Source of the DNA: Methylocella tundrae
GTDB taxonomy: Bacteria; Pseudomonadota; Alphaproteobacteria; Rhizobiales; Beijerinckiaceae
NCBI RefSeq assembly: GCF_901905185.1
Contig: NZ_CABFMQ020000075.1
Location: forward strand, 1-64,000
DNA: 64,000 bases
Direction of reading: 5' to 3'
A program made the translations under genes and the position numbers. The notes below the pieces were generated by a model that did no database searches, was not told the DNA's origin, and saw nothing but the letters and a program-made list of their open reading frames with translations. This document shows positions 1 through 64,000 of the stretch, one piece after another. Numbering within the stretch: the stretch's first letter is position 1; every line of letters begins with the position of its first letter.

Positions 1-452
1 TGTCGTGCGTCCGATCAGCGATGATCGAAATGGAGCTCGATCACGAGACCGGCAAGATGCGCGGCGTCATTCTCGCTGGTCCGGACGAAGGCAAGGAGCT
101 AGACGCGCTGACGCGCCCGCAATGCGAGGTCGTTTACGATCTTTGCCGTCGAGATGATCCGGAGGGCGCCCGACTTCTGGAGGCTTATCTCGATCGCCGC
201 TTTGCCGGCTGGCGTCCGGCAGGCGAGACTCAAAGAGACTCGTGGCGCAGTGAGGCGCGACGACGTTCCGGCGCTATGTCCCAGGATGAAGCGTATGAAG
301 TTCTGGGGCTTCAAAAAGGCGCGTCGCGCGAAGAAGTCGTTCGCTCGCACCGTTCCCTGATGAAAAAGCTTCATCCAGATCATGGCGGGACGACGGACTT
401 GGCGGCCCGTGTGAACGAAGCGAAGGAAGTCTTGATGCGGCGTCATCCGTAG
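1..452 (+). CDS. J-domain (DnaJ-like) protein, 5' end outside the window
   Basis: The frame is open to the left edge, so the true start lies upstream; the ATG at 21 is probably internal. Homologues of this alphaproteobacterial type are usually longer and begin with membrane segments, which would be missing here. The C-terminal part (from about residue 87 counted from the ATG at 21) is a short J-domain with the helix signature YEVLGL and the HPD tripeptide in LHPDHGG, the element that stimulates Hsp70 ATPase. The protein is likely a membrane-anchored DnaK co-chaperone of unknown client range. It faces the carboxypeptidase gene convergently, with about 70 bases between the stops. Confidence 0.8.
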   Translation, partial: SCVRSAMIEMELDHETGKMRGVILAGPDEGKELDALTRPQCEVVYDLCRRDDPEGARLLEAYLDRRFAGWRPAGETQRDSWRSEARRRSGAMSQDEAYEVLGLQKGASREEVVRSHRSLMKKLHPDHGGTTDLAARVNEAKEVLMRRHP

Positions 453-521
453 CGTCCAGTTTTGCGCAGCGGTCAAGCGAATCGGCGCGCGCGGTCATGA
501 TCTATATTTGCCGCCAATCCC

Positions 522-2330
522 TTAGTTTTTCGTTGCGAAGCAGGAAAATCCCGTTCGCTTCAACGTCTTGCAGGCAAGTTCGGCGCTGTCCGCCTCAAGG
601 CCGGCAAAACGCGCCCGATAAAGCGTTTCCGAACCCTTTTGCACCTTTTCAGTGAAGGGCTGCGCGCTGCTCAGAGTCTTGCGTCCATCGGCCTTGGCTT
701 TGACGAGCAGCGCGTTGGCCTTGGCGATGTCATCTGTCGCGCCAATCTGAATCATCCATCCGGTGCGGGCCGCGGCGGGACGGCGCGCTTCCTCCGGGGC
801 TTTCTCGGCGGCTTTGAGCTTTTCGGAAGGGGCGGTCTCGACGCTGAGGGCCGCTGTTCTATCGTTGGGCTTCTCGAATTTGCGGTCTTTGGCGGGAGCT
901 GGGCCTGTGACCCAGCGAAGGGTCGAAGGGGTGGCGCTAGGCGGCGCGAAATACGCCGCATGAATGGTCGAACCGTCGAGCGCGGCGGCTTTGGCGGCCC
1001 AATCTTTCGCTGCGGGCCGGGCCTCCGCCGCTGACTGTCTGACCGCGCCTGAGACATAGGCAGGCCGCGGCTTCTCGACCGGAACTTCCGGGCTGATCGA
1101 GGCGACGCGGATCGGATCAATCGCCCGCGCCGGCTTTGGCGCGATCGCCGACAAGGCAAGCTTCGAACTCGCGTTCGCGGCCGCCGTTGCCTCCGGCTCA
1201 ACATAGGCGAGGGCGGCCTTTGGCGCCTGCTGAGGCCGCTGCTGGGCTTCTTGCGGCGCCGGCGCGCGGAGCGTTGGCAGATCGGGCCGCGCCGCTTCCG
1301 TTTCTTGCGGCCGAGGCGGCAAATCGGAAAGAACGGAGGCGGTGCGGACCGTCTTCCCATGATCGATCTGATCGTCGATCAAATCGGCCATGATGCGATC
1401 GCGCGAGGGCGCGCTGACGCCGCCCATGACGACGGCGACGATATAGTGACCGTCGCGCTTGACGGAGGTCAGAAGATTGAAGCCGGACGCGCGCGTGTAG
1501 CCGGTCTTGATGCCATCCATTCCCTCCACGCGGTCCATCAGATGGTTGTGGTTCATGATCGTCGCGCCGGCGTAATAGAACGCCCGGGTCGAGAAATAAT
1601 GATAGTAGCGGGGGAAACGCTCCTGCACCGCGCGGCCGAGAATGGAAAGGTCGCGCGCCGTTGTGATCTGCGCGTCGTCGGGAAGCCCCGAGGCGTTGAC
1701 GTAACGCGTGTGGTTCATGCCCAACTCATGGGCTTTGCGGGTCATCATTTCAGCGAAATGGTCTTCGTCGCCGCCGATGGCCTCGGCGATGGCGACAGCC
1801 ATATCGTTCGCCGAACGTGTGACCACCGCCTTGATCGCGTCTTCAACCGTGATTGTCCGGCCAGGCCGCAAACCAAGCTTAGTCGGCTTTTGCGCCGCGG
1901 CATGGGCGGAGACGCGCAACTCGCTGTCCAGCCTCAGCCGTCCCTGCTCGAGCTGCTCGAACAGAAGATAAAGCGTCATTACTTTTGTGATCGAGGCGGG
2001 ATGGCGCGGCTCGTCATCGTTGCGGGCGTAAAGGGTCTCGCCGCTGTTGCCGTCGACGACGATCGCCGCGAAATTCCGGCTCGGCGCAAAAGTGCGCGCG
2101 CGCATGTAGCGCACGGAATGGCGGGAATGGCTCTCGCGGGCGAAATGCCTTGGAAAATGTCTCGCGGCATGGTGGACATGCGGCCGATGACGCGCCTCGG
2201 CGGGCGACGCGGTCAGGCCCGTCACGGCGACGCTGGTCGCGAGGACGCACGACGCCGCCATCGCCATCGAGAGGGCGGATAGAGCGTCGCCTTTCATCAT
2301 GCGGCGAACTGTCGCACCAAGCGTCAACAT
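522..2330 (-). CDS. Serine-type D-Ala-D-Ala carboxypeptidase with C-terminal SPOR domain
   Basis: This is a 602-residue periplasmic penicillin-binding protein (PBP5/DacF family, peptidase S11) that trims the terminal D-Ala of peptidoglycan stem peptides. All three active-site motifs are present: S113-x-x-K116 (SITK), S173-A-N175 and K275-T-G (IKTG). Residues 12-46 form a signal peptide ending in an AEA-type cleavage site. A long Ala/Pro-rich linker (about 340-520) leads to a SPOR-like domain in the last 75 residues, expected to bind denuded glycan at the septum. The ATG at 2330 has a GGGGA element upstream; the MM pair at residues 11-12 is an alternative start. The SPOR fusion suggests a role in division-site wall processing. 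Confidence 0.9.
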   Translation of the reverse strand: MLTLGATVRRMMKGDALSALSMAMAASCVLATSVAVTGLTASPAEARHRPHVHHAARHFPRHFARESHSRHSVRYMRARTFAPSRNFAAIVVDGNSGETLYARNDDEPRHPASITKVMTLYLLFEQLEQGRLRLDSELRVSAHAAAQKPTKLGLRPGRTITVEDAIKAVVTRSANDMAVAIAEAIGGDEDHFAEMMTRKAHELGMNHTRYVNASGLPDDAQITTARDLSILGRAVQERFPRYYHYFSTRAFYYAGATIMNHNHLMDRVEGMDGIKTGYTRASGFNLLTSVKRDGHYIVAVVMGGVSAPSRDRIMADLIDDQIDHGKTVRTASVLSDLPPRPQETEAARPDLPTLRAPAPQEAQQRPQQAPKAALAYVEPEATAAANASSKLALSAIAPKPARAIDPIRVASISPEVPVEKPRPAYVSGAVRQSAAEARPAAKDWAAKAAALDGSTIHAAYFAPPSATPSTLRWVTGPAPAKDRKFEKPNDRTAALSVETAPSEKLKAAEKAPEEARRPAAARTGWMIQIGATDDIAKANALLVKAKADGRKTLSSAQPFTEKVQKGSETLYRARFAGLEADSAELACKTLKRTGFSCFATKN

Positions 2331-2332
2331 TT

Positions 2333-2380
2333 TTAGCGTCCCCAGCCATTTACGCAGCGTGATTTCCCCTTGGACGCTAA
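2333..2380. promoter_or_regulatory. 9-bp inverted repeat between carboxypeptidase and phasin genes
   Basis: The arms ttagcgtcc (2333-2341) and ggacgctaa (2372-2380) are perfectly complementary and 30 bases apart. The left arm touches the start and ribosome-binding region of the minus-strand carboxypeptidase gene. It could be an operator or a structured leader for that gene; no protein can be assigned. Confidence 0.3.
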
Positions 2381-2467
2381 TTCCCCTCGGTTACTGCTTG
2401 GTTAAGAGAGCAGTTTCAACCGGCCCGTTTCCCTTAACGGATGAGAATGGTGCAGTGCAATATAAAC

Positions 2468-2496
2468 TTGACGTGATTTGTGCGCCGCACTATAAA
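2468..2496 (+). promoter_or_regulatory. Sigma-70-type promoter of the phasin gene
   Basis: TTGACG at 2468-2473 and TATAAA at 2491-2496 are separated by exactly 17 bases, close to the housekeeping consensus. Transcription would begin near 2503 and give a leader of about 75 bases before the phasin ATG at 2579. This is the strongest consensus promoter seen in the window. Confidence 0.65.
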
Positions 2497-2578
2497 AAAT
2501 GGCGTGAGCATTTAACGCTCATAGTCAGCCGCCTCGAGCTAGGGAGAGTCGGCGCAAGCTCGACCAAGGGAAATCAAC

Positions 2579-2920
2579 ATGGCAAATACGTTGGAAGACT
2601 TCCAGAAATTCGGCAAAGCGCAGTTCGAGTCGGCGACCTCCTCTTCTTCGTCTTTCGTGAAGGGACTGCAGTCCATCGCGGCTGAAACGACGGATTATTC
2701 AAAGAAGACGCTGGAGAACGGATCCGCTTTCCTCGAGAAACTGCTTGGCGTCAAATCGCTCGACGCCGCGATTCAGCTTCAAACCGAATACGCCAAGACC
2801 TCCTATGCTGATTTTGTCGCCGAAGCGACAAAGCTCGGGGAGCTTTATTCCGCCCTCGCCAAGGAAGCGTTCAAGCCGATCGAGCTCGCGATCGCCAAGG
2901 TGCAGGCGGCGAAGGAATAA
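2579..2920 (+). CDS. Phasin family protein
   Basis: This 113-residue, mostly helical protein matches the phasin family (Phasin_2 type). Such proteins coat polyhydroxyalkanoate granules or act as small abundant granule-associated chaperones. The sequence has no signal peptide or cysteine, a central amphipathic helix around residues 40-75 and a Lys/Glu-rich end. It has its own near-consensus promoter and a strong terminator downstream, so it is probably a highly expressed single-gene transcript. No polyhydroxyalkanoate synthase lies nearby, so the granule role rests on family membership. Confidence 0.85.
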   Translation: MANTLEDFQKFGKAQFESATSSSSSFVKGLQSIAAETTDYSKKTLENGSAFLEKLLGVKSLDAAIQLQTEYAKTSYADFVAEATKLGELYSALAKEAFKPIELAIAKVQAAKE

Positions 2921-3427
2921 CTCTCTGCCGATTGCTCCTGCGTTGCCTCGACCGCCGGCGCCGGATCATCCGGCTCTCAGGCGTTGGAGCAACGCTCGAG
3001 CTCCGGGCCGGACTTATGCTCAGGAGCGCGCGCTCCTTGACGATGAAGCCGAGCTTCGCGCGGGAGCCGCCAGCCCAGGCGGCTCGATGCGCATCCTTCA
3101 TTCGGCTCAGCAACCATCACGCTTACAGCCCGGCTTTTGCCGGGCTTTTTGTTGTGCCCATGTCCGATGGCGCGCGCCAGCGCGCCGGTCTTGCGGCCCG
3201 CGGCGCGATTTTTGCCTAAAATTTCTGTGGCGATGGCATTTCGAACTGGAGCGAGCCTTACGCGTTGGCCGAAACGCAGTTCACTGCGGCCAATTCTCTC
3301 TTGCTCGAAAGCCGCGCGCGTTGTTCACTGGAGTTTGGCAAGCAGCATACCTATTTGGGTTGAACGAACATTGGCTAGGACGGGGATTGGGGTGACGGAC
3401 GGACTTCTTGCACGATCGTTTCCTCGA
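2921..3427. other. Intergenic region between phasin and clpS
   Basis: About 500 bases without a convincing gene. It holds the phasin terminator at 3128-3150. The clpS frame runs open upstream of the chosen ATG, but the extra residues are not ClpS-like. Nothing else is recognised. Confidence 0.5.
3128..3150 (+). terminator. Rho-independent terminator after the phasin gene
   Basis: A perfect 7-bp GC stem (gcccggc/gccgggc, 3128-3134 and 3139-3145) with a tttt loop is followed by five T residues. Confidence 0.8.
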
Positions 3428-3844
3428 ATGGAGCGGCCAGCTTTGACGCAACCATGCGCTCCTCTTTGGGGCACTCATGCGAATGGCGTCGACGCGCCGA
3501 TCTTTGCTGCAAAAGACCCGCAAAAAGGCGGAGAGGGGGGCGGGCCGGGCTCAGGAACAGCGGTCATCACCCGGACCAAAACGCAGACGCGCCGGCCGAA
3601 TATGTATCGGGTCCTGCTTCTGAATGACGACTATACGCCGATGGAATTCGTCGTCGCCGTCTTGAAGAAATATTTCAACAAGGGCCCGGAAGAAGCCACG
3701 CGCATCATGCTCCATGTCCATCAGCATGGCGTCGGAGAATGCGGCGTATTCACTTACGAAATCGCCGAGACCAAAGTAACGCAGGTTATGGATTACGCCC
3801 GCAAGCACCAGCACCCCCTGCAGTGCATCATGGAAAAGAAATGA
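3428..3844 (+). CDS. clpS: ClpS, adaptor of the ClpAP protease
   Basis: ClpS delivers N-degron substrates to ClpA. The conserved core from about residue 55 contains [16 protein letters not shown], the [11 protein letters not shown] segment and [16 protein letters not shown], covering the substrate pocket and the ClpA-binding face. The length is 138 residues from the ATG at 3428, slightly long for the family; the first 50 residues are Gly/Pro-rich and unconserved, so a later non-ATG start is possible. clpA follows 13 bases downstream, as expected for a clpS-clpA operon. Confidence 0.9.
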
Positions 3845-3857
3845 GAGGTTGGAGCCT

Positions 3858-6350
3858 ATGCCGTCCTTCTCCCGCAATCTCGAACAATCGCTCCATCGCG
3901 CTCTCGCGGTCGCTAACGAGCGCCATCATGAATACGCCACGCTGGAGCATTTGCTTCTGAGCCTGACTGACGACAGCGACGCATCGGCGGTGCTGCGCGC
4001 CTGCTCGGTCGACCTCGATCATCTGAAGAAGAATCTTCGCGACTACATCGACCAGGAGCTCGACAATCTAGTCAGCGACGGCCGCGAAGACGCCAAGCCG
4101 ACCGCCGGATTTCAACGCGTCATTCAGCGCGCCGTCATTCACGTCCAGTCCTCGGGCCGCGAGGAAGTCACCGGCGCGAATGTGCTGGTTGCGATCTTTG
4201 CAGAGCGCGAAAGCCACGCCGCCTACTTCCTGCAGGAGCAGGACATGACCCGCTACGACGCCGTGAACTACATCAGCCATGGCATCGCCAAGCGTCCAGG
4301 ACTCTCCGATCCGTCCAAAGCGCCGCGCGGCGCGGACGAGGAGGCCGAAGCGCGCGAGGCGAAGGAAGGCAAGGACGCGGGCGATTCAAAAAAGAAGGAA
4401 GGGGCGCTCGACGCTTATTGCGTCAACCTCAACAAGAAAGCGCGCGAAGGCCGCATCGATCCGCTGATTGGCCGCGAGGCCGAGGTGCAGCGCACGATTC
4501 AGGTGCTCTGCCGCCGCCACAAGAACAATCCGCTTCTGGTCGGCGATCCCGGCGTCGGCAAGACCGCCATCGCCGAGGGGCTCGCGCGCAAGATCGTCAA
4601 GAGCGAGGTTCCCGAAGTGCTCGCCGAAGCGACGGTGTTTGCGCTCGACATGGGCACGCTGCTCGCGGGAACGCGCTATCGCGGCGATTTTGAGGAACGC
4701 CTGAAGCAGGTCATGAAGGAAATCGAGAATCACAAGAATGCGATTCTCTTCATCGACGAAATCCATACAGTGATCGGCGCGGGAGCGACGTCCGGCGGCG
4801 CCATGGACGCGTCCAATCTCCTGAAGCCGGCTCTGGCGCAGGGCACGCTGCGTTGTATCGGCTCCACGACCTACAAGGAATACCGCCAGTATTTCGAAAA
4901 GGATCGCGCCCTGGTGCGGCGGTTTCAGAAGATCGACGTCAATGAGCCGTCGGTTCCGGACGCCATCGAGATCATGAAGGGGCTAAAGCCCTATTTCGAG
5001 GAGTTCCACAAGATCCGCTACACCAATGAGGCGATCAAGGCCGCGGTGGAGCTTTCGGCGCGCTATATCCATGATCGCAAATTGCCGGACAAGGCGATCG
5101 ACGTGATCGACGAGACGGGCGCCAGTCAAATGCTTCTGCCCGAGAACAAGCGCAAGAAGACAATCGGCATCAAGGAAGTCGAGGCGACGATCGCGACGAT
5201 GGCGCGCATTCCGCCGAAGACGGTGTCGAAGGATGACGCCGAAGTTCTCGAGCATCTCACCGAGACGCTGGAGCGCGTGGTCTATGGCCAGAACAGCGCG
5301 ATTGTGGCTTTGACCTCGGCGATCAAACTGGCGCGGGCCGGCCTGCGCGATGGCGAAAAGCCGATCGGCAGCTATCTGTTTTCCGGTCCGACCGGCGTTG
5401 GTAAGACCGAGGTCGCGCGGCAGCTCGCCGTCGCGCTCGGAGTCGAACTCGTCCGCTTCGACATGTCAGAATATATGGAGCGCCACACTGTGTCGCGGCT
5501 GATCGGCGCGCCTCCCGGCTATGTCGGCTTCGATCAGGGCGGACTGCTCACCGATTCCATCGACCAGCATCCGCATTGCGTGCTGCTTCTCGACGAGATC
5601 GAAAAGGCCCACCCAGACCTCTACAACATCCTGTTGCAGGTGATGGATCACGGCAAGCTGACGGACCACAGCGGCAAGCAGGTCGATTTCCGCAACGTCA
5701 TCTTGATCATGACGACCAACGCGGGCGCGGCCGACATGCAGCGCTCCTCCTTCGGCTTCACCCGCGGCAAACGGGAAGGCGAGGACATCGAGGCGATCAA
5801 TCGGATGTTCGCTCCCGAATTCCGCAACCGCCTCGACGCGGTGGTCACCTTCGGCCATCTGCCGCAGGAAGTCATCGTCAAGGTCGTCGACAAATTCATC
5901 ATGCAGCTGGAAGCTCAGCTCGCCGACCGCAATGTCACGATCGAACTCGCCGATGAGGCGCGCAGCTGGCTGGTCGAGCATGGCTATGACGAGCAGATGG
6001 GCGCGCGGCCGATGGGCCGGGTCATCCAGCAGACGATCAAGACTCCGCTCGCCGACGAGGTGCTTTTCGGCCGCCTCAAGAACGGCGGCGCGGTGCGTGT
6101 CGTGGTCACGGAAGAGGATGGCGTCAAAAAGCTCGGCTTCGTCTTCCCCGAAGGTCCGATCCTGCCGCGCCCGGAACGCGACATCGTCGAGGCCAGCAAG
6201 AAACGCGTGAGGCCGGAGCCGGAGGTGCGCCGCGCCAAATCCCGCCGTCTCAAGACGGATGAGAGCGAGGGCGACGACGATGAGCCGCTTGCCGACGACG
6301 ATGAAGCGGAGCCCTTTGGCGCTGCGGACGAGTCGGAGACGAAGCACTGA
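3858..6350 (+). CDS. clpA: ClpA, ATP-dependent Clp protease ATPase subunit
   Basis: This Hsp100 unfoldase feeds substrates to ClpP. It has the N-terminal double Clp repeat (residues 1-145), a first AAA+ module with Walker A GDPGVGKT (about 229-236) and Walker B FIDEIHT, and a second with GPTGVGKTE and [10 protein letters not shown]. The ATG at 3858 gives the family start [10 protein letters not shown] and has a GGAG element just upstream; a TTG three codons earlier is less likely. The 830-residue protein is somewhat longer than E. coli ClpA (758) because of a charged linker (about 150-185) and a roughly 55-residue C-terminal tail that turns from Arg/Lys-rich to Asp/Glu-rich. Confidence 0.95.
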
Positions 6351-6377
6351 GGTTGAAGCCGCGAGGCTGACCGAAAA

Positions 6378-6412
6378 AGAAAAGGCCGCGGCGTCGTCGC
6401 GGCCTTTTTGGT
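6378..6412. terminator. Bidirectional terminator between clpA and the HIT gene
   Basis: The stem ggccgcg/cgcggcc (6384-6390 and 6398-6404) is flanked by an A-rich run on the left and T5 on the right. It can therefore end clpA on the plus strand and the convergent HIT gene on the minus strand. Confidence 0.75.
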
Positions 6413-6429
6413 TTTGCGGCGCGAAAAGC

Positions 6430-6864
6430 TCAGCCGGCCTGGAGCGCCGCGATAATCTTGTCGCGGATGGGCGCGAGAGCTTCGGCGCTCACCATATCGC
6501 CCGCGTGCGGGCGCAGTTCAACATGGCTCCAGCACGGCAGGATGTGGAAGTGCAGATGAAACACCGTCTGCCCGGCGGCCGGCTCGTTGCACTGCAGGAT
6601 CATCACTCCTTCCGCCGCCACCGCTGTCTTGACGGCGCGCGCCAGCGTCTGGACCCGCGCCATGAGCGCGCCGAGGGCGCCGGGATCGGCGTCCAGAATG
6701 TTGCGCGATGGAGCCTTGGGGATGACGAGGACATGGCCATCAGCGCGCGGCATGATGTCCATGAAAGCCAGTGCGACATCGTCTTCATAGACTTTTTGAC
6801 AGGGAATCTCGCCGCGCAGGATTTTCGCGAAAATATTGTTGTTGTCGTAGGTCGCCGACGCCAT
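6430..6864 (-). CDS. HIT family protein (histidine triad nucleotide hydrolase)
   Basis: The protein has 144 residues, the usual length for Hint-like purine nucleoside phosphoramidases and related hydrolases. The active-site triad H-x-H-x-H is at residues 103-107 (HLHFH), preceded by the conserved N-terminal stretch IFAKILRGEIP and DIMPRADGHVLVIPK. It is cytosolic, with no signal peptide. It lies upstream of the DUF482 gene on the same strand but is separated from its start by a neighbouring unit, so no specific partner is implied. The physiological substrate is unknown. Confidence 0.9.
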   Translation of the reverse strand: MASATYDNNNIFAKILRGEIPCQKVYEDDVALAFMDIMPRADGHVLVIPKAPSRNILDADPGALGALMARVQTLARAVKTAVAAEGVMILQCNEPAAGQTVFHLHFHILPCWSHVELRPHAGDMVSAEALAPIRDKIIAALQAG

Positions 6865-6940
6865 GGCCCAAGCTCCTCAAAGAGATCGCTTGATTAGGCA
6901 AGGCCGCAAGCTGGGGTCAAGAGGCTTGCCGCAAGGCTGT

Positions 6941-8194
6941 TCAGGGCGCTTTCTTGAAGGGGGTCTGCTCCGCGTAATCCGCCAACGTCATCTCGGATTG
7001 CAGGCGCTCTCTTTTGAGATAATCGTCAATGGCGCGGGCAAAACGCGGATCGGCGATCTCATGCGCCGAATAGGTCGCGACAGGCCCATAGCCGCGCGCA
7101 AGCTTATGTTCGCCTTGCGCTCCAGCCTCGACGCGCGACAGCCCGCGCGAAATAGCAAACGCAATGGCCTGATAATAACAGACCTCGAAATGCAGAAAGG
7201 GATGATCTTCGATCGCGCCCCAGTTGCGGCCATAGAGCGCGTCCTTGCCCAGAAAGTTGATCGCGCCTGCGATATAGCGGCCTGCGCGTTTCGCCATCAC
7301 CAGCAAAATATCGTCGGCCATCGCTGCGCCGATGCTCTCGAAAAAGGCGCGCGTCAGATAGGGCGTTCCCCATTTCCGGGCGCCGGTGTCCGTATAAAAG
7401 AGGAAAAACGCATCCCAGTGCTCATCCTTGATGTCAGATCCCGTCAGACATTCGATCTCGACGCCGGCAGCCAGCGCCTCCTTGCGTTCGCGCCGGATCA
7501 TCTTGCGTTTGCGTGAGGCAAGATCGTTCAGGAAATCGTCGAAAGTCGCGTAGCCTTTATTGATGAAGTGAAACTGCTGACCGGTGCGCTGCAGAAATCC
7601 CTCCGATCCCAGCGCCTCCCAATCGGCCTTCGTCGGGAAAGTGACATGGATCGAGGAGGCGCCGACCGCTTCCCGGCAGGCGCGCAAGCCGGCTATGAGA
7701 GCGTGCCGCGCCGCTTCGCCGTGGCCGGGGGAGAGCAGCAGCCGGCGGCCGGTGACGGGCGTGAAGGGCGCGGCGACCTGCAGCTTCGGATAATAGTCGA
7801 GCCCGGCGCGCTGATAGGCGTCGGCCCAGCCAAAATCGAAAACATATTCACCCATGGAATGACTTTTCAAATAGGTCGGCGCCGCCGCCGCCAGCCGTCC
7901 ATTGGCGTCCTTGACGAGCACATGCGCGCTGCTCCAGCCGGCCGCGGGCGAGACCGACTTCGATGTCTCGAGCGCCTTGAGGAAGGCGTGCGTCAGAAAA
8001 GGGTTGAAACGCTCGCCGTCATCGCGCGCCGCGGCTTCTTCAATAGCGTCAAAAAGCGCTGGCGCGGCCGCCACAGCCGTTGCGCGATCGCTCGCAACGC
8101 GGGAGCGCGCATCCGGGTTGGCGCAAGCGTCCCATTCCGCCGCATCGATCCTGGCGATGGAGGTCGCGATCTCGACCTTGTAAGGCTGAGGCAT
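6941..8194 (-). CDS. FemAB-like GNAT-fold protein (DUF482 family)
   Basis: The 417-residue protein matches the DUF482 / 'peptidoglycan biosynthesis/recognition' family, which has a FemAB-like acyltransferase fold. Recognisable features are an N-terminal DAAEWDAC-type segment, a central SRKRKMIRRERKEA basic stretch and the late segment FHFEVCYYQAIAFAI-like around residues 345-360 followed by GEHKLARGY. There is no signal peptide. Members are thought to transfer an amino acid or acyl group, but the substrate is not established. It is followed on the same strand by the HIT gene. Confidence 0.8.
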   Translation of the reverse strand: MPQPYKVEIATSIARIDAAEWDACANPDARSRVASDRATAVAAAPALFDAIEEAAARDDGERFNPFLTHAFLKALETSKSVSPAAGWSSAHVLVKDANGRLAAAAPTYLKSHSMGEYVFDFGWADAYQRAGLDYYPKLQVAAPFTPVTGRRLLLSPGHGEAARHALIAGLRACREAVGASSIHVTFPTKADWEALGSEGFLQRTGQQFHFINKGYATFDDFLNDLASRKRKMIRRERKEALAAGVEIECLTGSDIKDEHWDAFFLFYTDTGARKWGTPYLTRAFFESIGAAMADDILLVMAKRAGRYIAGAINFLGKDALYGRNWGAIEDHPFLHFEVCYYQAIAFAISRGLSRVEAGAQGEHKLARGYGPVATYSAHEIADPRFARAIDDYLKRERLQSEMTLADYAEQTPFKKAP

Positions 8195-8270
8195 TGGGGG
8201 ACGATGTCCTTGGCTTTTGAGGCGCCGCAGGAGACACCATGCGAAGGCGCGCGGTCAAGCCGCAGTGCTG

Positions 8271-9539
8271 TCACGCCCGCGATTTCCGGCGCTCGGCGAC
8301 GACGCCCTCGGCCGCTGCGACTCCCGAAGCATAAGCCCCGTGCGCTGTGGAAAAACCATGCCTGGAGCAGGCTTCGCCGGCAAAGAACAGCCGTCCGTCG
8401 ACCGGCGCCGCGAGGCTTGAGCGCGCCTCGGAATGACCCGGCCGCGCATAGGAATAGGAGCCGCGCGAAAATGGATCGCGCCCCCAGGCGGTCTCGCTGA
8501 GGGGCGCGAGCCGGGCGGCGAACGCGCCGCCGAACAAATGACGGAGTTCGCCGCGCGCGAAATCGAAGAAGCCGCCGGGCCCGCTTCGTTCGAGATCACG
8601 CGCAAGTTCGCCGCCGAAAAAACCTTCGATCAGCGGCCTGCCGAACGGGCGCAGATGATAGCTTCCCGTCGCGGTTGTCTTCGGATCGCCGAAGAGATGA
8701 CCGCCTTTCGGCAGCCTTGGCTCGTCGATCGCCAGCCCTGGCTCATCGATCGTCATGACAAGCTTGTCGGCGAGGCCGAGCGGCAGCATGTCGGCGGCGC
8801 GGAGTTTTTCCGGCAGCGCCGGTTTGAAGACGATGGCTTGGGCGGCGATCAAATTCGTCGGAATGGTCAGGATGACGGCGTTTGCGCTCAAGCGCCCCTG
8901 CGCGGTTTCGATCCTGATGTTTGCGCCCTCATGATCGATCAATGTGACTGCGCAGCCGGTGCGGACCGGAAGGCCGGCGCCATAGGCTTTGATCGCCGCG
9001 CCAAAGCCTTCGGCGACGCGCCAGTTGACGCCGCTGTCGGCGTAGCGCTTCCAGTCCTGCGTGGAAACGCGGTCGAGTTCGGCGCCATTCATAAAAGCGC
9101 TTTCGGCGTTGATGAGGGCGTTCCAATCGCCTTCGGGATCGAGCAGGCGCGCTGCCGGAAAGTCGCCCGCGCTGACGTCGGCGCCCTCAAGACGTGCATG
9201 GAATGCCTGCGAGGCGGCGGCGAACGCTGCTTGATCTTGCCGGCGGAAGCCGCGATCGAGGCTTTGTCTCGTCCATGCGGGCGCGCTTCTGTCGATCGAA
9301 AGTCCGAGGCTCTCGGCGATCGCGACCCAGGGATTGCGGTCGGCGGAATGGAGCCAGCCGCAGCCTAGATCAAGAGGAAAACCATTGAGGGTCCGCGTCA
9401 GTCCTCTGCCGCCGATGCGCTCTCGCGCCTCGATGATTATGAACGACAGCGCTTCAGTTGCGAGCCGCCTGCCGGCCGCCAGTCCGGCGGCTCCTGCGCC
9501 TATGACGACGACATCGAAATCGCCCGGCGTTTTCGTCAT
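8271..9539 (-). CDS. FAD-dependent amine oxidase (flavin monoamine oxidase family)
   Basis: The N-terminal dinucleotide-binding motif VVVIGAGAAGLAAGRRL is followed by the acidic ribose-binding EARERIGGRG. The C-terminal FAD-contact segment LFFAGEACSRHGFSTAHGAY is also intact, so the enzyme looks complete at 422 residues. I chose the ATG at 9539 because an AAAGGAG ribosome-binding site lies just upstream; the frame is open further 5' but without homology. It probably oxidises an amine or polyamine. The divergent amino-acid permease at 9827 shares its upstream region, hinting at a transport-plus-catabolism pair (inference). Confidence 0.85.
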   Translation of the reverse strand: MTKTPGDFDVVVIGAGAAGLAAGRRLATEALSFIIIEARERIGGRGLTRTLNGFPLDLGCGWLHSADRNPWVAIAESLGLSIDRSAPAWTRQSLDRGFRRQDQAAFAAASQAFHARLEGADVSAGDFPAARLLDPEGDWNALINAESAFMNGAELDRVSTQDWKRYADSGVNWRVAEGFGAAIKAYGAGLPVRTGCAVTLIDHEGANIRIETAQGRLSANAVILTIPTNLIAAQAIVFKPALPEKLRAADMLPLGLADKLVMTIDEPGLAIDEPRLPKGGHLFGDPKTTATGSYHLRPFGRPLIEGFFGGELARDLERSGPGGFFDFARGELRHLFGGAFAARLAPLSETAWGRDPFSRGSYSYARPGHSEARSSLAAPVDGRLFFAGEACSRHGFSTAHGAYASGVAAAEGVVAERRKSRA

Positions 9540-9826
9540 TGGGTCTCCTTTTTCCGGCGCCGGCGCCGCGTTGTCGGGTTGCAACGTCATGACGCCGCGG
9601 CCGTTGCAACGCCATGACCGGCGGGACGATTCTTGCAGGTTCCTTGCAACATTGCGCTGACATGCGACAACACTTTTTGGCGATGCGGCGATGTGCCGGG
9701 GCGATGGTCTTGGCATGATCGTTCGTTCAAAGCGAAAGCGGCGCGGCGGCGTGCGGGACCTGGCGAAGCAGCAGCCCAGAGCATCTCGTTGCAAAGGATG
9801 CGTCTTGAATTTGAGCGAGGGCAAAG

Positions 9827-11332
9827 GTGGGGAACATCTGGATCAGGAAATCAGTCGCGCTGTTGAAGGCGGAAGCGCATGAGGCCGAGTTCGGCTCTGA
9901 AAGCCCCAATCTTCACCGCACGCTTTCATTGACGAGTCTCATTTCGCTCGGCATCGGCTGCATCATTGGCGCCGGCATTTTCGTCCTGACGGGGCATGCG
10001 GCGGCGGCTTACGCAGGTCCGGCGATCAGCCTGTCTTTCATTCTCGCCGGCCTCGTCTGCGGCCTTGCCGGACTCTGCTACGCCGAAATGGCCTCGACCG
10101 TTCCGATCGCCGGGAGCGCCTACACATACGCTTACGCCACCATGGGCGAATTCATTGCCTGGATCATCGGTTGGGACCTTCTGCTCGAATACGCTTTCGG
10201 CGCAGCCACCGTCGCCATCGGCTGGTCCGGCTATGTCACAAGCTTCCTGCGCGATCTCCATATCGTGGTTCCGGCCGTGCTGGACGGCGCGCCCTTCGCA
10301 TTTGATCCGGCGAGCGAACGCTGGACTCACACGGGCGCTCTCTGCAATGCTCCAGCTGTCGCGATCATTCTCGTGTTGACGGCGCTGCTCATCGCCGGGA
10401 TCCATGAATCAGCGAAGGTCAATAATGTCATCGTCGCCATCAAGCTGGCGATCATCGTCATTTTCATCTTCGCTGGAATCTGGTCCTTCAGCACATCGAA
10501 CTGGGCGACGGCGAGCAATCCCTCAGGGGCTTTCATCCCGCCGAACGCAGGCCCTGGCGAATATGGCTGGAGCGGCGTCATCCGCGGCGCGGCTGTTGTG
10601 TTTTTCGCCTATATCGGTTTCGACGCGGTCTCGACGGCGGCTCAGGAAGCCAAAAATCCGCAGCGCGACATGCCCATCGGCATTTTGGGCTCGCTCCTCA
10701 TCTGCACAGTTCTTTATGTGCTGGTCAGCCTTGTGCTCACCGGCATTGTTCCGTTCGATCGTCTGAGCGTGCCGGACCCGATCGCGCTCGGCGTCGACAT
10801 GATCGGGCTCGGCTGGCTGTCTCCTGTGATCAAATTTGGCGCGATCCTCGGATTGAGTTCTGTCGTGCTCGTGCTGCTTCTCGGCCAGACACGCGTCCTT
10901 TTTTCGATCGCGCGGGACGGTTTGCTGCCTGCGATCGCCGCCAGGGTGCACCCGCGCTTTCGCACGCCCTATGTCACGACCTTGCTGATGGGCGCCGTCG
11001 TCGCGATCATGGCGGGCCTGCTGCCGATCGGCCTCGTCGGAGAATTGGTGAGCATCGGCACTCTATTCGCCTTCACCATCGTTTGCGTCGGCGTCCTGGT
11101 CCTGCGCTTGACGCATCCGGAGATCCATCGGCCATTCAGGGCGCCAGCGGTTTTTATCGTCGCTCCGCTCGGCGCCGCGGCCGCCGTGTTTTTAATGTTC
11201 GGCCTGCCGCGCGACACCTGGATCAGATTCGCCATCTGGCTGGCGATTGGCCTTGCGATCTATTTCGCTTACGGGCGTTGGCACAGCCGCCTCGGCCAAA
11301 GCCGGATGGCGCAAAGCAGGGCCAACAAATAA
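9827..11332 (+). CDS. APC-superfamily amino-acid permease
   Basis: This 501-residue polytopic inner-membrane protein has about 12 hydrophobic segments and belongs to the cationic/branched amino-acid transporter (YfnA/CAT-like) group. The first transmembrane helix carries the substrate-binding signature [13 protein letters not shown], and [20 protein letters not shown] is the typical TM6-TM8 region. The start is GTG at 9827, giving the common N-terminus NIWIRKS; a gagcgaggg element lies upstream. It is transcribed away from the flavin amine oxidase gene. Confidence 0.9.
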
Positions 11333-11415
11333 AGCGCGCACGCGAAGGCGCAGAGGCGCCGGAAAGAGGCATACGTCAAAATGCAGGGTGTTCGCTCGGG
11401 GTAAGGATAGCTCTG

Positions 11416-11898
11416 CTATGGCGCGCCGGCGAGCCAGCGCAGCCGGTCCAGCGCGCCTTGCAGGATGTAAGCGGCCGCCATCTTGTCGACCACCTCAGCG
11501 CGTTTGGCGCGCGAGGCGTCCTGCTCGATCAGCGAGCGCGTCACCGCGGCGGTCGAAAGGCGTTCGTCCCAATAGACGAAAGGCCGCGTCATGAGGGCGC
11601 CGAGGCTGCGGACAAAGGCGCGCGTCGATTGCACGCGCGGTCCTTCCGATCCATCCATATTCAGCGGCAGGCCGATGACCAGCGCCGCGACCTCGAATTT
11701 GTCCATGAGCTCGATCAGCCGGGCGGCGTCCTGCGTGAATTTGGTGCGCTTGATCGTCTCCAGCGGGGTTGCGATGCGGCGCTCGACATCGGAGAGCGCA
11801 AGGCCGATGGTTTTCGTGCCGAGATCGACGCCGATGAGACGCTGACGCGCGCCCAGGCGCGGCCGGAGGTCGATGATATCCAGAATTTCCGCAGCCAT
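11416..11898 (-). CDS. ruvX: RuvX/YqgF Holliday junction resolvase-like protein
   Basis: The 160-residue protein has the RNase H-like fold motifs of YqgF/Ruv[17 protein letters not shown] near residue 22 with the first catalytic Asp, [15 protein letters not shown], and the C-terminal [13 protein letters not shown] and [10 protein letters not shown]. Members act in pre-16S rRNA end processing (E. coli YqgF) or junction resolution. It is convergent with the permease gene and divergent from the UPF0173 hydrolase, so appears to be transcribed alone. Confidence 0.93.
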
Positions 11899-12094
11899 TC
11901 GGCCTTTCCGCCTTTCCTTCCGGTCATGTTGGCTTCAATCGAAGAGTCCATGATCGAACATCCCGCCTGCATCGCATGGTTCAGCCGAAAACGCGCAGCC
12001 TTTTCGAAGCCGTGATCGTCATCGGCGCGAAAAAGCCTTTCCGGCGCGGCTGCCGGATTCTAAAACGATTTCGCTTTCGCCAGGAGACTCAAAG

Positions 12095-12793
12095 ATGAAA
12101 CTGATTTGGCTCGGACATTCGGCGTTCCGGATCGAGCTGCCCGAGGCGGTCATCCTGATCGACCCGTTCCTCAGCGGCAATCCGAAATTTACTGGGACAG
12201 TAGAGCAGGCGTCCGAAGGAACGACGCATATCATCCTTACGCATGGCCATGACGATCACATCGGCGACGCCGCCGCCATCGCCAAAGCGACGGGGGCGCA
12301 GGTGATCTCGAATTTCGAGGTCTGCATGTTCCTGCAAGGGCAGGGCGCAGCAAACATCAATCCAGGCAACACCGGCGGCTCGATCGACTGCGGCGCTTTC
12401 GCCGTCAGCTTCACCGACGCGCTCCACTCCTCGGGGACCGTCGTGAACGGCCAGTCGATCTACCTTGGCAACCCCAACGGCGTCGTCATCAAGCCAAAGG
12501 CCGGTCCAAGCGTCTATCATATGGGCGACACCGACATTTTCCTGGACATGGCCCTGATCGCAGAAATCCATCAGCCCAAGATCGGCCTCGTGCCGGTTGG
12601 AGACCGCTTCACCATGAGCGGCAAAACGGCGGCTCTCGCGGTCAGGCGTTTTTTCGCATTCGAGGCCGTCGTGCCGTGCCACTATGGCACCTTTGACGCG
12701 CTCGCGCAGGACCCGCGCGAATTCGTCGAGGCGCTCAAAGGCTCGAACGTCAGGGTGGACGCGCTGCCAATCGGCGGCAGCCAGATTTACTGA
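12095..12793 (+). CDS. UPF0173 metal-dependent hydrolase (metallo-beta-lactamase fold)
   Basis: The 232-residue cytosolic protein starts at ATG 12095 after an AGGAG site. It begins with the family signature KLIWLGHSAFRIE and carries the di-metal binding motif THGHDDHIGD near residues 48-57, with later ligands in YHMGDTDIF and PCHYGTFD. These are the full set of metallo-beta-lactamase-fold metal ligands, so it is expected to be active, but the physiological substrate of UPF0173 proteins is unknown. Confidence 0.9.
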   Translation: MKLIWLGHSAFRIELPEAVILIDPFLSGNPKFTGTVEQASEGTTHIILTHGHDDHIGDAAAIAKATGAQVISNFEVCMFLQGQGAANINPGNTGGSIDCGAFAVSFTDALHSSGTVVNGQSIYLGNPNGVVIKPKAGPSVYHMGDTDIFLDMALIAEIHQPKIGLVPVGDRFTMSGKTAALAVRRFFAFEAVVPCHYGTFDALAQDPREFVEALKGSNVRVDALPIGGSQIY

Positions 12794-12948
12794 AGAGCGG
12801 GCTCTGGCGGCATGGCCCTTGAAGGGCAGGCGCTTTAGAGGCCCCTCGCTCCCGTTAGCTGCAATTCATCGTGATCGACGCTTTTGTGTGCGATCATGGA
12901 CGGGCGTATTTCAACGGTAAACGACCGGGCGAAGGAGCGAGCGCCGCG

Positions 12949-15842
<2,894 letters not shown>

Positions 15843-15846
<4 letters not shown>

Positions 15847-15956
15847 AGCGCTTTCCGATCGAATGAAGTCATTCGATCGGAAAGCGCTCTAGATTCAAAA
15901 GCTTGAGCATATTCTTGTCAATCAGATCAAACCGATCTGATCGGAATATGCTCTAG
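15843..15956. repeat. Two-hairpin palindromic repeat, copy 1
   Basis: A perfect 24-bp inverted repeat (15843-15866 and 15869-15892, 2-base loop) is followed by a second hairpin with outer arms gagcatattc/gaatatgctc and inner arms atcagatc/gatctgat (15905-15954). Both outer ends carry a CTAG. The left one provides the stop codon of the cation ATPase and the right one the stop of the convergent alpha/beta hydrolase. A diverged copy is at 41553-41669 in the same orientation. It may also act as a bidirectional terminator. Confidence 0.85.
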
Positions 15957-16816
15957 GCCGCGACCTTGGCGTCGAGCCAGGCGATGATCTTCTCGGCGGT
16001 GATGTCACGCCATGCCGTGTCGATCATCAGCCCATGCGGCGCGCCGGGCAGCACTTCGAGGTCGCCCTGCCAGAAATCGGCGATCTCCTGCAGCGCCGAG
16101 CGCGGCAGGAATACATCGGCGTCGCCGCCGAGCACAAAGGTCGGGGTTTTTTTACCCGCATCGAAGAGGCTGAGCGCCGGCGGCGCCAGCAAGTCGGCGC
16201 TGGCGCGGGGCGACTCCCGCTGAATTTTTTGAAAAAGCCCCGATTTGGATTCGAGCGTTGACCGGCTGGAAAAAAGCGCCCGGCTGATCACCGCCGGCGA
16301 TGTCCAATTGGGTCCGAGGCTTTGCAGCAGGGCCAGCTGGAACAGCACGTCCGGCGCGAACATCGTCATGTGCAGCGCCGACGATCGAAGCCCTGAGGGC
16401 GGCGCCGAGGCGAGCGCCACAAGAGCCTTGGCCTTGCCGCCGCGGGCGAGATAATGCTGGGCGACGAGGCCTCCCATCGAATGGCCGATCAAAACCGGCT
16501 CGCCGCCGATCGCTTTGGCGGCGATTTCGACGTCGTCCACATAGTCGCTGAAGGACGCGCTCGAAAGATCGCCTTCGCTCGCGCCATGACCACGCAGGGA
16601 GACGGCGTAGGCGGGATAACCCCGATCGGCGAAAAAGCGTAAAAAATGTTCCTCCCAGATCCAGGCGGCGCTATACGCCCCGTGGACGAAAAGGACGGGC
16701 GGACGCCCGGCCGGCGCGTTTGGAAGGCGATGCAAGACTTCCTGTTTCACGAAAAATTCCTGTATTTGCGCCGGCGGCGATGAAAATTCGGGCGGCCGCG
16801 CCCATATCGCCGACAT
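15953..16816 (-). CDS. Alpha/beta-fold hydrolase
   Basis: The 287-residue cytosolic protein has the alpha/beta hydrolase nucleophile elbow GHSMGG (Ser113), an oxyanion segment [12 protein letters not shown], the acid loop GGDADVFLP and catalytic His in APHGLMID. This looks like an intact lysophospholipase/esterase-type enzyme. The substrate cannot be predicted. Its stop codon is formed by the end of the palindromic repeat. It is divergent from gatC, with a 133-base shared upstream region. Confidence 0.88.
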
Positions 16817-16886
16817 GCGGGCGGCGGTGCGGGCCGAAGACTTTTCCTTGCGGGAATCCTCCGCGTGCGGCCGGTCGCCTCGCTGT

Positions 16887-16916
16887 TTGCCCAGCGCCGA
16901 CTGCCGGTGCTATAGG
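16887..16916 (+). promoter_or_regulatory. Candidate promoter of the gat operon
   Basis: TTGCCC (16887-16892) and TATAGG (16911-16916) are separated by 18 bases and lie 33 bases upstream of the gatC ATG. The match to the housekeeping consensus is fair. Confidence 0.4.
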
Positions 16917-16949
16917 CTGCCTCTTCGTAATCATGGCAAGGAAGAACTC

Positions 16950-17237
16950 ATGTCCGTCGATCAGGCGACCGTGCGGCGTATCGCGCATCTTGCTCGTATC
17001 AAGGTCAGCGATGAAGACGTGCCACATCTGCAGGAGGAGCTCAATGCCATTTTGAGCTTTGTCGAGGAGCTGGCCAGCGTCGACGTCGAGGGAATAGAGC
17101 CAATGACCTCGGTCATGCCGATGCCGATGAAGAAACGTCCCGACGTCGTGACCGATGGCGGGATCGCCGACGCCATCGTCGCCAATGCGCCGGAGCGCGA
17201 CGACCACTTCTTCAAGGTGCCGAAGGTGGTTGAATAG
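16950..17237 (+). CDS. gatC: GatC, Asp/Glu-tRNA amidotransferase subunit C
   Basis: GatC (95 residues, typical length) wraps around GatA and joins it to GatB in the GatCAB complex, which converts misacylated Glu-tRNA(Gln) and Asp-tRNA(Asn) to the amidated forms. The family pattern [10 protein letters not shown] near the N-terminus, the L[10 protein letters not shown] helix and the final [16 protein letters not shown] are all present. The ATG at 16950 has AGGAAG upstream. gatA follows after 57 bases. Confidence 0.95.
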
Positions 17238-17294
17238 AAGCGTTCAGGCGCTCGACAACCCGGAACGATAACTCAAGGCAGAACGGACGCGACG

Positions 17295-18776
17295 TTGACC
17301 GCACTCACCGACCTTACCCTCACTGAGGCGCGCGATGCGCTTTTGAAGAAAGAAGTCTCCGCCGTCGATCTCGCGCGCGCGCAGATCGCCGAGATCGAGA
17401 AGGCGCGAACCCTCAACGCTTTCCTCGCCGAGACGCCGGACAAGGCCTTGGCGATGGCGGCGGCGTCCGATACGCGGATCGCCAAGGGCGAGGCGGGACC
17501 GCTCGAAGGCATACCTCTTGGGATCAAGGACCTCTATTGCACGGAAGGCGTGCCGACGACCGCCGCGAGCCATATTCTCGAAGGCTTCACGCCGGCCTAT
17601 GAGTCGACCGTCAGCGCAAATCTCTGGCGCGACGGCGCGGTGATGCTGGGCAAGCTCAATCTCGATGAATTTGCGATGGGCTCGTCGAACGAGACCTCTT
17701 ATTTCGGGCCGGTGATCTCGCCGTGGCGGCGCAATGGCTCCGACGCGCCGCTGGTTCCCGGCGGCTCCTCCGGCGGCTCGGCCGCGGCGGTCGCGGCGCG
17801 GCTCTGCTTTGGCGCTACGGCGACGGACACGGGCGGCTCGATCCGCCAGCCGGCGGCCTTCACAGGCACCGTCGGCGTCAAGCCGACCTATGGGCGCTGC
17901 TCACGCTGGGGCATCATCGCTTTCGCGTCCTCGCTCGATCAGGCAGGACCCATCGCCCGCACGGTTCAGGACGCCGCGATCCTTCTGCGCTCGATGGCGG
18001 GCCATGATCCCAAGGATACGACGTCGGTCGATGCGCCGGTGCCGAACTATGAGGCCGCGCTCGGGCGCGGCGTCAAAGGCCTGAAGATCGGCATTCCGAA
18101 AGAATACCGGCTTGACGGCATTCCCGCCGAGATCGACGCGCTCTGGCGCCAGGGCGTCGAATGGCTGAAAGAGGCGGGCGCCGTGATCGTCGACATTTCA
18201 CTGCCGCATACGCGCTATGCCTTGCCGGCCTATTATATCGTGGCGCCGGCGGAAGCCTCGTCGAACCTCGCGCGCTATGACGGCGTGCGCTACGGCCTTC
18301 GCGTTCCGGGCAAGGACATCATCGGCATGTATGAAGCGACGCGCGCGGCCGGCTTCGGCAAGGAAGTGCGACGTCGCATCATGATCGGCGCCTATGTTCT
18401 TTCGGCCGGATATTACGACGCCTATTATGTGCGGGCGCAGAAGATCCGCACCTTGATCAAGCGCGATTTCGAACGCGCCTACGCCGAGGGCGTCGATGCG
18501 ATCCTGACTCCGGCGACGCCGTCCGCGGCTTTCGGCCTCGGCGAAAAGGGCTCCGCCGATCCGGTCGAAATGTATCTGAACGACGTCTTCACGGTGACTG
18601 TGAATATGGCGGGCCTGCCGGGCCTCGCCGTTCCCGCGGGGGCGTCGAGCGAAGGGCTGCCGCTCGGCCTGCAACTGATCGGGCGCCCCTTCGATGAGGA
18701 GACTTTGTTCGCAGTCGCGAAGGTCATTGAAGACGCGGCGCCGAAGGTGAAGCCGCCGCAAAAATGGTGGGCTTGA
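17295..18776 (+). CDS. gatA: GatA, Asp/Glu-tRNA amidotransferase subunit A
   Basis: GatA is the amidase-signature glutaminase subunit that releases ammonia from glutamine for the GatB active site. The Ser-cisSer-Lys triad fits Lys78 ([10 protein letters not shown]), Ser158 ([10 protein letters not shown]) and Ser182 ([10 protein letters not shown]). At 493 residues it is full length. The start codon is TTG at 17295. The stop TGA (18774-18776) is followed without a gap by the GTG of the TIR gene, an unusual interruption of the gatCAB order. Confidence 0.96.
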
Positions 18777-19586
18777 GTGAAACACTTCGTTTGCCAGATT
18801 TTGCTGGGGGGTAATATCGTCTGGCAGCAATTACAGGGCCAACATGACGAAGGATTGGGAGTAGCTCTACACTTCGTTTTGGGGAGCCAGCGCTTCCAAA
18901 GAGAGGCGGAGGAATTCTTAGAAGGCGTACTCAGACGGAACGAGATCAAATGGCTGTCTTGGAAACCCCAGGGATGGGATCTGGATGTAGAAGCCTTCAG
19001 ACAGTCGTTCGAAATCCTGCAGAGTGACGGCTGGTTGAAAGGTCAATTGACACTCAAAATGGACTTCCAAGCAGAGCGCAGAGACGAGTTCGGAAGGGTA
19101 AGAGAACATGCGTATGGTGAAATTGTCGTCCGTCCCAGCGACGTTGAGCGCCATATGCCAAAACGCGTCTTCCTGAGTCATAGGGGTGTCGATAAGCCGA
19201 TGGTCCGACGTTTCCATAAGGCGCTGGAACAGGTCGGCTTTCAGCCTTGGCTTGACGAGGACGCTATGGCAGCGGGCGTCAAACTCGAACGTGGCCTTTT
19301 GCAGGGGTTCCACGAGTCTTGCGCAGCGGTCTTCTTTGTGACGGCGAATTATCGAGACAGCGGATATTTGGGTACGGAGATTGACTACGCGATCGCGGAA
19401 GAACGGACGAAAGGCGATCGGTTCAAGATTGTTACCTTAGTTTTTGCGGACGCCGACCACGTCACCCCTGAAGTGCCGGACCTGCTGAGAGCTTACGTTT
19501 GGAAGACTTGTGTTCATGAACTCGACGCTTTTGCCGAGATCGTCCGTGCGCTTCCATTGCGCGTAGAAGGGATCAATTGGAAATGA
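18777..19586 (+). CDS. TIR-domain protein embedded in the gatCAB operon
   Basis: The 269-residue protein has two parts. Residues 127-262 form a TIR domain: first strand and box KRVFLSHRG (129-137), a BB-loop region with QPWLDEDAM (156-164) and E201 in YLGTEIDYA at the position of the catalytic glutamate of NAD-cleaving TIR domains. Residues 1-126 match no family I recognise; they look like a mixed alpha/beta globular domain with several Trp and no membrane segment. The GTG start is the base after the gatA stop and the TGA overlaps the gatB ATG (ATGA), so translation is probably coupled on both sides. Base composition is visibly less GC-rich than gatA and gatB, suggesting later acquisition. 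A nucleotide-signalling or defence role is inference. Confidence 0.8.
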
Positions 19587-21070
19587 ACACGCACGCAAAG
19601 CCATCCAAACTCATCAAGGGCGCGACCGGCGACTGGGAAGTCGTGATCGGCATGGAGATCCATGCTCAGGTCACATCGCGATCGAAACTGTTTTCCGGCG
19701 CCTCCACGCAATTCGGCAATGAGCCCAACGCCAATGTCTCGCTCGTCGACGCGGCGATGCCTGGCATGCTTCCGGTCATCAATGAGGAATGCGTGGCGCA
19801 GGCTGTCCGCACGGGGCTTGGCCTTGAGGCGCAGATCAACCTGCGCTCGGTGTTCGACCGCAAGAATTACTTCTATCCCGATCTGCCGCAGGGCTATCAG
19901 ATCTCGCAATACAAGAGCCCCATCGTCGGCGAGGGAGTCGTCACGGTCGACGTGTCGCCGACCGAGCAGATCGAAGTCGGCATCGAGCGGCTGCATCTCG
20001 AGCAGGACGCCGGCAAATCGTTGCATGATCAGTCGGCGACGGAGTCGCTCGTCGACCTCAACCGGTCGGGCGTCGCGCTGATGGAGATCGTATCGAAGCC
20101 CGACATGCGCTCGTCCGATGAGGCGCGCGCCTATGTCACCAAGCTGCGCACGATCCTGCGCTACATCGGCTCTTGCGACGGCAATATGGAGCAGGGCTCC
20201 TTGCGCGCCGACGTCAATGTTTCGGTGCGCAGGCCGGGCGAGCCTTTGGGCACGCGCTGCGAGATCAAGAACGTCAATTCGATCCGCTTCATCGGCCAGG
20301 CGATCGAGACCGAGGCGCGCCGCCAGATCGGCATCATCGAAGACGGCGGCGTCATCCAGCAGGAGACGCGCCTGTTCGATCCCGCGCGCGGCGAGACGCG
20401 TTCGATGCGCTCCAAGGAAGAAGCGCACGACTATCGCTACTTTCCCGATCCCGACCTGCTGCCTCTCGAGTTCGATCAGGCTTATGTCGATCGGCTGAAG
20501 GCCGGGCTGCCCGAATTGCCGGACGCCAAGAAGGCGCGTTTCATCAAGGACTATGGGCTGCCGCCCTATGACGCCGGCGTGCTCGTCGCCGATAAGGAGA
20601 CCGCCGATTATTATGAGGCGGCACTCGGCTTCGGCGGCGTGACGCGCGATCCAAAGCTCGTCGCCAACTGGATCACCGGCGACGTTGCAGCCTATGCGAA
20701 TTCAGTCGGGCTGCCGGTCGCGCAGACACATATCAAGCCCGGCCAGATCGCCGGGCTCGTCGACCTCATCGCCGACGGCACCATATCCGGCAAGATCGCC
20801 AAGGACGTTCTCGCCATCATCATCAATGAAGAGAAGGACGGCGATCCGAAAGCTATCGTCGAGGCGCGCGGCTTGAAGCAGGTGACCGACGTCGGCGCCA
20901 TCGCGGCCGCGGTCGACGCCATCATCAAGGCCAATCCGGATAAGGTCGCGCAGGCGCAGGCGAAGCCTTCGATGCTTGGCTGGTTCGTCGGCCAGGTGAT
21001 GAAACAGACTGGCGGCAAAGCCAATCCGCAAGCCGTCAATGATGAGCTGAAATCGAAGCTCGGCATCTGA
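19583..21070 (+). CDS. gatB: GatB, Asp/Glu-tRNA amidotransferase subunit B
   Basis: GatB binds the misacylated tRNA and carries the kinase/transamidase site. The 495-residue sequence has the family start [12 protein letters not shown], the metal/ATP-site region [14 protein letters not shown], and [12 protein letters not shown] with [11 protein letters not shown]. The C-terminal YqeY-like tail is intact. I chose the ATG at 19583, which overlaps the preceding TGA by four bases, over the TTG two codons earlier. The gene is separated from gatA by the TIR gene, so supply of the essential third subunit depends on reading through or reinitiating after that gene. Confidence 0.95.
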
Positions 21071-21754
21071 CGCGCAAGCCTCGCGCGGCGCCTCGTTTCG
21101 ACGCCGCGATGCGATTGCGAGCCACGGGCGGTGGATTGCGAGTCGCGAATCACTTTGGATGATTCGCGACTCGATCGTTGTTCGAAACGCCGGGCGCGCC
21201 CCGCGGCGTATCTTTTTTGAAGTTGCCAGCATTTTTTTTTGCGCCTGCAGTCCTGCAAAATCGCCGGCTGACGTTCGCCATTCGAGTCTGACGAATGGAT
21301 CTGTTTTCATCCTTGTTTACGCGCTTTGACAGCCCTCGCCGCGCGTTGCTCCCCGGCTTTGCATTCGCTCGAAGTGCGCTTTGCACGGCTGCCGTATGCG
21401 CCTTCGAATGAATTTCAAAAATTGAATAGAGCCTCAAAAAACAATGGCTTTGTATTTAGGCAACGGATGCCGGCGAAGGCTTTTGGAGATGCCTTTCATC
21501 GTTTGATGGCGGTGTGTTTCGCCCGATCATCGGCGGCTCATCACGGGCGGCGTGCGATTGAATGACGATCGCTCGGCTTGCTCTTCGCGCTTGACGCGGA
21601 TGTGTTTTTAACGCCGCCAGCGATGGCGTCTTCGCATGTGATGATGACGCCTGGATCGCAACGCCTCTTGCGCGTCTTATTAACAACGCTACGCTATGCA
21701 CGCCTCTAGTCGGCGCATGAACCGACTGACGTTTTATCGGAGGGGAGTTCGAGC
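21071..21754. other. Long intergenic region between gatB and the histone H1-like gene
   Basis: About 680 bases with no convincing gene; the open frames here lack homology and codon bias. It contains the perfect hairpin at 21139-21173. The last 60 bases hold a possible weak promoter (TTGCGC at 21668 and TACGCT at 21690) and the ribosome-binding site of the H1-like gene. Confidence 0.5.
21139..21173 (+). terminator. Perfect 14-bp hairpin downstream of gatB
   Basis: The arms 21139-21152 and 21160-21173 are perfectly complementary around a 7-base loop. No T-run follows, so it may be an RNA-stabilising or Rho-assisted end of the gat transcript rather than an intrinsic terminator. Confidence 0.45.
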
Positions 21755-22195
21755 ATGGTTAAGGCAACAACCAAGAAGACGCCAGCGAAGAAGACCGCTG
21801 CGAAGAAGACAGCAGCGAAGAAAACTTCGGCTGCGAAAAAGAGCGCGCCCGCCAAGGCCGCTGTGAAGAAGACAGTGGCTACGAAGGCGCCGGCGAAGAA
21901 AACCGCGACGAAGAAAATGGCGACAAAGAAGACCGTCGCCAAAAAGACCGTTGCGAAAAAGACCGTCGCCAAGAAAGCCCCGGCCAAGAAAGCCGTCGCT
22001 CAAAAGGCGACTGCCAAAAAGACGGTTGCGAAAAAGGCTGTGGTGAAGTCGACGGCGCGCAAGGCCCCCGCGAAGTCAGCCAGCGTCAAGAAGGTCGCCG
22101 TCAAGAAGGCCGCGGTCAAGAAGGCCGCCGTCAAGAAAACCGCGCCCCGCAAGCCAAAGGCGCCTCCCCCGGCGACTCCGCCGGAGTCGGCTTAA
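21755..22195 (+). CDS. Histone H1-like Lys/Ala-rich DNA-binding protein
   Basis: The 146-residue protein consists almost entirely of degenerate KKTxAKK, AKKAxxKK and VKKAA repeats with a proline-rich end (PKAPPPATPPES). It is extremely basic and resembles bacterial H1-like nucleoid proteins (AlgP/HC1-type tails). No folded domain is visible. The ATG at 21755 is preceded by GGAGGGG, a strong ribosome-binding site, and a strong terminator follows, so it is a single-gene unit, probably well expressed. Expected roles are nucleoid compaction or global regulation; the repeat number is likely to vary between strains. Confidence 0.8.
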   Translation: MVKATTKKTPAKKTAAKKTAAKKTSAAKKSAPAKAAVKKTVATKAPAKKTATKKMATKKTVAKKTVAKKTVAKKAPAKKAVAQKATAKKTVAKKAVVKSTARKAPAKSASVKKVAVKKAAVKKAAVKKTAPRKPKAPPPATPPESA

Positions 22196-22227
22196 CGGCC
22201 GCGGATCTCGACCGTTTGCGGATGCAT

Positions 22228-22305
22228 GGAGACAGCCGGCCTCGGCCGTATGCCACGCGCTGCCTGCGCGCCGCGATTTCGTCGCGGGCTGTCTCCGTTT
22301 TTTTT
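22228..22305 (+). terminator. Terminator of the histone H1-like gene
   Basis: A perfect 10-bp outer stem ggagacagcc (22228-22237) and ggctgtctcc (22287-22296), with a structured GC-rich loop, is followed by G and a run of eight T residues. Confidence 0.75.
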
Positions 22306-22481
22306 GATTGATCCATCAAAGCCGGAGCAAAGAAGACGAGGCGATGAGCGGCCCCAAATGTCGCCGTGTCTGATGATGGCGCTCGCGTCCTCGAATCATC
22401 TCTCCCGGCGCGACGCCGGGGTGAAGCTCGGTTCGAGCAAGACGCCAATCGCGCGATGATCGCAGCGCAGCTGGTCTCACT

Positions 22482-22988
22482 TTATCGAGCGAGACAGATC
22501 TCCGCGAAATCATGCCAGGTCTTATCCCTCGCCGATCCGTCCATTTTCATTTTCTGCCATTCGGCGCCGCACTCATGCATCCTTTGGCGCGAGGCCACTG
22601 GCAAGGGATGCGGCCCCGCCGTCGTGCTTTGAACGGGAGCGGCGGGAGCTGCATCGGGTGCTGGCGGCTGTGGCGCGGCCGTGGGAGGCGCGACCGGGGC
22701 CGGGATGGCGCCGGCTGGCGGCGAGCCCAGATTGGCTGGGCGCGATGGAGGGAGCGGCATGATAAGGCCTGGCTTGGCCTTGGGATTTGGCTCCTGCGCC
22801 ATGGCGCCCGCCATTGATGCCGTGGCGCAGACAAGGGCGATCGCCAGCCTCGCAGGAAAGACTTGCGCCGGGCCGAACGATGGCCCCGAGCCAAGGGCCC
22901 AAGGGTTAGCGGACAAGGCTCCTCCGGCAAGCGGACGCAAAAGTCTCACACTTCGCTGACGGCGACGAAACACTACAGTACCATCCAC
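22482..22988 (-). CDS. Small secreted protein with PsiF-like C-terminal Cys motif
   Basis: I do not recognise a characterised function. Residues around 46-65 look like a signal peptide (ARLAIALVCATASMAGAMA), so the true start is probably later than 22988, but no better start codon is evident. A Pro/Ala-rich region follows. The last 32 residues contain the C-x-x-x-W...W...C pattern (MHECGAEWQKMK then TWHDFAEICLAR) seen at the end of many small secreted alphaproteobacterial proteins and similar to PsiF repeats. The two Cys may form a disulphide in the periplasm. Confidence 0.6.
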   Translation of the reverse strand: MDGTVVFRRRQRSVRLLRPLAGGALSANPWALGSGPSFGPAQVFPARLAIALVCATASMAGAMAQEPNPKAKPGLIMPLPPSRPANLGSPPAGAIPAPVAPPTAAPQPPAPDAAPAAPVQSTTAGPHPLPVASRQRMHECGAEWQKMKMDGSARDKTWHDFAEICLAR

Positions 22989-23056
22989 CTGGACCTCACG
23001 GGCCGATCAATGCGGCCCCGCCGATGCGAATGCAAGCGCTGGCGCAAGGGCTCCAT

Positions 23057-23602
23057 TTATGGCGCCGGCGTCGCGTCCTTGGGCACGGATTGCGTTTTGG
23101 TGAAAACGTCGGTCTTGCAAAGAATCTTCAGGATGCAACCTTCGATTTCCGCCTTGTCGCCGGTGATTTTGTCCGGCACGACCTTGAAGGTGATGTCATA
23201 GGTTTTGCCGTCCTCGGGATTATAGGCCTTGCCGCGCCAACGGTCATCGTCCGCCGCGAGATCTATGAGGATTTCGATCCCGACCAGTGACCGCCCCCTT
23301 TTGGCGGGATCCTCGTTATATTTGTCGATCCTGGGCTTTCCATCGAAGCCGTTCGGCTCTTTCAGCCAGATCAGCGTGCCGCAATAATCCGCGCCGCAAG
23401 GCGCGATTTTGATGATCGAGCCGTCATTTTTGGTGAACCACAAGCCCGTCGGCGGTTCGGGAGCGGCGCTCGCTGGCGAGGACATGGCGGCCGCTATGGC
23501 GAGGGCGAGCGAAGCCGTCGCTGGCAAGAAAGACCTCGATCGTCCCCGGCCGCCAGCGCCGCCGCGTCGAAAACGGTCAAGTCGAAATCCAGCCAGATAC
23601 AT
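23057..23602 (-). CDS. DUF2147 family periplasmic protein
   Basis: The 181-residue protein has an N-terminal signal peptide (hydrophobic residues about 26-46, ending SPASAA). The mature part matches DUF2147: GLWFTKNDGSIIKI, a CGADYCGTLIWL pair of cysteines, GRSLVGIEIL and YNPEDGKTYDITF, then EGCILKILCKTD. The domain is a small beta-barrel of unknown function, sometimes linked to envelope stress. Four conserved-looking cysteines suggest disulphides. It is followed on the same strand by another small secreted protein gene. Confidence 0.85.
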   Translation of the reverse strand: MYLAGFRLDRFRRGGAGGRGRSRSFLPATASLALAIAAAMSSPASAAPEPPTGLWFTKNDGSIIKIAPCGADYCGTLIWLKEPNGFDGKPRIDKYNEDPAKRGRSLVGIEILIDLAADDDRWRGKAYNPEDGKTYDITFKVVPDKITGDKAEIEGCILKILCKTDVFTKTQSVPKDATPAP

Positions 23603-23679
23603 TGCGTTTACTCCGGACCGCGCCCAGCGCGCACCCGTCCCAGCCTGAACAGACCTGAAGCGAGCCGCTGGAGGCTGGT

Positions 23680-23773
23680 TGGCGGAGACGGAGGGATTCG
23701 AACCCTCGATAGGGCTTTACAACCCTATAACGGTTTAGCAAACCGCCGCCTTCAGCCTCTCGGCCACATCTCC
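23680..23773 (-). tRNA. tRNA-Ser (anticodon GCU)
   Basis: Read on the minus strand, the sequence folds as a class II tRNA with a long variable arm. The acceptor stem is GGAGAUG/CGUCUCC with a G discriminator and encoded CCA. The anticodon stem-loop ggtttGCTaaacc has anticodon GCU, so it reads AGC/AGU serine codons. The T-arm contains GGTTCGAATCC. Confidence 0.95.
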
Positions 23774-24197
23774 AAACCAGCGGAGCGGCGCATGGCTGCG
23801 CGGTCTCCGTTGATTTGGCACATATGCCCGACCCTTAGGGCGATGGCAAGACCCTCCAGCGACCGATCTTGGCCGCCGCCTCTTGTAAAGGTTGCACTAA
23901 CGCCACAGTTAATGACTGAAACGCGGTCTTGTGCCTGAAATCTGTTTCCCCGGATAGGGCTCGCGTCTAGGGTGGCGATGCGAGCGAGAGGGGAGGCGAG
24001 AACCGATCTTCGATTCGATAGAACGCAATTGGCGGTCAGGGCGACGCGGCCTATAATGCGGTTTGATCCGAGCAAAGAACGGGACCAAAATATGCTTGGA
24101 CAGTCCGAATCTTAAGCTTCGCGAAGGCAATTGTTACTGCCGCTGTGGCGCCGGATGCCAGGCCGGTCCTGATTGGGTCTTCAATCGGAGGTTTGAC
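23774..24197. other. Intergenic region between tRNA-Ser and the porin gene
   Basis: About 420 bases on the divergent side of the tRNA. No gene is convincing; the porin frame is open upstream of the chosen start but without signal-peptide character. The region must hold the porin promoter and a long leader, but no clear promoter motif was identified. Confidence 0.45.
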
Positions 24198-25844
24198 ATG
24201 ATGCTCTTGAAGGGCCTCCTGCTAGGGTCCGTTATGGCCCTGGCGAGCGCGCCCGAGGGGCATGCGGCGGATTCGCCTGCGGCGACGGTTGAGGCTCCCA
24301 TCGACTATGTGAGGGTCTGCGACGCCTATGGGGCGGGCTTCTTCTTTGTGCCCGGCACAGACACCTGTCTCAAGATCGGCGGCCTTGCCCTTTCCGAGGT
24401 GCAGTCCTTTAACGCCGGCTACAGCGTCGCGCCAATCGGCGCCACCGGCATGATTTCGGGCAAGGGCGGGACTTCAAACCCCTGGATCTATTCCAATCCC
24501 GTGCGCAACGGCGGCGGCTCCACGGCCTGGGGTTACATCCCGACCGTCGCGCAATATTCGAACGCGCGCTCGCGTGATGACGCCGGGTGGGATGCGCTCG
24601 GCCGCGTCGAATTGGACGCCCGCACCGGCACGCCTTGGGGAACCCTGCGCGCCTTTTTCCGCATGGACGCTTTTGTCGGGACCGGCGCAGGGAACGTTGG
24701 GTCCTGGAGCACAGCCTCCAGCTTCGCCGCGAACCCCTATAACGCAGGCGCCGGAAACAGCGTGACGCGCGCGACGACCGTCATCAACAAGGCGTTCATC
24801 CAGTTCGCGGGCCTGACCGCGGGCCGCGCGCAGTCGATGTTCGACTTTTACGCAAACGCCTATAATTTTCAAAGAATAGCCGGATCTTCGGCGACGACGC
24901 AATTGCTCGCCTATACCCATACATTCGGCGACGGCTTTTCCGGCACGATCTCGCTGGAGGATGAGAATGCGCGCGAGGCCCAGATCGGCAGCACGGTCGC
25001 AAGCACCTCTTACGCCGGAGGCTCGATCCAGAATATCCGGGTCGGCGGCGTCTCGGGGACATCCTTCGCCGGCGCTCCGTCGGGGACGGCCTGGCCCGAT
25101 ATTGTCGGCAATGTCCGCGTCGATCAGCCCTGGGGCTCGGTTCAGGTGTCCGCCGCGGGTCACGAAGCGCGCGGCAGCCTCTACGCCACCTCCGCCAGTC
25201 CTGCGAGCGCGTCCTACGCTTCTCCCGCTGCGAGCGCGAACGCCTATGGCTGGGCGGCGCAGACCGGCGTTCAGCTGAACGCCGATTATCTCTCGCCAGG
25301 CGACAAGCTGTGGCTGCAAGCGGCCTATGAAAAAGGGGCGGTCAGCTACATCTGGGGCGATAATCTTTCTTCATCCTATGGCGCCGTCTCGAGCAATCGC
25401 TTCACGGGCTCGGGCTATTCGCCATCCGACGGCGGCGCTGGCTGGAACGCCAATTTATACGACTGCATCTTCACACTCAGCGGCATCTGCGAGCAGCAAT
25501 CGGGTTTTTCCGTAACGGGGGCCTATAAGCACTATTGGCTGCCAACCCTTGCCTCGGCATTCTTTGGATCTTTCGCGGCCATCAATTATTCGAACAATGC
25601 GCTTGCGGGCTTTGGCGGGGCCGTTGGCGCCGCAAACCTCACGAACACGCGCGTTGGCGCGAACCTCGTCTGGACGCCGATCAAAGGCTTCGACGTCGGC
25701 GCTGAGTTTATGTACGTCAACGTATCCCAGTCGCGTCCGGCGGGTCTTGCGCCCGACAGCGTGCTGAACTCTGTCGGCCTGCCGGGCTTCAAGGGCAGCG
25801 AGAACGAATATGAAGGCCGCGTTCGAGTCCAGCGCGCTTTCTGA
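24198..25844 (+). CDS. Rhizobiales-type outer-membrane porin (Porin_2 family)
   Basis: This 548-residue trimeric-porin homologue forms an outer-membrane diffusion channel. After a signal peptide (MMLLKGLLLGSVMALAS, ending GHAA), it has the Porin_2 signature YVRVCDAYGAGFFFVPGTDT with CLKIGG, where the two cysteines form the conserved N-terminal disulphide. The rest is rich in aromatic/Gly beta-strand patterns and ends with a terminal Phe (RVQRAF), the assembly signal. I chose the ATG at 24198 because GGAGGT lies at the right distance; the frame upstream has no signal peptide. It is convergent with the rplI operon. Confidence 0.92.
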   Translation: MMLLKGLLLGSVMALASAPEGHAADSPAATVEAPIDYVRVCDAYGAGFFFVPGTDTCLKIGGLALSEVQSFNAGYSVAPIGATGMISGKGGTSNPWIYSNPVRNGGGSTAWGYIPTVAQYSNARSRDDAGWDALGRVELDARTGTPWGTLRAFFRMDAFVGTGAGNVGSWSTASSFAANPYNAGAGNSVTRATTVINKAFIQFAGLTAGRAQSMFDFYANAYNFQRIAGSSATTQLLAYTHTFGDGFSGTISLEDENAREAQIGSTVASTSYAGGSIQNIRVGGVSGTSFAGAPSGTAWPDIVGNVRVDQPWGSVQVSAAGHEARGSLYATSASPASASYASPAASANAYGWAAQTGVQLNADYLSPGDKLWLQAAYEKGAVSYIWGDNLSSSYGAVSSNRFTGSGYSPSDGGAGWNANLYDCIFTLSGICEQQSGFSVTGAYKHYWLPTLASAFFGSFAAINYSNNALAGFGGAVGAANLTNTRVGANLVWTPIKGFDVGAEFMYVNVSQSRPAGLAPDSVLNSVGLPGFKGSENEYEGRVRVQRAF

Positions 25845-25881
25845 TCGTATCTTTGCAAAATCAAACAAACGAAGGGGGCGC

Positions 25882-25980
25882 CAGCGACAGCGCCGCTCGT
25901 TTGATTGGCCTCAGCTTCCGCAACCCGCGCCGCCGGGCGCCAGCGCTATCCGCGCGGGCCGCCCTGCGCCGCTGTCGCTG
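25882..25980. repeat. 11-bp inverted repeat between porin and rplI
   Basis: The arms cagcgacagcg (25882-25892) and cgctgtcgctg (25970-25980) are perfectly complementary in the region between two convergent genes. It may contribute to porin mRNA 3'-end structure; there is no T-run after it on the plus strand. Confidence 0.3.
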
Positions 25981-25985
25981 AACAG

Positions 25986-26015
25986 AAAAAGCCTCCCGCG
26001 TTTGCATGGGAGGCT
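25986..26015 (-). terminator. Terminator of the rpsF-rpsR-DUF2232-rplI operon
   Basis: Read on the minus strand, the 8-bp stem agcctccc/gggaggct with a 10-base loop is followed by five T residues. Confidence 0.75.
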
Positions 26016-26073
26016 TTGAGTTCAGAGGAATTATTATTGAGCTCAGGCCGCGGCCCACAGACCGCCGCGAAGC

Positions 26074-26643
26074 TTATCTGTCGCCAAGGCTGCCGCCCGC
26101 GTCGGCAAGAGCTGCTCCGACCTCAAGGCCAAGATCATCCATCGTGGTTTCTTCGATGACATTGATTTCTTCGCCGACAGCCTGGCGTTCGGCTTCGGCG
26201 ACCGAGCGGGCGACATTGACCGTGACCGTCGCGATAACCTCGGGATGGAGATGAACCGGGACTTGGTGCAATCCGATGGTCTTGATCGGCGCGCCGAGCA
26301 CCACCTGGTTGCGGTTGGCGGTAAAGCCGCCGGCCGTGATCGCGTCCGCTATGTCGCGCGGAGACACCGAGCCGTAGAGATGCCCGGTCTCGCCAGCCTG
26401 GCGAATGACGACGAAACTCTGGCCGTTGAGACTTTCCGCGACGCGCGACGCTTCAGTTTTGAGTTCAAGGTTGCGGGTCTCCAGCTGAATCCTCTGGTCC
26501 TCGAACTTGGCCTTATTGCCGGGAGTCGCGCGCAGAGCCTTTCCGCCGGGCAGGAGGAAATTGCGCGCATAGCCGTCCTTGACGCGAACCGTATCGCCCA
26601 TCTGTCCGAGCTTGGCGACGCGCTCCAGCAAGATCACTTCCAT
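26074..26643 (-). CDS. rplI: 50S ribosomal protein L9
   Basis: L9 (189 residues here) has the N-terminal family signature [31 protein letters not shown], split here as two adjacent motifs, a long central helix and a C-terminal RNA-binding domain containing [12 protein letters not shown]. The ATG at 26643 gives the conserved start MEVILL. It is about 40 residues longer than E. coli L9 because of an acidic C-terminal tail, common in alphaproteobacteria. It is the last gene of the S6 operon, 22 bases after the DUF2232 gene. Confidence 0.96.
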
Positions 26644-26665
26644 TGGTTTAATCCTTCGAGTTGTT

Positions 26666-27727
26666 TCAAGATTTTGGAGAAATCGAATTCTTTTTGCGAT
26701 CACGCAGAGAGAATATGGATTCGACGAGCCCGAGCGCGGCGAAAGCGATAAGCAGCCACGGCGGCGCCAGTATAATGAGGGCTATGTAGACAAGCCCGAG
26801 AATGAAGACCCGGTACTTCGACCCACGCGAGACGTCGTGGATGACCGCAAGGCCCTGCAGAGCGAACGCCATGCCGAGCGCCGCCGCGACGATGGCGCTG
26901 ATGGTTCCGGCAAGGCCCCCGACGAAAGCGACGCCCACCGCCGCGAGGAAGACAGGGGCATAGATGCGCGAAAGCCGCAATTCGTGGGGAATGTCGGGCC
27001 AGGGGCGCGACAATCGTCCGGAAACCTGCGCGACGCGTGCGGCGAGCCAGAGATTGAGCAGCAGCATCAGCAGGGTTGAAGCCGCGACCGCCGGCGGCGC
27101 GGCCAGCACGATCAGCCGCGCCAGTTTGAGAAGATCAACGCCAGATGGAAGCGGCGCTTCCGCGGCGAGGATCTTGAGCATGGGCGTCAACGCGCCGGCG
27201 GCGTGGTTCAGCGCCGCCTCGAAGCCGCCCTGACGCGCGCTGACGACGACAGTGGCGATGACTGCGATCGTCGCAGATACAGCGACGCCATAGGCGAGCA
27301 GCCGCTCGAGCGTTGATCGGTCCTGCGCGCCGGATCGTCCGGCTGCGGGCGCGCCGCTCCAGGTGGGGCCATCCTTCGGCCGGCTGGTCGCGGCAAGATA
27401 GCTTAGCCACAAAGCCGGCGCTGCCAGGCTTAGCGCAAAAGTCAATCCCGCGATTCCCGCCGCGGCAAGCGCTGCGCCTTCTGCTTCGCCCGCCTGCTGG
27501 ACGAATGCGACCGCGAACACGGCAAGCGTGGCGACAAACGTCGCCGTTACGCCGGCGGCGCGGCCGAAACCGATCATAGCGATCATGATCGGGAGCGGCG
27601 AAAGATAGGCGAGCGCGATAGCGACGATGGTCGCCTGGCTGACCAGGCTGAACAGCAGGGCGGAAGCAAGACCTGCTCCGACTGCGACCGCGCTCGAAGC
27701 GCCAAACTGAGAAAAGCGACTCTTCAT
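26666..27727 (-). CDS. DUF2232 integral membrane protein
   Basis: The 353-residue inner-membrane protein has roughly eight hydrophobic segments. It matches the DUF2232 (YybS-like) family and sits in its typical alphaproteobacterial place between rpsR and rplI. Function is unknown; a YybS-like substrate-channel (S-component-like) architecture has been proposed for relatives. No cytoplasmic domain or enzyme motif is visible. The 271 bases between rpsR and this gene hold nothing recognisable, so it may have its own promoter. Confidence 0.85.
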
Positions 27728-27998
27728 AATCCTGCTGTCCCGCTCATCGGCGGTTAGAGGCGGGTCGGAAACTTAACGCCTCCACCCGTCCCAACACATT
27801 GGCCGAACCGGACAAATGGCCGATCCGGGAAAACTGAAGTCCGCCTGAAGCCATGTCGCTCAATGAGCTTAAGGGCCGCCGAAGGCGAAAGCGCAGCGCC
27901 TTGGGCGACCGCGCTCTTCATCATTTTGCTTTCGAGCATGCGTTATCGAAAAAGCTTGCGTCTTTTCGATGATCATGCGGCAGAGGCGCGCCTGTCGA

Positions 27999-28241
27999 TC
28001 AGCGGATCACGTAGGGCAACAGTCCAAGGAAGCGGGCGCGCTTGATCGCTTGCGCGAGCTCGCGCTGCTTCTTGGCGGAGACAGCGGTGATGCGCGAGGG
28101 CACGATCTTGCCGCGCTCCGAAATGTAACGCGAAAGCAGGCGCGTATCCTTGTAGTCGATCTTCGGCGCGTTGGGGCCCGAAAATGGGCAGGTCTTGCGG
28201 CGGCGAAAGAACGGACGGCGGGGAGCTGCTGCGGTCGTCAT
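27999..28241 (-). CDS. rpsR: 30S ribosomal protein S18
   Basis: At 80 residues it has the usual S18 length. The family signature runs [20 protein letters not shown] and then [20 protein letters not shown] followed by [11 protein letters not shown]. It binds with S6 to the platform of the 30S subunit. Its ATG shares one base with the rpsF TGA (TGATG), so the two are translationally coupled. Confidence 0.97.
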
Positions 28242-28690
28242 CAGAAAGTGCCCTCCTCAACGGCGCCGACATCGTCGCGCTGGCGTCTTGGACCCCGGTC
28301 AGGACGCGGGGCGCGACTGCGGTCTCCTCTGTCGGGCCGGTCGCCGCGATCGCCGCGGTCGTCGTCATCGCGCTTGCGCATCATCGCCGACTGGCCCTGT
28401 TCGAGCGCTTCGACGCGGATGGTCAGGAAGCGGATGACGTCTTCGTTGATGCCGCTTTGGCGCTCCATCTCGGTGATGGCGGCTGGCGGGGCGTCAATGT
28501 TCAGAAGCGTGAAATGGGCCTTACGATTCTTTTTGACGCGATAGGCGAGGGACTTTACGCCCCAGTATTCGACCTTCTCGATCTTGCCGCCGAGGCCTTC
28601 GATGATCGCTCTGAATTGCTCGGTCAAGGCTTCCACCTGCTGGGCGGAAATATCCTGACGAGCAAGATAAATATGCTCGTAGAGAGCCAT
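28241..28690 (-). CDS. rpsF: 30S ribosomal protein S6
   Basis: S6 (149 residues from the ATG at 28690) begins [15 protein letters not shown] and contains the S18-contact segment [20 protein letters not shown]. An Arg/Asp-rich tail ([18 protein letters not shown]) is typical of alphaproteobacterial S6. A second ATG two codons upstream is possible, but the AAAGG site fits 28690. It is the first gene of the S6-S18-DUF2232-L9 operon. Confidence 0.96.
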
Positions 28691-28944
28691 TTTCATTGCC
28701 TTTCTTTACGTGGTCGCGGCGCTCCGGCGCAGAGCCCTTCGAGCCCTGGAAAGGCTCGACAAGACAAACGAAGGCGGAGACACTGGAAATCGGATCTTTT
28801 GAAGATCCTGCCCGCAAAACGAGCTTTCCGTTCAGCCCCCAGCCGAAGCCGCGAAGGGCGCTTTATAGCGTGATTTCGCCAGTAGGCAAGGCGCGTTCGC
28901 CGCCGCGTGCGGATTTTGTGGCGGCGCGGGGCGTTCCGCGCGTT

Positions 28945-29361
28945 TCAGATGCAGGGTCCAGTTTCGCCGCTGGCCCTGATCCGCCAGGATTTCAGCCCCG
29001 CTTTGGCGACGACGATCCGGCCGCTCCTGGCCATCGCCACAAGATGTTGGAAGACGAGCGGATGGCGCCAGGCCAAGGGCTTGGCCGGATCGCAAACGGC
29101 GCGATACTCGTCCGAATCGGGATCCTCCATCAAAATGACGCCGACCCGGTCGGGGCGCAATGGCGCTCCAAGGCCGCGATCGCCCTTCCAGAGACATTCA
29201 TAGTCACGGCAAACATCGGGCCGGGATTCGTAGATGCCGCAGCCGCCCGATTTCAGACAGTTTTCGCACAACAGGCCCGCCGGCTTCTCGAATTCGACGA
29301 TTTCGAGAACCTTGCAGCAGAAGCTGCACGCGCCGCAGGCCTTGCCCGGAATTGGCAGCAT
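28945..29361 (-). CDS. YkgJ-type cysteine-cluster (CxxCxxCC) protein
   Basis: The 138-residue cytosolic protein has the zinc/iron-chelating cluster pattern CGACSFCC near the N-terminus, then LCENC, GGCGIYESRPDVCRDYEC, a full set of Cys for metal binding (YkgJ/PF03692 family). Family members include Fe-S or Zn proteins of uncertain function. I chose the ATG at 29361 (MLPIPGKACGAC) with GAAGAAG upstream; the frame is open to 29511, but that part overlaps a GC-rich tandem repeat and has no homology. Confidence 0.8.
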   Translation of the reverse strand: MLPIPGKACGACSFCCKVLEIVEFEKPAGLLCENCLKSGGCGIYESRPDVCRDYECLWKGDRGLGAPLRPDRVGVILMEDPDSDEYRAVCDPAKPLAWRHPLVFQHLVAMARSGRIVVAKAGLKSWRIRASGETGPCI

Positions 29362-29416
29362 GGGCTTCTTCAATCCTTCGCATTGGCCGAATCGCTTTGT
29401 GAAAGCTTCACCCGCG

Positions 29417-29479
29417 CGCGGCGGGACGCAAGAGAATTCCACGCGGCGCGACCCAAGAGCACGCGGCGCGACGCAAGAG
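29417..29479. repeat. Three short direct repeats upstream of the YkgJ-type gene
   Basis: The 18-base unit cgcggcgcgacgcaagag occurs at 29417-29434 (one mismatch), 29442-29459 (one mismatch) and 29462-29479, with irregular 7- and 2-base spacers. It lies between the divergent YkgJ-type gene and fabD. It could be a binding-site array or a slippage product. Confidence 0.55.
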
Positions 29480-29608
29480 AATGCGATGGTTTGGGCGGCG
29501 CTTGGCTGCATCGCCTGGAAAATGATTTGGCCCGGGCGTCTTGACAGGCGTTGACGGCAATGCGACTCGCTGCCGCTTCCGAAACGGGCAACAGGTCAGG
29601 TTGGCGCA

Positions 29609-30571
29609 TTGGGCGGGACGTCGAAAGCTTTCATTTTTCCGGGCCAGGGATCGCAGTCTGTCGGCATGGCCAAGGCTTTGGCGGATGAGTTTTCGCAGGC
29701 GCGGGCTGTTCTGGACGACGTCGACGAGGCTTTGGGGCAGCGCCTGTCGAAGCTGATGTTCGAAGGCCCGCAGGACGAACTCACTTTGACAGCGAATGCG
29801 CAGCCGGCCCTGATGGCGGCGAGCCTCGCCGCTATCCGCGTGCTTGAGGCGGAAGCCGGGCTTGATCTCTCGCGCGACGCGGCCTTTGTCGCCGGCCATT
29901 CCCTTGGCGAATATTCGGCGCTGGCGGCGGCGGGATCTTTCAGCGTCGCCGAGGCCGCGAGATTGCTGCGTCTGCGCGGCATGGCCATGCAGGACGCCGC
30001 GCCCGTTGGAGCAGGGGCGATGGCCGCCCTGCTTGGCGTCGAGGTCGAGGCGGCGGCCGAGATTGCGAGACAGGCGGCTGAAGAAGCAGGCCCCGGCGCG
30101 GTCTGCGACGTCGCCAATGACAATGGCGGCGGTCAGGTGGTGGTGTCTGGTTCAGTCGCCGCCGTCAACCGCGCCATCGAAATCGCCAAGACGAAAGGAG
30201 CGCGGCGTTCGCTGCTGCTGCCCGTGTCGGCGCCTTTCCATTGCAGCTTGATGCGGCCGGCGGCCGAGGCTATGGCGGCGGCCCTGGCGAAGGTCGAGAT
30301 CCGGCCCCCCTGCGCGCCCCTCGTCGCCAATGTGCTGGCGGCGCCGGTGAGCGATCCGGCCGAAATCCGCCGTCTTCTTGTAGCGCAGGTGACGGGCGCC
30401 GTCCGCTGGCGCGAAAGCCTGATTTTCATGGCGGGCAAGGGGGTCTCCCTGTTCGTCGAATGCGGCGCCGGCAAGGTCTTGTCAGGCCTCGTCAAGCGCG
30501 TTTGCGCCGACGCGACCGGCATTTCCGTAGGGACGCCCGCCGATATAGCCGGCTATAAGGCGCAAGCCTGA
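29609..30571 (+). CDS. fabD: FabD, malonyl-CoA:ACP transacylase
   Basis: FabD loads malonyl groups onto ACP for fatty-acid synthesis. The 320-residue protein has FIFPGQGSQSVGM near the N-terminus, the catalytic Ser98 in VAGHSLGEYSAL, and the catalytic His in SAPFHCSLM. The first possible start in the homologous region is TTG at 29609; no strong ribosome-binding site is seen, and the start is the least certain part. fabG begins 26 bases downstream. Confidence 0.95.
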   Translation: MGGTSKAFIFPGQGSQSVGMAKALADEFSQARAVLDDVDEALGQRLSKLMFEGPQDELTLTANAQPALMAASLAAIRVLEAEAGLDLSRDAAFVAGHSLGEYSALAAAGSFSVAEAARLLRLRGMAMQDAAPVGAGAMAALLGVEVEAAAEIARQAAEEAGPGAVCDVANDNGGGQVVVSGSVAAVNRAIEIAKTKGARRSLLLPVSAPFHCSLMRPAAEAMAAALAKVEIRPPCAPLVANVLAAPVSDPAEIRRLLVAQVTGAVRWRESLIFMAGKGVSLFVECGAGKVLSGLVKRVCADATGISVGTPADIAGYKAQA

Positions 30572-30596
30572 CCGGCGCTTTTGGAGTTTTCCTCAA

Positions 30597-31334
30597 ATGT
30601 TCGATCTCACTGGCAGGACCGCCCTCGTCACCGGCGCCAGCGGCGGCATCGGCCAGGCAATCGCCCGCGCCCTGCACGCTCAGGGCGCGACGGTCGCCAT
30701 ATCCGGCACGCGGCGCGATCCGCTCGACGCGCTTGCGACCGAGCTCGCCACACGGGTCGAGGTGCTGCCCTGCGACCTCTCCGACACAAAGGCCGTCGAG
30801 GCGCTCGTTCCGGCCGCGGAAGCCGCGATGGGCAGCCTCGACATTCTGGTCAGCAACGCTGGCGTGACGAAAGACAATCTCTTCATGCGAATGAAGGATG
30901 AGGAATGGGACAAGGTCATCGCGGTCAATCTCACGGCGACCTTCCGTCTGGCGCGGGCGTGCGTTAAATCGATGATGCGCAAACGCTACGGGCGCATCAT
31001 CGGGATCTCGTCCGTCGTCGGCGTCGTCGGCAATCCGGGGCAGGGCAATTATGCCGCCTCGAAGGCGGGGATGATCGGCATGTTCAAAAGTCTCGCCGCC
31101 GAGGTGGCGAGCCGGAACGTCACGGTCAATTGCGTGGCCCCGGGGTTCATCGAAAGCCCGATGACGGACGTCCTCAATGAGAAGCAGCGGGCCGCCGTGC
31201 TTCAGACTGTGCCGATGGGCAGGCTCGGGACCGGCGCCGAAATCGCCGCCTCGGTCGTTTATCTGGCGAGTTCGGAAGCATCCTACGTGACTGGCCAAAC
31301 TCTGCATGTTAACGGAGGAATGGCAATGATTTGA
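30597..31334 (+). CDS. fabG: FabG, 3-oxoacyl-ACP reductase
   Basis: This SDR-family NADPH-dependent reductase performs the first reduction in fatty-acid elongation. At 245 residues it is typical. The nucleotide-binding TGASGGIGQ (about 12-20), NAG (87-89) and the catalytic Ser139, Tyr152 and Lys156 (NYAASKAG) are all present, and the end VNGGMAMI is conserved. It has a GGAG site upstream of the ATG. Confidence 0.97.
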   Translation: MFDLTGRTALVTGASGGIGQAIARALHAQGATVAISGTRRDPLDALATELATRVEVLPCDLSDTKAVEALVPAAEAAMGSLDILVSNAGVTKDNLFMRMKDEEWDKVIAVNLTATFRLARACVKSMMRKRYGRIIGISSVVGVVGNPGQGNYAASKAGMIGMFKSLAAEVASRNVTVNCVAPGFIESPMTDVLNEKQRAAVLQTVPMGRLGTGAEIAASVVYLASSEASYVTGQTLHVNGGMAMI

Positions 31335-31604
31335 GTATATTAGGGCGAGTTTTCGGCGCCTCGCGCAGCCTCTCGCCAATGGGATTGAAGTGTGTTACCA
31401 AGCCAGCGTTGAGCAGTCAGGGAAGCGATCTTTGCGGGATTGAGGCGCCAGTTTCTGGACCTCGATCCGGCGCCGTGCATGAAACTCGATCGATCGGCGA
31501 CGCCGGCGCGAGTTACGGGCAGCGAGCATGGCAAGGACGCCGAGTGCCGCGCATCGACGTCGGCCTATGTCGGCAAATTTGTTAGGACGAGGGATTAAAC
31601 GACC

Positions 31605-31844
31605 ATGAGCGATGTCGCCGAGCGGGTGAAGAAGATAGTCATAGAGCATCTCGGGGTAGATGCCGATAAAGTTGTCGACAACGCCAACTTCATCGAGGAT
31701 CTCGGCGCGGACTCGCTCGACACCGTCGAGCTGGTCATGGCGTTCGAAGAGGAATTTAGCGTTGAGATTCCCGACGACGCAGCCGAAACGATCGTGACCG
31801 TTGGCGATGCGGTCAACTTTCTCCAAAAGGCGACCGCCGCTTGA
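31605..31844 (+). CDS. acpP: Acyl carrier protein
   Basis: The 79-residue acidic protein has the phosphopantetheine attachment site Ser37 in [17 protein letters not shown]. It carries acyl intermediates for fatty-acid synthesis. The 270-base gap after fabG is longer than elsewhere in the cluster and contains no gene, so acpP may have its own promoter, as is common for this very abundant protein. A candidate modifying enzyme, a Sfp-type transferase, is encoded at 48560-49249. Confidence 0.97.
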
Positions 31845-31963
31845 TGTTTCAAGCGTAGTCGGGCGGCTGCGAACTCAATCTCGAGAGCGAATCCTTTCGG
31901 CAGGAGCTAAAGCGGCCGCCGGAATTGGCTGGGCGCAGGGTGACATATTGGCCGGGTCCAAAC

Positions 31964-33226
31964 ATGCGTAGGGTTGTCGTTACCGGTCTCGGCATGGTGT
32001 CGCCGCTCGCCTGCGGCGTCGAGCCGACCTGGAGCCGTTTACTTGCAGGTCAAAGCGGCGCCCGCATCATCGACGGGTTCGACACATCGGATTTGCCCTG
32101 CAAGGTCGCCATGCCGGTTCCGCGTGGCGATGGCCGGGACGCCGCCTTTAATCCCGATGAATGGATGGAGCCGAAAGAGCAGCGTAAGGTTGACGATTTC
32201 ATCCTTTACGCTGTCTCGGCGGCGACGCAGGCGTTGAACGACGCCGGCTGGAAGCCGACGAGCTACGAGGACCAGATCGAGACCGGCGTTCTCATCGGCT
32301 CAGGCATCGGCGGCCTTGGCGGCATCGCTGAAACCGCGATCACGCTGCACGAAAAAGGGCCGCGCCGCGTGTCTCCCTTTTTCATTCCGGGCCGCCTCAT
32401 CAATCTTGCCGGCGGCTATGTCTCGATCCAGCATGGATTGCGCGGTCCAAATCATGCGGTCGTCACCGCCTGTTCGACGGGGGCTCACGCGATCGGCGAC
32501 GCCGCGCGCCTGATTGCCCTTGGCGACACCGAAGTGATGGTCGCAGGAGGCGCCGAATCGCCGATCAGCCGCATCGGGATCGCGGGCTTTGCCGCCTGCC
32601 GGGCGCTGTCGACCGGCTTCAACGACCGGCCGAAGCAGGCCTCACGCCCTTACGACAAGGATCGCGACGGATTCGTCGTCGGCGAGGGCGCCGGCTGCGT
32701 CGTGCTCGAAGCCTATGAACATGCCAAGGCGCGTGGCGCGCGCATCTACGGCGAAGTGGTCGGCTATGGCATGTCGGGCGACGCCTATCACATCACTGCG
32801 CCGCAACCGACCGGAGACGGCGCCTTCAGGGCCATGAGCAGCGCGATTAAACGCGCCGGAATTTCGCCGGGCGACATCGATTACATCAACGCGCATGGCA
32901 CTTCGACGCCGCTTGGCGACGAGATCGAGTTGCAGGCCGTCCAGCGGCTTGTCGGCGAAGGGGTAAGTTCGCTGTCCATGTCGTCGACAAAATCGGCCAT
33001 CGGACATCTACTCGGCGCGGCCGGAGCGGTCGAAGCTATCTTTTCGCTTCTGGCGATGCGCGATCAGATCGTCCCCCCGACCCTTAACCTCGACAATGTC
33101 TCGATGGAAACGAAGATCGATCTTGTTCCTCACAAGGCGCGCAAGCGCGAGGTCGAATTCGTTCTTTCGAATTCCTTCGGCTTTGGCGGAACAAACGCCT
33201 GTTTGATCTTCAAGCAAGCCGAATAG
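31964..33226 (+). CDS. fabF: FabF, beta-ketoacyl-ACP synthase II
   Basis: FabF catalyses the condensing step of fatty-acid elongation. From the ATG at 31964 the protein is 420 residues with the family start RRVVVTGLGMVSPL. The Cys-His-His active site is complete: Cys170 in VTACSTGAH, His in NAHGTSTPLGD and His in SAIGHLLGAAG. The C-terminal NSFGFGGTNA is conserved. It lies 119 bases after acpP. Confidence 0.97.
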   Translation: MRRVVVTGLGMVSPLACGVEPTWSRLLAGQSGARIIDGFDTSDLPCKVAMPVPRGDGRDAAFNPDEWMEPKEQRKVDDFILYAVSAATQALNDAGWKPTSYEDQIETGVLIGSGIGGLGGIAETAITLHEKGPRRVSPFFIPGRLINLAGGYVSIQHGLRGPNHAVVTACSTGAHAIGDAARLIALGDTEVMVAGGAESPISRIGIAGFAACRALSTGFNDRPKQASRPYDKDRDGFVVGEGAGCVVLEAYEHAKARGARIYGEVVGYGMSGDAYHITAPQPTGDGAFRAMSSAIKRAGISPGDIDYINAHGTSTPLGDEIELQAVQRLVGEGVSSLSMSSTKSAIGHLLGAAGAVEAIFSLLAMRDQIVPPTLNLDNVSMETKIDLVPHKARKREVEFVLSNSFGFGGTNACLIFKQAE

Positions 33227-33396
33227 CTTTGGCGGCGACGCTGGCCGCTTGAATCTCAACGCGAATTAGCCACATTTTTCGGGTTGGGTTGTCGCCGATC
33301 CAACCGGCTGGCAAAATGCGCCGTCGAAAGTCGCAGTCCGTGGGGCGTCCACGGGCGATAGGCGGCGCAATGAAGCGGACTGGGTGAGTTGAGTTG

Positions 33397-35286
33397 ATGG
33401 GCGGCGCGCCTCCAAACGACCAAGACGACAAAACGGGGCAGAGATCCGATCAACGTCCGGGTGGTCGATTCGCCGGCTATCGGGTCGCGCCCCAAAGCCC
33501 GAACGAAGCGCTGCAGCCTGACGCGGCGCCGCCTCCGCCGCCTTTGCCCCCGAGCCGGCGGCGGCCGATGCTTTCCGCCCTCAGCGGTTTCCTGTCGTTT
33601 CTTCTGATCGCGGCCGTCGCCGTAATGATCGGGCTGATCTGGAGCGAGCAGCGCATGCGCGAACCGGGGCCGCTCGCCGCCGACAAAGTGCTCTATATCG
33701 TTCCGGGCACCGATGTTCCGGAAATCATCAGCGAGCTGGAGCATGAAGGGATAATCGACAGCCCCTTTGCGCTCAATGTCGCGCTTTTGGTGGAAGGCAA
33801 CCGTTCCAAGGTAAAGGCCGGGGAATATCTCTTCAAGCAAGGCGCGAGCCTGCGCGAGGTGATGGATACGCTGGTCAGCGGCAAGCAGGTCCTGCACGCG
33901 ATTACCATCCCGGAGGGGCTGACCACCCAGCAGATCGTCGAGCGCCTGCAGGAAAATGACGTTCTCATCGGCGATGTGAGGGATTTGCCCAAAGAGGGCA
34001 CGCTGATGCCGGACACTTATAAGGTCGTGCGGGGTGCGTCGCGGGCCGACCTCATCAGAAAAATGCAGGACGATCAAAAGAAGGTCGTCGACCAGATCTG
34101 GGCGCGGCGTGCCAATAATCTGCCGCTGCATTCGCCCTATGAGCTCGTGACTCTGGCCTCGATCGTCGAAAAAGAAACGGGCAAGGCGGACGAGAGGTCG
34201 CGCGTTGCAAGCGTCTTTATGAATCGGCTGGCAAAGCGCATGCGGCTGCAATCGGATCCGACGATCGTCTATGGCCTCGTCGGCGGCAAAGGCACGCTCG
34301 GCCGCGGCATCACGCGAGTCGAACTCGAAAAGCCGACGCCTTATAATACCTATATGATCGACGGGCTGCCGCCGGGCCCGATCGCAAATCCCGGCCGCGC
34401 AGCCCTCGAGGCCGTCGCCAATCCATCCCGGACGCAGGACCTTTATTTCGTCGCCGACGGGACCGGCGGCCATGTCTTCGCGGAAACGCTCGATCAGCAT
34501 GCCCGCAATGTTCAGCGCTGGCGCCAGATCGAGAAAGACGCAAAGGACAAGGCCGGGGCCGCTGGCGCGGATGTAGACAAGGCGTCGCCCGCGCCCGCTT
34601 CCGGTCCCGCTGGAGGCCCGCCCCCCGGCGCTGCGCCGGCAGGCCCCTCACGCGGCGATCAGCATGGAGAGCTTGACGGCGGAGGATCGATCTATGGAGC
34701 GCTGCCGGCCTCGGTCGACTCGCGCACGGCCGGCGATCCGGCGCTTGCAGCCCCTGCTTCGTTCACGCATGCCTATGGAGCCGGAAGCCTCGCCCTGGCG
34801 GCGGCTGCGCCCTGGACCGGCGCAAGCTTGAATCCGGCTGAGGGCTCCACAAGCACTAAGATGCAGGCGAAAAAGGGTCAGGCCGACGCAGCCTCGCCAC
34901 AGCCCCACGCGTTCGCGATGGGCCCTGGCCTCAGCGAACTCGGCATCAGCGTGCGGGGAGCGCCGGGCATTGTCGATCTCGACGGTCCTATCGGCCGCTC
35001 CGACGGCGTCGACGCGCCTGATTCTCCCTCGCCAACCGCGGCCTCGACGCGTTCTTTTGCTGCGAACGCTGGCGCGGCGGAGGCGGCGCCGGGCGCGCAA
35101 GCCGATCAGCTCGTCGACGGCGCAGACAAGGGCGACGCGCCGCTGGCGCCCGCCAGCAACGGCCCGCATCCGCGCGTGATTGACGTTTCGGAAGGCACGC
35201 CTCTCGATCCGCTTCGCGACAAGACCTATGATTTGAATTACGCCAAGACCGTGCCCTCGGCAAAGCAGATGGTGCTGCCGAATTAG
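33397..35286 (+). CDS. mltG: MltG, endolytic murein transglycosylase with long C-terminal extension
   Basis: MltG (YceG family) cleaves nascent glycan strands at the membrane and sets chain length. A cytoplasmic Pro-rich N-terminus precedes one transmembrane helix (about 57-80), then the LysM-like and YceG domains with catalytic Glu in ASIVEKETGKADER and the downstream LPPGPIANPG. The YceG domain ends near residue 385. The last 245 residues are low-complexity Ala/Pro/Gly/Ser sequence ending in the conserved SEGTPLDPLRDKTYDLN tail found in alphaproteobacterial homologues. At 629 residues it is much longer than E. coli MltG (340). It follows fabF, the usual alphaproteobacterial arrangement. Confidence 0.93.
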   Translation: MGGAPPNDQDDKTGQRSDQRPGGRFAGYRVAPQSPNEALQPDAAPPPPPLPPSRRRPMLSALSGFLSFLLIAAVAVMIGLIWSEQRMREPGPLAADKVLYIVPGTDVPEIISELEHEGIIDSPFALNVALLVEGNRSKVKAGEYLFKQGASLREVMDTLVSGKQVLHAITIPEGLTTQQIVERLQENDVLIGDVRDLPKEGTLMPDTYKVVRGASRADLIRKMQDDQKKVVDQIWARRANNLPLHSPYELVTLASIVEKETGKADERSRVASVFMNRLAKRMRLQSDPTIVYGLVGGKGTLGRGITRVELEKPTPYNTYMIDGLPPGPIANPGRAALEAVANPSRTQDLYFVADGTGGHVFAETLDQHARNVQRWRQIEKDAKDKAGAAGADVDKASPAPASGPAGGPPPGAAPAGPSRGDQHGELDGGGSIYGALPASVDSRTAGDPALAAPASFTHAYGAGSLALAAAAPWTGASLNPAEGSTSTKMQAKKGQADAASPQPHAFAMGPGLSELGISVRGAPGIVDLDGPIGRSDGVDAPDSPSPTAASTRSFAANAGAAEAAPGAQADQLVDGADKGDAPLAPASNGPHPRVIDVSEGTPLDPLRDKTYDLNYAKTVPSAKQMVLPN

Positions 35287-35376
35287 ACGCTCAGCTTGCA
35301 AATCGGTCGGACGCCGCGGCGAGAAACGGTGCGCGGCCAGCCGTCATGACAGCGGTCCGGCTCCCGTCGCCAAGAT

Positions 35377-36747
35377 TTACACGGCCGTTCCGTAAAGATC
35401 ATAAGCGTCGCTTCGCTCGATCTTCACACTAACGATCTCGCCAGCCCGCAGCGGCCGCCGCGAGACAATATGAACTTTCCCGTCGATCTCGGGCGCATCA
35501 CCTTTCGTACGTCCTTCGGCCGCGCGCGGGCTTGCCTCATCGACGATGACTGAAAGCCGTTTGCCGACTTTGTCTTTCAGTTTGCGCGTACTGACGGCCT
35601 GCGCTTGCTCCATGAAGCGGCGATAGCGAATGTCTTGCGTTTGCGGCTCTATATGCGGCAGACCGAGACCGTTCGCGGCGGCGCCTTCGACCGGCTCATA
35701 TTTGAACGCTCCGACGCGGTCGAGCTTGGCCTCGCCGAGCCAGTTCATCAGAAATTCAAAGTCGGCTTCCGTTTCGCCGGGAAAGCCGACGATGAAAGTG
35801 GATCTGATCGAAAGATCGGGACAGATCGAACGCCAACGCTTGATGCGTTCCAGCGTTTTCTCCTGATCGCCCGGACGTTTCATCGCGCGCAAGACGCTCG
35901 GGCTCGCGTGCTGAAAAGGAATGTCGAGGTAGGGCAGGACGAGACCCGACGTCATCAGTTCGATGACGTCGTCTACGTGCGGGTAGGGGTAGACGTAATG
36001 GAGACGCACCCAGACCCCGAGGGAGCCGAGTTCGCGGGCGAGATCAATGAACTTCGCCCGGACGGCGCGATCGTGGAAGACACTTTCTGCGTAGCGCAGG
36101 TCAAGACCATAAGCGCTGGTGTCCTGAGAAATGACGAGGAGCTCCTTGACGCCGGCGGCGACGAGCTTCTCGGCCTCGCGCAAAATGTCGGCCGCGGGAC
36201 GTGAGACAAGATCGCCGCGCAGCTTCGGAATGATACAGAAGGAGCAGCGGTTGTTGCAGCCTTCGGAGATTTTCAGATAGGCGTAATGGCGCGGCGTCAG
36301 CTTGACGCCTTGCGCTGGCAGGAGGTCGAAGAGCGGATCATGCGGTGGGGCGACCGCGGCGTGGACCGCCTGCATCACTGATTCGAAAGCTTGTGGGCCG
36401 GTGATGCTGAAGATATTCGGAAAGCGCGTCTCGATTGATTCTGGCTCGGCGCCCATGCAGCCGGTGACGATGATCTTGCCGTTCTCCGCCGCCGCCGCAC
36501 CAATCGCCGCAAGTGATTCGGCCTTGGCGCTGTCGAGAAAGCCGCAGGTGTTGACGATGACGGCTGCCGCTCCGTCATAGCTTTTGGTCAGCTCATAGCC
36601 TTCGGCCCGCAGGCGGCTGATGATCTGCTCGCTGTCGACGAGGGCCTTTGGACATCCAAGGGAGACGAACGCAATTTTCGGCGCCGCGGCGCCGCGAGGG
36701 GCGTCGCCGCCGGGGGCCGCTGCGCTGGGGGGAGGATCAAGTATCAT
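35377..36747 (-). CDS. rimO: RimO, ribosomal protein S12 methylthiotransferase
   Basis: This radical-SAM enzyme methylthiolates Asp of ribosomal protein S12. It has an N-terminal MTTase domain with three cluster cysteines ([30 protein letters not shown]), a radical-SAM CxxxCxxC (CNNRCSFC) and a C-terminal TRAM domain. At 456 residues it is full length. It is convergent with mltG. Confidence 0.96.
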
Positions 36748-36832
36748 CCGGTTGCTTTACACGAGCGCATGCGCCTTGCAAGCGAAAGCGCGTCCGACCG
36801 GCGGCAGGCGGAAAAAGAGCGCGGAGCAACGC

Positions 36833-36861
36833 AAAAAAAACCCGGCCATTGCTGGCCGGGC
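36833..36861 (-). terminator. Terminator of outer-membrane beta-barrel gene 1
   Basis: On the minus strand the stem cccggcca/tggccggg (loop of 4) is followed by eight T residues. The sequence is nearly the same as the terminator at 37827-37857. Confidence 0.85.
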
Positions 36862-36891
36862 GTTCCTTTTTTGCAAGCTGAGGGCTTGATC

Positions 36892-37641
36892 TCAGTACTT
36901 GGCGACGACCGGAGCCGGCGGCCCGAAGGTGTCGAACTTGTAGCTGAAGCCGACCTGCACGCGGTTCTCGGTGATGCGGCGATTGGCGTAGGCGCCGAGC
37001 CCAACGAACGAATTGTTGGCATACACAGTGGAATGACCAAAATCGGCGTAGCGATATTCGGCGCGGATCGACCAGTTGTTGGTGACGGCATATTCGAGGC
37101 CGCCGCCAACGGTCCAGCCGACGCGGGTCGACGAAGCGCTGTCATAGCCGAACGGCGTTGAAATGCTGCCGTTGAGACCAGCGAAGGCGACGCCGCCGGT
37201 GCCATAGATCAGGACGCGATCCCATGCGTAGCCGACGCGGCCACGAATCGAACCCTGAACGCTCATGTTCGAGCTGACCGTGGTCGGCACGCCGCCGACG
37301 ACGCCCGAGATGCTCTTGCTCATGCTCGAACCATCGACATCGCCCTCGAGGCCGACGACGAACTGGCTCAGCTGCAGGTTATAGCCGACGTGGGCGCCGC
37401 CGATGACGCCGCTATTGTTGGTGCTGAAGGCCGCATAATCGCCGAACGCGTCGCCGATATTGCTATTTGTCTTGCCCCAGGCGTAGCCGATCTGGCCGCC
37501 GATATAGACGCCAGTCCAGGTGAAGATCGGAACCGGCGGCACATAGACTGGCGGCGGAGCGCGTGAGGGAAGATCGGCCGCAAAGGCCGAGCCGGCCAGC
37601 GCGATCGCGCCAACCGATGCTAAAAGAATACGACGCAACAT
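36892..37641 (-). CDS. Outer-membrane beta-barrel protein 1 (Omp25/Omp31-like)
   Basis: The 249-residue precursor has a signal peptide (MLRRILLASVGAIALAGSAFA) and the small beta-barrel pattern of alphaproteobacterial Omp25/31 proteins: TWTGVYIGGQIGYAWG, alternating aromatic strands, and the C-terminal RVQVGFSYKFD followed by a short tail VVAKY. AAGGAG precedes the ATG. It is the closest paralogue of the next gene upstream (37899-38684); the two share most of their sequence including the Pro-rich segment RAPPPVYVPPVP. Confidence 0.9.
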   Translation of the reverse strand: MLRRILLASVGAIALAGSAFAADLPSRAPPPVYVPPVPIFTWTGVYIGGQIGYAWGKTNSNIGDAFGDYAAFSTNNSGVIGGAHVGYNLQLSQFVVGLEGDVDGSSMSKSISGVVGGVPTTVSSNMSVQGSIRGRVGYAWDRVLIYGTGGVAFAGLNGSISTPFGYDSASSTRVGWTVGGGLEYAVTNNWSIRAEYRYADFGHSTVYANNSFVGLGAYANRRITENRVQVGFSYKFDTFGPPAPVVAKY

Positions 37642-37826
37642 AATGCTTTCTCCTTCCGGGGTTCAAAGCTTCCGCAAACTACCGCGTTTCCGCTTGCGCA
37701 CAACTGCTAGGGCGGGGAAATCGCCAATCGAAGCCCGTAATTTAGAGGGGTGTGGCGGGCATGCCACATACGAATTCAAGATCCAGAGCCGACCGCTACA
37801 AATCTTACTAAGTCCTTAAAAATAAG

Positions 37827-37857
37827 AAAAAACCCGGCCATTGCTGGTCGGGCTTTT
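37827..37857 (-). terminator. Terminator of outer-membrane beta-barrel gene 2
   Basis: On the minus strand the stem cccgacca/tggccggg (one wobble pair) with the same 4-base loop is followed by six T residues. It duplicates the terminator at 36833-36861. Confidence 0.85.
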
Positions 37858-37898
37858 TAATCTTTACGCCTTGAAAGTTGAAGCCGAGACGCTTGGCC

Positions 37899-38684
37899 TC
37901 AATACTTGGCGACGACGGGAGCCGGCATGGCCGTGTCGAACTTGTAGCTGAAGCCGACCTGAACGCGATTTTCGGTGATTCGACGATTTGCGAAGGCGCC
38001 GACGGCGGTCAAGCCCGGGAAAGCGAAGGAGTTCGCGGCGTAAACCGTGGAGTGGCCGAAGTCAGAGTAGCGATACTCCGCGCGGATCGACCAATTGTTG
38101 GTGACGGCATATTCGAGGCCGCCGCCGACAGTCCAGCCGACGCGGGTCGACGAAGCGCTGTCATAGCCAAACGGAGTCGAAATGCTGCCGTTGACGCCCG
38201 CGAAGGCCACGCCGCCGGTGGCGTACAGGAGAACGCGATCCCAAGCATAACCGACACGGCCGCGAATCGAACCTTGGACGCCGAGGCTCGTGTGAACAGC
38301 GGTAGCGGGAGCAAAACCGGGAACGACGCCGAAGAGAGGAACATAGCCGTTCCAGGTCTTGCTCAAGCTGGAGCCGTCAACGTCACCCTCGAGGCCGACG
38401 ACGAACTGGCTGAGCTGCAGGTTATAGCCGACATGCGCGCCGCCGATAACGCCACTGTTTGTGGTGCTGAAGGCCGCATAGTCGCCGAAGTTGTCGCCAT
38501 AGCTGACGTTTGATTTACCCCAGGCGTAGCCGATCTGGCCACCGATATAGACGCCGGTCCAGGTGAAGATCGGAACCGGCGGCACATAGATTGGCGGCGG
38601 AGCCCGCGAGGGAAGATCGGCCGCGAAGGCCGTGCCGGCAAGCGCAACAGCGCCAACCGAAGCTAAAAGCATACGACGGAACAT
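37899..38684 (-). CDS. Outer-membrane beta-barrel protein 2 (Omp25/Omp31-like)
   Basis: The 261-residue precursor starts with MFRRMLLASVGAVALAGTAFA, a clear signal peptide, and ends RVQVGFSYKFDTAMPAPVVAKY. It is a close paralogue of protein 1, differing mainly by an insertion of about 12 residues in the central loop (around residues 117-128). AAAGGAG precedes the ATG. Gene, leader and terminator all resemble those of gene 1, pointing to a tandem duplication. Confidence 0.9.
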   Translation of the reverse strand: MFRRMLLASVGAVALAGTAFAADLPSRAPPPIYVPPVPIFTWTGVYIGGQIGYAWGKSNVSYGDNFGDYAAFSTTNSGVIGGAHVGYNLQLSQFVVGLEGDVDGSSLSKTWNGYVPLFGVVPGFAPATAVHTSLGVQGSIRGRVGYAWDRVLLYATGGVAFAGVNGSISTPFGYDSASSTRVGWTVGGGLEYAVTNNWSIRAEYRYSDFGHSTVYAANSFAFPGLTAVGAFANRRITENRVQVGFSYKFDTAMPAPVVAKY

Positions 38685-38906
38685 AATTGCTTTCTCCTTT
38701 CAAGGGTTGGAAGCTTTTGCAAACTACTCCGTTTCAGGTGACCAACAAACCGAGTCTAGGCAGAAATGGGCTTTTTCGAGACGCAATTCCCCTTGGTGTG
38801 ACCTAGGAGCAACGGATTCGAAGGGATCGCTCTGGCGCAGCCGTTCCGAGCACAGCTTCTGGCTGTGTCACGCGCCGATATGTTCAAAAAAGGGCTTATA
38901 ATATCA

Positions 38907-39629
38907 TTATCTTGCGATCCCCGAGGGAGGCAGCAGTCCGTCGAACTTGTAGCTGAAGCCGACCCTAACGTCGTTGGTCGTGAGCGCATGATTAACGCCG
39001 GCGCCAGGGCCAGTTACAAAAGTATAGTCTGTCGAAGAGCCGAGATCCATGTAACGATATTCCGCCCGCACAGACCAGTTATTGGTCAGCGCGTATTCAA
39101 CGCCGCCGCCAATGGTCCAGCCCGCGACCGACTTTCCGATTGAATTGTAGCCAAGGAAAGATTGATAGTTGTTTGTGACGCTGGCGAAGGCGGCGCCTCC
39201 CGCCACATAGAAAAGCGCGTGGTCGAGCGCGAAGCCGAGCCGGCCGCGAATCGTCCCCTCCACCGGAATCTGGGTGCCATAGGTGACGGGTCCGAAGCCG
39301 TAGGATCTGCTGATTCCGGTTCCGTCGACATCGCCTTCAACGCCGAGAACGACCTGATTGAATTGCAGATTATATCCGACATGGGCGCCGCCGAGGACGC
39401 CATTGGGATTGTACTTGACGCCGGATATGGAATAGCCGGGCCCCCACGCCGAGAGAGCGCTGGTTCCCCACGCATAGCCGATCTGACCGCCGAGATAGAG
39501 CCCGCTCCAGGTAAAGACGGGAACTGCCGGAGCGTAGTCGCTTGGACCCTGGCCGTAGGGAAGGTCGGCGGCCAGCGCCGAGCCGGCCGTGGCGGCCGCG
39601 ACGGTCGTCAGGAGCAATCTTTTGAACAT
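38907..39629 (-). CDS. Outer-membrane beta-barrel protein 3 (Omp25/Omp31-like)
   Basis: The 240-residue precursor from the ATG at 39629 (AAAGGAG upstream) has the signal peptide MFKRLLLTTVAAATAGSALA and TWSGLYLGGQIGYAWG. It belongs to the same family but is clearly more diverged than the other two, and its end (SYKFDGLLPPSGIAR) lacks their VVAKY tail. No matching terminator is found after it. It probably represents an older duplication. Confidence 0.88.
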   Translation of the reverse strand: MFKRLLLTTVAAATAGSALAADLPYGQGPSDYAPAVPVFTWSGLYLGGQIGYAWGTSALSAWGPGYSISGVKYNPNGVLGGAHVGYNLQFNQVVLGVEGDVDGTGISRSYGFGPVTYGTQIPVEGTIRGRLGFALDHALFYVAGGAAFASVTNNYQSFLGYNSIGKSVAGWTIGGGVEYALTNNWSVRAEYRYMDLGSSTDYTFVTGPGAGVNHALTTNDVRVGFSYKFDGLLPPSGIAR

Positions 39630-40018
39630 GCTCGTCTCCTTTCCAAGGCAAGACGTTCGAAGCGTCGAAACGGCCACGAAGGCCCGTGGAAACGGTTCCG
39701 CTCTCAGGCCTGGCGTAAAGCATTCGCAGCTGGCGGCAGAGCGATCGGCTTAGCGTTTCGAATTGCTTACGGGATAGGGGGAAACGGTTACTAAAATGTC
39801 TCGGAATATCCTTACCAAATCGCTTCAGCGGCAATTTGATGGATGAGCAGCCAAGCAGGCTCGGCGCGGGGCGTTGTCTCCCGCGAAGGTCAAGCGAGCG
39901 ACCCATGCCGCCGCCGCGATTGGGCGCAACTGTTCGCGCCGCGATCGGGCTGACCACGCCGCGGCGTTTCGGGGAAAGACCTCCGAAGTATCGTTGGATC
40001 GGAGTGTGATACGCGCCC
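39630..40018. other. Intergenic region between chrA and beta-barrel gene 3
   Basis: About 390 bases with no convincing gene. It must contain the promoter of the third beta-barrel gene. No hairpin or repeat was noted. Confidence 0.45.
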
Positions 40019-41248
40019 TTACGACATGATATGCGGTAGCGCGATCCCGCCAGCTGCGCTGAGGACGACCACGAACAAGGGCGGAGCACGCCATGCGGTG
40101 AGAAGCACAAAGCCCACGAGAGCGATTCCGAAGTCTCCCGGGCCGCCGACTGTACTGGTCCAAACAGGGTTGTAGAGCGCTGAGCCGAGCACACCGACGA
40201 CGGCGGCGTTGACGCCGCGCATCATTGCTTGCGCCCTCGGGTGCTTCCGGAAGACATCCCAAAAGGGCAACGCGCCCAGCAGAATTAGCATGCCGGGAAG
40301 AAAGATGGCGAGGAGGCCCAGGACGGCGCCCGCCAGCCCACGCGGCTGCGCGCTGACCACGGTCCCAAGATAGGCCGCGAAGGTAAAGAGCGGTCCCGGC
40401 GCCGCCTGGGCGGCGCCGTAGCCGGCGAGGAAGGCGTTGTCGTCAATCCAACCAGGCGTGACGAAAGCCTCGCGCAGTAAGGGCAATACGACGTGACCAC
40501 CGCCGAAGACCAATGCGCCGGAGCGGTAGAAGGCGTCGAAGAGGGCGACAGGCTGGGAGCCGCCGAGGTCGCGCAGGACCGGGAGCCCAAAGAGGAGCCC
40601 GAAAAAGGCGGTCAAGGCGACGAATCCCACCCTGCGTGAGACAAGCACGACAACATGGTCAGCAGGAGAGGTCGGCGCGCCCCGGCAGAACCACAGCCCC
40701 GCAAGCGCGCCCAGCCCGATCGCAGCAACCTGCGCCGCGGACGAAGCGCTGAACAGAATGATCAGCGCGGCGACAACAGCGATGGAAGCGCGCTCGCGGT
40801 CGGGACATAGCGTGCGCGCCATGCCCCACACGGCTTGGGCGATGATCGCAACGGCGACGAGCTGCAGTCCATGTAGCAGCCCGGCGCCAGTCGGACCGCT
40901 GAGCGCGGCCGCGCCATAGGCGAAGAGCACAAGGGCGATCGCCGACGGCAACGTGAAGCCGACCCACGCCGCGAGCGCGCCGCCGTAACCGGCGCGAAGG
41001 AGCCCGATGGTAAACCCGACCTGACTACTCGTCGGACCCGGCAGGAACTGGCACAGCCCGACAAGATCGGCATAGGCGTGTTCGTCGAGCCAGCGTCGGC
41101 GCACGACAAACTCGTCGCGGAAATAGCCGATATGGGCGATCGGCCCGCCGAAGCACGTGACGCCAAGCTTGAGGAAGACAAGCAGCACTTCAAGCGCCGA
41201 GCCTGTCCCCCGGTCTTTGATCGTGGCCGATTGCGCCGCGATCATCAT
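40019..41248 (-). CDS. chrA: ChrA, chromate transporter (two-domain)
   Basis: The 409-residue polytopic protein has the two tandem chromate_transp domains of the long CHR family. The N-half signature FLKLGVTCFGGPIAHIGYF and LCQFLPGPTSSQ, and the C-half FGGGHVVLPLL and GYGAAQAAPGPLFTFAAYLG, are present in each copy. It probably exports chromate, with sulphate as a competing anion. The neighbourhood contains no chrB or chrC; upstream is the decayed oxidase remnant and a palindromic repeat, consistent with a metal-resistance cluster that has lost parts. Confidence 0.92.
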   Translation of the reverse strand: MMIAAQSATIKDRGTGSALEVLLVFLKLGVTCFGGPIAHIGYFRDEFVVRRRWLDEHAYADLVGLCQFLPGPTSSQVGFTIGLLRAGYGGALAAWVGFTLPSAIALVLFAYGAAALSGPTGAGLLHGLQLVAVAIIAQAVWGMARTLCPDRERASIAVVAALIILFSASSAAQVAAIGLGALAGLWFCRGAPTSPADHVVVLVSRRVGFVALTAFFGLLFGLPVLRDLGGSQPVALFDAFYRSGALVFGGGHVVLPLLREAFVTPGWIDDNAFLAGYGAAQAAPGPLFTFAAYLGTVVSAQPRGLAGAVLGLLAIFLPGMLILLGALPFWDVFRKHPRAQAMMRGVNAAVVGVLGSALYNPVWTSTVGGPGDFGIALVGFVLLTAWRAPPLFVVVLSAAGGIALPHIMS

Positions 41249-41290
41249 CGCGTTTCTCCCCCGTATTGGCAGGTTCGCGAGCGCCGGCGC

Positions 41291-41430
41291 CTACGCATAC
41301 TTGAAGAGCGCCATGAATCCGAAATCCATGTGGAGCTGCTGGTGGCAGTGGAAGAGCGCCGGGCCCGGAGTGCCGGCGAAAATCGGCTTGATCCACTCAG
41401 GTCGGCTCTCATGGAGCCGGATCACGTCTC
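41291..41430 (-). pseudogene. C-terminal remnant of a multicopper oxidase
   Basis: On the minus strand the frame ending at TAG 41291-41293 encodes PGPALFHCHQQLHMDFGFM and then ALFKYA. HCHxxxHxxxG is the C-terminal type 1/type 3 copper-ligand motif of multicopper oxidases. Only about 30-45 residues are recognisable and the upstream sequence is not oxidase-like, so the rest of the gene (normally several hundred residues) is missing. The left limit of the homology is approximate. It lies immediately upstream of chrA, on the same strand. Confidence 0.7.
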
Positions 41431-41552
41431 GGCTGATGGCGCAGGGCGGCTGTCCGCCGGCCGAACTACGCCAAAGCGGGCGAGCTCACCTCAGCCGACG
41501 CCCGCTTCAAGCTCAAGCGCCTCTACCGGTCAATCTGACTGGATCGAGCCGG

Positions 41553-41669
41553 TAGAGCGTTTTCCGATCGAATGGAGTCATTCGATCGATCAGAAATCGC
41601 TCCAGATTCAAAGGCTCGAGCATATTCTTGTCGATCAGATCGAACCGATCTGATCGGAATATGCTCTAG
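41553..41669. repeat. Two-hairpin palindromic repeat, copy 2
   Basis: This is the diverged second copy of the element at 15843-15956, in the same orientation. The first hairpin is imperfect (a 4-base insertion atcg/atcag change in the right arm), the second is intact with outer arms gagcatattc/gaatatgctc. The terminal ctag at 41666-41669 supplies the TAG stop of petC on the minus strand. Another short inverted repeat (ctctaccgg/ccggtagag) overlaps its left side at 41521-41556. Confidence 0.8.
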
Positions 41670-42556
41670 TGCGGGCCGACTTTCGCCCAGATACGTTTCT
41701 TCACGAGATAGAGGAGCGACGCGAAGATCACGAGATAGATGATGACGGCGAAGCCGAGGCTCTTTCGTGCTTCGAGCTTTGGCTCGGCGGCCCACATGAG
41801 GAAGGCCGAAACGTCCTTGGCGTATTGCGGGACTGTCTTTGGCGAGCCGTCAGTATAATCAACGACGCCATCGCTCAAGGGCGGCGGCATGGCGATGCGG
41901 TGTCCGGGGAAGTATTCGTTGTAATTTGGGTTGTCGGCCTTCGAGTAGCCATTCAGAAGCGCATAGATATAGTCTACGCCTTCCTCCTGATATTGGGTGA
42001 AGGCGTCGACGATAAAGAGCGGGAAACCGCGCTCGATGTCGCGCGCCTTGGCGAGAACCGACATGTCGGGCGGAGCGGCGCCAAGGGCGGCGCGCGCCGC
42101 TTGAGGATTGGGGAAGGGCGACGGGAAGTAATCCGACGGCCTGCCGGGACGCTCAAACATGTCGCCCGCCTCGTTCGGTCCATCCTTGACCTTGAAGGTG
42201 GCCGCGAGCGCCTTGACCTGATCTTCCGAGAAGGCGGGGCCGCTTGATGACGCCAGATCGCGGAAGGCGACCAGCTTCATCGAATGGCAGTTGGAGCAGA
42301 CTTCATGATAGACCTGATATCCGCGCTGAAGCTGCGCCCGGTCGAACTTGCCGAAGGGACCATAAAAGCTCCAGGACTGGCGCGCCGGCGCGGGATTCTC
42401 TTCGAGGGCCGGCGCGGCGGTTGCGGCTGATTGGTCGGCGGCGACAGAGCGCGTTCCGCCGGCGGTCAGAGCCAGGGCCAAGGCGCCGATGAGAGCCGTT
42501 CCGGCGCCCGCGGCGAATATCCTGCGAAGCCTCATGAATTCATTCCTTTTGGACAT
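41666..42556 (-). CDS. petC: Cytochrome c1 of the bc1 complex
   Basis: Cytochrome c1 accepts electrons from the Rieske protein. The 296-residue precursor has an N-terminal signal/anchor (about 10-40), haem-binding C87-S-N-C90-H91, the distal Met region GHRIAMPPPLSDG and a C-terminal anchor helix (VIIYLVIFASLLYLV). Its TAG stop is within the palindromic repeat. Together with petA and petB it forms the operon of the proton-pumping bc1 complex. Confidence 0.95.
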   Translation of the reverse strand: MSKRNEFMRLRRIFAAGAGTALIGALALALTAGGTRSVAADQSAATAAPALEENPAPARQSWSFYGPFGKFDRAQLQRGYQVYHEVCSNCHSMKLVAFRDLASSSGPAFSEDQVKALAATFKVKDGPNEAGDMFERPGRPSDYFPSPFPNPQAARAALGAAPPDMSVLAKARDIERGFPLFIVDAFTQYQEEGVDYIYALLNGYSKADNPNYNEYFPGHRIAMPPPLSDGVVDYTDGSPKTVPQYAKDVSAFLMWAAEPKLEARKSLGFAVIIYLVIFASLLYLVKKRIWAKVGPH

Positions 42557-42668
42557 CAGCCGTCGATCTTGCTTTTTAGAGCGCTCTCGAGCGACGCTTA
42601 ACCGGACTTAAGCAAATGCGACAAACACGGGCAGGCAGTTTCCCGACGCCGGGAAACCGGAAGAGTCT

Positions 42669-43922
42669 CTAGTGACCCGCCAGCGCGGGGCTCGCGTCCG
42701 CCTGCTCGCCGAGCACGGCTTCCGAGATGGAGGCGGGCACCGGCCGTGTCGTCTCGAAATGACTGAGCAGAGGCAAAATCACCAGGAAGTGGAAGAAATA
42801 ATAGGCCGTGAGGACGCGTCCGGCGAGAACGGCGCCGCCTGCCGGAGGCTGCGAGCCGACATAGCCGAGCAACACCGCATCGACGACGAAGATCCAGAAG
42901 AAGATTCTGAAGAGCGGGCGATAGGCCGCCGATTTGACCTTCGCGGTATCGAGCCAGGGCAGCACGGCGAGGATCAGCACAGCGCCGAACATGGCCAGAA
43001 AGCCGCCGAGCTTCGAGGGGATCGACCGCAGGATCGCGTAAAAGGGCAGGTAATACCATTCAGGCACGATATGAGGCGGCGTCTGGAGCGGGTTGGCCAC
43101 GATGTAATTATCGGCGTGGCCGAGGTAATTCGGGATGTAGAACACGAACCAGGCATAAAGGACGAGGAAGCAGGTCAGCGCAAACCCATCCTTGACGGTA
43201 AAATAGGGATGGAAGGGCAGCGTGTCTTTCTCGCTCTTCGGCTCGACGCCCGCGGGATTGTTCGAGCCCGGCACATGCAGCGCCCAAATATGCAGCACGA
43301 CCACGCCGGCGATCATGAAGGGGAGCAGATAGTGCAATGAAAAGAAGCGATTAAGCGTTGCGTTGTCGACCGAATAGCCGCCCCAGAGCCATGTCGTGAT
43401 CGCGTCGCCGACGAGGGGGATCGCGGAAAACAGGCTGGTGATGACGGTCGCGCCCCAAAAGCTCATCTGACCCCAGGGCAGGACATATCCCATGAACGCG
43501 GTGGCCATGGAGAGCAGGTAGATGAGGAAGCCGATCAGCCACAGGACTTCGCGCGGCGCCTTATAGGATCCGTAATACATGCCGCGAAAGATGTGGATGT
43601 AGAGGCCGAGGAAGAACATCGAGGCGCCGTTGGCGTGCCAATAGCGAAGCAGCCAGCCGAAATTCACGTCCCGCATGATGTGTTCGACCGAGTCGAACGC
43701 GAGATCCGCGTTCGCCGTGTAATGCATGGCGAGCACGACGCCCGTGGCGATCTGCGAGACCAGCAGGAAGGCGAGGATGCCGCCGAACGTCCACCAATAA
43801 TTCAGATTGCGCGGATTGGGGAAAACCACAAAGGAAGAGTGCATCAACCCGAGGATCGGCAACCGGCTTTCAAGCCACTTCGCAGCCGGATGCTTTGGGA
43901 CGTAGGTCGAATCTCCGCTCAT
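42669..43922 (-). CDS. petB: Cytochrome b of the bc1 complex
   Basis: The 417-residue integral membrane protein holds haems bL and bH and both quinone sites. Eight transmembrane helices are apparent. The [16 protein letters not shown] segment marks the Qo-site (PEWY), and the four-His pattern is visible in [25 protein letters not shown] and HIWALHVPG. It is a separate gene rather than fused with c1, unlike Bradyrhizobium fbcH. It is 96 bases after petA. Confidence 0.96.
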
Positions 43923-44018
43923 GCTCTCGTCTCTGCCATGGTGTGCCGCGTGGAAATCTGCGAGTCGGCTTGCGGTCGCCCGCCTGAGGCGCGGACGGTA
44001 TGCCGTTTCGCCTCAAGC

Positions 44019-44546
44019 CTAGCCTATGATGATTTTGATGTCGCTTGCGAATTTGTAGGGTGGCACCGCCAGATTGGCGGGCGCGGGTCCCTGCCGGATG
44101 CGGCCCGATTGATCGTAGACCGAACCGTGGCAGGGGCAGAAGAAGCCGCCGTCCCGGAACGGCCCCTCGTTCTTGAGCGGAACGCAGCCGAGGTGGGTGC
44201 AGATGCCGATGACGACGAGCCAGTCGGGTTTTTGCACCCGCGATTGATCCGTCGCGGGATCCCTCAGTTCGTTCAAAGGCACCGCGCGGACTTCTTTGAC
44301 TTCGTCGGGCGTGCGATGCGACACGAAAATCGGCTTGCCGCGCCATTTGACGGTCAGGATCTGGCCTTCCGCTATGCCGCTGATGTCGACTTCGACCGAA
44401 GCCGCGGCCAAAGTCGTCGCGTCGGGGCTCATTTGGCTGATCAGCGGCCAAATCGCCGCAGCCGCTCCGACCGCGCCGACGGCGCCGGTCGCTATGAAGA
44501 GGAAATCTCTGCGGGTCGGTTCTTGCAACGTCGTAGTGACTGCCAT
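44019..44546 (-). CDS. petA: Rieske iron-sulphur subunit of the bc1 complex
   Basis: The 175-residue protein has a twin-arginine signal anchor ([16 protein letters not shown]) and the Rieske 2Fe-2S cluster: C116-T-H118-L-G-C121 and C137-P-C139-H140-G-S. Ligands are C116, H118, C137 and H140, with a C121-C139 disulphide. It is the first gene of the petABC operon and is divergent from trmL. Confidence 0.96.
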
Positions 44547-44729
44547 GACATCCTCGACTGGCGCTGCGTCCGCAAGTTCCGAACGCCTCTGCGCTACGCA
44601 CTAATGAAGCGTAGGGAAAGAATCAACATCTCAGACTAAGGTGTGACGCTTCGACGCCGCTTTTTTTGGCATAAATAAATCATCATACTCGCGCCGGGCC
44701 GCCGGACGCCGAACCGGGAGCGCTCCATC

Positions 44730-45239
44730 ATGCCGGGAACTTCGCCAGCGCAATTGACCCTTGCGCTCTATCAGCCGGACATTCCACAGAACGCCGGAAC
44801 GATCCTGCGCATGTGCGCTTGTCTCGGCTTTGGCGCCGCGATCATCGAGCCGGCCGGCTTTCCCGTCAGCGACCGCCACTTTCGCCGCGCCGGCATGGAC
44901 TATCTCGATCATGTGGCGATCGCCCGTCACGCTTCGTTCAGCGCGTTCGACGCCTGGCGCCGCCGCGAGGGCGCGCGGCTCATCCTGCTGTCGACCAAGG
45001 CGAGCCTCGCCTATACGGAATTTCGCTTCGAGGCGGGAGACATTTTGCTGCTCGGACGCGAATCGGCGGGCGCGCCGGAGGAAGTGCATCAGACCGCCGA
45101 CGCGCGCCTTCTCATTCCGCTGCAAAACTCCATGCGATCGTTGAATGTCGCCGTCGCCGCCGCGATGGTCGCAGGAGAGGCGGCGCGGCAAATACAGATC
45201 GCGCGCCTGGCCGACGCCAATATCGCCGAACGCGGCTAA
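44730..45239 (+). CDS. trmL: TrmL, tRNA (cytidine(34)-2'-O)-methyltransferase
   Basis: This SPOUT-class methyltransferase modifies the wobble base of tRNA-Leu. The 169-residue protein has the family start LALYQPDIPQNAGTILRMCACLG, split into LALYQPDIPQN and GTILRM, plus the trefoil-knot motifs LLGRESAGAPEEV and LLIPLQNSMRSLNVAVAAAM. It has GGGAG upstream of the ATG. It is divergent from petA. Confidence 0.93.
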   Translation: MPGTSPAQLTLALYQPDIPQNAGTILRMCACLGFGAAIIEPAGFPVSDRHFRRAGMDYLDHVAIARHASFSAFDAWRRREGARLILLSTKASLAYTEFRFEAGDILLLGRESAGAPEEVHQTADARLLIPLQNSMRSLNVAVAAAMVAGEAARQIQIARLADANIAERG

Positions 45240-45409
45240 CGCTGCGTCATCGTAGGGTCATGCAACGCCAGGCGCCTGCCGGGCGCGCGCCTTGGCGGGT
45301 GGGCGGGGGCCTCCGACAGCCTGACGCAATGTTCGAGACGCTCATGTGGACCCGTGGCGCACAAGCCATCGGTTGATCCGGCGGTTCGCCGCCCGAATGG
45401 ACGTTAAGT

Positions 45410-46945
45410 ATGAACACGCTCGACCCTTTACAGCAACGGCTCGAATTTATTGATTTTGACGCGAGGGAGCGCGCCGCGCTCCGCGCACTGAAGCCTCTGA
45501 TCGAAAAATCGCTGCCGCCGATGCTCGTGGCCTTTTACGGGAAGATCCGAAGCACGCCGCAAACGCGCGGCTTTTTCCGCGACGATGAGCATGCGGCGGC
45601 GGCCAAAGGCCGCCAGCAAGAGCATTGGCGGATCATCAGCTCAGCCGCCTATGATCAGACCTATGTGCAAGCCGTGAGGGCGATTGGTCAGGTTCACGCG
45701 CGCCTCGGCCTTGAGCCGCGCTGGTATATTGGCGGCTACGCCCTCATCACCGCCGGTCTCATTCGCGCCCTTGTAGCGGAGCATTGGCCGAGCTTGCTGC
45801 GGCGCTCGAAGCATGACGCCGCCGGCGTCGCAGGAGCGCTCTCCGCGCTCGTGAAGGCGGTGATGCTCGATATGGATTATTCCATATCGAGCTATCTTGA
45901 CGCCATTGATGCGGAGCGTCTTTGCGCGCAGGCGGCGCAACGCGACGCCGAGCAGAAGGCCGCGGCGGCGATGAACGCGACGGCCGCGGCGCTGAGGCAT
46001 TTGGCGAATGGCGATCTCAAGGGGCGGATCGACGTCGATCTCGCGCCGGAATTTTCAGCCGTGAAGGCTGATTTCAACGCCGCCGTGGCGCAACTGCAAG
46101 ACGCCATAGGCGCGGTGTCGAAGTCGGTCTCCGGCATCCGGCTGGGCGTTGAGGAGATTGCCCAGGCCTCTGAGGATCTATCGCGACGCACCGAGAGACA
46201 GGCTGCGAGCCTCGAACAGACCGCGGCGACGCTCGAGCAGTTGACCGCCAGCGTCAAGCAGACCGCCAGCGGCGCGGGCGAAGCGGCGAAAGTCGTCGCC
46301 GCAATGAAGGCCGACGCCGCCGAATCCGGCGAGGTGGTCAAGCAGGCCGTCTCCGCGATGGGCGGGATCGAGGGGTCGTCGCAGCAAATCTCGAAGATCA
46401 TCGGCGTCATCGATGAAATCGCGTTCCAGACCAATCTTCTGGCTCTTAACGCCGGAGTTGAGGCCGCGCGCGCGGGCGAAGCCGGCCGCGGCTTCGCAGT
46501 CGTCGCGCAGGAGGTCCGCGCGCTGGCTCAACGTTCGGCTGAAGCCGCCAGGGAGATCAAGCTCCTGATCGCATCGAGCGGGCAAGAAGTCGGCGTCGGC
46601 GTCGATCTCGTCCGCCAGACCGGCGATTCGCTGCAGAAAAATATCGACCAGATCGCGGGGGTCGATCGTCTTGTGGACGCGATCGCAATATCGGCCCGGG
46701 AGCAAGCGGCGAGCCTCAATGAGGTCAATATCGCCGTCAACCAGATGGATCAGCTGACGCAGCAGAATGCCGGCATGGTCGAGCAAGCCGCGGCCGCGAC
46801 GCGCTCTCTCAGAGAGGAGACCGGCGAACTCTCCCGCCTCGTCGCGCGCTTTCGGATCGACGAGCCGAATCGCGCACGCGCGCAAGGCGACAAGCCGGCG
46901 GCGCAGCGGCCAAGGCTCGCGGCCTACGCCAGCGGCAAGACCTGA
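45410..46945 (+). CDS. Globin-coupled methyl-accepting chemotaxis protein (HemAT-like)
   Basis: The 511-residue soluble chemoreceptor has an N-terminal protoglobin-type haem domain (about 10-170) with the proximal His96 in IGQVHARLGLEPRWYIGGY. A HAMP-like segment (about 195-245) and an MCP signalling domain follow, with the hairpin EIAFQTNLLALNAGVEAARAG at its tip. There is no transmembrane helix, so it senses cytoplasmic oxygen. No che genes lie nearby, so it must act through chemotaxis proteins encoded elsewhere, or in non-chemotactic signalling. Confidence 0.93.
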   Translation: MNTLDPLQQRLEFIDFDARERAALRALKPLIEKSLPPMLVAFYGKIRSTPQTRGFFRDDEHAAAAKGRQQEHWRIISSAAYDQTYVQAVRAIGQVHARLGLEPRWYIGGYALITAGLIRALVAEHWPSLLRRSKHDAAGVAGALSALVKAVMLDMDYSISSYLDAIDAERLCAQAAQRDAEQKAAAAMNATAAALRHLANGDLKGRIDVDLAPEFSAVKADFNAAVAQLQDAIGAVSKSVSGIRLGVEEIAQASEDLSRRTERQAASLEQTAATLEQLTASVKQTASGAGEAAKVVAAMKADAAESGEVVKQAVSAMGGIEGSSQQISKIIGVIDEIAFQTNLLALNAGVEAARAGEAGRGFAVVAQEVRALAQRSAEAAREIKLLIASSGQEVGVGVDLVRQTGDSLQKNIDQIAGVDRLVDAIAISAREQAASLNEVNIAVNQMDQLTQQNAGMVEQAAAATRSLREETGELSRLVARFRIDEPNRARAQGDKPAAQRPRLAAYASGKT

Positions 46946-47085
46946 AGCCCGCCGGATGCGGCGGGTAGCTTCCAAAGACCTCGGCTTCGGGATATTCAAC
47001 GCGGCGGCCGGCGGCGATTGGCGCTGCGGATAAGCCGGCGCGATCGCGGTGCGCTCCTGATCATTCACGGGCGCGCGCGAGGGCA

Positions 47086-48042
47086 ATGAGCGAGCGATTT
47101 CAGGACGGCGCCGATTGGCGAAAGCCGGGGAAGGCTGGACGAATGGTTGAGTGCCAAATTGGCGAGAGCCGCCAGGCGCAGGCGCGCGCCTGGTTCGAGA
47201 CATTGCAGCGCAAGATCATCGCCGGCTTTGAAAGCCTGGAAGACGACGCTCCGGGGCCGTTCGCCAAGCCCGGCATGGCGCCGGGACGTTTCGAGACCAA
47301 GCCCTGGCAAAGGGCGAATAATGGCGGCGGCGGCCTGATGGCGATCCTCAAGGGCCGCGTATTCGAAAAAATGGCCGTCCACACCTCGACCGTGTTCGGG
47401 GCCTTCACGCCAGAATTCGCCAGGCAGATGCCGGGGGCAGAGGAGGATCCGCGCTTTTGGGCGTCCGGCGTTTCGTTGATCGCGCATCCATGGAATCCGA
47501 ATGTCCCATGCGTTCACATGAACACGCGCTTTGTCGAAACCAGCAAGGCCTGGTTCGGCGGCGGCGCTGATCTCACGCCGGTCCTTGACCGGCGCCGGCT
47601 CCAGACCGACGCGGATGCCAAAGATTTCCACGCGGCCATGGCGCGCGCCTGCGAGGGCTCTGAGCCCCTCGCCGATTATGCGAAATTCAAGAATTGGTGC
47701 GACGATTATTTCTACCTGAAGCATCGCAATGAACCGCGCGGGATCGGCGGAATTTTCTACGATTATCTCGAATGCCCGCTTGACGACGAAGAAAGATTCG
47801 CCAGGACGTTCGCTTTCACGCAAGCTGTCGGCCGCAGCTTTCTTTCGATTTACCCGGAACTGGTCCGCCGCAATTTCCATCTCGCCTGGACGCCGGAGGA
47901 TCGATCTGAACAGCTCGTCCGGCGTGGGCGTTATGTCGAATTCAACCTTCTTTACGACCGGGGCACTATTTTCGGGCTGAAAACGGGCGGCAATGTCGAG
48001 GCGATCCTGTCGTCGATGCCGCCGCTTGTAAAATGGCCGTAA
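47086..48042 (+). CDS. hemF: HemF, oxygen-dependent coproporphyrinogen III oxidase
   Basis: HemF decarboxylates coproporphyrinogen III to protoporphyrinogen IX using O2. The 318-residue sequence has [17 protein letters not shown], the signature [40 protein letters not shown] and the C-terminal [14 protein letters not shown]. All typical family motifs are intact. The N-terminus before about residue 25 is unconserved. Confidence 0.95.
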
Positions 48043-48196
48043 GTTTCGGGCTCGCGCGAGGCGACCGTCACGACGGCGACATGCGTTGAATTTAACGCAA
48101 GGGAGTCTGGCGCCGGGCTGCTGCGAGGAAACGCCGCGGCCCGTCGGCGCCGGGCAAATAGAGGCCGCATTTGCGCACAACATGGGAGGCAAGCCC

Positions 48197-48481
48197 TTGA
48201 GCGAGACCAGCATCGGCAGCGCGACTTTCGAACCAGGCGACATCGTTCAACTGAAGTCCTTTGGGCCGGCCATGACGGTCGTCTCCGTCGACGCCGAGGG
48301 CGTCCATGTGCTGTGGTATGGCGAAGCGACGGATGAACTGAAAACGCATGTCATCCCGGCGATCGCACTCGAAAAAATCACCGTGCTCGATGAGGACGAG
48401 GATGAAGAAGACGAGGACGATGAGGACGACGATCGCAAGGGCAAGCAGGCTGGCAAGAAGAAGCGCCGCCGCGACGATTGA
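48197..48481 (+). CDS. DUF2158/YodC-like small protein with acidic-basic tail
   Basis: The N-terminal half resembles the DUF2158 (YodC) fold: FEPGDIVQLKSFGPAMTVVSV, a central HVLWYG aromatic strand and HVIPAIALEKI. The rest is a run of Asp/Glu (EDEDEEDEDDEDDD) followed by a Lys/Arg tail (GKKKRRR). Function is unknown. The start is uncertain: a TTG at 48197 has GGGAGG at the right spacing, whereas the in-frame ATG at 48182 has no visible site; an upstream ATG at 48086 is less likely. Confidence 0.65.
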   Translation: MSETSIGSATFEPGDIVQLKSFGPAMTVVSVDAEGVHVLWYGEATDELKTHVIPAIALEKITVLDEDEDEEDEDDEDDDRKGKQAGKKKRRRDD

Positions 48482-48559
48482 CCCATTTGGCCGGCGCGCA
48501 TGAACAAAGCGCCATTGCGAGGCCGTTTCAAGTCTCGCGGGGGTGCGGCGCCGGCGCGT

Positions 48560-49249
48560 TCAAGTCAATGCAATGGTGGCTGCGTATTCGGCCGGAACTT
48601 CGAGCGATTCAACGCGCACCTGCGCCAGCGCGGGCGTGAAGCAATTGTGCTGAGGGTGGATGTCGAGCCTTTGCGGGCCTAATTCAACCAGAAAGTCCTT
48701 GAGATAGGCGGTTATTCCGACCCCGAATGCTTTGAGCACGGCTTCCTTGCATGTCCATATCTTGTAAAATGCGTCGAGTTGCGCCGCTCCCTCAAGGTTT
48801 TTAAGGAAGCGATGCTCGTCTTCGCAGAAAAAAGCCTCCGCCAGCGCGAGCTCGTCGATATTCTCGCGCATCAGCTCGATGTCGACGCCGATTGGACGCA
48901 GCGGCGACAGTCCAATCAGGGCCAGTGCGCTGGAATGCGACACGTTGAAATGCAAATCCTCTCGCCCCGCGAGGACGGGTTTGCCGAAAGGGCCGATCGT
49001 GAAGGCGAGATCTTCAGGCCGCCGGCCGCTCGCGTCGGCGAGCAGACGCCGAAGGGCGGCCCGCGTTAGCATGAAACGCGCGCGATCCTCCGCGCGATAG
49101 AACCGATTGGCTCGTGCGATTTCGTCGCCCGATAAGACAAGGGCCGACTCGGCGAGGTGAGCGCTTCCTCCAACGTCGACAAGCCAGAGCTCGACCGTCG
49201 CATCGGGACTCTCGATCTTTTGCAAACCGGCAGACGCTTTGTGCTGCAT
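48560..49249 (-). CDS. 4'-phosphopantetheinyl transferase (Sfp type)
   Basis: The 229-residue enzyme transfers phosphopantetheine from CoA to carrier proteins. It has the Sfp/EntD-type motifs FNVSHSSALALIGLS, IGVDIELMRE with the Mg2+ ligands, and FYKIWTCKEAVLKAFGVGI. The family handles carrier proteins of secondary metabolism or, when no AcpS acts, fatty-acid ACP. No polyketide or peptide synthetase is in the window; acpP at 31605 is a possible but unproved substrate. Confidence 0.9.
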   Translation of the reverse strand: MQHKASAGLQKIESPDATVELWLVDVGGSAHLAESALVLSGDEIARANRFYRAEDRARFMLTRAALRRLLADASGRRPEDLAFTIGPFGKPVLAGREDLHFNVSHSSALALIGLSPLRPIGVDIELMRENIDELALAEAFFCEDEHRFLKNLEGAAQLDAFYKIWTCKEAVLKAFGVGITAYLKDFLVELGPQRLDIHPQHNCFTPALAQVRVESLEVPAEYAATIALT

Positions 49250-49390
49250 GAAGCTTTTCTGGGCGCCCTATTGGGAGAGAACTTTCAAGGAGCAGGAAGC
49301 CGCTTAACAAATATCCGATGAGACGCAATCACCGGAAATTTTTCATATTCCCGTGAAATCAGAAAATGATAGATCGGGTTCTCCACTGCG

Positions 49391-50563
49391 TTGCAACTGG
49401 CGCGTCAAGGAGTTTCAGCCATCCACGTCGATCGTTCCCGCTGCATCGCGCTTTTAAGCGCGCTCGCGCAGCCCGTCATGTTCCGCCTCGATCCGGAGAC
49501 CGCGCATAAAGCAGCGATCAAGGCGCTGGCGCGCCTGCCGCTTGCCGTTCTGGCGGAGCGGGATGACGCGCGGCTTGCGGTCAAGGCGTTCGGTCTCGAT
49601 TTTCCCAATCCGCTGGGGCTGGCGGCAGGCTTCGACAAGAATGGCGAGGCGGTCGACGCTGTCTTTAGGCTCGGCTTCGGCTTCACCGAGGCCGGTACGA
49701 TCACGCCGCTGCCGCAACCCGGTAATCCGCGCCCGCGCCTGTTTCGACTCATGCGCGACGAGGCCGTCATCAATCGCTTCGGCTTCAACAGCGAGGGCGC
49801 GGCGGCCGTCGGCCAGCGTCTTGCGCGGCGCAAAGGCTCTGCCGCCGCGCAAAAGCCGGGCGTAATCGGAATCAACGTCGGCGCCAATAAGGAGAGCGCC
49901 GACCGCGCCGCCGATTATGTGCGCGCCATTGCTGCGCTCGCCGAGGTTGCGGATTATTTCACGATCAACGTATCTTCGCCGAACACGCCAGGACTGCGCA
50001 ATCTTCAGGAAGCGGACGCGCTCGACGATCTGCTTGCGCGCGTCGTCGCGGCTCGCGACGAGCAAAGGGAATTTTTTGGCCGTAAGCCGGTGCTTTTGAA
50101 AATTGCGCCGGATCTTTCGCTGACTGAACTTGATTCGATCGTCGCCCGCGCCAGGGCTCGCAGGATCGACGGCCTCATTATCTCCAATACGACGCTCTCG
50201 CGTCCGGCGACGCTTTTGGAGACGCAGACGGCAAAGCAGCAAGGCGGTCTTTCGGGGCGCCCGCTATTCGCATTATCGACACAGATGCTCGCCGCCGCGT
50301 TTCTGCGCGTCGAAGGCCAATTTCCCTTGGTCGGGGCCGGCGGCGTCGACAGCGCGGCGCGCGCCCTGGCCAAGATCGAGGCGGGCGCGAGCCTCGTTCA
50401 ATTGTATTCGGCGCTTGTCTACAAGGGTCTCGGTCTCCCCGCGACGATCAAGCGCGGCCTTCTCGCAGCGTTGGAGCGCAGCGCCTATCCGACCCTTGCA
50501 GCCGCGGTTGGCGCATCGGCGAAAGATTGGGCGGCGGGAAAAATCGCAGCGGAAGACATCTGA
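49391..50563 (+). CDS. pyrD: PyrD, dihydroorotate dehydrogenase (quinone), class 2
   Basis: PyrD oxidises dihydroorotate to orotate with quinone reduction at the inner membrane. The signature [16 protein letters not shown], the catalytic-Ser loop [17 protein letters not shown] and the FMN-binding [12 protein letters not shown] and [13 protein letters not shown] are present. The start is unclear. TTG at 49391 would give 390 residues, the first ATG in the homologous region (49478) gives 361, close to the family length, while the only good ribosome-binding site (AAGGAG, 49407-49412) points to an ATC codon at 49421. Confidence 0.93.
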
Positions 50564-50586
50564 AACCGGGGCCTTGGAGCCAAAAC

Positions 50587-50982
50587 TCAGCGCTCTCCGC
50601 GCATGTTCAAAAGCCGCAGAACGAGCCAGATCGGCACGACGATCGCGGCGCCGACAAGGACATAATCGAAAACCTCCCGGATGGCGTCGAAACCCATGCG
50701 ATAGATGCGGTTGAAGAGATCGGTCAGCCCGCGAAAAATGTCGATCGGCCTGATGTCGAGCCACATGAAGAGGGCGCCGACGATGAGGGAGACAAAAAAG
50801 AGGCGCAGAAAGACGCTGGCGGGGGAGCCCCCGAGAAAACGGTTGAGGGCGCTGCCCGAGCGCGGCGCGGCGGGCGAGCGCTGACCCGCCGTCCACCCTG
50901 GCGGCGGTTCTGGCGTCGAACGCGTCCACCCTGGCGGCGGTTCTGGCGTCGAACGCGTCGGATCACTCATGCGGTCGGTCAT
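50587..50982 (-). CDS. DUF6460-type small membrane protein
   Basis: The 131-residue protein has a Pro-rich N-terminus with an exact two-copy 11-residue repeat (TRSTPEPPPGW), then two hydrophobic helices (about 62-80 and 105-125) around DIRPIDIFRGLTDL. The second half resembles alphaproteobacterial DUF6460 proteins of unknown function. I chose the ATG at 50982 because AAAGGAG precedes it. It is convergent with pyrD. Confidence 0.75.
   Translation of the reverse strand: MTDRMSDPTRSTPEPPPGWTRSTPEPPPGWTAGQRSPAAPRSGSALNRFLGGSPASVFLRLFFVSLIVGALFMWLDIRPIDIFRGLTDLFNRIYRMGFDAIREVFDYVLVGAAIVVPIWLVLRLLNMRGER
50891..50956. repeat. Perfect 33-bp direct repeat (two copies)
   Basis: Two identical 33-base units at 50891-50923 and 50924-50956 encode the 11-residue repeat in the N-terminus of the DUF6460-type protein. 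The length is a multiple of three, so the frame is preserved. It is likely to be a recent slippage duplication. Confidence 0.8.
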
Positions 50983-51288
50983 TGCAACTCCTTTAGAGCA
51001 TTTTTCCGTTCTCGGAGAAAACGAAAAATCGGATTTGCGCGGATCTTGGCGAATCGGCCGTGCGGCGCTCTGAACATGCCGCGCGATCGGACGCCGCACG
51101 CCATCATTCTCCGTTGACGCCGCAAGCCCGCGCGGGGCTTCGTATGCGCGCGGGCCAGCGAAGTTCGCTCAGCCCTTGGGTTTGCCGGGCCGGAAAATTG
51201 CTTTAGAGGAGTTCGGTGGAGTTCAAGCCTGCCGATGAGCGTGAGCGCAAAGAGGCGTTATCGCTCATTCGCCAAACAAGGATGAGAG
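50983..51288. other. Intergenic region between the DUF6460-type gene and gpmA
   Basis: About 306 bases. It holds the small hairpin at 50994-51030 and the ribosome-binding site of gpmA (AAGGATGAG just before 51289). No gene is seen. Confidence 0.5.
50994..51030. repeat. Short palindromic element upstream of the DUF6460-type gene
   Basis: The sequence tagagcatttttccgtt (50994-51010) pairs partly with aacgaaaaat (51020-51029) around a CTCGGAGA loop region, with one bulged C. It starts with tagagca like the palindromic repeats at 15843 and 41553, and may be a related small dispersed element. Confidence 0.4.
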
Positions 51289-51909
51289 ATGGATCGCATT
51301 CTCGTGCTCGTGCGCCACGGCCAGAGCGAATGGAATTTGAAAAACATCTTTACCGGCTGGAAAGATCCCGACCTGACGGATTTGGGGGTCGAGGAGGCCA
51401 GGATAGCAGGGCGCCGGCTCAAAACGGCGGGCGTCGGCTTCGACCTCGCGTTCACGTCGAATCTGCTGCGGGCGAAACGGACGATGCGGCTTCTCCTTGA
51501 CGAACTCGGCGCGCCGGATGTGCCGACGGCGAATAGTGTTGCGCTCAATGAGCGCGATTACGGCGATCTTTCGGGCCTCAACAAGGCTGAGGCGGTAAAG
51601 ACATGGGGCCCGGAGCAGGTTCATATCTGGCGCAGATCCTATGACGTGCCGCCGCCCGGCGGCGAAAGCCTGAAGGACACGGTCGCGCGCGTTCTCCCTT
51701 ATTATTGCCAGACCATCCTGCCGGCCGTGCTCGACGGGCGGCGCGTCATCGTCGTCGCGCATGGCAATTCCTTGCGCGCGCTCATGATGGTGCTCGACAA
51801 ATTGACCCCGGAGACGATTCCATCGATGGAGCTCGCGACCGGCATCCCCATATTATACCGGCTGAAGTCCGATTCGACCGTGGACAGCAAAGAGGTTTTG
51901 GCCGGCTGA
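51289..51909 (+). CDS. gpmA: GpmA, 2,3-bisphosphoglycerate-dependent phosphoglycerate mutase
   Basis: GpmA interconverts 3- and 2-phosphoglycerate in glycolysis and gluconeogenesis. The 206-residue protein has the phosphohistidine motif RHGQSEWN with His10, [15 protein letters not shown], and the second catalytic His in [11 protein letters not shown]. It is shorter than E. coli GpmA (250), as is usual in Rhizobiales. It starts the co-directional run gpmA-alkB-nitrilase-peptide-binding protein. Confidence 0.94.
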
Positions 51910-51942
51910 TCAAGCGATCCTGAAGGAGCGCCGACGATTTTG

Positions 51943-52590
51943 ATGGAGGACTTGTTTCCAGCGTCACGAGTTGACGCCGAGCTCGCTCCCGGATTGATCC
52001 TCGCGCGCGGCTTTTTCGACGCCGCGGCTCAAAAACAGCTGGTCGCGGACGTCAAAGCCCTGGCCGCGCAATCGCCCTGGTATCGGCCGCGCATGCCGCG
52101 CTCAGGAAAGCCGTTTTCCGTCCAGATGACGAATTGCGGCGCGCTCGGATGGGTCTCCGATGTCGACGGCTATCGCTACCAGTCGCGCCATCCCGTGACG
52201 GGCGAGCCGTGGGCGCCCATTCCTGAACTGGCGATGGACGCCTGGAGCGCGCTTTCGTCCTATCCGCATCCGCCGCAGGCGTGTCTTGTCAATCTCTACG
52301 ACGCCGGCGCGCGCATGGGCCTGCATCAGGATAGCGACGAAGGGGATTTCTCCGCCCCGGTGGTTTCGATCTCGCTCGGCGACACAGCCATTTTTCGCTT
52401 TGGCGGGCGCAGCCGCGCCGATCCAACAAGAAGCGTCAAGCTCCATTCGGGCGACGTCGTCGTGCTCGGCGGCCCGTCCCGGCTCGCCTTCCACGGCGTT
52501 GACCGGATTCTCGCCGGCTCGTCGTCGCTGCTGCCGGGCGGGGGGCGCATCAATCTCACCCTGCGCGGGGTGACGAGGCCAATGCCTTAG
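51943..52590 (+). CDS. alkB: AlkB-type alpha-ketoglutarate-dependent dioxygenase
   Basis: AlkB repairs alkylated bases in DNA/RNA by oxidative demethylation. The 215-residue sequence contains the Fe(II)-binding HxD in GLHQDSDEGD, the later His in LAFHGVDRIL and the Arg of RINLTLRG that binds 2-oxoglutarate. IFRFGGRSRAD and the nucleotide-lid region are also typical. The ATG at 51943 is preceded by a GAAGGAG site at 51922-51928. It lies 33 bases after gpmA. Confidence 0.93.
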   Translation: MEDLFPASRVDAELAPGLILARGFFDAAAQKQLVADVKALAAQSPWYRPRMPRSGKPFSVQMTNCGALGWVSDVDGYRYQSRHPVTGEPWAPIPELAMDAWSALSSYPHPPQACLVNLYDAGARMGLHQDSDEGDFSAPVVSISLGDTAIFRFGGRSRADPTRSVKLHSGDVVVLGGPSRLAFHGVDRILAGSSSLLPGGGRINLTLRGVTRPMP

Positions 52591-52598
52591 AGGGTACG

Positions 52599-53438
52599 AT
52601 GAAGGTTTCGCTCATTCAGATGAACTCGGTCAGCGACAAATCTGCCAATATCGAAGCTGCGGCCAGGCTGATTGAACGGGCTGTCGCGGAAGAAGGGCCG
52701 GATTGGGTGTCCCTGCCGGAATGCTTCGACTTCCTCGGCGGCGACCGGGCCGCCAAATTCGAGGCCGCGGAAAAGCTCCCCGATGGTCCCGCCTACGCCG
52801 CCATGCAGGCGCTGGCCAGCCGTCACAAAATCTTCATACATGCCGGTTCAATCCTCGAAAAACCGGAACAGGGAGACCGTCTCCATAACACGACAGTCGT
52901 CTTCGACCGGGGCGGAACGGAGATCGCCCGCTATCGGAAAATCCATATGTTCGACGTGACGACGCCGGACGGCGCGCAATATCGCGAAAGCAATTCGTTC
53001 GCGCCCGGCGAGGCCGTCGTGACCTATCCTTGCGAGGACATGATCGTCGGCTGCTCGATCTGTTATGACCTGCGGTTTCCGGACCTTTTTCAGGCGCTCG
53101 CCGCGCGCGGGGCGCAAATGATCGCGCTGCCCGCGGCGTTCACGCAGCAGACGGGCAAAGACCATTGGGAGGTTTTGTGCCGTGCGCGGGCGATCGAGAC
53201 GCAGACTTTTTTTTGCGCCCCGGCGCAGACGGGCGCCCATGTCGTCGGCAATGAAAAGCGCCTGACCTATGGTCATTCGCTGGTCGTCGATCCATGGGGC
53301 CATGTGATCGCCAAAGCCTCCGACGGCGTTGGAATCGTATCGACCCGCATCGATCTCTCGCAGGTCGATCGGGTGCGCCGGCAAATTCCGGTGGCGCAGC
53401 ATAAGGTCCGGTTCGACCTTTCCGCGCCAGAACACTGA
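52599..53438 (+). CDS. Carbon-nitrogen hydrolase (nitrilase superfamily, Nit1-like)
   Basis: The 279-residue enzyme has the nitrilase Glu-Lys-Cys triad: Glu41 (SLPECFDF), Lys114 (RYRKIHMFDV) and Cys155 (GCSICYDLRFPDL). The overall pattern is closest to the deaminated-glutathione amidase (Nit1) group, which removes damaged glutathione or hydrolyses small amides. Substrate is not proved. It starts eight bases after alkB, so the two are probably co-transcribed. Confidence 0.88.
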   Translation: MKVSLIQMNSVSDKSANIEAAARLIERAVAEEGPDWVSLPECFDFLGGDRAAKFEAAEKLPDGPAYAAMQALASRHKIFIHAGSILEKPEQGDRLHNTTVVFDRGGTEIARYRKIHMFDVTTPDGAQYRESNSFAPGEAVVTYPCEDMIVGCSICYDLRFPDLFQALAARGAQMIALPAAFTQQTGKDHWEVLCRARAIETQTFFCAPAQTGAHVVGNEKRLTYGHSLVVDPWGHVIAKASDGVGIVSTRIDLSQVDRVRRQIPVAQHKVRFDLSAPEH

Positions 53439-53480
53439 GCGGGCGGATGGCGTCTTGACTGGAAGCCGCCCGAAAGGATC

Positions 53481-55067
53481 ATGGCGTTGATCTCGCGCGG
53501 GCTCCTCATCGTTGCGCTGCTTCTCTGCCTCGGCGGCGCCTCGCATGCGGAAATGGTCTGGCGGCGCGGCGCGCTTGGCGATCCCGGTTCGGTTGATCCG
53601 CATAAAGCGACGACCCTCATCGAGAATAATGTGCTTGAGGATCTCTTCGAGGGGCTCGTCAGCCGCGACGCGCATGGCGCTCTGGTTCCAGGCGTCGCCG
53701 AAAGCTGGAGCGTCAGCCAGGACGGCGTCGTCTATGTTTTTCGTTTGCGCCCGGACGCCAAATGGTCGAATGGCGAAGCTGTGACCGCCGATGATTTCGT
53801 TTTCGCCTTCCGCCGGCTGATGGCGCCGCGTACGGGCGCTCCTTACGCGAGCATCCTTTACACGTTGAAGAACGCGGAAAAAGTGAACAAGGGCGAAGTT
53901 GCGCCTGAGGCTCTGGGCGTCCGCGCTTTGGCGGACGGGCGTCTTGAAATCACGCTTGAACGCCCGACGCCCTATTTTCTCGAGCAGCTCGCCCATTTCA
54001 CCGCGAAGCCCCTGCATCGAAAGTCGATCGAGGCGTTCGGCGCCGACTTCGCCCATCCGCAGCACATGGTGACGAACGGCCCCTTTACGTTGCAGAAATT
54101 CATTCCGAACGATTCCATCGTTCTCGTCAAAAATCCGCACTACCATGACGCGGACGAGGTGGCGCTCGATCGGGAGGTCTTTATTCCGCTGGAAGACCGC
54201 TCGGCTGCGTTGCGCCGATTTATGGCCGGTGAAATCGACTCTTATGATGAAGTGCCGGTCGAGGAGATCGCTTTCGTGCGCAAGAATTTGGGCGAGGCGC
54301 TACGCATTTCGCCCAATCTTGGGGCCTATTTTTACGCCTTCGATACGAGGCGGCCGCCTTTCAGCGACGTCAGGGTGCGGCAGGCGCTCTCAATGGCGAT
54401 TGATCGCGAATTTCTTGCCGGCCGCATCTGGGGCGGCGTCATGTCGCCAAGTTACAGTTTTGTGCCGCCCGGCATCGCGAGCTATGGCGCTCCGGCCGAG
54501 GTCTCCTGGAAAGGCTTGAGCCTTGCGCAGCGGCGGGAGGAGGCGCGCCATCTTTTGCGTGAAGCGGGCTTCGGAGAGGGCGGCAAGACGCTTGATGTCG
54601 AGATACGGTTCAACAATTCAGGCAGCCACCGCGCCACCGCCGTCGCTATCGCCGACATGTGGAAGACGATCGGCGTCACGACGCGCCTCATCGGCTCCGA
54701 CGCCGCAACCCACTACGCTCTCTTGCGCGAAAAACCGCCTTTCGACGTCGTGCGAATGAGCTGGTACGCGGACTACCCCGACGCCCAGAACTTTCTGTTT
54801 CTTGGCGAGAGCGGCAATCAGGGATTGAATGTCGCAAGCTTTTCCAGCGCAGCCTATGATGCGCTCATGCGCAAGGCGAGCGGGGAGGGCGATCCTGCGC
54901 GGCGCTCCGCCATTCTGCACGAGGCCGAGGCGCTGCTTTTGAAAGAGCAGCCCTATCTCGTGCTGATGGATTATCGCTCGAGCGATCTGATCTCGCCAAA
55001 ACTGCGCGGCTGGGAGCCGAATGCGCTCGACGTTCATCCCGGCCGCTATATTTCCATCGCGCCGTGA
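53481..55067 (+). CDS. Peptide/oligopeptide ABC-transporter substrate-binding protein
   Basis: The 528-residue periplasmic protein has a signal peptide (MALISRGLLIVALLLCLGGASHA) and the SBP_bac_5 (OppA/MppA) domain: VYVFRLRPDAKWSNGEAVTADDFVFAF and VRQALSMAIDREFL are characteristic, together with the terminal PYLVLMDYRSSDLISPKLRGW. No permease or ATPase genes are adjacent, so its membrane partners are elsewhere. It could bind murein peptides like MppA. Confidence 0.92.
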   Translation: MALISRGLLIVALLLCLGGASHAEMVWRRGALGDPGSVDPHKATTLIENNVLEDLFEGLVSRDAHGALVPGVAESWSVSQDGVVYVFRLRPDAKWSNGEAVTADDFVFAFRRLMAPRTGAPYASILYTLKNAEKVNKGEVAPEALGVRALADGRLEITLERPTPYFLEQLAHFTAKPLHRKSIEAFGADFAHPQHMVTNGPFTLQKFIPNDSIVLVKNPHYHDADEVALDREVFIPLEDRSAALRRFMAGEIDSYDEVPVEEIAFVRKNLGEALRISPNLGAYFYAFDTRRPPFSDVRVRQALSMAIDREFLAGRIWGGVMSPSYSFVPPGIASYGAPAEVSWKGLSLAQRREEARHLLREAGFGEGGKTLDVEIRFNNSGSHRATAVAIADMWKTIGVTTRLIGSDAATHYALLREKPPFDVVRMSWYADYPDAQNFLFLGESGNQGLNVASFSSAAYDALMRKASGEGDPARRSAILHEAEALLLKEQPYLVLMDYRSSDLISPKLRGWEPNALDVHPGRYISIAP

Positions 55068-55094
55068 AGCGGATGCTCGGATAAATCATTGGTC

Positions 55095-55688
55095 TCAGCG
55101 GTTTTGTCCAGGCACCCACAAAATATCGCCTTCGCCCTTGCGGTTGACGTAGCGCGCCGCGACGAACAGAAAATCGGAGAGCCGATTGACAAATTTCAGC
55201 GCCGGCTCGCCGACCTTTTCGCCTGGCGCGTCGGCGAGGGCGACGAGGAGCCGCTCAGCCCGGCGCGTCACCGTGCGGGCGAGGTGGAGCGCCGCGGCCG
55301 CCGGCGAGCCGCCCGGCAGGACGAAAGACTGCAAGGGAGGCAGTTCGGCGTTCAGCTCGTCGATCTTGCGTTCGAGCCGATCGACCTGCGCCTGAACGAT
55401 CCGCAGCGGCTCATATTGTGGCGCGGCGCCCTCGTCCGATTCGGGGACGCAAAGGTCGGCGCCAAGGTCGAAGAGATCATTCTGGAGGCAAAGCAGCATC
55501 GCGTCGACCCTTGCGCAATGCGGCGCGATCGAGGTGGAGACGCGGGCGAGGCCGATTGCGCAATTGGCTTCGTCAATCGTGCCATAGGCCTCGATCCGCA
55601 GATCGTTCTTTGGGCGGCGCTCGCCGCTGCCGAGCGACGTTTTCCCCGAGTCGCCCGTGCGCGTGTAAATTCGATTCAAAACTACCAT
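55095..55688 (-). CDS. Cob(I)yrinic acid a,c-diamide adenosyltransferase (PduO type)
   Basis: The 197-residue ATP:corrinoid adenosyltransferase makes adenosylcobalamin. The N-terminal VVLNRIYTRTGDSGKTSLGSGERRPK (ATP-binding, split as RIYTRTGDSGKTSL and GERRPKND) and the C-terminal FVNRLSDFLFVAARYVN match the PduO family, with the trimer-forming helices between them. No other cobalamin genes lie in the window. It is convergent with the peptide-binding protein gene. Confidence 0.92.
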   Translation of the reverse strand: MVVLNRIYTRTGDSGKTSLGSGERRPKNDLRIEAYGTIDEANCAIGLARVSTSIAPHCARVDAMLLCLQNDLFDLGADLCVPESDEGAAPQYEPLRIVQAQVDRLERKIDELNAELPPLQSFVLPGGSPAAAALHLARTVTRRAERLLVALADAPGEKVGEPALKFVNRLSDFLFVAARYVNRKGEGDILWVPGQNR

Positions 55689-55756
55689 GCGTTTCCATTA
55701 TCCCAAGGCGGCGCTCTTGACGGCGCCAATTAAAATTTATCCATTCGCCGCCGACG

Positions 55757-55945
55757 TCAACGGCGCAACCACAATATGCCGATGATGACGATGATCGCGA
55801 CAAACTGCAAACCAACCCGCCATCGCATCAGCTTTTGCGACAGATTGGGATTGCCGCCACGGATCATATTGGCGAATCCGGCCAACAGGACGAGGAATAC
55901 CGCGCCAATGGCGATGGCTGCGATGAAATTGGTTGCGGCGTACAT
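55757..55945 (-). CDS. Twin-transmembrane small protein (HIG1-like)
   Basis: The 62-residue protein has two transmembrane helices (about 5-25 and 45-60) separated by a short polar loop RGGNPNLSQKLMRWRV. This pattern matches the HIG_1_N family. Relatives associate with respiratory supercomplexes. It lies upstream of the cobalamin adenosyltransferase on the same strand with a short gap. Confidence 0.8.
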   Translation of the reverse strand: MYAATNFIAAIAIGAVFLVLLAGFANMIRGGNPNLSQKLMRWRVGLQFVAIIVIIGILWLRR

Positions 55946-56055
55946 GCCTGAAGCGCTCCGGCGAAAAGTTAGGGCAAGCGAACGAACAAAAACTAAGCGA
56001 AATCCATCGAATCGAGACGAAACGCATGGCGAGGCGTCGCTACTGTTCTGAAAAT

Positions 56056-58830
56056 TCAGTACCGGCGCAGCAGGCGTTCGAGATAGTCGGTCTCCTCGCG
56101 CGGCCGTGACGGTTCGCTGAGGCGGCGGCGCAATTCCTCAAGCACCCGCTGGGCGCGCTCTGCCGCGGGAACGCCCAAGGGGTCGTATTTGGCGCTCGGA
56201 TTGAAGGCGCGTTCGCGGCCCGTCGGCCGGCCGAGCGGGTCCGTGCCATTCTGACCGAACTGTCCCTGCTGGCCTTCGCCCTCGCCTTGGCCTTCGCCTT
56301 CGCCTTCGCCGGGCTGGCCTTCGCCCTCGCCTTCCCCTTGGTTGCGCAGCGCCTGCGCCAGTTTTTGCGCGCCCTCACGCAGCCCGTCGACGGCGCGTCC
56401 CTGCGCCTCTACCGCGGGATCATTGCCGTGGGCGCCTTCACCGAGCGCCTTTTGCGCATCGCGCATCGCCTTTTGCGCTTCACTGAGGCCGGTATCTCCT
56501 TGACCCGCCTTGTTCAGTCGCTTTTGCAGCTCTTCAAGGCGCCTTTGGAGATCATTCTGACGATTTTGCAACTCGGCCTGGCTCTGACCGGGAGGAGGGG
56601 CCTTTCCGGTCTGGCTATCGCCTTCGCTCTCCTGATCATTATCGCCATTGTCCTGTGGCTGGCCCAAGCCTTGTTGCTCGTCCTGGTCCTCCAGCGGATT
56701 ACGCTGGCGTCGCTGCTGGCGCTTGGCCGCCTCGCCGCTTTGATAGGTGTCGTCGCGCAGATCCTGCTGCTGTTTGCTCATCTGATCGAGCTGGTCGACC
56801 GCGCGGCTGAGTTCGCGCGATTTCGGATCGGCGTTGCGCCGCCGCGCCTGCTTCAGATTTTCGAGAATATTCTGCATCTGGTCGAGCATTTTCTGAGCCT
56901 CGGCGTTGTCGCCGTTCCGGGCCAGATCCTGCATCTTGTCGAGCATTGCCTGTAACTGCTTCTGACTGATCGCCTTGCCGCGGCTCTGCTTGTCATCCGC
57001 GCCTTGATCGGCCCGATCCATGTCCTTTTGCTGCTGTTCGGCGAATTCGCGCAGGAACTTGTCCATGGCCTCGCGCAAATTCTCGGTCAGTTTCTTGATT
57101 TCATCGGGCGGCGCATTGCGTTGCAGCGCCTCGCGCAATTGCTGCTGCGCCGCGCGCAAGTCGCGTTCGGCCTCCGAGAGATCGCCGTTCTCGATGCGCA
57201 GCGCCATCTGCCAGAGATAATCGGCAACCTCGACGAGATCGCTGTCCTTGCTCGCCGCAGCGAGACGCTCGGAGGCGACGCGAAGGCCAAGATAAACGCC
57301 GGCGCTGACGCCAAAAGCGTCAGGCTCGATCATCAAAGCGTCGAGAGCCGTCGACACGCGTCCCTTGTCGTCCGGAGCAAGCACGAGATTGCGGCGTTGT
57401 TCGACAAGCGCGCGGGCAAGAGGCTTGGTGAATGGCTTTTGCGGCAGGGTGATCGTCACGGGATCGCTTTTGCCTTCATTGCCGCCTTCATCGCGGGCGA
57501 TCAGCGTCATTTCGACCTTGGCCCCGGCCCAGGGATGCTCGGAGAGATCGATCGTCGTTTCCGCCTCCCCGGCCTCGTCGCCCGTGGGCGGAAGCTGGAG
57601 CGGCGCCTTAGGCGGATCGACCAGCGAGCGTTTGCCCGGCTTGCCCCCGGGCGCGATCGGATTTGCGAAGGACGCTTCTGCGTTGATCGCACCGTAATCG
57701 TCGGTGATCTGGTATTTCAGGGTCAGGGAGCCACGCGCATTCGCCTTTGGCGGGTCGGTCAAGGCGATCACAGGCGGATTGTCGGCGATCGCCGCGAATT
57801 GGAATGCGCCGATCGAGGCGATCGCGAGACTTGCGTCGCCGTTCAGAACGAGCCTCTTCTCGCCCGGATTTTGCGCCTTCGCGGCAGCCGGCGCCGGCCC
57901 ATTCGCACCGTCAGTCTGTTTGTCCCTGGCGGGCTCGATCGGTGCTTCCGTCAAGGCGCCGGCCGCCTGATAATCGACTGCTCCGCTTGAGCTGCGAATG
58001 ACGATGGTCGAGCCGATCGGCGCCGCGATCTTCTGCGCCTCCATCTGCTTTGAAAGGACGATGGGCGCCCGGCCGGTATAGGCGGGGGGATCGACCCAGG
58101 CGTCGATCCGCTGCCCGGCGGAGGGCAGGCCGCTGAGCCGCCAATCGAAAGCGGCGGCGAGGCGCGCATATTTTTCGGGCCCCGCGACGAAGGCGGTCGC
58201 GATGAGGCCGACGAGAACCGCGGCGCGCAAGGCGTAGCGGTCAACGTCTACGAGGCGGGGCGAGGGCAGCCCTGTCCGAAGCAGCGCCACCGCCTTCGCC
58301 GCGCGCTGCCGGTGCAGGCTCCACAAGGCGGCCGTCGCGGGGTCCTCGCCAGCGTTGCCGAGCCGGTCATCGAGCACCGCCGCCGGACGTTCCTTTAGCT
58401 TCGAGACGCGATCAATCCGCTCCAGCGCTTCCCGGCGTGACGGAAAACGCAGTTTCCGCAGCGGCGCAAGGCCGAGGACAAGGCCGATGCCGAAAACGCC
58501 GACGCCAAGCGCCCGCGCCCAATGCGGGATTTCCAGCCAAAACCCGGTCCAGGAAAGGCAGATGAAAAGGCCGATGAGGATGAGCGGCGGCGCGAGGAGG
58601 CGCCAGCTCCGTTCAAAGAGTAGAAGCGCCCGAGTCCTCGCGGCCAGTTGCTCAAGCCGGGGATGTTTCGACGCGCCGGGGGGCGCCGCCTCGGGAGAGA
58701 CATCGGGGTTGCCAGGGATCGGGCGTCCAAATATCCGCAAAAAGATCTCCAGATCGGCGGTCTGCGGCTTCTCGCGCGGTTTGGCTGAATTTTGAGCCGG
58801 CGCGCGCCTCGTCTTCAATAAAGCTAGCAC
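56056..58830 (-). CDS. TIGR02302/DUF4175 family membrane protein
   Basis: The 924-residue protein matches the alphaproteobacterial TIGR02302 (DUF4175) family. Three predicted transmembrane helices lie near residues 75-95, 100-120 and 203-222. A large extracytoplasmic region follows, with an immunoglobulin-like segment and then a Gln/Asp-rich coiled coil (about 560-850) rich in QQQ and DQD repeats and a Gly/Glu/Gln low-complexity tract. Function is unknown. It is immediately downstream of lysA, the usual arrangement, suggesting a link to peptidoglycan precursor supply (inference). Confidence 0.88.
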   Translation of the reverse strand: MLALLKTRRAPAQNSAKPREKPQTADLEIFLRIFGRPIPGNPDVSPEAAPPGASKHPRLEQLAARTRALLLFERSWRLLAPPLILIGLFICLSWTGFWLEIPHWARALGVGVFGIGLVLGLAPLRKLRFPSRREALERIDRVSKLKERPAAVLDDRLGNAGEDPATAALWSLHRQRAAKAVALLRTGLPSPRLVDVDRYALRAAVLVGLIATAFVAGPEKYARLAAAFDWRLSGLPSAGQRIDAWVDPPAYTGRAPIVLSKQMEAQKIAAPIGSTIVIRSSSGAVDYQAAGALTEAPIEPARDKQTDGANGPAPAAAKAQNPGEKRLVLNGDASLAIASIGAFQFAAIADNPPVIALTDPPKANARGSLTLKYQITDDYGAINAEASFANPIAPGGKPGKRSLVDPPKAPLQLPPTGDEAGEAETTIDLSEHPWAGAKVEMTLIARDEGGNEGKSDPVTITLPQKPFTKPLARALVEQRRNLVLAPDDKGRVSTALDALMIEPDAFGVSAGVYLGLRVASERLAAASKDSDLVEVADYLWQMALRIENGDLSEAERDLRAAQQQLREALQRNAPPDEIKKLTENLREAMDKFLREFAEQQQKDMDRADQGADDKQSRGKAISQKQLQAMLDKMQDLARNGDNAEAQKMLDQMQNILENLKQARRRNADPKSRELSRAVDQLDQMSKQQQDLRDDTYQSGEAAKRQQRRQRNPLEDQDEQQGLGQPQDNGDNDQESEGDSQTGKAPPPGQSQAELQNRQNDLQRRLEELQKRLNKAGQGDTGLSEAQKAMRDAQKALGEGAHGNDPAVEAQGRAVDGLREGAQKLAQALRNQGEGEGEGQPGEGEGEGQGEGEGQQGQFGQNGTDPLGRPTGRERAFNPSAKYDPLGVPAAERAQRVLEELRRRLSEPSRPREETDYLERLLRRY

Positions 58831-58866
58831 GTTGGCGCGTCTTCGCCAGAGGCGAGCCGGGACTAT

Positions 58867-60138
58867 CTAGCGCAACCACGCCGGAATTTTGTCCAGCGCA
58901 ATCAATTCATCGTAGGTTCTACGCGGACGAACGAGCGCATATTCGCCGCCGTTGACGAGCACCTCCGGAACAAGAAGCCGGGAATTATAGGTTCCGGCCT
59001 GCACCGCGCCATAGGCTCCAGCCGACATGACGGCGAGGAGATCGCCGGGCTGGGGCTCTGGCATTTTGCGCCCCTGCGCCAAATAGTCGCCTGTTTCGCA
59101 GACCGGGCCGACAATATCGGCGAGAATTTCCGGCGCCTGCGGCCGGGTGGCGCGCACCGGCCTCACATCGTGATGGGCGTCATAAAGGGTCGGGCGGACG
59201 AGATCATTCATCGCCGCATCGACGATAACAAAAGTCTTTGCCTCGCCGCGCTTCACGTAGATGACCTTGGTCACGAGAATCCCGGCGTTGCCGACGATAA
59301 GGCGTCCCGGCTCGAAAATCAGGCGGCAGCCGAGGCCGCCGAGCCGCGCTGTGACGATCTTGGCGTAACGGTCGGGATGGTAGCTGTCTGGATCTTCACT
59401 CTCGCGATAGGGAATGCCGAGCCCGCCGCCAACATCGACATGGTCGATGTCGTGGCCGTCCGAGCGAAGGATTGAGACGAAATCGGCCGTGAGCGCGAAA
59501 GCGTCGTCAAAGGGATTGAGGTCGGTGATTTGCGAGCCGATGTGGATATCGATGCCGCTCACCTTGATCCCCGGCAACGCCGCCGCTTCCGCGAAAACGG
59601 CGCGGGCATGGCTGATCGGGATGCCGAATTTGTTCTCGGCCTTTCCGGTCGAGATTTTCGCGTGGGTCCGCGCGTCAATGTCGGGATTGACGCGAAGCGC
59701 GATCGGCGCGGTCCGGCCCATGGAGGCGGCGACCTCGGAGAGCGCGCGCAATTCAGGCTCTGACTCGACGTTGAAGCACAAAATCCCCGCCTCGAGCGCG
59801 AGCGCCATCTCGGACTTCGTCTTGCCGACGCCGGAAAAAGTGATCTTTGAGGCGGCCGCGCCAGCCGCGAGCGCGCGTCGCAATTCCCCTTCGGAAACCA
59901 CGTCCATTCCGGCGCCGAGCCGCGCCAGCGTCGTCAGCACGGCCTGATTGGAATTGGCTTTCAATGCGTAACAGACGAGCGCGTCGAGATGGCTGAGCGC
60001 GCCTTTGAAGACCTCGTAGTGCCGGCTCAGCGTCGCGCTTGAATAGCAATAAAAGGGTGTTTCGACGACCTCGGCCAATGCGGCAAGATCGACATCCTCA
60101 GCGTGCATGACGCCGTTCTTCATCGCAAAGTGATGCAT
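58867..60138 (-). CDS. lysA: LysA, diaminopimelate decarboxylase
   Basis: This PLP enzyme (423 residues) converts meso-diaminopimelate to lysine. The PLP lysine is Lys60 in VCYALKANSNQ, and the motifs DIHIGSQITDLNPF, GGGLGIPY, FEPGRLIVGNAG and GPVCETGDYLA are present, the last with the substrate-binding Cys-Glu. The gene is 12 bases after the LptM-like lipoprotein gene. Confidence 0.96.
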   Translation of the reverse strand: MHHFAMKNGVMHAEDVDLAALAEVVETPFYCYSSATLSRHYEVFKGALSHLDALVCYALKANSNQAVLTTLARLGAGMDVVSEGELRRALAAGAAASKITFSGVGKTKSEMALALEAGILCFNVESEPELRALSEVAASMGRTAPIALRVNPDIDARTHAKISTGKAENKFGIPISHARAVFAEAAALPGIKVSGIDIHIGSQITDLNPFDDAFALTADFVSILRSDGHDIDHVDVGGGLGIPYRESEDPDSYHPDRYAKIVTARLGGLGCRLIFEPGRLIVGNAGILVTKVIYVKRGEAKTFVIVDAAMNDLVRPTLYDAHHDVRPVRATRPQAPEILADIVGPVCETGDYLAQGRKMPEPQPGDLLAVMSAGAYGAVQAGTYNSRLLVPEVLVNGGEYALVRPRRTYDELIALDKIPAWLR

Positions 60139-60150
60139 GGCGCCAGGACG

Positions 60151-60408
60151 TCAGAGCAGGGGATCAAGAATGAATGGCCGCGGCGGAGCCTTCACAGGGG
60201 CCGCGGCCGGCTTCGCGGCAGCCGTCGCCTCGCCCGGCAAGGCGAGTTCGCTTCTCGGCTCCTGCGCGGCTTCGGGAACCCCGGACAGCGGCGTCACGGG
60301 AGTCGAACCAGGCGGCGCCTCAAGCGGCCCGCGACGACCGCAGCCCGCAAGGGCCAGGGCGAAGGCGAGGCAGACGGCGGCGCGGAAGATAGGGCGATAG
60401 CAAATCAC
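60151..60408 (-). CDS. Small LptM-like outer-membrane lipoprotein
   Basis: The 85-residue precursor has a lipobox in LALALAGCGRRGPLEAPPG, the typical motif of LptM/YifL-type lipoproteins. LptM helps the LPS transporter LptD to mature. A GTG start at 60408 with GGAGC upstream is more likely than the ATG at 60450. It sits directly before lysA, the normal alphaproteobacterial place. The last 50 residues are Ala/Pro-rich. Confidence 0.75.
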   Translation of the reverse strand: MICYRPIFRAAVCLAFALALAGCGRRGPLEAPPGSTPVTPLSGVPEAAQEPRSELALPGEATAAAKPAAAPVKAPPRPFILDPLL

Positions 60409-60604
60409 GAAGCAGCTCCGGGGAGGAGCGCTACTATAAATGAAGCGCAATGGGAAACGAAAAGGCGGCTCCCGCTCTGCCCGGGCGCGCGAATGAGTGC
60501 CTAATAAACCCTCAGGCGACGGGCGCCATAGCTGCTACCATGAGAGACGGATGGTGTGCGGACGCGGCTTCGCCTTCCGGCCGGCCCCAATGCGGAGACG
60601 CTCC

Positions 60605-61417
60605 TTGAAACTTCGAATCGGTTACGAAATCAGCTATGAATTTCCCCAGCCGACCCCGCTGATCGGCATGTTGAACGTGCATTATTCGCGCGTCGCTGAC
60701 CTCGCCGAGCCCGATCACATCAAGACGTTCCCATCGGTTCCGATTTCTGGCTACCGCGACATGTACGGAAACTGGTGCAGCCGCATCCTCGCGCCCGCGG
60801 GGAGGATGACGCTGTCGACCGACGCCATCATCTCCGACTCGGGTCTTGCCGACGACATCGCGCCAGGCGCCGCGCAGATGCCGGTCGAAGCCCTTCCCGA
60901 AGAGGCGATCCTGTTTCTCCTTCCGAGCCGCTTTTGCGACAGCGACCGTCTGCTGGATCTCGCCTGGACCTTGTTCGGGCAGACCAAACCCGGCTGGGAG
61001 CGGGTTCAGGCGATCTGCGACTTTACCCATCAGCGCATCGAGTTCGGATATCATTTTGCGCGCGTGACGCGCACCGCCTCGGAAGCCTATCAGGAAGGGC
61101 AGGGGGTCTGCCGCGACTACGCCCATCTCGCCGTCGCGTTCTGCCGCGCGCTCAACATTCCGGCGCGTTATTGCACCGGATATCTCGGCGACGTCGGCAT
61201 GCCGCCGCCTTATCCGCCGGGCGATTTCGCCGCCTGGTTCGAGGTCTATCTCGGCGGTCAATGGCGCACCTTCGATGCGCGCAACAATGAGCCGCGCATC
61301 GGCCGCGTTCTCCTGGCGCGCGGCAGAGACGCCGCCGACGTCGCCATTACGACGACGTTTGGACCCAATACGCTGGCCGGCTTCCGGGTGTGGACAGATG
61401 AAGTATTGGACGCCTGA
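60605..61417 (+). CDS. Transglutaminase-like family protein lacking the expected catalytic His
   Basis: The 270-residue protein has a transglutaminase-like N-terminal domain (MKLRIGYEISYEFPQPTPLI region) and the transglutaminase core. The catalytic Cys is in GVCRDYAHLAVAFCRALN, and the Asp in WRTFDARNN, but the usual HAW is AAW (GDFAAWFEVYLGG). I chose TTG at 60605 because GGAGA lies six bases upstream; the longer frame from 60497 has no homology. The replaced His may make it a pseudoenzyme or a different type of hydrolase; related rhizobial proteins may share this. Confidence 0.8.
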   Translation: MKLRIGYEISYEFPQPTPLIGMLNVHYSRVADLAEPDHIKTFPSVPISGYRDMYGNWCSRILAPAGRMTLSTDAIISDSGLADDIAPGAAQMPVEALPEEAILFLLPSRFCDSDRLLDLAWTLFGQTKPGWERVQAICDFTHQRIEFGYHFARVTRTASEAYQEGQGVCRDYAHLAVAFCRALNIPARYCTGYLGDVGMPPPYPPGDFAAWFEVYLGGQWRTFDARNNEPRIGRVLLARGRDAADVAITTTFGPNTLAGFRVWTDEVLDA

Positions 61418-61527
61418 GTTCAGCGACGGCGGATCGCCGTCCTCACTTCCGTGGCTGCGGCCTTAACCGCGCCAGCCGCCGAAGTTTCACGCAAGGAGGG
61501 CGTCAGTTCAGCTGAGAAGACGCCGAT

Positions 61528-61571
61528 AAAAAAAGAGCGGGTTTGCCGATTTCCTCGGACAACATCCGCTC
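61528..61571 (-). terminator. Terminator downstream of the F0 ATP synthase genes
   Basis: On the minus strand the stem gagcgg/ccgctc, with an inner ccga/tcgg stem in the loop, is followed by seven T residues. It lies about 100 bases beyond the atpF stop. Confidence 0.5.
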
Positions 61572-61667
61572 CTGATCTCGCATGATCTCTGAGACGTTCG
61601 TAACTTCTTTCGCTTATGCCTTTGAACGCATGATGTGGGTCCGAAAAGTCTGCAATGGCATCATGCT

Positions 61668-62150
61668 TTAGTGAAACAGCCCTTTCAGATCGGCGATGCC
61701 CTTTTGAATGAGCTGCTCGCCAAAGGGCCCCTTCGCCTGATCTTTGAGAACGAGGCCAGCGGCCCTTGTCGCGGCGTCGGCCGCGGCTGCGCGTACTTCG
61801 GCCGTCGCTTGGGACTCGGCTGTCGCGATCTTGTCCTGCGCCTGCCTGGTGCGCCGCTGGATGAATTCCTGTAGCCGGTCGGCGGCTTCCTTGGCGAGAC
61901 GATCGGCTTCGGCATGAGCCTGCGCGACAACGGCTGCCGCCTCGGCCTCGGCGTCAGCGAGCCGCTTGCCGAAAGAGGCGAGAACGGCCTCGGCTTCGGC
62001 GCGCAGCCTTTCGGCCTCGGCGAGTTCGGCCTTGATCCTGTCGGCGCGATGATCGAGCGCCGCGTTGAGTTTTTTATGGACGCCGAGATAGGCAAGCAGG
62101 CCAACGAAAAGGATGAATCCAAAGGCGACGAAAGTTTCTTCGTTCAGCAT
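61668..62150 (-). CDS. atpF: ATP synthase F0 subunit b
   Basis: The 160-residue stator subunit has an N-terminal membrane helix (FVAFGFILFVGLLAYLGV) and a long Ala/Glu/Arg-rich coiled coil. GGAGAGAG precedes the ATG. It is the last gene of the F0 cluster; the F1 genes are not in this window, as is typical for Rhizobiales. Confidence 0.94.
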   Translation of the reverse strand: MLNEETFVAFGFILFVGLLAYLGVHKKLNAALDHRADRIKAELAEAERLRAEAEAVLASFGKRLADAEAEAAAVVAQAHAEADRLAKEAADRLQEFIQRRTRQAQDKIATAESQATAEVRAAAADAATRAAGLVLKDQAKGPFGEQLIQKGIADLKGLFH

Positions 62151-62165
62151 CGTCTCTCTCCGGCC

Positions 62166-62723
62166 TTAAGCTTTGGCTTGGGTGACGGCCGCTTTGACCG
62201 CATTCTGGTCGGCGGGCTTGCCGGTGATCCGTTCGACGATGGCGGCGGCCGCGTCTGCGGCGATCATTCCGACATTGTCCATCGCTTTGGCTTTGGTTTC
62301 GACGATCTGCTTTTCGGAGGCGGCGAGCTTGGCGTTGAGGTCGGCCTCCAGCGCGTGCCGCTTCTCGTCGTTTTCCGCGTTGATCTTCGCCTGCGTTTGC
62401 TGGGCGAGGGCCTGCGCCTTGGCTCTGGCGTCGGCGATGGTTTTGTCCTGCTCCGCGGCGGCTTTTTCCGACTTTTCGCGGGCGGCGTGAGCCTCGTGCA
62501 AATCCTGCCTGATCTTGCCGGCGCGGGTATGGAGGATATTTTCGACGCGCGGCAGCGCGATCCTCGACATCAGATAATAGAAAAGCCCGAACGTAATCGC
62601 GAGCCAGATCAGCGTCGAGGCGAAACTGGCCGAATCGAATGGCGGAAAGGCATGCGCCCCATGGTCTATGTCAGCCGGCTCGACTGTGCCGCTGGTGTGG
62701 CCTTCGGGTGTATGACTAGCCAT
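62166..62723 (-). CDS. atpF': ATP synthase F0 subunit b'
   Basis: The 185-residue second stator subunit has an N-terminal His/Pro-rich extension, a transmembrane helix (ASTLIWLAITFGLFYYLM) and the b' family stretch RIALPRVENILHTRAGKI. The rest is coiled coil. Having separate b and b' subunits is typical of alphaproteobacteria and phototrophs. It lies 15 bases before atpF. Confidence 0.94.
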   Translation of the reverse strand: MASHTPEGHTSGTVEPADIDHGAHAFPPFDSASFASTLIWLAITFGLFYYLMSRIALPRVENILHTRAGKIRQDLHEAHAAREKSEKAAAEQDKTIADARAKAQALAQQTQAKINAENDEKRHALEADLNAKLAASEKQIVETKAKAMDNVGMIAADAAAAIVERITGKPADQNAVKAAVTQAKA

Positions 62724-62813
62724 TGTCCAATTCCTGCGTCAAATCCTGAGCGAAAAGTCCGATGCAAAAAGATGCGCCCGGACTGTTTCCGCCCGGGCGC
62801 AACGCATTTGACG

Positions 62814-63041
62814 TTAAAGCACGAAAAGCAGAAGAATCGCCACGAGGAAGGCGAAAATGCCCAAGCCTTCCGCAAGCGCCGCGCCAATGAAGGCGCGCCC
62901 GAACTGAGCGTCGGATGCCGTTGGATTGCGCAGGGCGCCGGAAAGAAAATTGCCGAAAATCAGGCCGACGCCGATGGCGGCGGCGCCCATGCCGATGGCG
63001 GCGAGACCGGCGCCGATGAATTTAGCTGCAACGGGATCCAT
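62814..63041 (-). CDS. atpE: ATP synthase F0 subunit c
   Basis: The 75-residue proteolipid has two transmembrane helices joined by the polar loop RNPTASDAQ. The proton-carrying Glu58 is in [13 protein letters not shown]; the glycine-rich first helix is intact. AGGAG precedes the ATG. It forms the rotating c-ring. Confidence 0.96.
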
Positions 63042-63095
63042 GTTTTACTCCTGGAGGCTTACGGAAGCGGGCGCTGATCTGTTGTTGATATTTAT

Positions 63096-63848
63096 TCAGT
63101 GACCCGGATGAATTGCGTCGTTCAGATAGACGCAAGTGAGAATGGCGAAGACATAGGCCTGCAGCGCGGCCACAAACAGTTCGAAGCCCGTGAGCACGAC
63201 GATGCCAATGAGAGGAAGCGGCGCGACTATGGCGTAAGCGCCGGCGCCGAGGAGAGCGGCGACGAAGCCGCCCAGAACCTTCAAGGTGATGTGACCCGCC
63301 AGCATGTTCGCAAACAGACGAACCGAAAGGCTGATCGGGCGCGAAGCGAAGGAAATGACCTCGATCAGCGCGATGAATGGCAGCAGCGCCGGCGCCACTC
63401 CCGACGGCACGAAGAGGCCGAGGAAATGCGTCCCGTGGCGGATGACGCCATAGACGATGACCATGCCGATGACGAGCGCTGCGAGCGCGAAGGTCACGAT
63501 GATCTGGCTCGTCACGGAAAAGCTATAAGGAATGACCCCGATGATGTTCGCAAAGAACACGAAGAGAAACAGCGTGAAGACGAACGGAAAAAACCTCATC
63601 CCGTCCTGGCCGGAGGTCATCCGCACTGTATTCGCCACGAATTCGTAACTCATCTCGGCGGCCGATTGCAGCCGGCCGGGAATGAGCGAACGCGATGATG
63701 TGCCGACGATCATCAGCGCCGACGCCGCGAGAATGATAATCAGCATGAACAGGGACGAGTTGGTGAAGGACGCGTCAATGCCGAAAGGATGCAGGCTGAT
63801 GATCGGTTCTACCTTGAACTGATGGATCGGATCCATTGCTTCTGCCAC
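63096..63848 (-). CDS. atpB: ATP synthase F0 subunit a
   Basis: The 250-residue membrane subunit provides the proton half-channels. The essential Arg is in [17 protein letters not shown], and the C-terminal [18 protein letters not shown] is conserved. The start is GTG at 63848 with AAGGGG seven bases upstream; an ATG four codons later is an alternative. It lies 54 bases before atpE. Confidence 0.95.
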
Positions 63849-63918
63849 GTGCGAACCCCTTCGTATGACTTTGATTCCGGCCCCGATGTCAAAAACGCCG
63901 GAGCCGCCGCTTCAACCC

Positions 63919-64000
63919 TCAAGGCTTCGTGCCCGGAGGTTTGACGGCGATGCGATACACATTCCAAAATCCCGCCGCCGTCCCCAGCAGGAGGAGGACG
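63919..64000 (-). CDS. atpI: AtpI, ATP synthase assembly protein, 3' end only
   Basis: The last 27 residues of a minus-strand gene enter from the right edge: LLGTAAGFWNVYRIAVKPP and then GTKP before TGA at 63919-63921. This matches the C-terminus of alphaproteobacterial AtpI, which guides c-ring assembly. Position immediately before atpB is typical. Confidence 0.8.
   Translation of the reverse strand, partial: VLLLLGTAAGFWNVYRIAVKPPGTKP

Follow-up and report, generated by a model that had tools for sequence, protein, structure and literature searches.

A TIR-domain gene between gatA and gatB of Methylocella tundrae: a candidate one-gene defence protein in a permissive operon slot

Introduction

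SpbK, encoded by ICEBs1 of Bacillus subtilis, offers a described plan with which the gene reported here may be compared. Two reports (PMC12847820, PMC8880864) present it as a one-gene TIR NADase of 266 aa that is carried on a mobile element and possesses a sensor N-terminus, namely a 4-helix bundle that precedes the TIR domain and binds the portal clip; the protein is activated by a phage portal protein. In one of these reports (PMC12847820), SpbK alleles were tested under their own native promoter.

We have analysed a 64,000-nt stretch of Methylocella tundrae DNA (contig NZ_CABFMQ020000075.1, positions 1 to 64,000; hereafter the window) in which a gene for a TIR-domain protein of similar length lies between gatA and gatB. 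An earlier, sequence-only reading of the window had drawn attention to this gene, and we describe here its layout, relatives, probable mode of entry and predicted expression.

Results

The TIR-domain gene is a complete frame of 269 codons on the + strand (18777-19586). The gatA stop, TGA at 18774-18776, directly abuts its GTG start codon (18777-18779), and its own TGA (19584-19586) overlaps the gatB ATG (19583-19585) as ATGA; coordinates and profile matches thus bear out the placement and the 2 junctions given in the sequence-only reading. Since gatA and the TIR gene are in one reading frame, a single TGA stands between them. The gatC, gatA and gatB products each scored over an NCBIfam equivalog cut-off. 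The features of the locus are as follows.

16950..17237, + strand: gatC (TIGR00135, 97.5 bits; cut-off 47.1)
17295..18776, + strand: gatA, with a TTG start as mechanically listed (TIGR00132, 550.9 bits; cut-off 481.1)
18765..18796, + strand: predicted mRNA hairpin around the gatA stop and the TIR GTG (-10.7 kcal/mol for 18765-18799)
18777..19586, + strand: TIR-domain gene, 269 aa, GTG start; its product begins MKHF.., and the full-length relative L145 begins MHY..
18777..19160, + strand: N-terminal domain, residues 1-128, a putative sensor; no Pfam family above cut-off
19161..19583, + strand: TIR domain, residues 129-269, with the candidate catalytic Glu E201 (PF13676, E 1.8e-16)
19583..21070, + strand: gatB (NF004015, 834 bits; cut-off 628)

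Downstream of gatB, at 21755-22195, the window also encodes a lysine/alanine repeat protein with 15-nt tandem repeats, which by eye is histone H1-like.

The match to Pfam TIR_2 (PF13676) covered residues 131-253 at 61.2 bits, against a curated cut-off of 28. E201 aligned with the Glu of the 'nyELDG' stretch of AbTIR, a residue that is catalytic in AbTIR, and it was invariant in both alignments made, including all 8 of 8 aligned proteins when the window protein is counted. An AlphaFold2 model derived from eight sequences had a mean pLDDT of 68, the TIR half being the more confident, and the best fold matches to that half were the TIR domains of SPARTA (Z 15.3) and SARM1 (Z 13.3). The same half also matched non-TIR N-glycosidases, for example MilB and DNPH1 (Z about 12), so that the fold alone is no proof of NAD+ as the substrate; neither does a TIR domain by itself separate NAD+ hydrolysis from cyclisation. 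Family match, conserved Glu and modelled fold together indicate that the domain is likely an NADase, consistent with the NAD-consuming role proposed from sequence.

The N-terminal domain was modelled with low confidence (mean pLDDT 51) as a mixture of strands and helices. It was 30% identical to the N-terminus of L145, a protein from an IMG/VR contig, and we found no relatives of the domain beyond L145. Over its full length L145 was 38% identical to the window protein (256 columns) and started at the same place (MHYLLQSIG, compared with MKHFVCQIL in the window), its start being an internal ATG of a longer frame; this agreement speaks for a complete gene whose natural start is GTG 18777. Two further candidate relatives were set aside as chance matches: G1192 (E 6.8e-4), which has an internal stop and lies antisense to a 589-aa ORF, and a Methylorubrum megaplasmid match (E 0.2) that overlaps a 1317-aa ORF, by eye a conjugation-type ATPase. 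In the reading that we prefer (see Discussion), the domain most likely senses a phage component.

Relatives of the gene are few. A match was found in 1 of 397 genomes of the order (E 1e-8) and in 1 of 398 genomes of the phylum (five-sequence alignment, E 1e-15), and each time it was the window's own genome. Two of the 15 genomes of the genus matched at E 1e-3, the second (G005) in the TIR domain only, where 93 residues of a longer frame were 29% identical. The window's own genome contained seven TIR_2 matches, six of them over the Pfam cut-off, and at E 1e-3 nothing in it was related to the window TIR protein besides the protein itself. The five TIR_2 matches over cut-off other than the window protein lie on C90 (L156, L157), C82 (L154) and C13 (L155) of this genome (G000); three of the five fall within about 9 kb on one contig and are possibly a defence cluster.

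In the collections searched, nine relatives were obtained: proteins from a Raymondbacteria MAG and from Psychrobacter (both from the scan of genome contigs), from a 3.5-kb Citrobacter plasmid, from a conjugative Enterobacter plasmid, and from five IMG/VR contigs. The viral scan gave no match with the single protein and these five contigs with an alignment as query; repeated with the L145 protein, it returned the contigs of L145, L147 and L149 again and nothing new, and the phage collection searched gave no match. Weaker plasmid matches, confined to the TIR part, were kept out of the nine. The TIR domain was 58%, 52% and 51% identical to proteins from distant bacteria, and identity to the whole window protein was 28-42% over seven relatives. 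The three TIR-domain identities, together with a full-length relative that has an equivalent start (L145), argue that the frame is more than a product of chance. Seven of the nine are on mobile-element records (the two plasmids and the five virus-listed contigs), a setting that is partly a sampling bias because virus and plasmid collections were searched. Pfam placed a terminase by L148 and an integrase by L145 and, weakly, by L149, and by eye we could add a portal (L148) and an integrase (L147); the L145 contig is listed as viral, with little besides its integrase that looks mobile by eye. The relatives appear, again by eye, to be lone genes. Visual comparison of their N-termini gave three kinds, one having a 'WPLLSG'-like stretch (L020, L037, L038, L146-L148), a second common to L021 and L149, and a third made up of the window protein and L145. 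On these grounds we place the TIR domain of the window protein in a rare subfamily, the members of which carry at least 3 unlike N-terminal domains.

The sequence-only reading held that the gatCAB order is normally uninterrupted, and the family of the window's host did not conform to this. Among 119 family genomes, drawn evenly from a larger group and searched with the GatA and GatB proteins at E 1e-100 each, 116 had both proteins. The 2 genes were linked in 86 of these (one strand, within 15 kb) and on different contigs in 23; the other 7 had both on one contig, but at a greater distance, in reversed order, or with one gene on each strand. The median gatA-gatB gap in the 86 linked genomes, the window's included, was 557.5 bp, and a gap of <120 bp was seen in only 9. 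From 76 linked genomes (intervals L065-L140, which comprise every linked genome with a gap of 109 bp or more apart from G000 and G005; the gap of G472 is approximate) we collected 114 interval ORFs of at least 70 aa. The largest clusters were a small conserved membrane protein (20 members; named by eye) and chorismate mutase (18). For the Pfam and PADLOC scans 112 of the 114 were used, two from G493 being left out; Pfam gave CM_2 (18), Uma2 (4), Radical_SAM (3), DUF559 (2) and others. ORF calls and gatB starts were mechanical. On that footing 67 intervals had a + strand ORF: in 43 of them the first such ORF lay no more than 20 nt from the gatA stop, in 14 the last lay equally close to the start of the gatB match, and 10 showed both. 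The commonest interval genes recur across genomes, which suggests that they are older residents.

No TIR gene was encountered in this company. Of the 29 Pfam families matched by the interval ORFs, none of the 25 listed was a TIR family; the eight families matched by PADLOC among the 112 ORFs included none that is a TIR protein by name; a profile of the window TIR subfamily had no match at E 1 among all 114 ORFs; and in 85 other gatA-gatB regions (76 from the family and 9 from the genus), searched in six frames, it again revealed no relative, the positive control being the window protein itself at 230.8 bits. The gatA-TIR-gatB arrangement, looked for in related genomes as the sequence-only reading had suggested, was thus found in the window's genome only. 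In this family, a gene that abuts gatA is ordinary and a TIR gene in that position is not, and the gatA-gatB interval is a permissive slot for many unlike passenger genes. The striking placement of the TIR gene is explained by such a slot together with selection for an exact fit.

Within the genus, gatA and gatB were linked in 10 of 15 genomes in the stretch examined, and contig ends limit some of the five in which linkage was not seen. The distance from the gatA match end to gatB was 44 to about 810 bp in the linked genomes, and gatC, found in nine of the ten, was separated from gatA by about 16-185 bp. In G007, G012 and G009 (L030-L032), a search of the ~1.8, 8.8 and 7.4 kb available upstream of gatB gave no gatA, so some members of the genus may have the 2 genes apart. 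In three genomes, G003, G005 and G008 (L024, L026, L029), the gatA-gatB junction is occupied by a gene that by eye is of DUF559 type and is flanked by long inverted repeats (CCCACCCGTC..GACACCCTCCCC and its complement); the gene is broken in G008, and G011 (L028) has a bare repeat without the gene. To judge from its sequence, the unit looks like a small mobile cassette, and in the literature searched we found no report of DUF559 with inverted repeats.

The base composition of the TIR gene sets it apart from its neighbours, as the sequence-only reading had observed. Its G+C and GC3 were 0.527 and 0.585, compared with 0.652 and 0.796 for gatA and 0.621 and 0.817 for gatB. Ranked with all 62 ORFs of 150 aa or longer that were called mechanically over the window and the 19.9 kb that follow, it had the lowest G+C and the third-lowest GC3, the two ORFs with lower GC3 being of high overall G+C and possibly shadow ORFs.

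An empty site was found in G014, the only further genome of this species among those searched. Aligned with the window, its flanks were 97.9% (9,966 columns) and 98.3% (9,486 columns) identical, and its junction, from the gatA stop (here TAA, counted in) up to the base before the gatB ATG, was 67 nt without the TIR gene. The gene is therefore present in one and absent from the other of the 2 genomes of this species compared. The 2 sequences diverge at the last base of the final gatA Ala codon (18773) and match again from the gatB ATG onward. At its end the G014 spacer, GGAACGGTC, is similar by eye to that of G013, GGACGGTC, and from this likeness we infer the direction of change: it suggests that a short spacer is the ancestral state and was replaced by the TIR gene in the window strain. 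Taken with the odd composition, the lack of the gene in a conspecific genome that is 98% identical upholds the later entry proposed earlier, and it is most likely that the gene entered the slot recently.

Several routes of entry were considered. We rejected transposon insertion, as the segment 18500-19900 contained no direct repeats and one short palindrome only. Entry by way of the DUF559 cassette was also rejected: allowing up to 3 mismatches, we found no copy of the 22-nt cassette motif in the window, nor did its 20-nt core occur in the window's own genome when up to 1 mismatch was allowed. We likewise rejected homologous recombination with DNA of a diverged donor, since the mismatch density relative to G014 was not raised beside the junctions. 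A donor of the same species is possible.

No promoter-like site was found on the + strand from 16700 to 18776; one 9-of-12 match lay inside the TIR gene, and 0.8 are expected by chance in the scan. Computer folding predicted that the TIR start region (-12 to +3) is largely closed, with a mean unpaired probability of 0.148, compared with 0.602, 0.558 and 0.569 at the gatA, gatB and gatC starts, respectively; only 1.3% of 600 random window positions were as low, in a measure that was chosen after the 101-nt fold had been seen. In the predicted hairpin the gatA end UGGUGGGC pairs with TIR codons, and both the stop of gatA and the GTG of the TIR gene lie within the structure, the outer left arm consisting of gatA codons and the outer right arm of TIR codons. 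The 101-nt fold itself had a modest z of -1.47, and total fold energy around the TIR start was ordinary, 36% of random positions being equally stable. In coupled re-initiation, the usual logic is that the ribosome ending the upstream gene opens such a hairpin. A TIR start buried in a hairpin across the gatA stop fits gatA-dependent translation, and we infer from the model, in agreement with the sequence-only reading, that TIR translation is coupled to that of gatA. Pairing with the 16S tail was calculated at -6.0 kcal/mol for the TIR start, -5.4 for the window gatB and -5.2 for its G014 counterpart; the random mean was -3.0. The TIR start is thus not weaker in pairing than that of gatB, and direct initiation would be compatible with this value. 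The 3' end of the TIR gene contains a run rich in purines, GTAGAAGGGA, on which the gatB start can draw for pairing with the 16S tail, and since -5.4 is close to the -5.2 of G014, gatB keeps a comparable start context.

Discussion

We consider it rather probable that the gene encodes a horizontally acquired, single-gene, SpbK-like abortive-infection TIR NADase that borrows the expression of gatCA. In the proposed mechanism the N-terminal domain would sense a phage component, and the C-terminal TIR domain, once clustered, would cleave NAD+ and so stop the infected cell. The gene would have replaced the short gatA-gatB spacer in the window strain; having no recognisable promoter of its own, it would rely for its translation on ribosomes that, on completing gatA, open the hairpin over the GTG, and its 3' end would supply the start context of gatB. 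Most of the sequence-only reading fits this account, namely late entry, an NADase-type TIR domain and coupling to gatA; the uninterrupted gatCAB order and a translation-sensing role do not.

The gene might instead be a passenger without present function, a harmless insertion kept by chance or decaying. Its occurrence in a single genome, at a junction that elsewhere hosts many unrelated genes, one of which (the DUF559-type gene in G008) is broken, would agree with this. However, the frame of 269 codons is intact, the Glu and the TIR motifs are conserved, the fit is exact on both sides and the start is, by prediction, placed for coupling, and we regard a functionless passenger as rather unlikely.

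We judge it unlikely, too, that the protein is a signalling TIR of the Thoeris or SAVED type, which would make or answer a nucleotide signal and have a separate partner elsewhere in the genome. PADLOC matched SAVED_TIR (E 6e-10), PDC-S66 (E 7.5e-7) and ThsB (E 0.0076), Thoeris type III ThcB4 (NF058526) was matched at 26.2 bits, and a TIR domain considered alone does not tell hydrolysis from cyclisation. Yet these likenesses are at the level of the domain, within about residues 124-222. The SAVED_TIR profile (PDLC02012) was matched at positions 10-105 only of its 404, the ThcB4 score is far under the equivalog cut-off of 220, and the retron TIR (NF042941), likewise matched in the TIR part only, gave 26.4 bits against a cut-off of 600. 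Further, no Thoeris effector gene such as ThsA adjoins the TIR gene, both neighbours being gat genes, and the relatives, too, seem by eye to stand alone. A STALD search of the window's own genome gave no match and is uninformative, as its control matched nowhere either.

That the protein is a translation-linked regulator, sensing or modulating tRNA amidation by GatCAB, is very improbable, for shared operon position and junctions are all that speak for it, and a full-length match was limited to 1 of 15 genus genomes and 1 of 397 of the order, with no relative in the 85 other gatA-gatB regions. Nothing was found that links the gene to tRNA amidation, and in the literature searched we found no paper that treats GatCAB and a TIR domain together and no report of a gene inserted between gatA and gatB in Alphaproteobacteria.

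Returning to the defence reading, a broader and decidedly tentative proposal, which we think doubtful as it stands, is that of a promoterless defence gene in an essential operon: the gatA/TIR hairpin would gate its start, its dose would track host translation, its loss would damage gatB and so make it self-preserving, and the gatA-gatB gap would be a general slot for passengers.

If the preferred reading is correct, a likely one-gene TIR defence protein sits among core translation genes, where searches for defence islands would miss it. The small TIR subfamily defined here has exchangeable N-terminal domains, each of which is a candidate phage sensor. The open gatA-gatB slot, together with an empty-site control from the same species, makes it possible to test how acquired genes are placed and expressed within essential operons.

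Comparison with known systems

Chorismate mutase, the small membrane protein (named by eye), DUF559 and Uma2 genes occupy the gatA-gatB slot as the TIR gene does, often abutting the gatA stop, and none of these or the other interval genes is related to the window TIR domain. SPARTA TIR-APAZ and SARM1, the best structural matches of the TIR half, were 12-20% identical to it among the matches listed. The TIR domains of both are clustering-activated NADases; no APAZ, Argonaute, ARM or SAM part was seen in the window protein. SAVED_TIR, PDC-S66 and ThsB/ThcB4 are antiphage or candidate antiphage TIR proteins that resemble the window protein in the TIR part only.

With SpbK, as it is described in the reports cited above, the likeness is one of plan. 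The 2 proteins are of nearly equal length (266 and 269 aa) and each has an N-terminal domain followed by a C-terminal TIR domain, although in sequence the match is weak (9phb, E 0.15). The N-terminus of SpbK is a 4-helix bundle, whereas that of the window protein is modelled, with low confidence, as alpha/beta; and SpbK is carried on a mobile element, whereas the window gene, also lone, is chromosomal and lies inside gatCAB. Probably, then, the window protein follows the plan of SpbK with a different sensor.
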